From the NCBI GenBank assembly GCA_017450525.1, contig JAFSTJ010000623.1, positions 1 through 37,474 on the forward strand: a DNA stretch of 37,474 nt, given 5' to 3'. The notes under the pieces are model-generated. The model was not told where the DNA came from. It did not search any database and saw only the letters and a program-made list of their open reading frames with translations. Origin of the DNA: Victivallales bacterium (GTDB taxonomy: Bacteria; Verrucomicrobiota; Lentisphaeria; Oligosphaerales; Oligosphaeraceae). The translations under genes were made by a program, and so were the position numbers. How positions within the stretch are numbered: the stretch's first letter is position 1; each line of letters begins with the position of its first letter. Below, piece after piece: positions 1-37,474 of the stretch.

Positions 1-1
1 G

Positions 2-46
2 AAGAACGCCAAGGATAACCAGCACGAAGACGAGGTTGCACAGTAG
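2..46 (+). CDS. C-terminal tail of a gene truncated by the window edge
   Basis: An open frame entering from the left edge reads KNAKDNQHEDEVAQ and stops at TAG (44-46). It is polar and acidic and does not identify a family. A perfect 10-bp hairpin (93-121) follows, as it does behind other genes in this flank. That it is a real gene end is inference from position and codon-like composition. Confidence 0.4.
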   Translation, partial: KNAKDNQHEDEVAQ

Positions 47-92
47 CACATCCCGACCTTAAATCAGACAAAAATCAAACCATCAACCCCAT

Positions 93-121
93 CCGTACAG
101 GCATGACAATCGCCTGTACGG
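93..121 (+). terminator. Perfect 10-bp hairpin, no T-tract
   Basis: CCGTACAGGC (93-102) pairs perfectly with GCCTGTACGG (112-121) across a 9-nt loop. No U-run follows, so it is not a classic intrinsic terminator. It could be a terminator of another type, a processing site or a protein-binding hairpin in the leader of the gene at 151. Similar hairpins occur at 6000-6025, 7316-7351 and 35834-35864. Confidence 0.55.
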
Positions 122-150
122 ACACCAACCTCAAAAAGGAGAATAATCAA

Positions 151-456
151 ATGAGTATGCCATTATGTCCAAACTGTCATTCTGCAAACGTTCATATCAA
201 ACCAATCGCTACTAGAACCTGCGAAGGAATCGGAGCGGTGACTGGCGGTATCGCAGCTGCAAAGGCTGGAACCGCAGGAGCAGCAATCGGAACTGCAATC
301 TGTCCTGGAGTCGGAACAGCCATAGGTGGAATCACTGGTATTGTCGCTGGTTTCTTCACTGGCGCCTTGAGCGGAGCGGCTGTCGGAAGAGCCATAGACC
401 GTAAAATAGTCCAGGCTTTCCATTGCAACGACTGCGGTTATGATTTTGCCGCATAA
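151..456 (+). CDS. Small zinc-ribbon protein with glycine-zipper membrane segment
   Basis: A 101-residue protein. CPNC at residues 6-9 and CNDC at 92-95 could together form one zinc ribbon. Between them lies a long Gly/Ala-rich hydrophobic stretch (about 27-80) with GxxxG-type spacing, typical of glycine-zipper membrane proteins. The ATG at 151 is chosen because AAGGAG lies just upstream; an in-frame ATG at 103 falls inside the hairpin and lacks an SD. It lies 30 nt before the gene at 487, so they are probably co-transcribed. The function is unknown; a membrane or envelope-associated role is inferred from the composition only. Confidence 0.75.
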   Translation: MSMPLCPNCHSANVHIKPIATRTCEGIGAVTGGIAAAKAGTAGAAIGTAICPGVGTAIGGITGIVAGFFTGALSGAAVGRAIDRKIVQAFHCNDCGYDFAA

Positions 457-486
457 CCTTAACCATCAAAAACTTAGGAGAAAACA

Positions 487-924
487 ATGAACAACACAAG
501 CGAATCACTTGAATTTGACTACAACCCCACGAACAGTCTCGGCGCTCCAGAACGCAGGATGCTGATGAGTATTTCAGGACCGCAGGACAGGCTGGAATAT
601 CCGACCGAAACCTTGAAGATGGCCAACGGATGCGAGGTGGAACGCTATGTCATACCCGATGAAGACAAGGAAAAAGTGCTGGAGGCAGTCTATCCATTCT
701 TCAATGTTCCTGGTTTAGACGAAGAACGTCTGGATGTCCATACAGGCAAAACATTCAAAATTAGAGACTACATCGTGACCAGAGAGGGAAATTGCAACTT
801 TCTTGTCTCTCCCTATTACGCAGAGGCAGGTGGCACCGTGCTCGATTGGGTAATTCTAGAAATAAACGAAGACTGTAGAAACATCAAGAGCAATCCTATC
901 TGTATCGATATAGTACGAAACTGA
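487..924 (+). CDS. Unknown protein, paralogue of the 35395-35802 gene
   Basis: A 145-residue soluble protein with an SD (AGGAG) before ATG 487. I recognise no domain. It is clearly related to the protein encoded on the minus strand at 35395-35802: both share NSLGA near the N-terminus, MANGCEVE in the middle, and RDYIVTREG, YYAEAGGTVLDWV near the end. The C-terminal 20 residues differ. Both copies follow a small hydrophobic-protein gene. An intrinsic terminator (939-975) follows directly. The strongly conserved VTREG...YYAEAGGTVLDWV block is the likely functional core; no catalytic motif is evident. Confidence 0.8.
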   Translation: MNNTSESLEFDYNPTNSLGAPERRMLMSISGPQDRLEYPTETLKMANGCEVERYVIPDEDKEKVLEAVYPFFNVPGLDEERLDVHTGKTFKIRDYIVTREGNCNFLVSPYYAEAGGTVLDWVILEINEDCRNIKSNPICIDIVRN

Positions 925-938
925 TAATAGTTGAATAT

Positions 939-975
939 AAGAGCCCTTATCCAATTTGCGGGGGCTCTTTTTTTT
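939..975 (+). terminator. Intrinsic terminator after the 487-924 gene
   Basis: AAGAGCCC (939-946) pairs with GGGCTCTT (962-969) and runs into a T-tract. It ends the 151-924 transcript and separates it from the AT-rich defence island. Confidence 0.8.
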
Positions 976-1036
976 GAGTTTGGAAGACTTTTGTTCTTAA
1001 AATTGGAAATTAGTTCGGAAAGTTGTACAATAGGCC

Positions 1037-1069
1037 TTGTCATTCTTCTTTTTTGTAGTATATTCTACA
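1037..1069 (+). promoter_or_regulatory. Promoter with overlapping dyad operator upstream of the RM regulator
   Basis: A sigma70-like pair, TTGTCA (1037-1042) and TATATT (1059-1064), is separated by 16 bp. The -10 box sits exactly inside a dyad TGTAG-TATATT-CTACA (1054-1069). A repressor bound there would block the promoter. The HTH protein encoded at 1105 is the obvious candidate, as in controller-protein circuits of type II RM systems. This is inference from position. Confidence 0.5.
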
Positions 1070-1104
1070 TTTCATACAGAACAAGAAAGTGATGGAGAAC
1101 AATA

Positions 1105-1380
1105 ATGGCCTATATATCGTACAAGAAATTATGGCATCAGCTTATAGATAGGGATATCTCTAAAACAGAGTTAAGAAACGCCACGGGTATCAGTTCATCT
1201 ACGTTAGCTAACATGGTGAATGGTCATAATGTCAGTTTAGAGGTGCTTATGAAAATCTGTGTGTTTCTTCAATGCGATTTGTCTGATGTTGTTACAATTA
1301 TGTACGGTACCTCGGATTCAAAAGACAAGTCGTACTCTGAAAACTTCTTAAGAGATGAACAATCTTGTACAACAAAATAG
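1105..1380 (+). CDS. XRE/Cro-type HTH regulator of the RM locus
   Basis: A 91-residue protein. Residues about 6-70 form a Cro/CI-type helix-turn-helix: KTELRNATGISSSTLANMV is the HTH, followed by LEVLMKICVFLQCDLSDV. It is preceded by TGGAGAA and ATG 1105. The gene sits directly upstream of the methyltransferase, with a 19-nt gap to its ATG, so it is probably the controller (C-protein-like) or autorepressor of the locus. A GATATC site, the predicted RM target, lies inside the gene at 1153-1158. The C-terminal tail (70-91) is polar and probably disordered. Confidence 0.8.
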   Translation: MAYISYKKLWHQLIDRDISKTELRNATGISSSTLANMVNGHNVSLEVLMKICVFLQCDLSDVVTIMYGTSDSKDKSYSENFLRDEQSCTTK

Positions 1381-1399
1381 TTTTTTGGGGGGACAAATA

Positions 1400-2329
1400 A
1401 TGAAAAGCAAAAATAAGCAATTATCATCAATGCAGTTGGAACTTTTCTCAAAAGAGGAAATAGATTATGTCGAAAGTGATGATATTGATAGCATACAGTA
1501 TTCTGTTATAGTGCCTCCAATCAAGTGTCAAGGTATCAAGACAAAATTAGTCCCATTTATTAAGAAAACTGTTGGACGTCATGAAGAAGGAGTTTGGATA
1601 GAACCTTTTGTAGGAACAGGTGTGGTTGCTTTTAACATGGCTCCCCAAAAGGCAATTTTAGCAGATAAGAACCAATATATAATCTCTTTTTATCAGAAAA
1701 TACAGAGTGGAATTATAACACCATCTGTTGTTAGACAATTCTTAGAACACCATGGAAATTTACTTGAACAATACGGGAAAAAGTATTATTTGGAAATGCG
1801 TGATAATTTCAATCAAAATGGCGATCCTTTATATTTTCTCTTTTTAAATCGATCTGATTTTAATGGTATGATTCGTTTTAATCGTCATGGAGAATTTAAT
1901 GTTCCTTTTTGTCAGAAAGCAGACCGGTTCTCTAAAGCATATATCACTAAAATATGCAATCAGGTGGCCAATATAGCTTCTATTATGAGTGGAAAAGAAT
2001 GGGTTTTTATTTGTAGTAATTGGCAAGATATTTTCTCTTATGCCACAGAAAATGATTATATTTATATTGATCCACCGTACATTGGTCGTGACACTTCATA
2101 TGTTGGAGAATGGCCAGAAGAAGAGGCAATACAATTATCTAAATTTGCCCATGAAACTCCAGCAAATGTTTGTTTGTCTATGTGGAAAGAAAATGAATTT
2201 CGCAAAAATGAACATTTGTATAAATATTGGAGTGATTTTAAATGGTTTGAACAAGAACATTTCTATCACATTGGGGCCAAAGAAGTCAATCGCCATCCAA
2301 TGATTGAATTATTGGCAATAAAACGCTAA
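1400..2329 (+). CDS. Adenine-N6 DNA methyltransferase, M.EcoRV type (predicted GATATC)
   Basis: A 309-residue D12-class methyltransferase that transfers a methyl group from SAM to adenine N6, protecting host DNA from the nuclease at 2356. Motif I EPFVGTG is at 68-74 and catalytic motif IV DPPY at 224-227. Stretches such as VPPIKCQGIKTKLVP, FLFLNRSDFNGMIRFN and EHFYHIGA match what I remember of M.EcoRV closely, so the same target is likely. ATG 1400 has a GGGGGGA site upstream; in-frame ATG 1355 would overlap the regulator gene. The N-terminal 35 residues precede the recognisable EcoRV-like start. Codon use is AT-rich like the rest of the island. Confidence 0.93.
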   Translation: MKSKNKQLSSMQLELFSKEEIDYVESDDIDSIQYSVIVPPIKCQGIKTKLVPFIKKTVGRHEEGVWIEPFVGTGVVAFNMAPQKAILADKNQYIISFYQKIQSGIITPSVVRQFLEHHGNLLEQYGKKYYLEMRDNFNQNGDPLYFLFLNRSDFNGMIRFNRHGEFNVPFCQKADRFSKAYITKICNQVANIASIMSGKEWVFICSNWQDIFSYATENDYIYIDPPYIGRDTSYVGEWPEEEAIQLSKFAHETPANVCLSMWKENEFRKNEHLYKYWSDFKWFEQEHFYHIGAKEVNRHPMIELLAIKR

Positions 2330-2355
2330 CATCTAACTAGTAAAGGAGCAAAACA

Positions 2356-3255
2356 ATGAGTCTCTTCTTTTTCAATCAAGAGGACAAAACAGAAGACTTT
2401 TCCTTAATTGACGAGTTTTACTCATTGATGAATGATGTTGATTGTAATGCGTATGGGATAGTTGATACTCATAATCACATTCATACACTGGGAACTGATT
2501 CCAAAATTATAGGCCGAATCTTTGAAATGTTCGCACAACCTGTACTTGAACTAATTGCTCAAAAGCATGGTTTAATTCTTCGTACCCCTGAATCCCAAAC
2601 AGTATATCCTGATTTTATTATGATGAAAGATGAATCTTCAAAGGAAAAAATCGCAATTGATATAAAAACAACTTATATTGATAATGAAGATTCATCTATC
2701 AAGTTTACATTAGGTTCCTTCGCATCATATATGAGAAATAATATAAAGAATATCGAATATAAATATACAGATTATGTTAAGCATTATGTAATTGGCTTCA
2801 TTTATAAACGCAATGGAAATGCTCAAGAAAGCAAAGTTGTCGATTATGCGCTTCGTCATGAAATAGTTTTTCCATATAGAGATGTTAGATTTTTCATTCA
2901 AGAGAAGTTTAAAATTGCAGGTGACAAACCAGGTTCAGGCAATACCGAGAATATTGGTTCAATTTCTTCAAAGAATATTGATGATTTTAAATATGGACGA
3001 GGACCATTTAGTATTCTAGGTGCAGATATTTATGATTTGTATTGGAAGTATTACCCTAAATATAAGGAGACTATCAAAAATTATAAATCATTGAGTGAAT
3101 TTCTTACTTGGTGTCCCAAACATATAGATGAATTGGAACTGTTGCACCCGTTTAATCGCGATGTAGTTCTTGATTTGATTTCAGAATATATCAAAAATGA
3201 TAAATCTGACATTATATTTGATACGTCCGACGATGAATCAAAACAGGAAAACTAA
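2356..3255 (+). CDS. Type II restriction endonuclease, EcoRV family (predicted GATATC)
   Basis: A 299-residue PD-(D/E)XK endonuclease. It aligns without gaps to remembered EcoRV over the catalytic region with a constant +12 offset: E57 (EcoRV E45) in FEMFAQP, D86 (D74) in YPDF, and D102/K104 (D90/K92) in IAIDIKTTY. The DNA-recognition R-loop GSGNT and the flanking AGD...NIGSI are conserved. The C-terminus is about 50 residues longer than EcoRV and acidic at its end. It follows the methyltransferase by 26 nt with SD AAAGGAG, so expression order is regulator, methylase, nuclease. A GATATC-cleaving isoschizomer is the strong prediction; the cut position is unproven. Confidence 0.93.
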   Translation: MSLFFFNQEDKTEDFSLIDEFYSLMNDVDCNAYGIVDTHNHIHTLGTDSKIIGRIFEMFAQPVLELIAQKHGLILRTPESQTVYPDFIMMKDESSKEKIAIDIKTTYIDNEDSSIKFTLGSFASYMRNNIKNIEYKYTDYVKHYVIGFIYKRNGNAQESKVVDYALRHEIVFPYRDVRFFIQEKFKIAGDKPGSGNTENIGSISSKNIDDFKYGRGPFSILGADIYDLYWKYYPKYKETIKNYKSLSEFLTWCPKHIDELELLHPFNRDVVLDLISEYIKNDKSDIIFDTSDDESKQEN

Positions 3256-3327
3256 AACTCAAGCTATTGCTTAACACCCCTTCTCAAACCATACAAGACC
3301 TTGTGTAAATTTGGTTTTATTCAACTT

Positions 3328-4356
3328 ATGAAAGATGCACCCGACAATAGTGTTAAGCAAAGGAATGCTTCATCTGTTGCTTTTGGTTTTGATTTTCAAG
3401 TACATGCCGCAATGGTTCTAATGTTGGAGAATCTTCTTGAACTAAAAAACATACGTGTGGAAGGAAAAACAGAAGATATTGAAATTGAACTCAAAGACAA
3501 TAGCTATATCTTTGCACAAGCGAAATCCATCGTAAATAGCAGTTCGGATTTCCACAATGTACTAGCAAATCTTAAGAAAGCTTTAACTTCTCTTTCTGAA
3601 GCAGCAGCAACACGAACAATTAATAAACTGGTTTTCATTACTAATTCCCCAAATCCATTCAATACTCAAATAAACAATAGTATTTTTGTGGGGCATTCAC
3701 ATAGGGATTTTAAAACATTGCCAGAACAATATCAAAGGAGAATTACAGAATATTTGAAGGATATTAATACTCCTTTGGACACCAATAATCTGATGATTCA
3801 TATACTTCCATTTGAAACAGATAATAACCTGGAAAAATATAAGGTTGTCATAAGTGTAATCAATGAGTTTATTTCAAATTTGGAATTAAATGGTTTAATT
3901 TCAGCAGAAAGGATACGGAACATCTGGTTTTCAGAACTTTTTGCAAATAGTTCAAAAAAAGACACTCAAATTGTTTTATCTAAAAATGACTTAATCTGGC
4001 CATTGATTGTCATTATTACAGATATATCATACACAAATTCATCATTGCGTGAAGAGTTTGATTCTGCTGAATTTGAAGAAATTAGCAGAAAATACAAATC
4101 TATTATCAATTATCATTGTGAAAAATATGAGTATTTTACTCGAATTTTGTATGATTATCAGAATTTTACTTCATCTAAAAAAGGCCAAGAAAAAATAAAA
4201 GACTTCATTGAACTGAAGTGGAAAGATTACAAAGAAGATTTTGCTGCGGACGGGATTCAAGAGAGTATCAAATCTTCATTAATTAAAATTATAATCCATA
4301 ACGTTCTTCAACAACGCTTTAAAATTGATAAAATCAAAGAACAAACGGGTCTATGA
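3328..4356 (+). CDS. Cap4/DUF4297-like dsDNA nuclease, component of a Lamassu/ABC-3C-like pair
   Basis: A 342-residue protein. Residues 18-100 look like the PD-(D/E)XK nuclease head of Cap4/DUF4297 effectors: GFDFQ (20-24), TEDIEIE (48-54) and the QAK signature (64-66). The C-terminal half (about 160-342) is helical and charged and may replace the separate middle component of Lamassu/ABC-3C loci. Its stop overlaps the ATPase start by 4 nt (ATGA), so the two are translationally coupled. The start is uncertain: ATG 3328 and in-frame TTG 3301 both lack a clear SD. The likely role is the toxic nuclease of an anti-phage system, released by the ATPase; that is inference from family and neighbour. 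Confidence 0.75.
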   Translation: MKDAPDNSVKQRNASSVAFGFDFQVHAAMVLMLENLLELKNIRVEGKTEDIEIELKDNSYIFAQAKSIVNSSSDFHNVLANLKKALTSLSEAAATRTINKLVFITNSPNPFNTQINNSIFVGHSHRDFKTLPEQYQRRITEYLKDINTPLDTNNLMIHILPFETDNNLEKYKVVISVINEFISNLELNGLISAERIRNIWFSELFANSSKKDTQIVLSKNDLIWPLIVIITDISYTNSSLREEFDSAEFEEISRKYKSIINYHCEKYEYFTRILYDYQNFTSSKKGQEKIKDFIELKWKDYKEDFAADGIQESIKSSLIKIIIHNVLQQRFKIDKIKEQTGL

Positions 4357-5825
4357 TTATCCATTCAATTGACATAACAGAAGGCAATTATCATCGTCAT
4401 ATTGACTTTGATGATAAGATTAATCTTGTGCATAGTACTTATAATACACAGGGTAAAACAACATTATTGAGATTATTATTATATTCACTTGGATATAACA
4501 TTCCTGGAACAAGAAGATTTAATATTTCAAAATGTGATGTCTATACAGAACTTTCATGTGAGAAGCTTGGAAGGTTTAAATTGAAAAGAGATTCTAATTC
4601 GTGTACAATTATAACCATTATTAATGATAAAGAAACGACATACGTTCTTCCAGGACAATTATCAGAACTCCATAAACTTATCTTTGGCACAGAGAATGAA
4701 AACTTGATTAACAATTTACTTGGAGCTTTTTACATAGATCAAGAAAAGGGATGGACACTACTCAATAGAGGAGTAGTTATTGGGAATATTCATTTTAATA
4801 TCGAAGAATTAATTCGTGGCTTGTCAGATCGTTCTTGTACAGAATTAATAGAACAAGAGATGAAGCTTTCTATTGAGTTAGGTAAATTTCTCCAAATGCG
4901 AAGTGTATCTAAATACCAGCAAACTATCGTTGAGAATGGAGGAACACTAGCCACCGATGGATATGATGAAAAAATAGATATTGAAATAGAGCAATTATCA
5001 ATTCGTCAAAATGAATTAAAAAAAGAACTGAGTAGAATTGATAAAACAATTAACGACAATAAGGCTGTAAAAAGATTTATTGCTGAAATGAAACTACTGA
5101 TTAGACTTCCAAATGGAGAGCAATTTGCTGTTACTGAAGACAGCATTGTAGGTTTGAATGATTCCATTAATTTCCTCATTGCCAAACGTAAAATGCTTTC
5201 TTTGGAACTTACAGATATTGGCAGAAAAATAAGCACCCTTATCACATCCAGAAAATATGAGGAAAAACAATTGGAATTTTGGAAAACAGAAAATATAACT
5301 CAACTCTTTGATAAACAAATATCTACCATGCCACTAAATCCCATAGCAATTGAGAATAATATAAAACAACTACAAACAAAATTATCAGAGATACGAAAAC
5401 AAATCTCTGATAAAACAAAGATTGGTAATCCAATTTCAAAAGAACTCTATGATAATGTTCTTAAGTATGCTAATGAATTAGGGCTTGGTGATTCATCTTC
5501 AATAGCGGAAACATATATTTTTACATCTAATCTCAAAGAATTGACAGGAGCTATTCTTCATAAGACAGTGTTTTCTTTTAGATTAGCATATATTCTTGCA
5601 ATACAGAAAGCTTTGAATATAAAACTACCTATAATTCTTGATTCACCAAGCGGGAAGGAGATAGATAAAAATAATATTCAGCTTATGATTAATATTCTTG
5701 AGCGTGATTTTGCAGATAACCAAATAATCATAGCATCTATTTTTAATTATCAATTCAAAAAAATCAGAATAATTGAAATTCAGGATAGATTGGTTAATCA
5801 GCAGAACTCCCCACTTTTGGAATAA
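4353..5825 (+). CDS. SMC/ABC-type ATPase, sensor of the Lamassu/ABC-3C-like pair
   Basis: A 490-residue ATPase. A Walker A-like STYNTQGKTT lies at 28-37, followed by LLRLLLYSLGY as in ABC-3C ATPases. The middle (about 200-370) is rich in Glu/Lys/Leu heptads, i.e. coiled coil. The C-terminal lobe has a signature-like stretch LTGAILHKTVFSFRLAYI and Walker B LPIILDSPSG. It is short for an SMC-like LmuB, with short arms and no obvious Cys-X2-Cys hook. It overlaps the nuclease gene by 4 nt and ends the island. Known Lamassu ATPases sense foreign DNA ends or structures and free the nuclease; that role is inferred here. Confidence 0.78.
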   Translation: MIIHSIDITEGNYHRHIDFDDKINLVHSTYNTQGKTTLLRLLLYSLGYNIPGTRRFNISKCDVYTELSCEKLGRFKLKRDSNSCTIITIINDKETTYVLPGQLSELHKLIFGTENENLINNLLGAFYIDQEKGWTLLNRGVVIGNIHFNIEELIRGLSDRSCTELIEQEMKLSIELGKFLQMRSVSKYQQTIVENGGTLATDGYDEKIDIEIEQLSIRQNELKKELSRIDKTINDNKAVKRFIAEMKLLIRLPNGEQFAVTEDSIVGLNDSINFLIAKRKMLSLELTDIGRKISTLITSRKYEEKQLEFWKTENITQLFDKQISTMPLNPIAIENNIKQLQTKLSEIRKQISDKTKIGNPISKELYDNVLKYANELGLGDSSSIAETYIFTSNLKELTGAILHKTVFSFRLAYILAIQKALNIKLPIILDSPSGKEIDKNNIQLMINILERDFADNQIIIASIFNYQFKKIRIIEIQDRLVNQQNSPLLE

Positions 5826-5849
5826 TTGTCCATCATTACAATCTAATAA

Positions 5850-5984
5850 CTATATGAGGGTGTCTGCTTACTCCCGAAAGAAGCGGAGCAGAAATGTCTA
5901 TCATCGATGGAACTGGCGATGACTATCAAAAAAGAGTTGGACGCTGGTGATTTGCCGAATAACGACAAATCTGTAGTGGATTGA
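5850..5984 (+). pseudogene. Orphan ORF tail between defence island and host flank
   Basis: After a TAA (5847-5849) an open frame of 44 sense codons contains PKEAEQKCLSSMELAMTIKK and ends in DLPNNDKSVVD, stop 5982-5984. In-frame ATGs exist but lack an SD. Its codon composition looks coding and is less AT-rich than the island. It may be the 3' remnant of a gene interrupted when the island inserted. The family is not recognised. Confidence 0.35.
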
Positions 5985-5999
5985 TATATGTTGCCAATG

Positions 6000-6025
6000 G
6001 GTGTGAGCGGTTTGTCGCTCACACC
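6000..6025 (+). terminator. Perfect 10-bp hairpin, no T-tract
   Basis: GGTGTGAGCG (6000-6009) and CGCTCACACC (6016-6025) pair perfectly around a 6-nt loop. It follows the ORF tail ending at 5984 and has only a weak TATTTG downstream. Confidence 0.55.
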
Positions 6026-6120
6026 TATTTGATGTAAATCTAATATGACTAAGATTCTGATGTGTCAAAATGTGTCGCAATTAACTGGCAATACACTAGA
6101 TATCTTGTCCTTTCGTATGC

Positions 6121-6603
6121 TTATTGAGCATAATTGCTGTCTGAATTGCTCCGTCTATTCTTCCTTTCATTTGATTCTCCAAGAATCTTCTGAACATTCT
6201 CGTCTGTCAAGTTTGACAAACTGGTTGCATGATATGCCTCAAGAATCTCTGGCAAGGTGAACGTACCTTCGTCTATTATTTTGTTTACAAGCGATATCTG
6301 CCGTTCTGTTATTGGCTTGTTCGGATTGCCTAGTCGCTTGCCTGTGAACGTCGGTTTGGTCTGTGGCTTCGCAACTGGAACAGTCGTTTTCTCCGCTGGT
6401 ATTGGTGGCTGCGTCTCCGCTGGTAAAGATTGCTGCTGCGTCGTCACCTCGGTTAAAAGAGGCGAGACTTCTTTAGGTGTCGATTCCAGATTGGCTTGGT
6501 CTTGAAGGTCGGCAATCTTCTTGAAGAACGAAAGGTCTGGAGCAGCATTTGTTGTGATAATTGCTTGAAGATAGATAGTTGTTTTGATTGATTCTGTTTC
6601 CAT
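6121..6603 (-). CDS. Unknown protein with Pro/Thr-rich linker and conserved helical C-terminus
   Basis: 160 residues. The N-terminus (1-45) is helical. Residues about 50-85 are a Pro/Thr/Gln-rich linker. Residues 95-145 (PITERQISLVNKIIDEG, then FTLPEILEAY...LSNLTDENVQKIL) resemble the small helical tail found on phage and plasmid single-stranded-DNA-binding or recombination proteins (the ERQ...I...L pattern), a weak similarity. The start at 6603 has GGAGT upstream. It diverges from the gene at 6705 across a 101-nt promoter region. I do not assign a function. Confidence 0.65.
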   Translation of the reverse strand: METESIKTTIYLQAIITTNAAPDLSFFKKIADLQDQANLESTPKEVSPLLTEVTTQQQSLPAETQPPIPAEKTTVPVAKPQTKPTFTGKRLGNPNKPITERQISLVNKIIDEGTFTLPEILEAYHATSLSNLTDENVQKILGESNERKNRRSNSDSNYAQ

Positions 6604-6704
6604 TGTTGAACTCCATTATTAAGCTGGATATAACGAATAGAAGGCAATCGAACTGCCTGTCTATATAATGACGGTAATAATTCAACCAATGGAGATGAAC
6701 GATT

Positions 6705-7304
6705 ATGAACAAACGATTTACGACCGACAGCATGTATAATGGGAAAGAGATTCGCATTAAGGATGGGACACAAGCCGATATCAAGGTTCTGGACGCAATT
6801 GAGGAATCAATTGAGAAGGCTTTGGACAATGGAGCAGGAACGATGCTTCTGTACGAGATGACCTTGCCGAGACAATATAATCAAGGTGGTGGAAATAATG
6901 TGTTTCTGAAAACGCAAGCAGACCTGTGTAAATTTCAGAAAAGAGCCGACAAGTCATGCACATCTCCACGTTATATCGGTGTGAGAGACTTGTTGTCAGA
7001 AGATGCTCCACGATACAAGGTGGTGATGTTTCTGCCAAAGGAAAGCAATTATGACAAGGAACAATTTGAGGATAAGGCGAACGAAATCACTAACGGAAAG
7101 ATGAAGGATTGGACAGCGTTCAAGGATGGCGACCTTATGGCAATGTGCAGCGAAAAGTATGGAGTGGAGGTCAAGGATGTCGTGCCTCTGGATGGAACCA
7201 AAGAAGCAAGTGATGAAGCGTTCTATGTGGCCAGTGAACTTGCAGCAGTGAAGATTGAACCTCGTATGGATAGAACATTATTCAGAAGCAAAAAGACCTG
7301 TTGA
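6705..7304 (+). CDS. Hypothetical protein
   Basis: 199 residues, soluble and charged, with no motif I recognise. The start at 6705 follows GGAGATGAACGATT, a good SD. The protein is probably single-domain alpha/beta: a conserved-looking YKVVMFLPKESNYDKE strand-helix lies in the middle. A GATATC site is in the gene (6777-6782). A 15-bp perfect hairpin (7316-7351) follows the stop by 11 nt. It is divergent from 6121-6603, so shared regulation is possible. Confidence 0.7.
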   Translation: MNKRFTTDSMYNGKEIRIKDGTQADIKVLDAIEESIEKALDNGAGTMLLYEMTLPRQYNQGGGNNVFLKTQADLCKFQKRADKSCTSPRYIGVRDLLSEDAPRYKVVMFLPKESNYDKEQFEDKANEITNGKMKDWTAFKDGDLMAMCSEKYGVEVKDVVPLDGTKEASDEAFYVASELAAVKIEPRMDRTLFRSKKTC

Positions 7305-7315
7305 AATCATAATAA

Positions 7316-7351
7316 TCCATCTCCGTATGCTCGTTTGCATACGGAGATGGA
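7316..7351 (+). terminator. Perfect 15-bp hairpin after the 6705-7304 gene
   Basis: TCCATCTCCGTATGC (7316-7330) pairs with GCATACGGAGATGGA (7337-7351), loop TCGTTT. No immediate T-run follows (GACAAAAAGATTTT). It is the most stable of the T-less hairpins in the flank. Confidence 0.65.
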
Positions 7352-7543
7352 GACAAAAAGATTTTGAGTTTTTTGATACACTAATATAAATTAGCATATA
7401 TTAAGTTGTGTTATTGACAAAAGTCTTCATTGACAAAAAAAGATGTCGTTTTATTTATAGCCATCCGATTTGACAATGCTCGTTCTCTAGAGTATTTTAT
7501 CTTGCTTTCCGAGTGGAAAGTGTACTTCGCGCAGTGTCAAAAT

Positions 7544-7610
7544 GGGTATCACAGGGTATCACATTTTGGGCACAAAAAGAGGTTCAAACTCACAGGGTAT
7601 CACGTTTTGG
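7544..7610. repeat. GGGTATCAC repeats, candidate integrase-binding sites
   Basis: GGGTATCAC occurs at 7544-7552, 7554-7562 and 7595-7603. The second and third copies extend to a 19-bp direct repeat, ACAGGGTATCACRTTTTGG (7551-7569 and 7592-7610), with one mismatch. They lie in a gene-free region (7305-7829) next to the integrase, where arm-type or core sites are expected. The rest of that region is AT-rich on the left with no convincing ORF. Confidence 0.55.
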
Positions 7611-7689
7611 AGGCGGCTGTTTTTGTGCGTGATTGAGGTCGCATACGGTACTTTTGAGGTCTTTTCCAGAGGTTTCAAGCGTACTCGTT

Positions 7690-7709
7690 ACCGACCCCCT
7701 CTCCGCCAG
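7690..7709 (+). other. tRNA 3'-end-like sequence, candidate attachment core
   Basis: The sequence ending CCCCCTCTCCGCCA (7696-7709) looks like the acceptor arm and CCA end of a Ser/Leu-type tRNA. No matching GGAGAGG 5' acceptor strand or T-loop is present upstream, so it is not an intact tRNA. It lies 120 nt from the integrase gene end and just before a terminator. Tyrosine integrases often use tRNA 3' ends, so this is a plausible att core. The partner site was not found in the window. Confidence 0.35.
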
Positions 7710-7721
7710 TTTTTGTTGATT

Positions 7722-7760
7722 AAAGGGCAGTTAGCTTAAAGCAACTGCCCTTTTCTTTTT
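7722..7760 (+). terminator. Intrinsic terminator next to the att-like region
   Basis: AAAGGGCAGTT (7722-7732) pairs with AACTGCCCTTT (7743-7753), followed by a T-rich tract to 7760. Its position right behind the tRNA-end-like sequence is what would be expected downstream of a tRNA gene. Confidence 0.75.
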
Positions 7761-7786
7761 GTCCATTGTTATGATTTTTTCAGCTA

Positions 7787-7809
7787 AACTAGCCCAAAAC
7801 TAGCCCAAA
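7787..7809 (-). repeat. Tandem ACTAGCCCAAA pair, inverted copy of 23848-23870
   Basis: ACTAGCCCAAA occurs twice in tandem between the terminator and the integrase stop. The whole 23-nt block is the exact reverse complement of 23848-23870 beside the terminase genes. It may be an integrase arm site or a recognition site used at both loci. Confidence 0.6.
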
Positions 7810-7829
7810 ATGATGTTTTTGAATCAATT

Positions 7830-9020
7830 TTAGGGTTTATTTTCTTTATTTGATTTTTTAAACAAGACGGCCACCTTTCTGGCCGCTTTCTTGGCCAGTT
7901 CCATCTTGGCGTGGTTGTAATGGTCGTGGATGACTTCGGTGCCAGACCAGTTGCCCTGGTCGCGCAGGTCGGATTCCGTCATGCCTGCCTTCAACGCGTC
8001 TGTGGCGAAGGTGTGGCGAAGGCTGTGGAATGTCTTCAGGCGGACGGCCTTGTTCCGTCGCTCGCCATCCTCTGGCTCGCGGTCAAGCTGGATGCCTGCC
8101 GCCTTGGCGATGGCCGTGAACTCCTCCGACAGCTTTGTCGCCTGGTAGCTTGTGGCAGCTTTTGGCCAGATGAATGCGTCGCTTTCCTCCAGTATCGGCG
8201 GCAACATTCGGACCCATGGAAGCGATAGGGAATGGACGGCAACACGGTCGTCTCCCCAATGGCGCGTTTTGTTGGGGATCAGGACCAGAAAATCATCTTC
8301 GGTCCGCAGTTCGTTGGATGTCAAGGTGGCGATGTCGCCCAGGCGTAGGCCCGTGTAGTACCCCATTTCTATGGCCGCTGGCCAGAAGCCTGGCTCGGCG
8401 TTCTGGCTGGTGTATTCCCTGGCGGCCTTTCGCAGTGCCTCCAGCTCGTCATGCGTGAATGGCTGGTACGGGATGCTTCCGTTCCTGTCGCGCTTGATGG
8501 CCGCCCATGGGTTGGTTGGCAGTTCCATGGGCGCCTGGATGAAGCTCCAGATGGTGTTGAGAGCCGACAGGTTGTTGTTGCGGGTAGATGGCGCGTCTCC
8601 CTTGTCGGCCAATGACTGCCAGTATTCGCTGGCCAGCCGCAGTGATATTTCCTGGACGCGGGTGTATTCGGGGTGTTTGTCCCTAAGCCAGGCAATGAAG
8701 CGGTCCAGGGCATTGTGTCGGTCGCGCTGCTGCTTCGCTGCTCCAGATACTTCGCAGTGGGATGTGTACCAGTCCCAGAGGTCCGACAGCTCAACTTCCT
8801 GGCTGATGGTGCCCATTCCTGCCTCTCGGATAAACTCTGTCAGCCTGTCTCGGCGGGCGCGTCCGCTTCGTACCTCGTTGAATAGCTCCAAGTATTCCTG
8901 GGCCTTCTCGCGGTCCATTTCGCCAGTGCTTTTTTTCTTCCAGACTGTCTTGCCGTCAACCTTTTCGGTCCAGCAGACGTAGAAGAACTTGCTGCCATGT
9001 TGTTTTCTGATGAATGCCAT
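7830..9020 (-). CDS. int: Tyrosine recombinase (integrase)
   Basis: A 396-residue phage-type integrase catalysing site-specific integration and excision. The N-terminus (1-60) looks like an AP2-type arm-binding domain, 75-165 is the SAM-like core-binding domain, and 185-380 the catalytic domain. Catalytic residues visible: R226 in TGLRLGD, K251, H332-x-x-R335 in FHSLRHTF, W358, and nucleophile Y368 in HDHYNH. The start at 9020 has no clear SD and is preceded by AACACC. It is the last gene of a leftward operon and borders the repeat-rich att region, as in many temperate elements. Confidence 0.93.
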   Translation of the reverse strand: MAFIRKQHGSKFFYVCWTEKVDGKTVWKKKSTGEMDREKAQEYLELFNEVRSGRARRDRLTEFIREAGMGTISQEVELSDLWDWYTSHCEVSGAAKQQRDRHNALDRFIAWLRDKHPEYTRVQEISLRLASEYWQSLADKGDAPSTRNNNLSALNTIWSFIQAPMELPTNPWAAIKRDRNGSIPYQPFTHDELEALRKAAREYTSQNAEPGFWPAAIEMGYYTGLRLGDIATLTSNELRTEDDFLVLIPNKTRHWGDDRVAVHSLSLPWVRMLPPILEESDAFIWPKAATSYQATKLSEEFTAIAKAAGIQLDREPEDGERRNKAVRLKTFHSLRHTFATDALKAGMTESDLRDQGNWSGTEVIHDHYNHAKMELAKKAARKVAVLFKKSNKENKP

Positions 9021-9052
9021 GGTGTTTTGCGGTGGTGTGGTGGTGGTGGTGT

Positions 9053-9442
9053 CTATCTGCCTGTCTCGGCGAGTTCCTGGAAGCGTGTGACTTCCTGCTC
9101 GGTGATGTCTGGCGGCGCGTCAGGTGTGCGTGAACGTGCCATTAGCAGGGCCTTGTAGGCCCGAAGCTGTGGGATGTCGTAGCGTGCCTCGCTTGTCAGC
9201 GTGTACCAGACGCGGAACCAGAAGGGGTGCGGCGCGTGGTCCCACTTGCCTTTCCTCCAGTTGTAGAGGGTGGTCTGGGACATGTCCAGGATTCTGGCGG
9301 CCTCTGATTCGGTGCAGGTTGTCTCTGCCTCTGGCTCCTTGGCCAACTGGCGCGTGATGTTATCCCGCGTGAGGGCGGTCACGCCCATATCGCAGGTCAA
9401 TATGGCCTCCACGGCCTTGATGGTGTACTTGTTTGCTGGCAT
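9053..9442 (-). CDS. HTH protein, probable excisionase or regulator
   Basis: 129 residues. A central helix-turn-helix, TESEAARILDMSQTTLYNWR (residues about 44-63), is of the excisionase/HTH_17 type that reads as an Xis or a transcription regulator. The C-terminal half is helical. AGAGGAG precedes ATG 9442. It lies immediately upstream of the integrase in the same operon, the usual place for a recombination directionality factor. A GGTGGT-rich microsatellite separates the two genes (9021-9052). Confidence 0.75.
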   Translation of the reverse strand: MPANKYTIKAVEAILTCDMGVTALTRDNITRQLAKEPEAETTCTESEAARILDMSQTTLYNWRKGKWDHAPHPFWFRVWYTLTSEARYDIPQLRAYKALLMARSRTPDAPPDITEQEVTRFQELAETGR

Positions 9443-9447
9443 GGTGT

Positions 9448-9666
9448 TTACTCCTCTGTGGTGATTTTGGTTGCGTTGTGCCTGGCCAACGGGCAGAGCT
9501 TGCAGCCGTTGGCCAGAAGTCGAAGGTATTTGACCAGGACAATTGGCGGATTCCGCTTGTCGTTGTCGTAGTCAACTAGTGTGCGCTCGGAGACCTGGCA
9601 CTCGATGATGAAGTCCATTCGGTTGCCAAGTCCAGCCGCTTTTCTTAGTTCAGCAAAATTCTTCAT
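9448..9666 (-). CDS. Small HTH protein (Cro-like)
   Basis: 72 residues. FAELRKAAGLGNRMDFIIEC followed by QVSERTLVDYDNDKRNPP fits a compact Cro/XRE-like helix-turn-helix, with NPPIVLVKYLRLLA as the closing helix. A Cys pair, CKLCP, lies near the C-terminus. The start overlaps the stop of the 9663-9875 gene by 4 nt (ATGA). It may control excision or early genes. Confidence 0.65.
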   Translation of the reverse strand: MKNFAELRKAAGLGNRMDFIIECQVSERTLVDYDNDKRNPPIVLVKYLRLLANGCKLCPLARHNATKITTEE

Positions 9667-9875
9667 TCTTTTCCTCCCGTGCTGAAATCAAACTCCATGT
9701 TGGCCGCCAGGCGGGCGGCCTCAATCTCCTCCTGCCGTGCCTTTAGAAAGGCGTCCACTTCACGCTCAAGTCTTTTGGATGTCTCCAGTGCGCCTGATGA
9801 ACGTGAGCGGAAGTAGGCCCTTTGCGCAGTGCGCATCTCCCTCACCAGTCGCTCAAACTCACTCAATTCAGTCAT
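9663..9875 (-). CDS. Small coiled-coil protein
   Basis: 70 residues, almost entirely charged helix (EFERLVREMRTAQRAYF, then LEREVDAFLKARQEEIE). No family is recognised. Its ATG overlaps the stop of the 18-aa ORF at 9872-9928, and its stop overlaps the next gene's ATG, both by 4 nt. This unbroken ATGA chain supports it as a real gene of the early operon. Confidence 0.65.
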   Translation of the reverse strand: MTELSEFERLVREMRTAQRAYFRSRSSGALETSKRLEREVDAFLKARQEEIEAARLAANMEFDFSTGGKE

Positions 9876-9928
9876 CGCCTTTTCTCCGTTTGCTTTTCAA
9901 GCTCTTTTATACGGTCAATGTTTCTCAT
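9872..9928 (-). CDS. 18-residue microprotein ORF
   Basis: MRNIDRIKELEKQTEKRR, a charged helix. Its ATG (9928-9926) overlaps the stop of the 9925-10146 gene, and its TGA (9874-9872) overlaps the next gene's ATG. GGAG lies within the end of the preceding gene. It could be a functional peptide or only a coupling device that carries ribosomes across a 50-nt gap. Confidence 0.5.
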   Translation of the reverse strand: MRNIDRIKELEKQTEKRR

Positions 9929-10146
9929 TTGCCTGGCTCCAGAAATATGCCGTTTTCGGCAAGTAATGTGTTTAGCATGTCCGATACCTGGCTTAGGCGG
10001 TTGGCTGCGACGGTTGCCCTTTGCGACGGATTCGCAAGACCTATGTTCGACGTGTTCATGTCCGCTATAAGCTTCAATGTGTCTTGATATAGAGTGTGTG
10101 CCCGTATGGCTAGCAACTCCAGTTTCCGCTTGGTTTTCTCTTCCAT
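9925..10146 (-). CDS. Hypothetical small helical protein
   Basis: 73 residues, predicted all-helical (KRKLELLAIRAHTLYQDTLK, then VAANRLSQVSDMLNTLLAENG). No family is recognised. ATG 10146 lies one base after the TAA of the 58-aa gene, with AAGGAG inside that gene's end. It is part of the tightly packed leftward operon between excisionase and primase. Confidence 0.65.
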   Translation of the reverse strand: MEEKTKRKLELLAIRAHTLYQDTLKLIADMNTSNIGLANPSQRATVAANRLSQVSDMLNTLLAENGIFLEPGK

Positions 10147-10147
10147 G

Positions 10148-10324
10148 TTATTTCGTGCTCCTTCTTATCATTTGCTCAACCGTGTATTGTCTAATTCCCG
10201 TCTGGCGTATGTAAAAGCCATTGTCCATCAGGGTCTTGTTGATTCTCTTTGCATCCTGTTTGTCGCCGTTTTTCTTGGCGAGCTTATATTTGTACAGCAT
10301 CTCACTCTGCCAGTCCTTGAACAT
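10148..10324 (-). CDS. 58-residue basic protein
   Basis: 58 residues, basic, beginning MFKDWQSEMLYKYKLAKKNG and ending VEQMIRRSTK. Its ATG shares one base with the upstream TAA (TAATG). Its codon use and the absence of any gap on either side support it as real. No family is recognised. The many Lys/Arg residues would allow nucleic-acid binding, but this is speculative. Confidence 0.65.
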   Translation of the reverse strand: MFKDWQSEMLYKYKLAKKNGDKQDAKRINKTLMDNGFYIRQTGIRQYTVEQMIRRSTK

Positions 10325-10788
10325 TATTGCTTAACCTCCGTGTTCTCAAGCAGCATCTTGACGGTGTTCTTGTATGCCTTGACAAGCATTTCCGCATCGG
10401 GCTCCTCCTCTCGGTATTGGCCAGTCCTGGCCAGGCCAGCCATAACGCAGTCGCAGAGCATTTCCAGGACATCAATGAGATTCACGTCTTCTGGGCAGTT
10501 GTCCTTGAGATGGTGGCGTTCATCGACGATGTGGATCTGGTCAAACCAGCCAACACCCCAATGGCCAGTGATTTGAGCCTCGTGGAACTGCTCGTAGAAC
10601 TCCGTAAATCTTGATAATTTTGTGAAGTCATGTCGCAAAGCTGCATTGAAAATCTGGTGGCGGATGAACTTCATCGCCTTTCTGACATCATCAATGTGCA
10701 TCTCTGTTGACATTAGCAGCTCGTCGCGCGAGATGATGTGGTCTATGCTTCGTGTGTCCGCAGACGGGGATTTGTGTATTTTTATCAT
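10324..10788 (-). CDS. DUF5662-family phage protein
   Basis: 154 residues. It matches the pattern of DUF5662: RHDFTKLS, a Glu/His-rich middle, HHLKD, and VLEMLCDCVMAGLAR. The conserved His/Asp residues resemble an HD-like metal site, but the activity is unknown. Start 10788 is chosen for its CAGGAG site; an upstream in-frame ATG would lie inside the neighbouring gene. It is common among accessory genes of phages near replication functions. Confidence 0.75.
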   Translation of the reverse strand: MIKIHKSPSADTRSIDHIISRDELLMSTEMHIDDVRKAMKFIRHQIFNAALRHDFTKLSRFTEFYEQFHEAQITGHWGVGWFDQIHIVDERHHLKDNCPEDVNLIDVLEMLCDCVMAGLARTGQYREEEPDAEMLVKAYKNTVKMLLENTEVKQ

Positions 10789-10789
10789 G

Positions 10790-11182
10790 TTATGCTCCTG
10801 TTTCCTTGTCAACAAAGTAGTCTTCCAAGTCGTCAAACGCCTTCTCTACAATTTCCTTTATCAACTGCCCCTGGATGATGAGCCTGAAGAGCTTGATTTT
10901 CAGGAACCACTCCGTGTCGGAGTTCTCGATGTCGTAAAGATTGAGTATGAATAGCGCCTTCGCCTGTTCCTCGAATGTCGTGTGGCAACCTGGGTCCTTC
11001 CAGTACCATTTGGCCTTGGCTAGGTCTTCTCGCCAGTTCCCCTTGTGGCCAGCTCGCCAGATGTACTTGACGGCGTTTCCGACGCAGAATGGAAGGTGGC
11101 GCGTGAGGTCGATGCACTCCGCTTCCTTGTAGCAAAGGTTGGTTTCCGCGTAGTGCGCGGGGTGATTTACATTGTCGTCCAT
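10790..11182 (-). CDS. DUF3310-family phage protein
   Basis: 130 residues. The N-terminus has the DUF3310 signature: NVNHPAHY, then GNAVKYIWRAGHKG and EDLAKAKWYWKD. The family is widespread in phages near nucleotide-metabolism and replication genes. It has been linked to MazG-like folds, but its function is not established. The C-terminal 60 residues are a helical extension. AGGAGG precedes ATG 11182. Confidence 0.85.
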   Translation of the reverse strand: MDDNVNHPAHYAETNLCYKEAECIDLTRHLPFCVGNAVKYIWRAGHKGNWREDLAKAKWYWKDPGCHTTFEEQAKALFILNLYDIENSDTEWFLKIKLFRLIIQGQLIKEIVEKAFDDLEDYFVDKETGA

Positions 11183-11254
11183 GTTGTCCTCCTGTTTGAC
11201 TTTTGCTGAAAGACGGTTATGTTTAAGATGGTTAAAGCCGAAAGGTGTTTGAGA

Positions 11255-12976
11255 CTACTGCCAGTTTGCTATCGTTTGGGATAGCTCGATTTTATTTTGT
11301 CGTGCGGCCTCCATTGCGGATAATGCCCGTGAGTCCTGTATGATTTCTTGCGACAGGGCAATTGCCCTGTTGGTGGATAGTTCGCCGTTGGTGTCAACCT
11401 GGAGCCAGTATTGGTACCAGGGGAGACGGGCGGGCTCGACGGTGAGCGGCAATGCGTCGCAGATAGACAGGCGGTTTTGGAATGCATAGCGGAATGTCCA
11501 GAGGAGTTCCCGCAGTGCGCTCCCAACCATCGGCGGTAGCTCGATAGTAGGGATGGAGAAAAGCCAGTCGGGATTGCCAGCGGGTCCGACTTGAAGGATG
11601 ACGGCCACTAACAGACGCTCTGGCGGAAGGTCCAGGGAGATGAGCGGCTGTGCCTGGGGCTGCGGTTGCGTCTGTATCTGCGCGGGCAGCTGAATGGTTG
11701 CCGTTGGCGTTGTTGCCAGTGCGCTTTCGGGGATTCCAGACAGCTCGGAAAGCTCCCTTAGCTCGATGGTTCGGACCGCTGGCAGCGGGTGTTCCAGGAT
11801 TATGGGCACGATGTTCTTGGAGACAAGCGTTGCTTCTGCTGCTGTCTGGCAGCGGCCTTTAGATATTCCGCTGTAAAGGAATGTCATCAAGGACATTGCG
11901 TCTATCCTGATGGGCAGTCCTTTTGCCCATAAATCGTCGGGGTCCTTGGCAAGAGGGTCGTCGGTTCGGTCCAGCTCGCCGATTTCAACGGTGATTTCCG
12001 CCTTCCTCAATGTCCTGGCGGTGGAGACTGCTGCTGCGGTGCCAGCTTCATCGGGGTCTGGCACGATTACGGCCTTGTCGGTCAGGCGAGAGATTAGTGC
12101 GGCCTGCTGGTCGGTGAAGCCCGTGCCGCCTGCCGCGATGGTCGGATAGCCAGCCTCGCATAGGGCAATGGCCTTGAGCTGGCCTTCTATAAGGTAGATT
12201 TTCTTTTCTCCGAAGATGGAGCGCAACATCTTCTGCGCGGCGTACCAGCCGAAAAGCGTTCTCCCCTTCTTGAACACGGCGGTGTCGGCTGTGTTGAGAT
12301 ACTTCGGCCTGTTGTCGGAAGGTGTGAGCAGTCTCCCAGTGAAACCGACTGGGTGCTTGGCATTGTCGTATATTGGTATGGTGATTCTGCCTTCAAGCGG
12401 ATCATAACGGTTGCCCGTGTCGGAGACTTTCAGAACGCCAGCGGCTACAAGTGCCTCCTGGTCAATACCGATGGTCAGGACAGATGCGCCCATGGCGTAG
12501 CCAATGCGGTATTTTTTTAGCGTTTCTTCCTTGAAGCCTCGCTTCATTATATACTCCAATGCCCTTGCGTTCTGCGGCTTGCGAAGGTTCTCTTCGTAGT
12601 GGCTGCATACCTGGTCAAGGACCGACAGTATATCCTGCCTGGCTACCTGTTGCTTGGGTGCGCCTGGTGTATATGGCGCATGGTCATACTGGACGGTTAT
12701 TCTGGATTCCGAGGCGATTATCTCCAGTGCGGTGGGGTAGTCAACATGCTCGTAGTCCATTATGAACTTGACGGCATTCCCGCCGATCCTGCATCCCCAG
12801 CACCACCAGCTGTTCTTTTCTGGCGTGACGTGGAAGCTCTTGCCACTGGCCGAATTGTGGAACGGGCAGGAGCCCTCCAGGTGGTTGCCGTGGCGTGCTG
12901 GCTTCAGCGGGATTCTGCGGCCAATTATGTCGGCGATGTCCGCCGCACGTTTTATCTCTTCTGCGTTGATTATCAT
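11255..12976 (-). CDS. DnaG-type DNA primase
   Basis: 573 residues; makes RNA primers for element replication. The zinc-binding CHC2 domain is at 37-62 (C37, H40, C59, C62). The RNA polymerase core follows (LEGRITIPIYD at 194-204, PKYLNT, KKGRTLFG). The TOPRIM motifs are YLIEG (261-265) and VPDPDEAG (305-312). The C-terminal 180 residues hold a Gln/Pro-rich linker (PAQIQTQPQPQAQP) and a domain that probably contacts the helicase. Start 12976 overlaps the helicase stop by 4 nt (ATGA), so it is coupled. No strong SD is seen. Confidence 0.92.
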   Translation of the reverse strand: MIINAEEIKRAADIADIIGRRIPLKPARHGNHLEGSCPFHNSASGKSFHVTPEKNSWWCWGCRIGGNAVKFIMDYEHVDYPTALEIIASESRITVQYDHAPYTPGAPKQQVARQDILSVLDQVCSHYEENLRKPQNARALEYIMKRGFKEETLKKYRIGYAMGASVLTIGIDQEALVAAGVLKVSDTGNRYDPLEGRITIPIYDNAKHPVGFTGRLLTPSDNRPKYLNTADTAVFKKGRTLFGWYAAQKMLRSIFGEKKIYLIEGQLKAIALCEAGYPTIAAGGTGFTDQQAALISRLTDKAVIVPDPDEAGTAAAVSTARTLRKAEITVEIGELDRTDDPLAKDPDDLWAKGLPIRIDAMSLMTFLYSGISKGRCQTAAEATLVSKNIVPIILEHPLPAVRTIELRELSELSGIPESALATTPTATIQLPAQIQTQPQPQAQPLISLDLPPERLLVAVILQVGPAGNPDWLFSIPTIELPPMVGSALRELLWTFRYAFQNRLSICDALPLTVEPARLPWYQYWLQVDTNGELSTNRAIALSQEIIQDSRALSAMEAARQNKIELSQTIANWQ

Positions 12977-14409
12977 GGTGTTGCCTGTGGTTGTGCGTTG
13001 GTTATGATGTCGTAGAGCATCTTGTTGTACTCGGCCTTGCGGGCCTCGTCCTTGGACATGTGGTAGTCGCTTGGGGACCATGGACGATACCTCATGCAGT
13101 AGCCGTCCCAATACAATTCCTGCTCAGTAAGGTCGGAGTTGCGGCTTTTGGCCACGGACAGCACGGCCCAGTTGTAGCCAGACTTTGACCTGTTTGTCGG
13201 ATCAGGAATGCTGTTGTCATTCTGCTTGCGGTCCTTCGATGGCCGCCAGAGCAGCATGACAACGTTTGCATCCTGCTCCAGTGCGCCTGATTCGCGGAGT
13301 TGCGACATGATGGGTTGGCTTCCGTCTGCCTGGCGGTTGAGCTGAGCAAGCGCCAGGACGGCGGCCCCCGTGGATTTTGCCGTCTCAATCCATGTCGCGG
13401 AAATGTCGGCCAGTTCTTCCGCTTTGTTCTGGCGCAGGTTCTTGGTGTGCTCCAACTGGATGTAATCGACGATGATGAGCGGGGGAGTTTTGCTTCGTGT
13501 CTTGTTTATAAGGTACAAAGTCGCGTTTCGGCAATCTTGCGGCGTTGGCCCTCCGCTATCGATTATAAAAAGGTTTGACTTTTGCAGAAAGTCGCAGGAC
13601 TTGGACAGTTTTTCTTCGCCTTCCCGTGACAGCCTGCCTGCGCGTAGGTGTATAAAGGAAAGCCCCGCGTGTTGGCAGGCCATTCGCTGTAGGATGTCGT
13701 TAGCTTTCATTTCATGCGAGAAGAATATCACGGGGTGGCTAGCCTTGAGCGCAGTCAAGGCGATGCATGAGGCTATGGCGGTTTTCCCCTGTGAGGGGCG
13801 TGCGCCCAAAATGGTCATGGCGGCAACGGGAAGGCCGCCGATTGTTCGGTCGATCATGGGGTAGCCAGTGGGAATCCCTAGGGCTTGGCCTCTTCCCGCT
13901 TTGCGGTCGCCGTATTCTTGTAGGAGTGTCTTTGTTGCGTCGGGTGCGGCAACAATGTTGAGCTGGCTCCCAGGTGCCGAAGCAACCATCCGCTGCACCT
14001 CTGCTATCTGCTCGGCTGGCTCGCCTGTCGCCGTGAGGTATTCAAGCCCCTGGTGCAGGGTGTCGATGAGGTTGTCGCGGCGTATGAGCTGGGAGAGGTC
14101 CCTGGCCAGTCGGTCCAGTGTGCTTTCGGATTCTGGGGGATAGGTGGACAGCAGCCACTGGATTGCCTCGTCGGCAACCTGGGCTGCAACGCCAGAGGCG
14201 CGGCGGATGTTGACTGGCGTGGTGTCATGCCCGTATGTCCAGCATCCCCAGGCCGCCTGTGCGATGATTTTCAGGCGGTTCTCCTGGAACGCGCGGGCGC
14301 TGTTCCACAGCTCGGCGGCGATGTGGTGTGCCGCCGTCGCCATTAGCTGCGGGCGGTGTATGATGGCCGCCAGCAGCTTGGCTTCCAGTTCTGTGCGGTT
14401 GTAGTCCAT
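12973..14409 (-). CDS. DnaB-type replicative helicase
   Basis: 478 residues, a RecA-fold hexameric helicase that unwinds DNA at the element's fork. The N-terminal helical domain is 1-150. The linker and ATPase follow: Walker A GARPSQGKT (202-210), FFSHEM (229-234), Walker B LIIVDYIQL (311-319), then ALAQLNRQ and the arginine-finger region QLRESGALEQDANVV. Length fits DnaB (about 450-480). Its ATG overlaps the upstream stop (TAATG), and its end overlaps the primase start. With the primase it forms an autonomous replication module. Confidence 0.93.
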   Translation of the reverse strand: MDYNRTELEAKLLAAIIHRPQLMATAAHHIAAELWNSARAFQENRLKIIAQAAWGCWTYGHDTTPVNIRRASGVAAQVADEAIQWLLSTYPPESESTLDRLARDLSQLIRRDNLIDTLHQGLEYLTATGEPAEQIAEVQRMVASAPGSQLNIVAAPDATKTLLQEYGDRKAGRGQALGIPTGYPMIDRTIGGLPVAAMTILGARPSQGKTAIASCIALTALKASHPVIFFSHEMKANDILQRMACQHAGLSFIHLRAGRLSREGEEKLSKSCDFLQKSNLFIIDSGGPTPQDCRNATLYLINKTRSKTPPLIIVDYIQLEHTKNLRQNKAEELADISATWIETAKSTGAAVLALAQLNRQADGSQPIMSQLRESGALEQDANVVMLLWRPSKDRKQNDNSIPDPTNRSKSGYNWAVLSVAKSRNSDLTEQELYWDGYCMRYRPWSPSDYHMSKDEARKAEYNKMLYDIITNAQPQATP

Positions 14410-14735
14410 TATAGCCAGTGTACGCAGGGTTTGCAGTATTCAATGGGATGCGCGATGTTGGTAATGCTGTCATTTGGCGGGTACTTGGAGACAAGCACTG
14501 CCGTTCCGTAGAAGGTTCTGGGCGGGATTGGCGGGTCGGTGAAGAGCCTGAATGGCTGTGCGCCAGCCTGGATGTTTGCCGCATACAGAATCCAGCCGTC
14601 TCTAATGTGCGGGACCTCCGCCTGGGCAATCTGGCTGGTTCCCATGATACGTTGAAGCTCGTTCAGAGACCCGTTTATCTGGATGGGAGTGATTTCCTGT
14701 CTCGAAGGGTCGATTCTATATGCAGTGTATTCCAT
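14409..14735 (-). CDS. DUF3846-like phage protein
   Basis: 108 residues. The layout resembles DUF3846: ITPIQINGSLNELQRIMG (a beta-hairpin plus helix), then RDGWILYAANI and FYGTAVLVSK. Proteins of this type occur near phage replication genes; their function is unknown. It is coupled to the helicase by a TAATG overlap. GGAGAA precedes ATG 14735. Confidence 0.65.
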   Translation of the reverse strand: MEYTAYRIDPSRQEITPIQINGSLNELQRIMGTSQIAQAEVPHIRDGWILYAANIQAGAQPFRLFTDPPIPPRTFYGTAVLVSKYPPNDSITNIAHPIEYCKPCVHWL

Positions 14736-14737
14736 TT

Positions 14738-15079
14738 TTATGCTTCTCCCCGTGCCTTGCGAAGCAGCCTGTCAATCTCGTGCTCCGTCTCCGCGTCGAT
14801 GGAGTTCTCTAGCTTGCAGAACTCCAGCCGCCCCTTGATGCGGTCAAGAAGCTCGTACATCTCTGGCGCGGCGGCTATCAGGGCCGCGTTTGCGGATAAC
14901 TGCTGCCAATTAGCTTTTTCTTTTGTTGCGTCTTCCAGTATGCGTTGCATGTCTGGCTGCATGATTTTCGCAATCACAAATGGAGACTTATCGCTTGTCA
15001 CTGACAAAAACCTAAAAATGCATATCTTGTCTCTAACACTCCACGGCCCCGGGGTGAATTTCTCTTTTCGTTCGCTCAT
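14738..15079 (-). CDS. Phage 'TPGPW...NAALIAAAPEMYE' protein
   Basis: 113 residues. FTPGPWSVRD at the start and SANAALIAAAPEMYELLDRI in the middle are the hallmarks of a small phage protein family found in many temperate phages; its function is unknown. The next gene upstream, 15076-15426, encodes a diverged relative, so this is a tandem duplication. ATG 15079 overlaps that gene's TGA by 4 nt, and GGGGGAGG is the SD. Confidence 0.75.
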   Translation of the reverse strand: MSERKEKFTPGPWSVRDKICIFRFLSVTSDKSPFVIAKIMQPDMQRILEDATKEKANWQQLSANAALIAAAPEMYELLDRIKGRLEFCKLENSIDAETEHEIDRLLRKARGEA

Positions 15080-15426
15080 TCTTGCACCTCCCCCCTGGCC
15101 TTCGCCAGCATGCGCAAGGCTTCATCATATATTTTCAGGCCGTCTTCGCCAAGTGTCGCAAGCAGCACTTGACCCCCAAAGGAGGTCAAAGACTTGATGA
15201 AATCAAACATTTCTGGTGCTGCGGAAATCAGAGCAGCGTTAGCGTTGATGACTTCGGATTCCGCGCAGTCTTTTGGATTGCAATATGTCGGGTCTGGCAT
15301 TTCAGCGATGAGACTTTGCGGCGGTGGTTCGTTTGACTGAATGCTGATCCTCATCCATGTCTTTTGCTTGTCCATAAACCTTTTGTTGGTGTGCCAGGGA
15401 CCTCTTGTGAAATTTGATTCGCTCAT
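15076..15426 (-). CDS. Second 'GPW...NAALISAAPEM' phage protein
   Basis: 116 residues. It shares FTRGPW at the start, INANAALISAAPEMFDFI in the middle and a closing LAKARGE with the next gene (KARGEA), which marks the two as paralogues. Start 15426 is set by the ATGA overlap with the upstream gene; an upstream in-frame ATG lies inside that gene. Function unknown. Confidence 0.72.
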   Translation of the reverse strand: MSESNFTRGPWHTNKRFMDKQKTWMRISIQSNEPPPQSLIAEMPDPTYCNPKDCAESEVINANAALISAAPEMFDFIKSLTSFGGQVLLATLGEDGLKIYDEALRMLAKARGEVQE

Positions 15427-15752
15427 TTGTCGCTGTCCTCCGTGTCTCTCCATTGCAATTCTCGCAGCAAGCCAAGTATCTTGACATAGAGTGCTGGGCG
15501 GTCTTTTATTGGCAAATCATCCAGGTTTATCTGGTTGAATACCTCGCATATAATCTCAAGCATTTTGGGTGCCTTTGAACAAAGCACGGCATTGTTGTAG
15601 TTGTCATCATTGCCTGTATGTGTTGGGAAGGTGGCAATCAGGTTGCCGCGTCCGTCAACTAGCTTGTCTGGCTTCTTGCCTTCACGATCTCCCATGGCAG
15701 GGCGTATTACTCTCCACGGTGTCAGGGCAAATCTTAATTTTGTATTACTCAT
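15423..15752 (-). CDS. Third, diverged member of the same small phage family
   Basis: 109 residues. It has TPWRVIRP near the start and NDDNYNNAVLCSKAPKMLEII in two overlapping segments, a degenerate version of the NAALI.AAPEM motif of its two neighbours, so a three-gene tandem array is likely. Its ATG lies inside the upstream gene's last codons (8-nt overlap). Function unknown. Confidence 0.65.
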   Translation of the reverse strand: MSNTKLRFALTPWRVIRPAMGDREGKKPDKLVDGRGNLIATFPTHTGNDDNYNNAVLCSKAPKMLEIICEVFNQINLDDLPIKDRPALYVKILGLLRELQWRDTEDSDK

Positions 15753-16215
15753 CTTCAACCTCAATATCTCCATTAATGACTGTCTCAAAGTAGCCATCAT
15801 ACCAAAGAAGTTTAAAGAAATGGTTTAGGTTATAATAAGTTCGTCTCCCGATTCTTTGGCGATAAACATTCTGTCTTCTACAGAAACCACCTATGGCTTG
15901 GCAGGATTTTATCGGCATTTTGTGTGAAAATTGGATTTTCTGTATATATTTCAAAATGACTTTTGGGAGAACCATTGGATCTTCTGCATTGTATCTGTCT
16001 ATGAACATAATGCTTTTCCCTATCTCCTGCCAAAAACCAAACTTGCCTTCTCCGCAGTCACAACAAGAATTTGAGGCGTAACCCTCCCCTTTGCATAACC
16101 CGCTATCGTTCCCATAAAAGGCGCAGTCGCCACATCCCAGGTCACAATAACTGTCACGCGGAACGGCGACCAGTTTGTACCACTTTCCATCCTGGTAATG
16201 CATGTAGTGTTTCAT
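15745..16215 (-). CDS. Cys-rich hypothetical protein
   Basis: 156 residues. The first third is Cys-rich (CDLGCGDCAFYG, LCKGEG, SCCDCGEG), suggesting a zinc or other metal site. The remainder is basic and aromatic (RQRIGRRTYYNLNHFFKLLW). SD GAGGAG precedes ATG 16215. It is more AT-rich than its neighbours. No family is recognised; a nucleic-acid-binding early protein is possible. Confidence 0.6.
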   Translation of the reverse strand: MKHYMHYQDGKWYKLVAVPRDSYCDLGCGDCAFYGNDSGLCKGEGYASNSCCDCGEGKFGFWQEIGKSIMFIDRYNAEDPMVLPKVILKYIQKIQFSHKMPIKSCQAIGGFCRRQNVYRQRIGRRTYYNLNHFFKLLWYDGYFETVINGDIEVEDE

Positions 16216-16574
16216 GGTTGTTTCTCCTCATTGTCTTTCAGGAACGTGAATCTATCCAGCATTTTTCTGCATACGGCAATGTCCGTGAATTTGGAGTTGC
16301 CATTTATATCTCTGAATTCCATTCTTCCAGTTTCAGTGTACCCCATGAACTGAAACTCGAAACCATTGCACTTGACTTTTGCGCCAGGAATGAATCCGAA
16401 GGTTATCAGTTCATTAAGGTCTTCTGCTGGAAGTTGGTCAAGTGCGCCCCTGGCTTCTTCCAGGCGTTCTCTGAAGTTATCCAGCGCGTCTTGGATTCGC
16501 CATGTTCTCGATTCCATGTCGTCAATGGCTTCGGCAAGCGTTTCTTTGAGATTGTCGAACTCTTCTTTTGTCAT
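16212..16574 (-). CDS. Hypothetical protein with N-terminal coiled coil
   Basis: 120 residues. Residues 1-55 form a charged coiled coil (EEFDNLKETLAEAIDDM, FRERLEEARGALDQL). The C-terminal part is a small beta domain (GAKVKCNGFEFQFMGYT, then GRMEFRDI). ACAGGAGG precedes ATG 16574, and its stop overlaps the next gene (ATGA). It lies just left of the structured region 16575-16832. Function unknown. Confidence 0.62.
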   Translation of the reverse strand: MTKEEFDNLKETLAEAIDDMESRTWRIQDALDNFRERLEEARGALDQLPAEDLNELITFGFIPGAKVKCNGFEFQFMGYTETGRMEFRDINGNSKFTDIAVCRKMLDRFTFLKDNEEKQP

Positions 16575-16832
16575 GTTTACCTCCTGTTGTGGCGGAAGAA
16601 AAGCGTGGGAAGCGGTGCCGCCTTTTTACCGCTTGTCGCCGAAAAAGCAGAGAAATGGCTATCCCACGCAAGAGAGGCCGTCGCAGGAGCGTTTTCGCGT
16701 TTATGTCTTTAATCCGCGATGTGTTTTTGGAACAGGGGTTTTGCCCTGCGACGGCCAAAGGTGGCGATGGTTGCAGCACGGTAGAAAGAGTTTTGAAGGA
16801 ATGTGAGGATTGGGCTGCAACCGTCGCCAAAG
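16575..16832. other. Structured intergenic region with three inverted repeats (candidate origin or RNA)
   Basis: The only long gene-free stretch of the early operon. Inverted repeats: GCGTGGGA/TCCCACGC (16603-16610/16662-16669) enclosing AAGCGGT/ACCGCTT (16610-16616/16628-16634); GGCCGTCGCAGG/CCTGCGACGGCC (16676-16687/16745-16756); and a 16-bp pair with one mismatch (16762-16777/16814-16829). It may be the replication origin or a structured transcript. An alternative is a + strand ORF of 61 codons at 16655-16840 (starting MAIPRKRGRR), which lacks a good SD. Confidence 0.45.
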
Positions 16833-16961
16833 CTATTTGAAGTATCGCTTTATTTCCTCCTTGATGCCGCCTCCTATGAGGTAGGCGGCAATAATGAGCG
16901 TCGGTATGGCAAGGATGGTCTCGATAATCATCTCAAGTGTGTCTGGCGTGTGGTCGGTCAT
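16833..16961 (-). CDS. 42-residue single-pass membrane protein
   Basis: Begins MTDHTPDTLEMIIETILAIP, continues through a hydrophobic helix (TLIIAAYLIGGG) and ends in a basic tail, KEEIKRYFK. One transmembrane segment (about 11-33) is predicted. AAGGAG lies seven bases before ATG 16961. It is 24 nt downstream of the RHH-regulator gene in the same direction. It may be a small membrane regulator or exclusion peptide; the function is not known. Confidence 0.68.
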   Translation of the reverse strand: MTDHTPDTLEMIIETILAIPTLIIAAYLIGGGIKEEIKRYFK

Positions 16962-16985
16962 GGCGGGTCTCCTTGTGGTGGTTAT

Positions 16986-17471
16986 CTAGTATGGTGCAAA
17001 TGCGTCTTCGGGGATGGAGGTATCGACTATAGGCTGCGCCTGGGGGTGTTCCTGGGGAGTGGTGGCTGTGCGGGGCTGGCCGTTTTGGATTCTTTTGCAG
17101 AGGCCGTAGGCGGCGGCTTCGGGGTTCTTCAGACCCTCTTCGGAGTTCTGGCGGGCCCGCAGTTCCTCGATGATGCCCTTGTAGGCTTCGGGGGTGACTT
17201 TCGGAAACCTCACCAGGTGGCTCTGGATGACTTCGGGTGTCATGCCTGGTAGGTCGGAGGCCTGCTCCTGCAATTCACTTGAAATTATCGTTGAACAAAA
17301 CTGTCGAGAGATAGAATTATCTGTATAAAGATAATTTTTGCCAAATAAAAAAGCATTGAAGAATCGTATGGCTTCTCTCAAGACTTGTGCTGCACTTTTA
17401 TTGCCTCTCTGTTGCTTAATCTGTTCAAGATAATTACTATCCTGTTCATCTAGAACTACATTAACTATCAT
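16986..17471 (-). CDS. Ribbon-helix-helix-like regulator at the head of the early operon
   Basis: 161 residues. The N-terminus IVNVVLDEQDSNYLEQIK with SAAQVLREAIRFF reads as a ribbon-helix-helix DNA-binding domain. The rest is a charged, Gln/Pro-rich tail (GLCKRIQNG, TTPQEHPQAQP). ACAAGGAGG precedes ATG 17471. It is the first gene of the leftward operon and diverges from the HTH repressor, so it may act as the Cro-like or early activator. The first ~200 nt are AT-rich and the remainder GC-rich, a mosaic junction near 17275. Confidence 0.65.
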   Translation of the reverse strand: MIVNVVLDEQDSNYLEQIKQQRGNKSAAQVLREAIRFFNAFLFGKNYLYTDNSISRQFCSTIISSELQEQASDLPGMTPEVIQSHLVRFPKVTPEAYKGIIEELRARQNSEEGLKNPEAAAYGLCKRIQNGQPRTATTPQEHPQAQPIVDTSIPEDAFAPY

Positions 17472-17609
17472 TTAAAGCCTCCTTGTTTTATCAATGTAGA
17501 TATAAGATAATCTCTCAATAGATATTTGCAAGTCGATTCGATAGAAAAAAATAGAAAAAAATATATATTCTAATAAAATAATAGATTTTAATAGACAGGG
17601 GAGTTGAAA
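17472..17609. promoter_or_regulatory. Divergent promoter/operator region with phased ATAGA repeats
   Basis: A very AT-rich gap between the leftward early operon and the rightward repressor. ATAGA occurs at 17518, 17541, 17551, 17581 and 17591; the last four are spaced 10, 30 and 10 bp, i.e. on one face of the helix. This is a plausible operator array for the flanking HTH or RHH protein and the lysis-lysogeny switch. Confidence 0.6.
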
Positions 17610-17984
17610 ATGGATTTTAAGACTTACATATATCAGCGCTTAAAAGAGCTAAGAAATGAAATGACACAACAAGAAATGGCTAAAAAGGCTGGTTGTGCTC
17701 AATCGTACATTAATCACATTTTGAATAATCCAGCAGATTGTCTAGCCAATGTCCGTTTGGATATTTTGTTAAGACTTTGCCCCGAATTGTTTAGTAACAT
17801 TATTCAAAATGGTCAAGTTGAGAATGGTATTGGTATTTCCAACGGAAACAATGCCACTGTAAATACAACTATTCATTCTAGTACATTTGCCAGAGAAAAA
17901 CTATCATCTGCTGTTTTGGATGACGATAGCATTTGTGATGCCTGCAAGGTGAAAATCCTTAAGCTGTTGAAGAGTGTTGAGTAA
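17610..17984 (+). CDS. HTH repressor (CI-like)
   Basis: 124 residues. The N-terminal HTH domain comprises YIYQRLKELRNEMTQQEMAK, then AGCAQSYINHIL and DILLRLCPELF. The middle, Gly/Asn/Thr-rich (GISNGNNATVNTTIHSS), is a linker. The C-terminus has CDACKVKILKLLK. No LexA-type peptidase domain is present, so induction would not be by RecA self-cleavage. ATG 17610 follows AGGGGAG; TTG 17604 is less likely. It is the first rightward gene opposite the early operon, the position of the maintenance repressor. Confidence 0.8.
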   Translation: MDFKTYIYQRLKELRNEMTQQEMAKKAGCAQSYINHILNNPADCLANVRLDILLRLCPELFSNIIQNGQVENGIGISNGNNATVNTTIHSSTFAREKLSSAVLDDDSICDACKVKILKLLKSVE

Positions 17985-18029
17985 TTCCGACAAAACTAGA
18001 GTTTCTAAATATAAAGTCTTGAGATTAAG

Positions 18030-18524
18030 ATGAGTGTCCATATTTCAGGTTTGGGTTTACACTTTGTTTTAAATGACGACGTAAATCTTTATTATTCATC
18101 AGCGTCGAACAAAGCTGAATTAGACCTTTATCTTGAATTTGCAGAGCGCTATCCAGATTTTATGGCTTTTATTGTGCATTTTCTTTTGGCTTTTTCAAAA
18201 AAATACTTTTTCTGGCCATCTTCTTATGGATTGGTTTACTATGCTTTTTTTATAATAATTGGTATTGTTTTTGGAAGATTCCTTTCCTTTTTATTCATAT
18301 ATAAATGTAAAATTGTCTGTATTATGCTTGGTCCGTATGTACTTATAAATCGATTTTTTATAACTGATTTTGCTGTTTTGTTATCGAGTATCTATTTGCT
18401 TGGTGGATGGTATTATGCAGTTGTTTATTATATTGCTAAAATAGCTTTGTATGTTATATATAATTCTATTTCTTGCGGACATTGTGAATTGAATTCTAAG
18501 ATCGTTCTACGGTATTGGAAATAG
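18030..18524 (+). CDS. Multi-pass membrane protein, lysogenic cargo candidate
   Basis: 164 residues, AT-rich. Residues 1-40 are soluble; the rest has three to four hydrophobic segments (MAFIVHFLLAF, VYYAFFIIIGIVFGRFLSFL, FAVLLSSIYLLGGW, VVYYIAKIALYVIY). No family is recognised. Its place behind the repressor and its low GC suggest a gene expressed from the prophage, such as a superinfection-exclusion protein. That is inference from position only. Confidence 0.6.
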   Translation: MSVHISGLGLHFVLNDDVNLYYSSASNKAELDLYLEFAERYPDFMAFIVHFLLAFSKKYFFWPSSYGLVYYAFFIIIGIVFGRFLSFLFIYKCKIVCIMLGPYVLINRFFITDFAVLLSSIYLLGGWYYAVVYYIAKIALYVIYNSISCGHCELNSKIVLRYWK

Positions 18525-18665
18525 TTGATGGCGTGAATACGAAAGGGATGGGAAACAGACAATTGCCTGAAATGATACCCTGGCGGTCTGTTGATTTTAA
18601 TGGGTGAGCATTGGCAGGATTTGTTTTTTTGGGGTATATTAATGTAATTAAGCTGGAGTTAATCA

Positions 18666-19544
18666 ATGAATCTGCCATTTGAAGACAAAATGAAAGGGAT
18701 GCTTATGAAGCATCTTCTTGACTTGGAAGGCAAATTGAATGCTGACATTCTTTGCTATAATGGGGATATTACGCCTTCGCTGGTTCAGATATTCAAGAAA
18801 ATGATTGAAGAGTTGAAGACGGCGGCTGGTGAGAGTGGAATAAAGCATGATGCTCTTTCCGTTATTCTTACAACACCTGGCGGTGACATTGGTGCAGTCG
18901 AGCGGATTGTCGATGTAATGAGGCATCATTATGCCGTTGTCAATTTCATAATTCCGGACATTGCAATGTCGGCTGGCACAATACTTGCTCTTTCGGGCGA
19001 TGACATTTATATGTCCTATACATCTGCTCTTGGCCCGATTGATCCCCAGACAACTAATGCAAAAGGTGAATATGTTCCAATAAGGGGGTATCTTGACAAA
19101 GTTAGAGAGTTTGTCAAGAAGTCAAATGACAATACTTTGACAAATGCTGAGTTTATCATGCTGCGGGAGCTGGATCTAGCCAAAATCAGCCAGTATGAGA
19201 AGATATGCGATTTGGCGACGGATTTGTTGAAGAGATGGCTTTCGAACTACAAGTTCAAGACCTGGAGCAAGATGGAGAATGGAGTTGAGACTATCACCAA
19301 GAAAATGAAAGAGGAACGGGCTGCGGCAATTGCCGAAAAACTTGGTGACAACTCCTTGTGGCTAACTCATGGAAGGTATATTAATATTCAAAGGCTAACG
19401 GAACTGGGGCTAAAAATAAAGGACTATGGCAATGAGCCTTGGGGAAAGGATGTTGAAGAGTATTACCAGATGATGAATAGCTACCACAACAGCATCAATC
19501 CTAATATACCTTGGTCATTGCATACTAGGGCTTTTATCATTTGA
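18666..19544 (+). CDS. SDH-family Clp-fold serine protease
   Basis: 292 residues with the ClpP/SppA crotonase-like fold. SVILTTPGGDIGAVERI (65-81) forms the oxyanion region, IAMSAGTILAL carries the nucleophile S102, LGPIDPQ holds D126, and WLTHGRYI H235, giving a Ser-Asp-His triad as in the 'SDH family Clp fold' proteinases. There is no signal peptide, so it is cytoplasmic or peripheral. GGAGTTAATCA precedes ATG 18666. Its substrate and role are unknown. It sits among lysogeny-region cargo genes, followed at 10 nt by a 74-aa gene that may be its partner. Confidence 0.8.
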   Translation: MNLPFEDKMKGMLMKHLLDLEGKLNADILCYNGDITPSLVQIFKKMIEELKTAAGESGIKHDALSVILTTPGGDIGAVERIVDVMRHHYAVVNFIIPDIAMSAGTILALSGDDIYMSYTSALGPIDPQTTNAKGEYVPIRGYLDKVREFVKKSNDNTLTNAEFIMLRELDLAKISQYEKICDLATDLLKRWLSNYKFKTWSKMENGVETITKKMKEERAAAIAEKLGDNSLWLTHGRYINIQRLTELGLKIKDYGNEPWGKDVEEYYQMMNSYHNSINPNIPWSLHTRAFII

Positions 19545-19553
19545 AGGTGTGAA

Positions 19554-19778
19554 ATGGAAGACAAGAAATCGCTAGCAGATACAGTAAAGGAAATCATTGA
19601 TTCTCGAAAAGACGAATGCTGTCTTCCGAAGGAATACCAGGATTTTTTGGAATTGTCCAGAAGGCTGGATGCTTTGTTTGGCCACGGCGGGGGGATGGAT
19701 ATGGCCTCTCCAATGCAAGTGCATAGGCAAAACCAGAAGATGCTTGCGCAGGCATTTGACATTTTGCATCGTGCCTGA
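19554..19778 (+). CDS. Small helical protein downstream of the protease
   Basis: 74 residues: charged N-terminal helix (KKSLADTVKEIIDSRKDECC), then FLELSRRLDALFG, and a Met/Gln-rich end. No family is recognised. It is 10 nt behind the SDH protease gene with an AAGGTG site, so it is probably co-translated. It could be an adaptor or inhibitor of the protease; that is speculation from the operon. Confidence 0.6.
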   Translation: MEDKKSLADTVKEIIDSRKDECCLPKEYQDFLELSRRLDALFGHGGGMDMASPMQVHRQNQKMLAQAFDILHRA

Positions 19779-19807
19779 CGCTGCCTTTTTTGTCTAAGAT
19801 AGGGAAT

Positions 19808-19984
19808 ATGAATATGAAGCGTACAGCACCGAAAAAAGAGAAGAAGCCCGCCAGGGTCACCAGGAAAAGCGTGGAGGAGTTTTTCAGGAAACTCCAGTCC
19901 TTGCCGCAGCTTCCTGTTCCCAAGGTGGATTTTACGACATTTGAGAATGTGGATGTAACCATGTCGGCCAACTCTGGAGTGTGA
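19808..19984 (+). CDS. 58-residue basic protein
   Basis: Begins MNMKRTAPKKEKKPARVTRK, followed by SVEEFFRKLQSLPQLPVPK and an acidic end. The Lys/Arg-rich start could bind nucleic acid. ATG 19808 follows AGGG; an upstream TTG is in frame. An intrinsic terminator (20008-20054) follows the stop. No family is recognised. Confidence 0.5.
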   Translation: MNMKRTAPKKEKKPARVTRKSVEEFFRKLQSLPQLPVPKVDFTTFENVDVTMSANSGV

Positions 19985-20007
19985 ACTACGCCAAATAACA
20001 AACAACT

Positions 20008-20054
20008 GCGCCCTAGTTCCGTGCTTTTCCGCAGGTTCCAGGGCGCGTTTTTTT
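20008..20054 (+). terminator. Intrinsic terminator of the lysogeny/cargo operon
   Basis: GCGCCCT (20008-20014) pairs with AGGGCGC (20040-20046), with an inner stem possible, followed by a T8 run. It ends the rightward 17610-19984 unit facing the leftward RloAB genes. Confidence 0.7.
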
Positions 20055-20071
20055 GTATGCAGCAGGGTGTT

Positions 20072-20236
20072 CGTTTGCAGTGTTTTTGTCAAAAAACTCG
20101 CCAAAGATTTGCATAAGTTAATATATTATCGGATAGTGTGTTAGAACGCATTTTCGATGTTCCGTTTGCAGTGGTTTTGCGAGTTTTTTCCGTTTTCGTT
20201 TGCATCGAAAATGCGTGGTTTTTCGCCAAAGATTTG
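20072..20236. repeat. Composite direct and inverted repeats downstream of RloB
   Basis: A 14-bp perfect inverted repeat, ACGCATTTTCGATG (20146-20159) and CATCGAAAATGCGT (20203-20216), is combined with direct repeats CGTTTGCAGTG (20072-20082, 20163-20173; a partial third, CGTTTGCATCG, 20197-20207) and CGCCAAAGATTTG (20099-20111, 20224-20236). No gene covers 19985-20256. It could terminate leftward RloAB transcription or be an RNA or protein-binding site. Confidence 0.6.
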
Positions 20237-20256
20237 AAGTGGATTTTTGAGAAAAA

Positions 20257-21201
20257 TCATTGTTTGATTGGCGGGTCTGGCTTGAAGGTTTCCCTGGCAA
20301 TCTCGATGGCGTTCTGGAGCTGTTCCCGTGTCGGCCTAGTGCTGCTGATAAGAGCCAGGAGTTCTCCGATGTTGGTTCCAAGTTCTGAAAGGATGGCTGG
20401 CATGGCCGTTGCGAAGCACGATGAATAGTAAATGGCTTTTTGAATGTTATCCCGATAGCACTTGTCAAAGACATTCTTGCCGATTCTTTTTGAATGATGG
20501 GCCATTCTGTTAATCAGGTTGCTCATGTAAGTATGTTTATCGGAGACCTTTGCATTGTCCAGCATCATTTGCTTTTCTTCTTCGGAGAGCGGTGAGCCGT
20601 TCCATAGATGCAGGAAAAGCCAGAATTCAAAGCATGGATTTGCGATGTAGAATCCGAAGCCCTGTTCCCTGCATCTGGTCCAGACGAGTTCCAGTTCGCT
20701 TCTATCGTGCGATTGCCTGTCCCTGTCCAGCACGACGGCAAACAAGTCGGAATGCTCGTCGCGATTCTTGAGAAAGAACCGATAGTCATAGTCGATGCCA
20801 AGTTTTAGCAGCATGGTCTTGAAGAGCTTGAGCCTTTCCTTCGGAATGGATGAGGGATTCTTGAGTATCCTGTCAATCTCCTCGTCATCAAACTGCTGCC
20901 TGATTTCATCCATTGCGTCAAACGGCAGGATTCCCTTCTTCTGTACATCCTTGCACTCATTAAGCAGATCCAGCACGTATCGTGGTGAGCTCATGCCGTC
21001 GTTTCGGTGGCGGAGGACGTGGATCTGGAACTGCGACTTGTTGTCCCTTAGCCAGGCGTTGAGATTATTGAAGTAGCATCGCTCTGTCAGGAAGCCTTCC
21101 GTTGACAGGAACACCAGGCGTTTAGGCTCCATGGTATTCTCGCCCTTCGGACGCTCGAACATGTCCCTGGCGGCGGAAAGCCTGTATTTATTCGTCACCA
21201 T
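20257..21201 (-). CDS. rloB: RloB-family TOPRIM-like nuclease (AbiLii-like)
   Basis: 314 residues. The RloB pattern is present: VFLSTEGFLTERCYFNNL with E35, VVLDRDR with D159/D161 (TOPRIM-like acidic pair), and IANPCFEFWLFLH (187-198), the most conserved block of the family. It is the likely nuclease effector, acting with the RloA ATPase in abortive infection as in lactococcal AbiL. Start 21201 is set by GGGGAGG and overlaps the RloA gene by 14 nt, so translation is coupled. Recognition as RloB is confident; the activity is known only from family analogy. Confidence 0.85.
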   Translation of the reverse strand: MVTNKYRLSAARDMFERPKGENTMEPKRLVFLSTEGFLTERCYFNNLNAWLRDNKSQFQIHVLRHRNDGMSSPRYVLDLLNECKDVQKKGILPFDAMDEIRQQFDDEEIDRILKNPSSIPKERLKLFKTMLLKLGIDYDYRFFLKNRDEHSDLFAVVLDRDRQSHDRSELELVWTRCREQGFGFYIANPCFEFWLFLHLWNGSPLSEEEKQMMLDNAKVSDKHTYMSNLINRMAHHSKRIGKNVFDKCYRDNIQKAIYYSSCFATAMPAILSELGTNIGELLALISSTRPTREQLQNAIEIARETFKPDPPIKQ

Positions 21202-22564
21202 GGCCGTCCTCCCCTGTTTCCTGGATTTCCCCGAAAATAGGCAGCGCGCCATATCGGCCAAGAAGATAGTCTTTCTTTATGTCCTTGTCAAATCGTGTCT
21301 TGAACTTCGACAGGGAATAGAGGGAAGAGCTTTTTTCCTCGTTTCTCTCGACAAACCAGATTTCATCCTGCCTAACCTGGTCGAGGTCGAGCAGTTCGCC
21401 ATCGTGAGTCGTTGCTATCAGCTGAGAATTGGCGTTAGCATCGTCGCCGTAGAAAAGGCGGATGAACTCCAGCGTTGCCTTGGTGTGGAGGCTACGGTCG
21501 AGTTCATCGATGACGGCGACGCCGTTCTGTCTTAGCAGTGGAATTAATGGCAGCAGGTCAAACAGCCTCTGGGTCCCCTCCGATTCATCCTCGCGTTCAA
21601 AGGGGATGTCGGGCCTTCCATGGACGGCCACGATCTTCTTGACCTTAATGCCATCTCCGTTGGAGTAGAAGCAATAGTATGAACCTCTGCAATTCAGCGC
21701 GATCGCCGAGGGCTTCTGGTCTGAGGAGAGCAGTCGGAACACATCGGCCTTGACATTCTCCCTTATGTCGGACGGGATGTATTCCCAGCATTTGTCGATG
21801 CTTACATCCTTGGCAAGCAGTGATTCGATGCCTGTGTCGAAGTGCTTCAGCCATTCCGAATACTGCAACCTGCCGTTGTCGTCGTGGACAAACGACGGGA
21901 TGCCCGTGAAGCGGGTTTCAGGGAAGAGCACCAGAAGCCTCTGAAACCACGAGAAAACATCCTGGAACCTGCTTGAAAAGTCCTCGGTGTTGGAGCTGCG
22001 CTTGGCGACATCGGAGAGGAACAGCGTCCGTCTCATGCCGCTTTTTTTCATGTCCTCCTTATACACGTCAAACCTTTTCTTCTCATCGCCCTGGAAGTGG
22101 CAGTCGGATTCAATCGTTGTGTTGCCAGTTTCATCCTTGATCCTTGAGAACAGGCAGGTTTCGCCTGAAGGACCGTCTAAGGTGGAAAGCCATTCTCCGA
22201 CTATTTCAACAGAGAGATAGTCGATGGCAAAGCCGTATGAATAGAATCTGCCATTGGCGAAAACGTCAAACTGGAAGCGGCCGATTTTGTTTTCGCTTCC
22301 AGAAGGAGACAGAAGGAAGTTCATGCGGTCGCAGTTTGTTCTTTCCAAGCCGTCTATGACTACGCGCCTGGCAAAGTCAATGGCTTTTACAAAGTTTGAC
22401 TTCCCTCCTGCGTTTGCACCGAACATGAATGCTCCGCGCAAAACCCGCTTGCCGTTGCACTGCGAAACATGCCCTGGATGGCGCGTTATTTTGCTCGCAA
22501 CCATGCTAAACTCTGTTTCGTCCCTGAATGACTTGAAGTTTTCACATATAAACCGTAAAAGCAT
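21188..22564 (-). CDS. rloA: RloA-family AAA/ABC ATPase (AbiLi-like)
   Basis: 458 residues, of the OLD/AAA_15-type ATPase group. It begins LLRFICENFKSFRDETEFSM. Walker A is FGANAGGKSN (48-57), the signature-like stretch ESEGTQRLFDLLP lies at 327-339, Walker B VAVIDELDRSLH at 349-360, and the switch TTHDGELLD at 385-393. It presumably senses infection and controls the RloB nuclease. AGGAGG precedes ATG 22564, and a 17-bp dyad (22594-22610) lies upstream. The pair is transcribed against both flanking element modules, typical of cargo. Confidence 0.85.
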   Translation of the reverse strand: MLLRFICENFKSFRDETEFSMVASKITRHPGHVSQCNGKRVLRGAFMFGANAGGKSNFVKAIDFARRVVIDGLERTNCDRMNFLLSPSGSENKIGRFQFDVFANGRFYSYGFAIDYLSVEIVGEWLSTLDGPSGETCLFSRIKDETGNTTIESDCHFQGDEKKRFDVYKEDMKKSGMRRTLFLSDVAKRSSNTEDFSSRFQDVFSWFQRLLVLFPETRFTGIPSFVHDDNGRLQYSEWLKHFDTGIESLLAKDVSIDKCWEYIPSDIRENVKADVFRLLSSDQKPSAIALNCRGSYYCFYSNGDGIKVKKIVAVHGRPDIPFEREDESEGTQRLFDLLPLIPLLRQNGVAVIDELDRSLHTKATLEFIRLFYGDDANANSQLIATTHDGELLDLDQVRQDEIWFVERNEEKSSSLYSLSKFKTRFDKDIKKDYLLGRYGALPIFGEIQETGEDGHGDE

Positions 22565-22593
22565 AACAACCTCCTGTAGATAGAATGTAATAT

Positions 22594-22610
22594 ATGTGAT
22601 AATTTCACAT
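22594..22610. promoter_or_regulatory. Dyad operator upstream of rloA
   Basis: ATGTGA-TAATT-TCACAT is a perfect 6+6 dyad 30 nt upstream of the rloA start. The arms TGTGA/TCACA resemble a CRP-type half-site but with 5 bp between instead of 6. It may bind a repressor that keeps the abortive system low. Confidence 0.5.
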
Positions 22611-22767
22611 TTTCCAGTTTTGCGCCTCATTTTATCGTGGCAACAATAGCTTTTGGCATGTTTTGTCTGGATTGGTGGATGCAATGCGGGTGCGCTTTTT
22701 TTGAGCGTTTTCAAAAACACTTGCCTTTGCAATCACAAACAGCAATCACAAAAGGCGGCTGTTTTGG

Positions 22768-22798
22768 CCTGCCCTGGGCGTCGGGCGGGTCTTTTTTT
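22768..22798 (+). terminator. Terminator-like hairpin ahead of the late operon
   Basis: CCTGCCC (22768-22774) pairs with GGGCGGG (22783-22789), one G-U, followed by T7. It points rightward although no rightward gene lies just upstream, so it could be a late-operon attenuator or antitermination point. Confidence 0.55.
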
Positions 22799-22809
22799 AT
22801 CCATTCTCA

Positions 22810-22847
22810 CGCGCATGTGCGCGAATATTCTTAATATTCAAATATTC
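22810..22847. promoter_or_regulatory. Palindrome and AATATTC iterons upstream of the terminase genes
   Basis: CGCGCA-TG-TGCGCG (22810-22823) is followed by AATATTC at 22824, 22833 and 22841, spaced 9 and 8 bp. The block lies in the gene-free 22565-22966 region and probably controls the late packaging/head operon. Confidence 0.5.
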
Positions 22848-22907
22848 AAGGGGGAGTGGAGAGGGGGTTGGACAGGCGAAAGAAAAATCGGGGCTCCCAG
22901 AAAAAAG

Positions 22908-22935
22908 TTACGCAGAGACGCAAAAATTGCGTTTG
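22908..22935 (+). promoter_or_regulatory. Repeated element, copy 1: TTACGCAG plus CGCAA-AAA-TTGCG dyad
   Basis: TTACGCAG (22908-22915) precedes CGCAAAAATTGCGTTTG (22919-22935). The same pair of blocks recurs at 28526-28557 before the scaffold gene. It lies 32 nt upstream of the small-terminase ATG. Confidence 0.5.
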
Positions 22936-22966
22936 CAATGCAAGAAAAGCGTTGCATAATAACGGC

Positions 22967-23689
22967 ATGACAGCAAAGCCCGTACAACTTCGGCTCTTCC
23001 CAGATTCGGAGGATGCCATTCTCTACTCCAGGTCGGCGGCCTATACTGGGCTGGACGACACTGGGCAGAGAGTTGTTCGTGCCTACATCATGGCGTTGTC
23101 TGACAGCGGGGTTTTCCCGACGCAGAGCAAGGTGGCTTCGCTGGCTGGTCTCTCCCGTCATGCCGTGGCCAATGCCCTTGGTGACCGTGCCAGCGAGGCA
23201 TGGCAGGCGATTACGGAGATATTGGCGAGCTGCCGAGAGGACCTTGCGGTTCGCGGATCCATCGCCATTCCGCAGATTGCGTGGCTCATCCTCTCGCAGT
23301 TCGTGCCAGGGGAAGGCAAGCTGACGCGGGCAACCTCCACCCTCACCAAGGTGGAGCTGGAGGTTCTCAAGGCTGCTGCCGCGATGGGCGGCGTGGCCTG
23401 CCTCGATGGCGGGCCGACAGTCACCGTGGCGGCGGCTGCTTCCGATGGCAAGGCTGGGGTCTCCGTCCAGGTGTCGGCACCAACGGACGCTTCTGGGCTT
23501 GCCGAGCTGGTAGGTAAGCTGCGCCAGTCTCAGCTGGGGCAGGGTTTCACGGCTTCGCCGCAGGATACGGGACATTCTGCGGCGAAGGTGGTTAGCGCAG
23601 ATTCGGCGCAGGTGGTTAGCGCAGATGACGCATTGACTGCCCGACAGGATGCCGATGGTTCCGAGGCGGCTGGCGGTGGCGGGCGGTGA
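22967..23689 (+). CDS. Probable terminase small subunit
   Basis: 240 residues. LRLFPDSEDAILYSRSAAYTG is followed by a helix-turn-helix-like stretch (PTQSKVASLAGLSRHAVANA) that could bind the packaging site. The C-terminal third is low-complexity Ala/Gly/Ser with a tandem KVVSADSAQVVSADDA repeat, likely disordered. ATG 22967 has no strong SD; the operon context sets the call. It is separated from the large subunit by a 442-nt GC-rich gap. An alternative is a late transcription regulator. Confidence 0.55.
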   Translation: MTAKPVQLRLFPDSEDAILYSRSAAYTGLDDTGQRVVRAYIMALSDSGVFPTQSKVASLAGLSRHAVANALGDRASEAWQAITEILASCREDLAVRGSIAIPQIAWLILSQFVPGEGKLTRATSTLTKVELEVLKAAAAMGGVACLDGGPTVTVAAAASDGKAGVSVQVSAPTDASGLAELVGKLRQSQLGQGFTASPQDTGHSAAKVVSADSAQVVSADDALTARQDADGSEAAGGGGR

Positions 23690-24131
23690 GGCTTCTTCCC
23701 CTCTCTACCTCCTGGCCTCGCGGCTGGCTGGCGCCAGTCGCTTCGGGACCATCGGCCTTGGCAGGCGGTTACCCTAACCGCAGACCGCCGATTTTGACGG
23801 CTGGTTTCGCCTTGGGGCGAGGCCAGCCGACAGGGCTGGCGGTTTGGTTTGGGCTAGTTTTGGGCTAGTTGACGGCTTTGCCGCGTGGTGGCGGCATGAT
23901 GTCATGGTGTTCCGTCGGCTGGCTCACCCTCTTCCCCCTTCCTCCCCTCTGCCGTTTCCTCTCTTGGGCAGGGGGGGAGGGGGGAGGACCGAAGGGGGGG
24001 CCGCGGGGGCCGCGCGATTTTTGCGCGGGGGTATATATATCAAGCGGGGGGTGTCTTCCAGATGCACTTCTGGGAGATTTGCAGGGGACGGTTTTTTTCT
24101 GGAAAAATATTTAGAGATTTCTGGGCAGAAA
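23690..24131. other. G-rich noncoding gap, candidate packaging (pac/cos) site
   Basis: No convincing gene here. Contents: hairpin GCCAGCC/GGCTGGC (23822-23828/23834-23840); the tandem GGGCTAG block (23848-23870); G-runs at 23967-23969, 23972-23978, 23980-23985, 23995-24000 and 24005-24009, able to form a G-quadruplex; and a CCGCGC/GCGCGG stem (24010-24028). Lying between the terminase genes, it is a natural place for a packaging signal. Confidence 0.45.
23848..23870 (+). repeat. Tandem TTTGGGCTAGT pair, inverted copy of 7787-7809
   Basis: Two tandem TTTGGGCTAGT units form a 23-nt block whose exact reverse complement lies at 7787-7809 next to the integrase. Two exact copies 16 kb apart at non-homologous loci suggest a shared binding site or a trace of recombination. 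Confidence 0.6.
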
Positions 24132-25913
24132 ATGGCAGGTCAATTCACAGAGGAAGAGGTCAAGGCATTTGTTGAGCGGTGGCGACCGCAACTGCTCTAC
24201 AACGGCTTCCGCCAGGTGTGGATTGACACGGAGACTGGCGAGGAGATTGACTTTGCCCAGATAGCGGATGTCGAGGATCTTAAAAAAGCGTCGGCCCGTG
24301 CCGAATGGCAGTACTACCAGAAAATAGACGCGGCGCGGACACAGTGGGTTTCCCGCTTTCCAGAGACACAAAAAGAGGCGGCCCTAGTCCAGTTCGAGCG
24401 GGAAATGTGCAAGGTGGACCCGTACTATCTCGGAAAAAACTGGCTTGGCTACACCGACGCAGTGTTTCACTTCCATTATTTCATGGCCAACACGGTATCG
24501 CCAGACAGGGTGAAACCTGGGTATCGCGGACTTCGGGAGTTTGCCCGCGACTGCTACAAGACAACCTTCATGTGCATCACCTTTTCGGTGCAGCGGATAA
24601 TCCGCGACCCGAATGTGACGATTCTCTATAAAAGCAACGCTGCGGAAAACGCCGCGAAAAAAGTGCAGGAAATCAAAAACCACTTCATAAACAACGTCGC
24701 ATTCACGCGGCTCTTCCCCGAATACAAGCCGCGAAAAGTGGCCGAGGAGGGAAGCACGACAAGCTGGAGCGCGCCTTGCAGGACGAGGGTCCAGGCGGAA
24801 AACACCGTCACGGCGACGGGCGTAGGAAGTTCAAAAGGCAGCACGTCGCAGCACTACGACATCATCATCGGCGACGACTTCTGGGATGAGAAAAGCGTTA
24901 CAAGCCAGGAAAAAGTGGCGGCGGTGAAAAAAGACATGGCTGGCATAGAGTACCTGCTGGCCAGCCCGTCAAAGGGCATCATCCTCTATGTCGGCACCCG
25001 ATTCAGCCACGACGACCCCACTACTTCGCTGGAGAAAATGCGCGAGTACGACTGCGTTGTTGTCTCTGGCCTGCTGTCGTGCGGGCGCAGTATTTTCCCT
25101 GAATCGCTGTCGATAGAGAAGTTCATGGATCAGAGCCAGGAGCCATACGTCTTCTCCTGCCAGGTGATTTTGAATCCAACGGAGGAAAACCGAGGTTTCA
25201 GCCGAAGCATGTTCCGATACCAGGAATGGAGCGACTGCCAGAGGCTGGTGAAGGAGGGGAAGAGGTCATACCGCAAGGTGATACTCACGGACGCGGCGGG
25301 AGACGACAAAAGCGGCAGCGATCCCGTTGCCATCATCGTCGTGGCGTGCGACAACGAGGGCAACTACAACGTCATCGACTACATCGAGGAGCAGCTTGCG
25401 CCTTCCGACTTCATGGACAGGATTTTCGCGATGTGGGACAGGTGGCAGCCTGATTTTGTCGTGCGCCAGAAGACGCTGCTTGAGACGACGATAATGAGCT
25501 TCATGGACCGTGCCAACGCGGCGCGCGGGAAGGCTGGCAAGAGCATGGTGAGGTTCCACCACTACTCGCTTGGCAAGCGGGAGAAGAAGATGAGGATAAC
25601 GGCCTCCCTGCAACCGCTGTTCAGCCACGGGCGAATCATCTTCGACCCGATCATGCCAGAGCTTCACAAGCTGGAGCGGGCGTTGCTTGAGCATCCGAGA
25701 AGTAGCAACGACAACGGGCCAGACGCATTGAGCCTTCTGGACGACCCCGCCGTGTCGGCCCCTGCAACCTTCCATCCGAATGAGAGCAAGGCGATTGACA
25801 TGAGCGCACCAGGGGCCCAGGAGCTTGAGGATATTGAGCTGAGCTATCGGCGCGACGCGGCGCGAAAAATGTTTGAAAAGATGAAACAACAGAAAGGGAA
25901 AAGGTATGTCTGA
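24132..25913 (+). CDS. Terminase large subunit
   Basis: 593 residues; the packaging motor that cuts concatemers and pumps DNA into proheads. The N-terminal ATPase has an atypical Walker A (ARDCYKTT, 138-145) and Walker B YDIIIGDD (242-249), then a motif III-like ILYVGTRFSHDDP. The C-terminal RNase H-like nuclease starts at VILTDAAGDDKSGSD (383-397) and ends near NDNGPDALSLLDDP. Start 24132 is taken because upstream in-frame sequence is low-complexity and implausible. Its stop overlaps the next gene by 8 nt. Confidence 0.9.
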   Translation: MAGQFTEEEVKAFVERWRPQLLYNGFRQVWIDTETGEEIDFAQIADVEDLKKASARAEWQYYQKIDAARTQWVSRFPETQKEAALVQFEREMCKVDPYYLGKNWLGYTDAVFHFHYFMANTVSPDRVKPGYRGLREFARDCYKTTFMCITFSVQRIIRDPNVTILYKSNAAENAAKKVQEIKNHFINNVAFTRLFPEYKPRKVAEEGSTTSWSAPCRTRVQAENTVTATGVGSSKGSTSQHYDIIIGDDFWDEKSVTSQEKVAAVKKDMAGIEYLLASPSKGIILYVGTRFSHDDPTTSLEKMREYDCVVVSGLLSCGRSIFPESLSIEKFMDQSQEPYVFSCQVILNPTEENRGFSRSMFRYQEWSDCQRLVKEGKRSYRKVILTDAAGDDKSGSDPVAIIVVACDNEGNYNVIDYIEEQLAPSDFMDRIFAMWDRWQPDFVVRQKTLLETTIMSFMDRANAARGKAGKSMVRFHHYSLGKREKKMRITASLQPLFSHGRIIFDPIMPELHKLERALLEHPRSSNDNGPDALSLLDDPAVSAPATFHPNESKAIDMSAPGAQELEDIELSYRRDAARKMFEKMKQQKGKRYV

Positions 25914-26112
25914 AATCATGCAGTTGTGTATTTGCATCTTGCGTCTGGCTCTGTCGGCCTTCCTGGTGGCGATGACGGTCTACGTCTTCACGCTGGCCTG
26001 GCGTGTGTCCGGCATTCCGATGGACAGGAAGAAGGCAATGGAAACCGTCGAGGATAATGAGCGGCGGGCAAGGAACGAACTTGCAAAGGCGAAAGTCGGG
26101 AAAATCATATAG
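25906..26112 (+). CDS. Small membrane protein between terminase and portal
   Basis: 68 residues. One transmembrane segment (about 6-31: LCICILRLALSAFLVAMTVYV in two pieces) is followed by a charged cytoplasmic helix ending EDNERRARNELAKAK. It overlaps the terminase stop by 8 nt. It could be a holin/spanin-like or virion membrane protein; no family is recognised. It is the only candidate for a lysis-related gene in the late module. Confidence 0.6.
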   Translation: MSEIMQLCICILRLALSAFLVAMTVYVFTLAWRVSGIPMDRKKAMETVEDNERRARNELAKAKVGKII

Positions 26113-26125
26113 GGGAAAATGACTT

Positions 26126-28171
26126 ATGGACAACGAAAAGGACAGGCTTTGGCAGGAGCTTGACGACAAGCGACGGCGCGGCGCGGAACGCTACCGCAAG
26201 ATTGTCGCCGAGACGGAATTGAACATGGCGTTCCTCTGCGGGAACCAGTGGACCTGGTATAACATGGCGGAGGGAATTGAAAAGATATTCAACGCCAACA
26301 ACGAGGAGCTTGACGTGGACAACCGCATCATGCCAGACTACCTGCGCATGATGGAGGAGCTGTACGGGGCGGAACCCGCGATTGTCGCCTACGAGGGCGG
26401 CATCGAGGTGAAGGACAGCATGAGCGCAAAGTGCGCCGTGCAGATTTGCGACTACCTGAACAAGAACAACGGCTGGGAGAAGGCGCGTGTCCGCGTCGGA
26501 AGCTGGATGATGGTCTGCGGAACGGGCTACATCATGCCCTACTGGAAGAAGAACAGCAGGCGCGTGAAGCGGGACAGGCAGGTGTATGTCGATGAAGGCG
26601 TGGAGACTGAAAACGGCGTGACGCACATCATGACGAAGCCCGTTGACGAGTACGACGGCGACATTGCGTTTGAGGTGCTGAACCCCCTGAACGTCTATTG
26701 CTATCCGCTGGACGCTGACTGCTGGGAGAACGTCCAGGAAATCATGGTGGTCAACCTGACCTCCTTCGAGAGCTTTGAGCGGAGGTATGGCAGGAAGATG
26801 GACAAGGAGAAGTACGAGCCCGTCAACGGCGACACGGTGAACTTCGAGGCCCTGTCCAGAATCAACCGCTATGTGTCGCCAGAAATGGGGTATGCAGCCG
26901 ACATGGCGGCGACGGACACCCGCTATCTTGAAATCCAGTGGTTCAAGCGTCCAACTCCCGACAGGAAGCGCGGGAGATACGTGCTGGCCTTCGGCGGGAG
27001 AATCTTGCAGGACCACGATTTGCCGTATGTCGATGTGGCGACTGCGATAGACCCTGGCGACAACCTGAATCTCACCATGGGCATCATCCCGCAGTTCTCG
27101 GCCATCATGCCAGGGATGCTGCACCCCCCTGCCCCAATTACAACCTGGCGGCCAGCGCAGATACGCATCAACGACCTCATGAACGACGTGAGGGCAAACC
27201 GCAAGTCGTTCGGGCGCAACAAGCTGATTGTGGAGGAGAATGCGATTGACGACGACACATGGACGGACGAGCACGGCCAGATAGTCAAGCTCAAGCCAGG
27301 GTCCTTCAGCTTTACTCCGCAGTTCATCCAGGCGGCCCCGCTGGCTGGCATCAACCAGGAGCTTGACAGGGCCGAGTATGCCTTGCAGCAGGTGACTGGC
27401 CAGAGTGCAGTCACCCAGGGGCACAATGACACCCAGGTTAGAAGCGCGATGCATTTTGAAATGCTGAAGAACTCTGCGGCGACGGTGAACTGGATGATTT
27501 TGGCGGAGGCCGCACGGTGCGAGACGGAGACGGCCAAATTCGTTGTCCAGATGGTCCGCGACTACTGGGACAATGACAGGATTCTGGACGTGGTTGGGCG
27601 CGACCGTGCCATCTACTGCCTTGCCTTCCGAGACGCCGTGCTGCCGACGGACATTCGCTTCAAGCGGGGCAGCGCGATGTCCCGCAACTACATCCTGCGC
27701 GAGGAGACGTTGGAGAAATGGCTGCAATACGGGCTGTTCGGAGACGCTGTATCGCCCGACATGCGCAGGAAGTTCATGCAGGCTACGGAGCTTGGCAACC
27801 TTTTCGACGTGACCGACATCGACGCACCGCACAGGAACCGCGCCAACTGGGAGAATCTTCAGATGGCGCTTGGAAGAGCAATCGAGCCCATGGAGGACGA
27901 GAACCATCTTGTCCACATCGAGGCGCACAGCGCATACTTGCAGTCGGCGGAGGGGCGGTCAAGCAGCGAGGCGGTCGAATCCATCCTGCGGGCTCACATC
28001 GAGTACCACAGGTATTTGTATTCAAGCCAGATGTCGCCTGGCCTTGACATGGAGGCCCAGCCGATACGGGGGCTTGGAAGCATCGGCCTGACATCGCCAG
28101 GACAGTACGCCATGGCGCAGCAGGCCAACGCGCCGCAGAATAATATACAAGAGCCAAATGCACAACAATGA
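26126..28171 (+). CDS. Portal protein
   Basis: 681 residues, the dodecameric DNA entry ring of the capsid. The N-terminus (MDNEKDRLWQELDDKRRRG) is helical, followed by the conserved FLCGNQWTWYN and DVDNRIMPDYLRMMEELYG seen in podovirus-type portals. The clip/stem region is about 330-420 and the C-terminus is Gln/Ala-rich. Its length matches P22/epsilon15-size portals. AGGGGAAA precedes ATG 26126. It sits directly behind the terminase and ahead of scaffold and capsid, the standard order. Confidence 0.85.
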   Translation: MDNEKDRLWQELDDKRRRGAERYRKIVAETELNMAFLCGNQWTWYNMAEGIEKIFNANNEELDVDNRIMPDYLRMMEELYGAEPAIVAYEGGIEVKDSMSAKCAVQICDYLNKNNGWEKARVRVGSWMMVCGTGYIMPYWKKNSRRVKRDRQVYVDEGVETENGVTHIMTKPVDEYDGDIAFEVLNPLNVYCYPLDADCWENVQEIMVVNLTSFESFERRYGRKMDKEKYEPVNGDTVNFEALSRINRYVSPEMGYAADMAATDTRYLEIQWFKRPTPDRKRGRYVLAFGGRILQDHDLPYVDVATAIDPGDNLNLTMGIIPQFSAIMPGMLHPPAPITTWRPAQIRINDLMNDVRANRKSFGRNKLIVEENAIDDDTWTDEHGQIVKLKPGSFSFTPQFIQAAPLAGINQELDRAEYALQQVTGQSAVTQGHNDTQVRSAMHFEMLKNSAATVNWMILAEAARCETETAKFVVQMVRDYWDNDRILDVVGRDRAIYCLAFRDAVLPTDIRFKRGSAMSRNYILREETLEKWLQYGLFGDAVSPDMRRKFMQATELGNLFDVTDIDAPHRNRANWENLQMALGRAIEPMEDENHLVHIEAHSAYLQSAEGRSSSEAVESILRAHIEYHRYLYSSQMSPGLDMEAQPIRGLGSIGLTSPGQYAMAQQANAPQNNIQEPNAQQ

Positions 28172-28179
28172 GGTGAAAC

Positions 28180-28518
28180 ATGATTGAAAACGGGATGATT
28201 AGAATCTACAACAAGACCTCCGAGCGAATCAGCAAGGTCATAAACGGAACGCGCATCACGATACCCGCGTATGGGTCCGCGAATGTCTCCGAGCGCAAGG
28301 GGCGCAACATGCTTGAGAGTTTCCCCAACCACCTGACGGAGGACAGCGAATATGACAAGCACCAGTACACCGAGGAGGACATAGCCAAGGTTGACCAGAT
28401 GGATCTGGAGGCCGCGAGGGGCTGTCTCCGCGTCATGCTTTCTGGCCAGTCGCCAGATTTGGATTTGGCAGTTTCCGAGACCGAAGACAGGAAAAAAAGC
28501 AAAGCAGAACAAAAATAG
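28180..28518 (+). CDS. Hypothetical head-module protein
   Basis: 112 residues. The N-terminus is a small beta domain (RIYNKTSERISKVINGTRIT, then IPAYGSANV). The C-terminus is charged and Lys-rich. The beta part, with GxxxxIPAYGSA, resembles small phage head-completion or decoration proteins, a weak similarity. AGGTGAAAC precedes ATG 28180, eight bases after the portal stop. Confidence 0.6.
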   Translation: MIENGMIRIYNKTSERISKVINGTRITIPAYGSANVSERKGRNMLESFPNHLTEDSEYDKHQYTEEDIAKVDQMDLEAARGCLRVMLSGQSPDLDLAVSETEDRKKSKAEQK

Positions 28519-28525
28519 TTAAGAT

Positions 28526-28557
28526 TTACGCAGGAGTGGGCGCAAAAATTGCGTTTG
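28526..28557 (+). promoter_or_regulatory. Repeated element, copy 2: TTACGCAG plus CGCAA-AAA-TTGCG dyad
   Basis: TTACGCAG (28526-28533) and CGCAAAAATTGCGTTTG (28541-28557) repeat the element at 22908-22935; the spacer is 7 instead of 3 nt. It lies 29 nt upstream of the scaffold ATG in the only sizeable gap of the head operon, and may be an internal late promoter or binding site. Confidence 0.5.
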
Positions 28558-28585
28558 AAAAGAGTTAAAAAAAAGGAGAAATTAA

Positions 28586-29077
28586 ATGTCAGACGTAAAA
28601 GTACCAGAATTGAGCAGCGAGGATTTGCTTTCGGGCGACGAGGATGCGATGCGCGAGAAAATCGCGGCTGTCGTTGACAAGGCGGTTGCGGATGTCGAGG
28701 CGAAGCATCAGAAGGAGCAGCCGAGCCCAGAACGCCAGGGCGCGATGGACGAGGCGATGAAGGCATTTGCGGTGTTCGGGGATTCCGACGAGGACATCCG
28801 CGACTATGCTAAGACGCTGTTCGAGAAGGAAGTTGCGAAGCTGCCAGCCGAGGCGGGCGAGAAGGAAATCAAGGCCGCCGCGGAGCAGGTTAGCAAGAAA
28901 GTGGCGAAGCTGATGGTGGCCAAAGGCCAGACTGCCATGACCGAAGGGAATGAAGGCCCGATTTCCTTGGGCAACGGCAGCGCGGCTGCGGCGCACACCA
29001 CGGACGAGCCACCCAAGACCATCGAGCAGGCGGAGGCGTATGCGGAGAGGATTGCCGCCAGCTTTGGTCAGAAGTAG
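28586..29077 (+). CDS. Capsid scaffolding-like protein
   Basis: 163 residues, acidic and almost entirely helical (DAMREKIAAVVDKAVADVEA, then KEVAKLPAEAGEKEIKAAAE), with a Gly/Ala/Thr-rich stretch and a helical C-terminus (IEQAEAYAERIAASFGQK). Composition, length and position directly before the major capsid gene fit a scaffolding protein. AAAGGAG precedes ATG 28586. There is no detectable protease domain, so no maturation protease is seen in the module. Confidence 0.75.
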   Translation: MSDVKVPELSSEDLLSGDEDAMREKIAAVVDKAVADVEAKHQKEQPSPERQGAMDEAMKAFAVFGDSDEDIRDYAKTLFEKEVAKLPAEAGEKEIKAAAEQVSKKVAKLMVAKGQTAMTEGNEGPISLGNGSAAAAHTTDEPPKTIEQAEAYAERIAASFGQK

Positions 29078-29125
29078 TAGTTGGAACATGGGCGGGCCGA
29101 AGACAAAAGGTTAAAGGACAACAAG

Positions 29126-30391
29126 ATGGACGAGGAAAAAATCTACAGGTATTGGAGCGAGCTCACAGACGAGGTCATCCGCAAGGCGTGGCTTCCAACG
29201 ATTCTGAACGTGGCGTTCGAGCCAAAGGGCCGCTGGATCATCAACCGACTGAAGCGCACGAGCAAGGGCGTGAACGGCATGAAGGTCCACATCCCCTTCA
29301 AGAAGGAAGACCCGATTGCGTGGCGTGCCGTCACCGAGCACGGCTACACGCCGACTGGGGCAAACAGCAAGTATGCACAGCAGTTCTTCGAGCTGGGGTG
29401 CGCCGTGGCGGCCTGCAACGCGACCGTCCATGAAATCAAGGCGTGCGCCATGAACAACTCCGTCATCAAGGACATCGCCAACGAGAAGGCACGTACTTTG
29501 GTTGAGACCTTCCCCTACTTCCTCCGCGCAGTCCTCTGGTCCCCCCAGGGCGCGGACAAGGCGGTTGCCGTCGTGGCGAGCGTTGGCGGGACGGGCAACT
29601 GCACAATCACCATCGACAACGACGGCCTCTGGAACACGGTTCTGGAGGACCGCTGCAAGCTCATCGAGCGCGGCATGGTTCTACAGGGATACGACGGCTC
29701 CACCAACGCCAAGAAAGGTGCGCCCGTCCAGGTGCAGGACGTTGACAAGGACAACGGAACATTCATCATCTACGGCGATTCCACGGGCACCGCGGAGACG
29801 ACCTTTGCGGACGGCGACTACTTCGTGCCAGCCGACCCTGGCGGCCTGGACATCCCCGCCATGACAAACGTCCCTGGCTTCCTGGACGTTCTGGACGACG
29901 ACAACGTTTTCCAGGGTGTCAACCGCGCCGCCGCTGGCAACCGCTGGGCAAGGGCGTATGTGCTGGACGGCTCCAGCAACTACTTCGACTACGACCTCCT
30001 GAGCAAGTTCATCCGCAAGTGCTATGGCCCGAAGGAGATTGTGGCCAACATCGAGACGGTGCAGAAGTACGCTTCCCACCACTTTGCGGACAAGGTGCGC
30101 TACACCCCCGCCGAGACTTTCAAGGAGGACTACACCCGCGTCCGCATCGACAACTGCTGGATGTACGCGGACGACGACGTTGACCGCGACAAGATTCTCT
30201 CCATCGACTTCGACAACGTGACCCTGCGCCAGTCTGGCGGCATCCAGCCTCTGCATCCCGCGATGTCCGGCTGGCAGTGGGTCTCTGGCCGCATGTACAT
30301 GGAGTACATCCTGGGCTACTGGTTCACGCTGGCCGCCGAGGACGTGCGCAAGTGCGGCTATCTCAAGGTCAATCCATCCAACTTCGCCTGA
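29126..30391 (+). CDS. Major capsid protein
   Basis: 421 residues, the presumed HK97-fold coat protein. N-terminus YRYWSELTDEVIRKAWLPTI; spine-like helix SVIKDIANEKARTLVETFPY; C-terminal closing strand with GWQWVSGRMYMEYILGYWF. The middle contains an inserted beta domain (QVQDVDKDNGTFIIYGDSTG). Start 29126 has AAAGGACA; an upstream alternative codon is not needed. Length and place after the scaffold fit a podovirus- or P22-type coat; no decoration or protease fusion is evident. Confidence 0.85.
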   Translation: MDEEKIYRYWSELTDEVIRKAWLPTILNVAFEPKGRWIINRLKRTSKGVNGMKVHIPFKKEDPIAWRAVTEHGYTPTGANSKYAQQFFELGCAVAACNATVHEIKACAMNNSVIKDIANEKARTLVETFPYFLRAVLWSPQGADKAVAVVASVGGTGNCTITIDNDGLWNTVLEDRCKLIERGMVLQGYDGSTNAKKGAPVQVQDVDKDNGTFIIYGDSTGTAETTFADGDYFVPADPGGLDIPAMTNVPGFLDVLDDDNVFQGVNRAAAGNRWARAYVLDGSSNYFDYDLLSKFIRKCYGPKEIVANIETVQKYASHHFADKVRYTPAETFKEDYTRVRIDNCWMYADDDVDRDKILSIDFDNVTLRQSGGIQPLHPAMSGWQWVSGRMYMEYILGYWFTLAAEDVRKCGYLKVNPSNFA

Positions 30392-30399
30392 GGTGCGCC

Positions 30400-30798
30400 A
30401 TGAGGGAAGTACCTGCCGAGATAGCCAGGCGGCTGCATGACAAGGACCCGCTTGCCAGGGTTTTCTGGGATATGGAAATCCACAGGTGGGTTCTGGAGTG
30501 GGACGGTGTACGGATTTGCACGCTCTTCCACGAGGACGGCTCCGACATGATGGAGTTGTGCTGGGACGAACTGAGCGGGCTTCTCGACAGGTTCGACAAC
30601 TACAAGGACGGTCCAGAGCGCATCGCCAACATCCGCAGGGTGGCGGCCAACGCGATACGCAAGGCCGCGCTCAATGCGGAGAAGATGATGGATGAATCCA
30701 TGCGGGAGGCCGAAGCGGTTGCAAAGGTGCAGCGCACTGGCTGCCCGCTCCAGATATATGTCCACAACAACAAATTAGGAGAAAAGAAAAATGCTTAA
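30400..30798 (+). CDS. Head-completion-type hypothetical protein
   Basis: 132 residues. The N-terminus EIARRLHDKDPLARVFWDME is followed by WVLEWDGVRICTLFHEDGS (beta) and a long C-terminal helix (ANIRRVAANAIRKAALNAEK). No family is recognised. GAGGTG precedes ATG 30400. Sitting directly behind the capsid gene, it may be an adaptor or minor capsid protein. It overlaps the next gene by 8 nt. Confidence 0.6.
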   Translation: MREVPAEIARRLHDKDPLARVFWDMEIHRWVLEWDGVRICTLFHEDGSDMMELCWDELSGLLDRFDNYKDGPERIANIRRVAANAIRKAALNAEKMMDESMREAEAVAKVQRTGCPLQIYVHNNKLGEKKNA

Positions 30799-31075
30799 AG
30801 ATACAGGATTCATTGCAACCGTCAAGGTTGGAAAGGCTCTTTCCAGCGGTGGGACAGCCAAAGTCGCCGTCACCGAGCTTGGTCTTCCAGACTGCGCTGG
30901 CGGCACCATGCAGGTCACTCCAATTTCTGGAATCAGCAACCTCACGGTTGCCCCGCAGGTCATCAGCGGGACTGCCTATCTTGTCGGCACGGCGACGGGT
31001 TCCGTTACCTCTGGCGCAAGCGGCAAGTACTTCTGCCAGGTCATGCCTGACGGCGCGAAGGTCACATTGACTTAA
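30791..31075 (+). CDS. Small beta-rich protein, possible capsid decoration
   Basis: 94 residues. Predominantly beta with Ser/Thr/Gly turns (ATVKVGKALSSGGTAKVAVT, then GTATGSVTSGASGKYFCQV). The low complexity and lack of helices suggest a decoration or fibre-shaft protein. AGGAG precedes ATG 30791. No family is recognised. Confidence 0.55.
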   Translation: MLKDTGFIATVKVGKALSSGGTAKVAVTELGLPDCAGGTMQVTPISGISNLTVAPQVISGTAYLVGTATGSVTSGASGKYFCQVMPDGAKVTLT

Positions 31076-31096
31076 TGAAAACGGGAGGGAAGCCAG

Positions 31097-31345
31097 ATGG
31101 ACGCATACTTGCAGGCTCTTGGTGACATCTACGCCGTGATTGTCGAGAAGGACGGCGACATTACCTATATCGCCCAGGCGAAGTGCGATGCAGCCGCGAA
31201 GACGGATGCAGTTTGGCGCGTGAAGCGCGTCAAGGTGACAAGCTCTGGCGGTGTGGAGCGCACGACAGTCTCCTGGGCGGGTGGCCATCCTGGCTTCTCC
31301 CACAAGGCGGACAATATGGCAAGCCTGACATACCCTGAATACTGA
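31097..31345 (+). CDS. Small hypothetical virion protein
   Basis: 82 residues. It starts with a helix (AYLQALGDIYAVIVEKDGD) and has an AAKTDAVWRVKRVKV strand pattern and a closing SLTYPEY. This motif order (Y/A, AVW.V.RV, W.G, SL.Y) resembles small phage proteins found next to fibre genes. Function unknown. Start 31097 has a GGAGG site (AAACGGGAGGGAAG). Confidence 0.55.
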   Translation: MDAYLQALGDIYAVIVEKDGDITYIAQAKCDAAAKTDAVWRVKRVKVTSSGGVERTTVSWAGGHPGFSHKADNMASLTYPEY

Positions 31346-31353
31346 GGTGGACT

Positions 31354-31872
31354 ATGGGAGTAATCTTTGACGCGATACTTGGCAAGCTGCGCAAAAAGGA
31401 CAGCAGTGGTGGCGGCGGTGGCGGCGACATCTCCATCAGCGACGTTACTGGCCTGACCTCCGCGCTTGCTGGGAAGATTGAAACATCTGCCAAGGGGGCT
31501 GCGAACGGCGTTGCCTCCCTGGGCGCAGACGGCAAGGTTCCTCCGTCGCAGCTTGACCAATCCAGCTCAGTCACCACCATTCCCGCCGCTACCTCAATCT
31601 ATACTCTGGCGGACGGCTGCTATGTCCACACGCCTTCGACGACACCGACCTACACCCTGCCAGCGGTCACGGACGCGACAAAGACGCACTGGATTGTCCT
31701 GACTGTCAGCTTTTCCTGCGTACTGACCATTGCCTTCGAGGATTCTGGAGGAACGACCATCGTCCCGCTGGACACCATCACAATTGCTGCCAACGACGTA
31801 GTTGAATACCTCTGCCAATATGACAGCCTGCAATCCAAGTGGGTAATTGCCTGCGGGAAGCTCAACGCATAG
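31354..31872 (+). CDS. Tail- or head-fibre-like protein
   Basis: 172 residues. Begins MGVIFDAILGKLRKKD, then a poly-Gly hinge. Next comes ISISDVTGLTSALAGK and GVASLGADGKVPPSQL, the recurring fibre-shaft motif of many phage tail fibres. The C-terminal half is a beta-rich domain (TPTYTLPAV..., DTITIAANDVVEYL). The start at 31354 follows GAGGTGGACT. It begins the fibre module directly after small head proteins, with no tail genes between. Confidence 0.7.
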   Translation: MGVIFDAILGKLRKKDSSGGGGGGDISISDVTGLTSALAGKIETSAKGAANGVASLGADGKVPPSQLDQSSSVTTIPAATSIYTLADGCYVHTPSTTPTYTLPAVTDATKTHWIVLTVSFSCVLTIAFEDSGGTTIVPLDTITIAANDVVEYLCQYDSLQSKWVIACGKLNA

Positions 31873-31879
31873 GGGGAAA

Positions 31880-32548
31880 ATGGACTATTTCAACCGCAAA
31901 TGGGCATACTACGCCAGGACAAGGGGAGGGCTTCCATCGGGGTACAGGCGCGTCGAGTACCTGGAATGCTCTGGCGCACAGTACATTGACACGGGGGTTA
32001 ACGGCGGATCCGACATTGTGGTGTCCTGCGAGCTGTATTCGCCCGACGCTGGCGGCATCGCGTGGGGGTGCATCCAACAAGAGGCGGTGTCGGCGAACTC
32101 TACGCGCTCCCAGGCACAGATAGTAGGTAACTTATCCAATCATAATGTCCAGTTTTTTGCGGACACTGACACGTCCGCGATTATGTTTTCAGTACCGCTT
32201 CCCGCAAGGCTGTCCACGTCGGCGGACTTCGTGAATGGTATTTTCAGCGTAAACGGAACGACTATGACGCGAACAGTCGCGGCGTACAGCATGAACGTTA
32301 GCATATACCTTTTTGCGCGGCACGTCCTGCGCTCCAGCGGTGTTTACGACGTTGGCTCGTTTTGCAGCGGCGTCAAGGCGTACTGGATGAGAATCAGAAA
32401 AGATGGTGTGCCCACAAGAAACCTCGTCCCCTGCGTGCGCATCGCGGACAGCAAGCCTGGACTGTACGACCTGTGCGGGAGCATTTGCCAGCTTACAAAC
32501 TCGCCGTTCTACGTCAACGCTGGGAGTGGCGAATTTACCTATGCTTAA
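31880..32548 (+). CDS. Lectin/LamG-like fibre protein
   Basis: 222 residues. GGLPSGYRRVEYLECSGAQYIDTGV is present here in overlapping pieces: LPSGYRRVEYLE and SGAQYIDTGV. This is the conserved front of concanavalin-like/LamG domains common in prophage fibres and adhesins. The rest is a beta sandwich. GGGGGAAA precedes ATG 31880. The likely role is carbohydrate binding for adsorption, inferred from the family. Confidence 0.7.
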   Translation: MDYFNRKWAYYARTRGGLPSGYRRVEYLECSGAQYIDTGVNGGSDIVVSCELYSPDAGGIAWGCIQQEAVSANSTRSQAQIVGNLSNHNVQFFADTDTSAIMFSVPLPARLSTSADFVNGIFSVNGTTMTRTVAAYSMNVSIYLFARHVLRSSGVYDVGSFCSGVKAYWMRIRKDGVPTRNLVPCVRIADSKPGLYDLCGSICQLTNSPFYVNAGSGEFTYA

Positions 32549-32561
32549 TGGAGGTTCTAGA

Positions 32562-33167
32562 ATGCGATGGGCAAAAGACAATAACAACAAACTTGTTTAT
32601 CCTTCCGCGTCGGAGTTTGCAGGCATAGTTTCTTCGTCAAGTAACGTGAAAAATAACCTTAGAAACTTAAACTTTAATTTGTGTTTCTATATAGAAAAAG
32701 ATTTAATGAAAGGCGAAATATTCAAGGCGGGATGTTTGCCAGCAAATGACAATTATAATCGCAATAATGTTGTTAAGAAAATCATCAGCCGTGCTGAGGG
32801 CGCTCGTTCTATGGGGCAAAATACAAATGGAATCTTCCTTAATATAAGTAAAAGATACAATCCTTCAATGCAAAAGTTCATTGCTTTTGATTTTCCAAAT
32901 TACACCAGGGTTCATTCTTTTTTTAATGAGTTGAGTAATAAGACAATATATTGTGTATTATCACTAAAAGATAAAGACGGAAATGAAATTGTTATTTCAA
33001 AAGAAAAATGCCACAAAGCTTTATTTTATAGTAACGTGATTTCCCCCGAATTTTCAACATATAGAGGTTTTTATTGCGATAGTGATGGTGTTGTTTTCTC
33101 ATTTGACATGGACAAGGAAGACCTGAAAGACGTGAAATCAATGGAAGTCAAATTGGAAACAAAATAG
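32562..33167 (+). CDS. Chimeric fibre-end gene with AT-rich C-terminal part
   Basis: 201 residues. The first 25 or so residues (MRWAKDNNNKLVYPSASEF) look like an anchor peptide joining the previous virion gene. The remainder switches to AT-rich DNA near 32630 and encodes an unrecognised domain (KNNLRNLNFNLCFYIEKDL, later KDKDGNEIVISKEKC). GGAGG precedes ATG 32562. The sharp composition change suggests a swapped receptor-binding end or an acquired cargo gene fused to a virion start. Confidence 0.55.
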   Translation: MRWAKDNNNKLVYPSASEFAGIVSSSSNVKNNLRNLNFNLCFYIEKDLMKGEIFKAGCLPANDNYNRNNVVKKIISRAEGARSMGQNTNGIFLNISKRYNPSMQKFIAFDFPNYTRVHSFFNELSNKTIYCVLSLKDKDGNEIVISKEKCHKALFYSNVISPEFSTYRGFYCDSDGVVFSFDMDKEDLKDVKSMEVKLETK

Positions 33168-33210
33168 GTTTGTTACTCCTGTTGTTTATTGGGGTAGAGA
33201 AAAACATAAA

Positions 33211-33251
33211 GGGGCTGTTGCTTCCTCTTAATGAGGTTTTGCAACAGCCCC
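33211..33251 (+). terminator. Terminator at the end of the late operon
   Basis: GGGGCTGTTGC (33211-33221) pairs perfectly with GCAACAGCCCC (33241-33251), with a small inner CCTC/GAGG stem. No perfect T-run follows, but the stem is strong. It probably ends the rightward virion transcript. Confidence 0.65.
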
Positions 33252-33283
33252 ATAAGGTTCTTTTTCACTTTTCTCTGCACGTA

Positions 33284-33475
33284 TCAGGTTATTTCCGCCA
33301 TCACGCCATTTGGTTCACGAAGCGGAATATCGTTGTAATTCTCCCCGATGCAGCGGGGGCCTCGAAGCCATTGAAAGCCTCCCAAAGCAAGGGGCTTGGG
33401 CATGGATGCCAGCTCGATAATTACTTCGACTTTTTGAAATTTCGTAGAATCACCAAGCACAAATACCAGCAGCAT
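33284..33475 (-). pseudogene. Possible gene fragment
   Basis: A 63-codon minus-strand frame (ATG at 33475-33473; ...FQWLRGPRCIGENYNDIPLR, ending GVMAEIT) with plausible amino-acid composition but no SD. It may be the remnant of a host gene at the right end of the element. The rest of 33168-33769 is AT-rich without a gene and should include the promoter for the 33770 gene. Confidence 0.25.
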
Positions 33476-33769
33476 TACCACTGGCTATGTATTAATGAAT
33501 ATTTAGCACTTTTGGATTATACGTTGATGATTTCTCCTGTTTGATGTATAATTAAACTCCATTGCGGTTTTTAATTTCCATCATACTGTAAATGCTGGAA
33601 TGGCTTTTTCAAACTAGAAAAACTCTTTTTTCAATCGTTATCAATGGGAAAATCAAGAAACAAAGAAGAAAAATGGCTTATATAGGTTACATTAATAAGT
33701 ATTCGACAATTAAATGATCTGTAGCAGACGGGAATTCGGAACAGATGCATTTGAAAGCAGGATGGTAGT

Positions 33770-35335
33770 ATGAAGAAGGACTTGACTAGCAGTGTCTATA
33801 CATTCGAGGATTTGATACAGGGCAATTTCCTCTATGTCGATAAGACAGAATACATCTGGCAACTGATAAGGCCAGCGATAGGCATGTATTTCCTGTCGCG
33901 TCCAAGGCGTTTCGGGAAATCGCTGCTGCTTTCGACGCTGAAAGCCATCTTCGATGGCAAGAAGGAACTATTCAAAGGTCTCGCCATCTACGGCAAGCCC
34001 TACAAGTGGAACCAATACCCCATCATCCACATAGACTTCTCAAACAGCGACCTTGATACGGCCAAGGATGTCAGGGAATTCCTTCAGGATGAACTTAGTG
34101 AGTTGTCACGCACTCTGAAACTTCCTCTCCGCGGGCACAGCCTCAGCAAGCAGTTTGAATATCTGATCAAGGATGCGGCACTTTCATCCCCGATGAAAAA
34201 GGTCGTCGTTCTTGTGGATGAATACGACAAGCCAATACTAAGCAATATAACGAACCCTGCCCAGTGCCAGAGAATACTGAAGGTTTTGAAGGGCTTCTAC
34301 TCGAATATCAAGAAAGGGGAAAAATACACGCGATTGGCATTTGTCACAGGCGTGAGCAAGTTCTGCCATGTGTCTCTGTTCTCGGATTTGAACAATCTGA
34401 CGGACATTACGCTGAACCCACAGTTCGCAGGAATGCTTGGCTTCACTGAAGACGAGATACGCCATTATTTTGCCGACCGCATCGCCGATGCAGCGAAAGC
34501 CAGCACTGTTACAAGTGATGACTTGATTACAAAACTTCTTGATTGGTACGATGGGTACCGTTTCTCCGAGGCTGATACACACGTTTGCAATCCAGTATCT
34601 GTTTCAAGTTTCTTTCAGCCCCCCTATCAATTCAAAAACTACTGGGATTCAACTGGAACACCGACTTTTCTGCTTGAACTGATGCGTAAGCAGGCATACG
34701 ACTATGAAGCCGCATTGAACGACTGGTATGACGAAGGCATATTCGCCGCATACGAACTTGACAGGCTTGACACGACTGGGATGCTCTGGCAGACTGGTTA
34801 TCTGACCATAAAGGAAACACGTCAGAGAATCACGGGGACGCAGTACCTGCTTGACTTCCCAGACAGGGAAGTCAAGCAAACATTCATGGGCAGGATTCTG
34901 GAGATATACGGAGGGCTTAGGCAGGGGTTGCCCATTTCCATGATCCAGGATTTCTACGATGCCATATCGAATGACGACCCCGATGGCTTCATGACAATTC
35001 TGCAATCACTGTTTGCTGGAATCAACTACGACTTGCACATACCCAATGAAAAATACTACCAGACGATTTTCATAATTGTTTTCAGGCTTCTTGGCATTTT
35101 CGTCGAAGCCGAGGCACAAACAAACGAAGGCCGCATAGATGCATATGTTCGCACGTCAAAGACAGTCTATATCTTTGAGTTCAAGCTGAACAAGAACGCT
35201 AAAAAGGCGGTTAATCAGATTGTTGACCGCCACTATTACGAGAAATTCCAGTCCTGCGGGCTGCCTATCCGAATGGTTGGCGTGAACTTTAATTCGGAGA
35301 AAGGGCGTATCGACGGCTGGAAGGAAATGGCGTAA
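33770..35335 (+). CDS. AAA-ATPase/PD-(D/E)XK nuclease-like protein (DUF1703 type)
   Basis: 521 residues. The N-terminal AAA-ATPase-like domain begins SVYTFEDLIQGNFLYVDKT; Walker A RPRRFGKS lies at 44-51 and VVVLVDEYDKPIL is the Walker B. The C-terminal nuclease-like domain has GRIDAYV (D457) and IFEFKLNKNA (E470, K472), as in PD-(D/E)XK. This family is abundant in gut anaerobes and often present in many copies; its role is unknown, with mobile-element or defence links proposed. AGGATGG precedes ATG 33770. It is flanked by an AT-rich promoter region and a terminator, so it is probably a single-gene unit. Confidence 0.88.
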   Translation: MKKDLTSSVYTFEDLIQGNFLYVDKTEYIWQLIRPAIGMYFLSRPRRFGKSLLLSTLKAIFDGKKELFKGLAIYGKPYKWNQYPIIHIDFSNSDLDTAKDVREFLQDELSELSRTLKLPLRGHSLSKQFEYLIKDAALSSPMKKVVVLVDEYDKPILSNITNPAQCQRILKVLKGFYSNIKKGEKYTRLAFVTGVSKFCHVSLFSDLNNLTDITLNPQFAGMLGFTEDEIRHYFADRIADAAKASTVTSDDLITKLLDWYDGYRFSEADTHVCNPVSVSSFFQPPYQFKNYWDSTGTPTFLLELMRKQAYDYEAALNDWYDEGIFAAYELDRLDTTGMLWQTGYLTIKETRQRITGTQYLLDFPDREVKQTFMGRILEIYGGLRQGLPISMIQDFYDAISNDDPDGFMTILQSLFAGINYDLHIPNEKYYQTIFIIVFRLLGIFVEAEAQTNEGRIDAYVRTSKTVYIFEFKLNKNAKKAVNQIVDRHYYEKFQSCGLPIRMVGVNFNSEKGRIDGWKEMA

Positions 35336-35348
35336 CTGTAATATGAAA

Positions 35349-35378
35349 AAGAGATGCCTCCTGTTAGCGGCACCTCTT
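35349..35378. terminator. Bidirectional terminator between convergent genes
   Basis: AAGAGATGCC (35349-35358) pairs with GGCACCTCTT (35369-35378) with one G-U. It separates the rightward 33770 gene from the leftward paralogue gene. Confidence 0.6.
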
Positions 35379-35394
35379 GAAGCGAGAATCCATG

Positions 35395-35802
35395 TCAGCG
35401 GCGGATTGTTCCGATGCTGATGATGGGGATGTCCGCATCTTCCTTATCAGGCTTTACCCAGTCCAGCACAGTGCCTCCAGCCTCGGCGTAGTACGGCGTA
35501 ACCAGAAAGTTTCCGTCACCTTCTCTGGTCACGATATAGTCTCTTACCTTGAAGGTCTTGCTTGTGTGGAGGTCCAGCAGCATGGTGTCCAGTGACGGCA
35601 CTTCCGTAAACGGATACAGTGCATCCAGCACCTTCTGCCTGTCCTCATTGGGGATGATATATTTTTCGACCTCACAACCATTGGCCATTTCCAGAGGTTC
35701 AGTGGGGTAGTCAAGCCTCTCCTGCGCCCCCGTTATCATCATCAGCATCTCGCGCTCTGCTGCCCCAAGACTATTTGCCTTGTTGTAATCGTTGCCTTCC
35801 AT
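35395..35802 (-). CDS. Unknown protein, paralogue of the 487-924 gene
   Basis: 135 residues with AAAAGGAG before ATG 35802 (an upstream in-frame ATG would run into the hairpin). It shares NSLGA, MANGCEVE, IVTREGDGNFLVTPYYAEAG and GTVLDWV with the protein at 487-924. Its own C-terminus differs (KPDKEDADIPIISIGTIRR). The pair is about 34 kb apart in opposite orientation, each behind a hydrophobic small-protein gene. Function unknown. Confidence 0.8.
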   Translation of the reverse strand: MEGNDYNKANSLGAAEREMLMMITGAQERLDYPTEPLEMANGCEVEKYIIPNEDRQKVLDALYPFTEVPSLDTMLLDLHTSKTFKVRDYIVTREGDGNFLVTPYYAEAGGTVLDWVKPDKEDADIPIISIGTIRR

Positions 35803-35833
35803 TTGTTCAATTCTCCTTTTGTTTGTGAGTGAA

Positions 35834-35864
35834 AGCCCAGGGGGGCATGACACACCCCTGGGCT
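35834..35864 (-). terminator. Perfect 10-bp hairpin upstream of the paralogue gene
   Basis: AGCCCAGGGG (35834-35843) pairs with CCCCTGGGCT (35855-35864), 11-nt loop, between the small membrane-protein gene and the paralogue. It has no T-tract and matches the style of 93-121. Confidence 0.55.
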
Positions 35865-35880
35865 GGCTGTTTGCTTTGTT

Positions 35881-36108
35881 TCACATGATCTTGGCCTTGA
35901 GCATCAGCAGGCTAATCACCGTCGTGGCAAGCGACAGCAGTGCAACGCACACGCTGCCTTCGGTGACATGCGAATTGCGCCCGCCGTCCATTGGACTGGG
36001 GATTGGCCTGATTGGTGGATGCTTCCAGGGGTCGCTTTCCACGCCGCCCTCGCCGCCGATGATGTCGATGTCGGGCATGTTCATTTGTGTCTTTTCCTTG
36101 TAGTTCAT
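35881..36108 (-). CDS. Small protein with C-terminal membrane anchor
   Basis: 75 residues. A Gly/Pro-rich acidic front (NMPDIDIIGGEGGVESDPW, then HPPIRPIPSP) and a hydrophobic end (CVALLSLATTVISLLMLKAK) look like a tail-anchored membrane protein. AAAGGAG precedes ATG 36108; an internal ATG is possible. Its place before the 35395-35802 gene mirrors the zinc-ribbon gene before 487. Confidence 0.6.
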   Translation of the reverse strand: MNYKEKTQMNMPDIDIIGGEGGVESDPWKHPPIRPIPSPMDGGRNSHVTEGSVCVALLSLATTVISLLMLKAKIM

Positions 36109-36149
36109 GTCTGCTTCTCCTTTGTTGTTATTGGTTGTTGTACTGTCGG

Positions 36150-36875
36150 TTAGGTCAGTGCTGGCTGGCCGTCCAGTGCGAAAAGCCTTGTGAGCTTTCT
36201 ATTGCAGAGGTCGAAGCGAGCTGGCTTGTACTTGTGCGCAATCTCGGTGAACGCATTGAGCAGCGACCACTGGGTGCGCTCCCTGAACTCCTCATGCCGG
36301 GGCTCAAGGTACTCGTTGAAGACGGCGAGGATGTCACAGCTCGGAATCGCTCCATATTCGGCAGCCTTGACAATGAAGATTCTGGCCTGGTTGTCGGTCA
36401 CTCCAATATCATGCAGGTTTAACAGCCTCTCCTCGAACAAGAGATAGGAATCAGTCATAGCGTCCATTGTCTCCTCCACCATTGAGAAGAGGTCTATGCC
36501 AGATGTGTGGCGACGCTTGATGACGAACTCTCCGCCGAAGCAGAGGTTGGAGCAGACGAGCACGCTCACGCCGCAGCAAATGCCAGCCGCAAAGGACTGG
36601 TCATGGCTGTTGCGGATGCCGATGCAGCGTGTCCACTCGGGGTTGTTGCGATTGGTCAGCGTGATGACACCAAACATCTTCTGCTGGTCTCTCGCGAGAC
36701 CGAAGCGCTCGGATGCGATGGTCATTCCACGATTGCAAATAGCGGATTCGACCGCATCCACCACGTCTATGTGCGGAACGGGATGCCAGGTTGGTGTCCA
36801 TGCGGGTGTCGGTACTAGGGCAAGCGCGTTGCGGTCAACGTACTTGTCGGTCGGGTTGGCTAAACAAAGTCCCAT
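36150..36875 (-). CDS. DUF932-family protein
   Basis: 241 residues with the DUF932 layout: ALALVPTPAWTPTWHPVPH, ERFGLARDQQKMFGVITLTN, TRCIGIRNSHDQSFAAGICC, then VLVCSNLCFGGEFVIKRRH. The family is frequent on plasmids and large phages beside recombination genes; its function is not established. AGGAGACA precedes ATG 36875. Here it follows a RecB/Cas4-like nuclease gene and a 20-aa ORF in the same direction. Confidence 0.82.
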   Translation of the reverse strand: MGLCLANPTDKYVDRNALALVPTPAWTPTWHPVPHIDVVDAVESAICNRGMTIASERFGLARDQQKMFGVITLTNRNNPEWTRCIGIRNSHDQSFAAGICCGVSVLVCSNLCFGGEFVIKRRHTSGIDLFSMVEETMDAMTDSYLLFEERLLNLHDIGVTDNQARIFIVKAAEYGAIPSCDILAVFNEYLEPRHEEFRERTQWSLLNAFTEIAHKYKPARFDLCNRKLTRLFALDGQPALT

Positions 36876-36901
36876 TGTTTTTGTCTCCTATGTTGCTGGT
36901 T

Positions 36902-36964
36902 TCATTCTTCCTTGCTCACTGCTTCGAGGATGAGCTTGACGATTGCGGTAATCAGTTCAATCAT
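36902..36964 (-). CDS. 20-residue peptide ORF
   Basis: Encodes MIELITAIVKLILEAVSKEE, an amphipathic/hydrophobic helix. A strong SD (AAGGAGG) lies seven bases before the ATG, and the ATG immediately follows the TAG of the nuclease gene, so it is translationally coupled. It is too short for a standard gene caller. It could be a membrane-active or regulatory peptide. Confidence 0.55.
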   Translation of the reverse strand: MIELITAIVKLILEAVSKEE

Positions 36965-37474
36965 CTACGCCACCTCCTTTCGCTCAGTTGCGTTTTCAAT
37001 TGGCTTGCAGTGCCAGCCAGAGCATCTGTCTGCAAAGGGGCAGTCTGCGCACGCAAAGCTCCCTTCATTGGGAAGGAAGATGCCAGCCTGTATGCCTTTG
37101 TCAGCGGTAAGGAACAGCTTCTCAAGACGTCGGTAGTGGTCATCGTTTCGACTGGTGTAGAGGTGCTTGACAGCAGGGGTCTTCGTCTTTGTCACCACGT
37201 CGAAACGGAACGACGGTCTGCGTCCATGAACCTTCTCGAAGGCGTAGCTGAACACGGTCGCCTGCAAGTCCTTTGATGGCCTGTCTTCACTCCAGATCCT
37301 CGCGGCTGTCTTGAAGTCAACGATGGTATCGAAGCCTTTGGCGTTCTCGTCATCGAACGGCGTCTGCTCGGAAATCACCATGTCAAGTTCCCCGATGACG
37401 GGTTTGGAAAGACCAGGCATTTCGATTCGGAACGGCTCGGCTACGGACTTGATGGTGTAGTAGTCAATCCATTC
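36965..37474 (-). CDS. PD-(D/E)XK (RecB/Cas4-like) nuclease, N-terminus beyond the window
   Basis: At least 169 residues, open past the right edge. GLSKPVIGELDMVI provides the D of the motif, TIVDFKTA the DxK pair, and QATVFSYAF the conserved Gln-Tyr helix of RecB-type nucleases. The C-terminus has CADCPFADRC, a Cys cluster like the Fe-S-binding end of Cas4/AddB-type nucleases. The family degrades or processes DNA ends, often in recombination modules. Coupled downstream genes: the 20-aa ORF and DUF932. The frame has an apparent ATG at 37420, but reading continues upstream, so the true start is outside. Confidence 0.75.
   Translation of the reverse strand, partial: EWIDYYTIKSVAEPFRIEMPGLSKPVIGELDMVISEQTPFDDENAKGFDTIVDFKTAARIWSEDRPSKDLQATVFSYAFEKVHGRRPSFRFDVVTKTKTPAVKHLYTSRNDDHYRRLEKLFLTADKGIQAGIFLPNEGSFACADCPFADRCSGWHCKPIENATERKEVA

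Follow-up and report, generated by a model that had tools for sequence, protein, structure and literature searches.

The sole large space in the densely packed minus-strand early operon of a Victivallales prophage, a 258-nt gap at positions 16575-16832, is a real and strongly structured non-coding segment. The window analyzed here, a stretch of 37,474 nt from a gut Victivallales bacterium, carries this prophage, as judged from an integrase-like gene, a terminase large subunit, DnaB, DnaG, and further phage-like genes. The gap is most likely a cis-acting RNA of no known family. Our preferred model, to which we give a probability of roughly 0.45, is a cis-acting structured intercistronic RNA that would set the expression of the accessory genes downstream of it.

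Architecture of the Early Operon

The gap lies near the start of the operon, within a block of small genes that precedes dnaB and dnaG:

16986-17471, minus strand: gene for a 161-amino acid (aa) protein, the first of the operon, orthologous to a 154-aa protein (32% identical) of the related phage L054
16833-16961, minus strand: 42-aa open reading frame (ORF), MTDHTPDTLEMIIETILAIPTLIIAAYLIGGGIKEEIKRYFK, with the ribosome site AAGGAGA upstream and a codon score of 0.37
16212-16574, minus strand: gene for a 120-aa protein of unknown function, the first gene 3′ of the gap
14409-16961, minus strand: accessory block, comprising the 42-aa ORF, the gap, and the genes for proteins of 120, 156, 125, 125, 113, and 108 aa
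12973-14409, minus strand: DnaB-type replicative helicase (DnaB_C, E = 2.6e-54)
11255-13111, minus strand: DnaG-type primase

The upstream border of the gap is the stop codon of the 42-aa ORF (16961-16833) and the downstream border is the ATG of the 120-aa gene (16574), ahead of which lies the ribosome site AGGAGG. The other intergenic spaces from dnaG (11255) to the 161-aa gene measure -139 to +24 nt, which bears out the initial annotation in its remark that the surrounding genes overlap or nearly touch.

The first protein of the operon appears by eye to be ribbon-helix-helix-like. The codon score of the 42-aa ORF is coding-like, at about the 90th percentile of real genes, and its peptide has, by eye, a single membrane helix and a basic C terminus. 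The accessory block spans 2.55-2.58 kb between the 161-aa gene and dnaB and contains six small phage genes, two of which belong to PHROG 1273 (function unknown). The 120-aa protein has no convincing relatives in 388 genomes of the phylum, the best matches (E = 0.002) being parts of much longer frames, and a search of IMG/VR with the neighboring 120-, 161-, and 156-aa proteins returned no relatives. The window contains no tRNA.

The prophage also encodes an AbiL-like defense pair at 20257-22732, consisting of an AAA ATPase (AbiLi, E = 6e-83) and an RloB-like protein (AbiLii, E = 2e-15). A defense island adjoins the prophage at 1355-5825, with a type II methyltransferase and restriction enzyme followed by a candidate PDC-M46A/B pair. 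Two clearly similar proteins of unknown function (∼145 and 152 aa) are encoded near opposite ends of the window, at 487-924 and 35395-35853, in opposite orientation.

Tandem Long-Loop Hairpins Fold Beyond Chance on the mRNA Strand

The structure of the gap is made up of four hairpins:

16762-16829, minus strand: hairpin A, with 16-nt arms (16762-16777/16814-16829), 15 positions paired, and a 36-nt loop
16676-16756, minus strand: hairpin B, with a perfect 12-bp stem (16676-16687/16745-16756) and a 57-nt loop
16603-16669, minus strand: hairpin C, with a perfect 8-bp stem (16603-16610/16662-16669) and a 51-nt loop
16579-16597, minus strand: small hairpin CUUCC/GGAGG, which masks the AGGAGG ribosome site of the 120-aa gene

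The three inverted-repeat sets of 8, 12, and 16 bp and the smaller hairpin described in the initial annotation are all present, with the qualification that the 16-nt set pairs at 15 positions. Hairpin A starts 3 nt after the stop codon of the 42-aa ORF. In a long minus-strand transcript, 14 of its pairs form with a probability of ∼1, and its loop is pyrimidine rich with little structure. The odd position of its stem reads C-A on the minus strand; on the plus strand it is U-G, and there all 16 of 16 positions pair, one of them as G-U, which is no more than a hint of a plus-strand RNA. The loop of hairpin B encloses two small helices, and hairpin C continues beyond its 8-bp stem with three extra pairs past a bulge and an inner helix. 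Stems A to C are almost wholly Watson-Crick, a trait shared by DNA palindromes. Immediately 3′ of hairpin C on the minus strand is the terminator-like stretch UUUUCUU; a terminator scan made no call at this hairpin, whose 51-nt loop contains the inner helix. The long transcript leaves the ribosome site of the 120-aa gene largely paired (unpaired probability 0.02-0.36).

This structure exceeds chance. Among 400 dinucleotide shuffles of the gap, a set of three or more non-overlapping stems, each 8 bp or longer and with loops of 20-70 nt, never arose, and neither did a 12-bp stem. The folding z score is about -6.5 on the minus (mRNA) strand, a stability reached by 0 of 200 shuffles, versus -2.9 on the plus strand. 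In a long minus-strand transcript, the pairing probability of the stems is near 1. Of 218 windows of 258 nt that were scanned, the gap is the most structured on the minus strand and takes sixth place on the plus strand; one other region, at ∼23.7 kb, has comparable structure. As would be expected of a cis-regulatory RNA in general, the mRNA strand of the gap folds more stably than its composition predicts, and the fold is placed before a ribosome site.

Further pairings and motifs were considered and rejected. A closing stem, GGAGGAAA/UUUCUUCC, which would enclose hairpins A to C and compete with masking of the ribosome site, is present in the fold of a trimmed transcript, but shuffled flanks close the domain with at least 8 pairs in 181 of 400 cases. 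By this count, pairing of the last codons of the 42-aa ORF with the anti-ribosome-site strand, as a translational switch, is no better than chance, and we do not claim a switch by peptide translation. The arm motif CCGTCGC, common to hairpins A and B, was rejected as an iteron, with similar octamers frequent across the window (59 with at most one mismatch, versus 24 expected).

Just ahead of the gap, an extra hairpin with GCCGCC/GGCGGC arms lies inside the 42-aa ORF at 16857-16898. The structured region at ∼23.7 kb (23550-24000) is situated between the end of a small terminase-like gene (23689) and the terminase large subunit (∼24120). Its z scores are about -8 on the plus strand and about -7 on the minus strand, and it contains long imperfect inverted repeats with arms of 42 nt (23651-23692/23715-23756) and 31 nt (23781-23811/23816-23846). 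It is possibly a packaging site or a repeat element.

The Accessory Block Is Absent from Related Phages

Relatives of the prophage were traced through DnaB and terminase, and include L054 from IMG/VR and L047 and L048 from Lentisphaerae genomes, among others. The nearest is L054, with a terminase 67%, a DnaB 45%, and a 161-aa protein ortholog 32% identical; the terminases of L047 and L048 are 43-45% identical in the alignment. The block is absent from L054, where ∼20 nt separate the end of the 161-aa gene ortholog from dnaB. It is also absent from L047 and L048, in which a small gene abuts dnaB at a distance of 11 and 25 nt, respectively; the L048 gene shows no detectable relationship to the 161-aa protein. 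All three relatives keep the dnaB/dnaG module and have no gap at that place. Since the gene before dnaB abuts dnaB in each of them, the gap and the block are dispensable to this type of phage. By sequence comparison, the accessory block is optional, either gained in the phage of the window or lost in its relatives.

No comparable non-coding element emerged when the early regions of L047, L048, L054, and L057 were scanned for folds. Two candidate counterparts were rejected. In L048, a 12-bp inverted repeat found at the corresponding position (11556-11647) lies inside a 51-aa coding ORF and its fold is unremarkable (z = -1.1), and a gap in L047 (8890-9133) folds no better than chance. Elsewhere in the related prophage L047, a strongly structured segment (13441-13680, z = -6.5 on the plus strand) lies directly before a small-terminase-like gene.

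A diversity-generating retroelement with a reverse transcriptase was seen only in the relative L055. Its 129-nt variable and template repeats (11367-11495 and 11588-11716) have 16 differences, every one at template adenines, and a reverse transcriptase ORF follows (11824-12840). No reverse-transcriptase-like ORF was noticed in the ORF lists of the window, part of which was searched against family libraries.

The Element Is Found in One Genome

No second copy of the element was detected in its own genome, in 29 genomes of the family, 198 of the class, and 388 of the phylum, in phage records, or in IMG/VR. A single-sequence covariance model (R1), run against the 198 class and 388 phylum genomes, recovered the element's own copy alone at a meaningful E value, the best of the others lying at 0.06-0.09, and a search of IMG/VR for the exact hairpin patterns found none. 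Both kinds of search detect only fairly close copies, and therefore distant relatives with changed stems may exist. Rfam gave no match at the gathering cut-off in the whole window, including the C4 antisense RNA, GOLLD, and ROOL families. At E values up to 10, the gap region gave only chance microRNA-type matches (E = 1.4-7) and Rothia-sucC (E = 1.9).

A Model for the Gap and Its Alternatives

In our preferred model, the gap would be transcribed as part of the minus-strand early mRNA, after the gene for the 42-aa membrane peptide, and the transcript would fold into tandem hairpins A, B, and C and the small hairpin that covers the ribosome site of the 120-aa gene. Some transcripts may end or be processed at hairpin C and UUUUCUU, by a putative attenuation, and the hairpins as a group may act through attenuation, processing, or stabilization. 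With its ribosome site masked, the 120-aa gene would be expressed at a low level until a ribosome, a protein, or an RNA opened the site. The position of the gap in the accessory block makes sense in these terms, as it suits local regulation of cargo and not a core role in replication. Against the model are the single copy, the Watson-Crick stems that resemble DNA palindromes, the odd pair of stem A that suits a plus-strand RNA, the terminator scan that passed over hairpin C, and the closing stem at chance level.

A local regulatory RNA structure is more likely than a phage replication origin, because the gap belongs to a dispensable accessory insert that related phages lack. The initial annotation had offered three roles for the gap. 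Of these, a structured regulatory RNA or leader is still the best reading, judged by anatomy and folding. An origin of the element is weakened by the three dnaB/dnaG relatives that have no gap and by the scans of the gap itself, which found no iterons or strong direct repeats and, in the GC-skew check that the annotation had proposed, no change of skew. The optional nature of the block argues against the gap as an origin of this phage type and equally against a leader dedicated to the replication genes, the third proposed role; the genes immediately downstream are accessory, with dnaB only 2.2 kb further on. The gap may nonetheless have a cryptic role, as an operon read in the way it appears would still place the block and dnaB on one transcript.

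Several other explanations bear on the same features. The terminator-like end at hairpin C, the open pyrimidine-rich loop of hairpin A, which could bind targets, and the place within an accessory block would all suit a free-standing small RNA of the prophage, acting in trans or against host defense or another phage. Such an RNA could be read from the minus strand and end at hairpin C and UUUUCUU, or from the plus strand, antisense to the operon, where alone stem A is fully paired. We consider it unlikely, however, as the scanned stretch has no consensus promoter directly upstream on either strand (Victivallales promoters may differ) and the element has neither an Rfam match nor relatives. The near-perfect palindromic stems, with no wobble pairs on the minus strand, and the DnaB and DnaG encoded in the same operon could instead indicate a site acting as extruded DNA hairpins, for single-strand initiation or for another step of replication or recombination. 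This is a rather unlikely explanation given the findings already set against an origin, namely that the relatives with the same module lack the gap and that repeats and a skew change are missing from it.

The 42-aa membrane peptide, a short hydrophobic product with a basic C terminus encoded directly ahead of the hairpins, might be a type I-like toxin, with the structured region as its 3′ untranslated region or as an overlapping antisense RNA. We regard this as improbable: the peptide matches no family and has no convincing relatives in the 198 class genomes, the promoter scan showed no antisense promoter, and small membrane peptides are common in phages. Slightly more doubtful still is a scar of an old recombination or insertion with no present function. 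It would account for a block that comes and goes and for an element found in this genome only, but the stems are intact, and the two ends of the gap coincide exactly with a small gene and a ribosome site. The palindromes could, finally, be incidental to a small plus-strand gene in the frame 16655-16840 (61 aa), which is open. Its codon score of -0.05 lies below the lower quartile of real genes (middle half 0.05-0.31) and at the upper end of antisense controls, its ribosome site is weak, it runs antisense to the operon, and it has no Pfam or tblastn match. Coding in this frame, which the initial annotation had named, if conserved, as evidence that would count against a structured element, is thus unsupported, and we consider such a gene highly improbable.

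Should the RNA prove functional, it would count as a regulatory element of an early operon in Lentisphaerota/Victivallales phages, on which a literature search found nothing directly relevant. It is an unlikely, more speculative prospect that the gap represents a new class of phage-encoded three-hairpin RNA in Victivallales phages, either a trans-acting cargo RNA or a ribosome-site switch coupled to the 42-aa leader. In practice, the gap should not be annotated as a phage origin, and its block should be treated as cargo.

Comparison with Known Systems

GOLLD and ROOL, the latter named after its rumen origin, are large, phage-linked structured RNAs that are widely conserved (PMC12286853). The gap resembles them as a structured sequence, predicted to be a non-coding RNA, that is tied to a mobile element. 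Both are far larger and occur widely, whereas the element described here is 258 nt long, is found in one genome, and matches no Rfam family.

The c4 RNA of P1 and P7 and the CI RNA of P4 (Rfam C4) are phage immunity RNAs. Like them, the gap could provide a small structured RNA within a phage operon, able to act on the surrounding transcript; in contrast to them, it lacks an Rfam match, both at the gathering score and with E values up to 10. The single-strand initiation (ssi) hairpins of the G4 type and of RSF1010 offer a parallel at the DNA level, with stem-loops close to primase and helicase genes, but the gap element is dispensable in the relatives.

The nutR/tR1 region of lambda, between cro and cII, and the put RNAs of HK022 are intercistronic hairpins and attenuators of phage early operons. 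The gap differs from them in its three stems with 36- to 57-nt loops and in its absence from the nearest relatives, and neither a boxA/boxB or put-like sequence nor a regulator was identified for it. Its likeness to these systems is one of arrangement: a putative structured RNA that follows the first genes of an early operon, precedes the replication genes, and has a terminator-like element near it.
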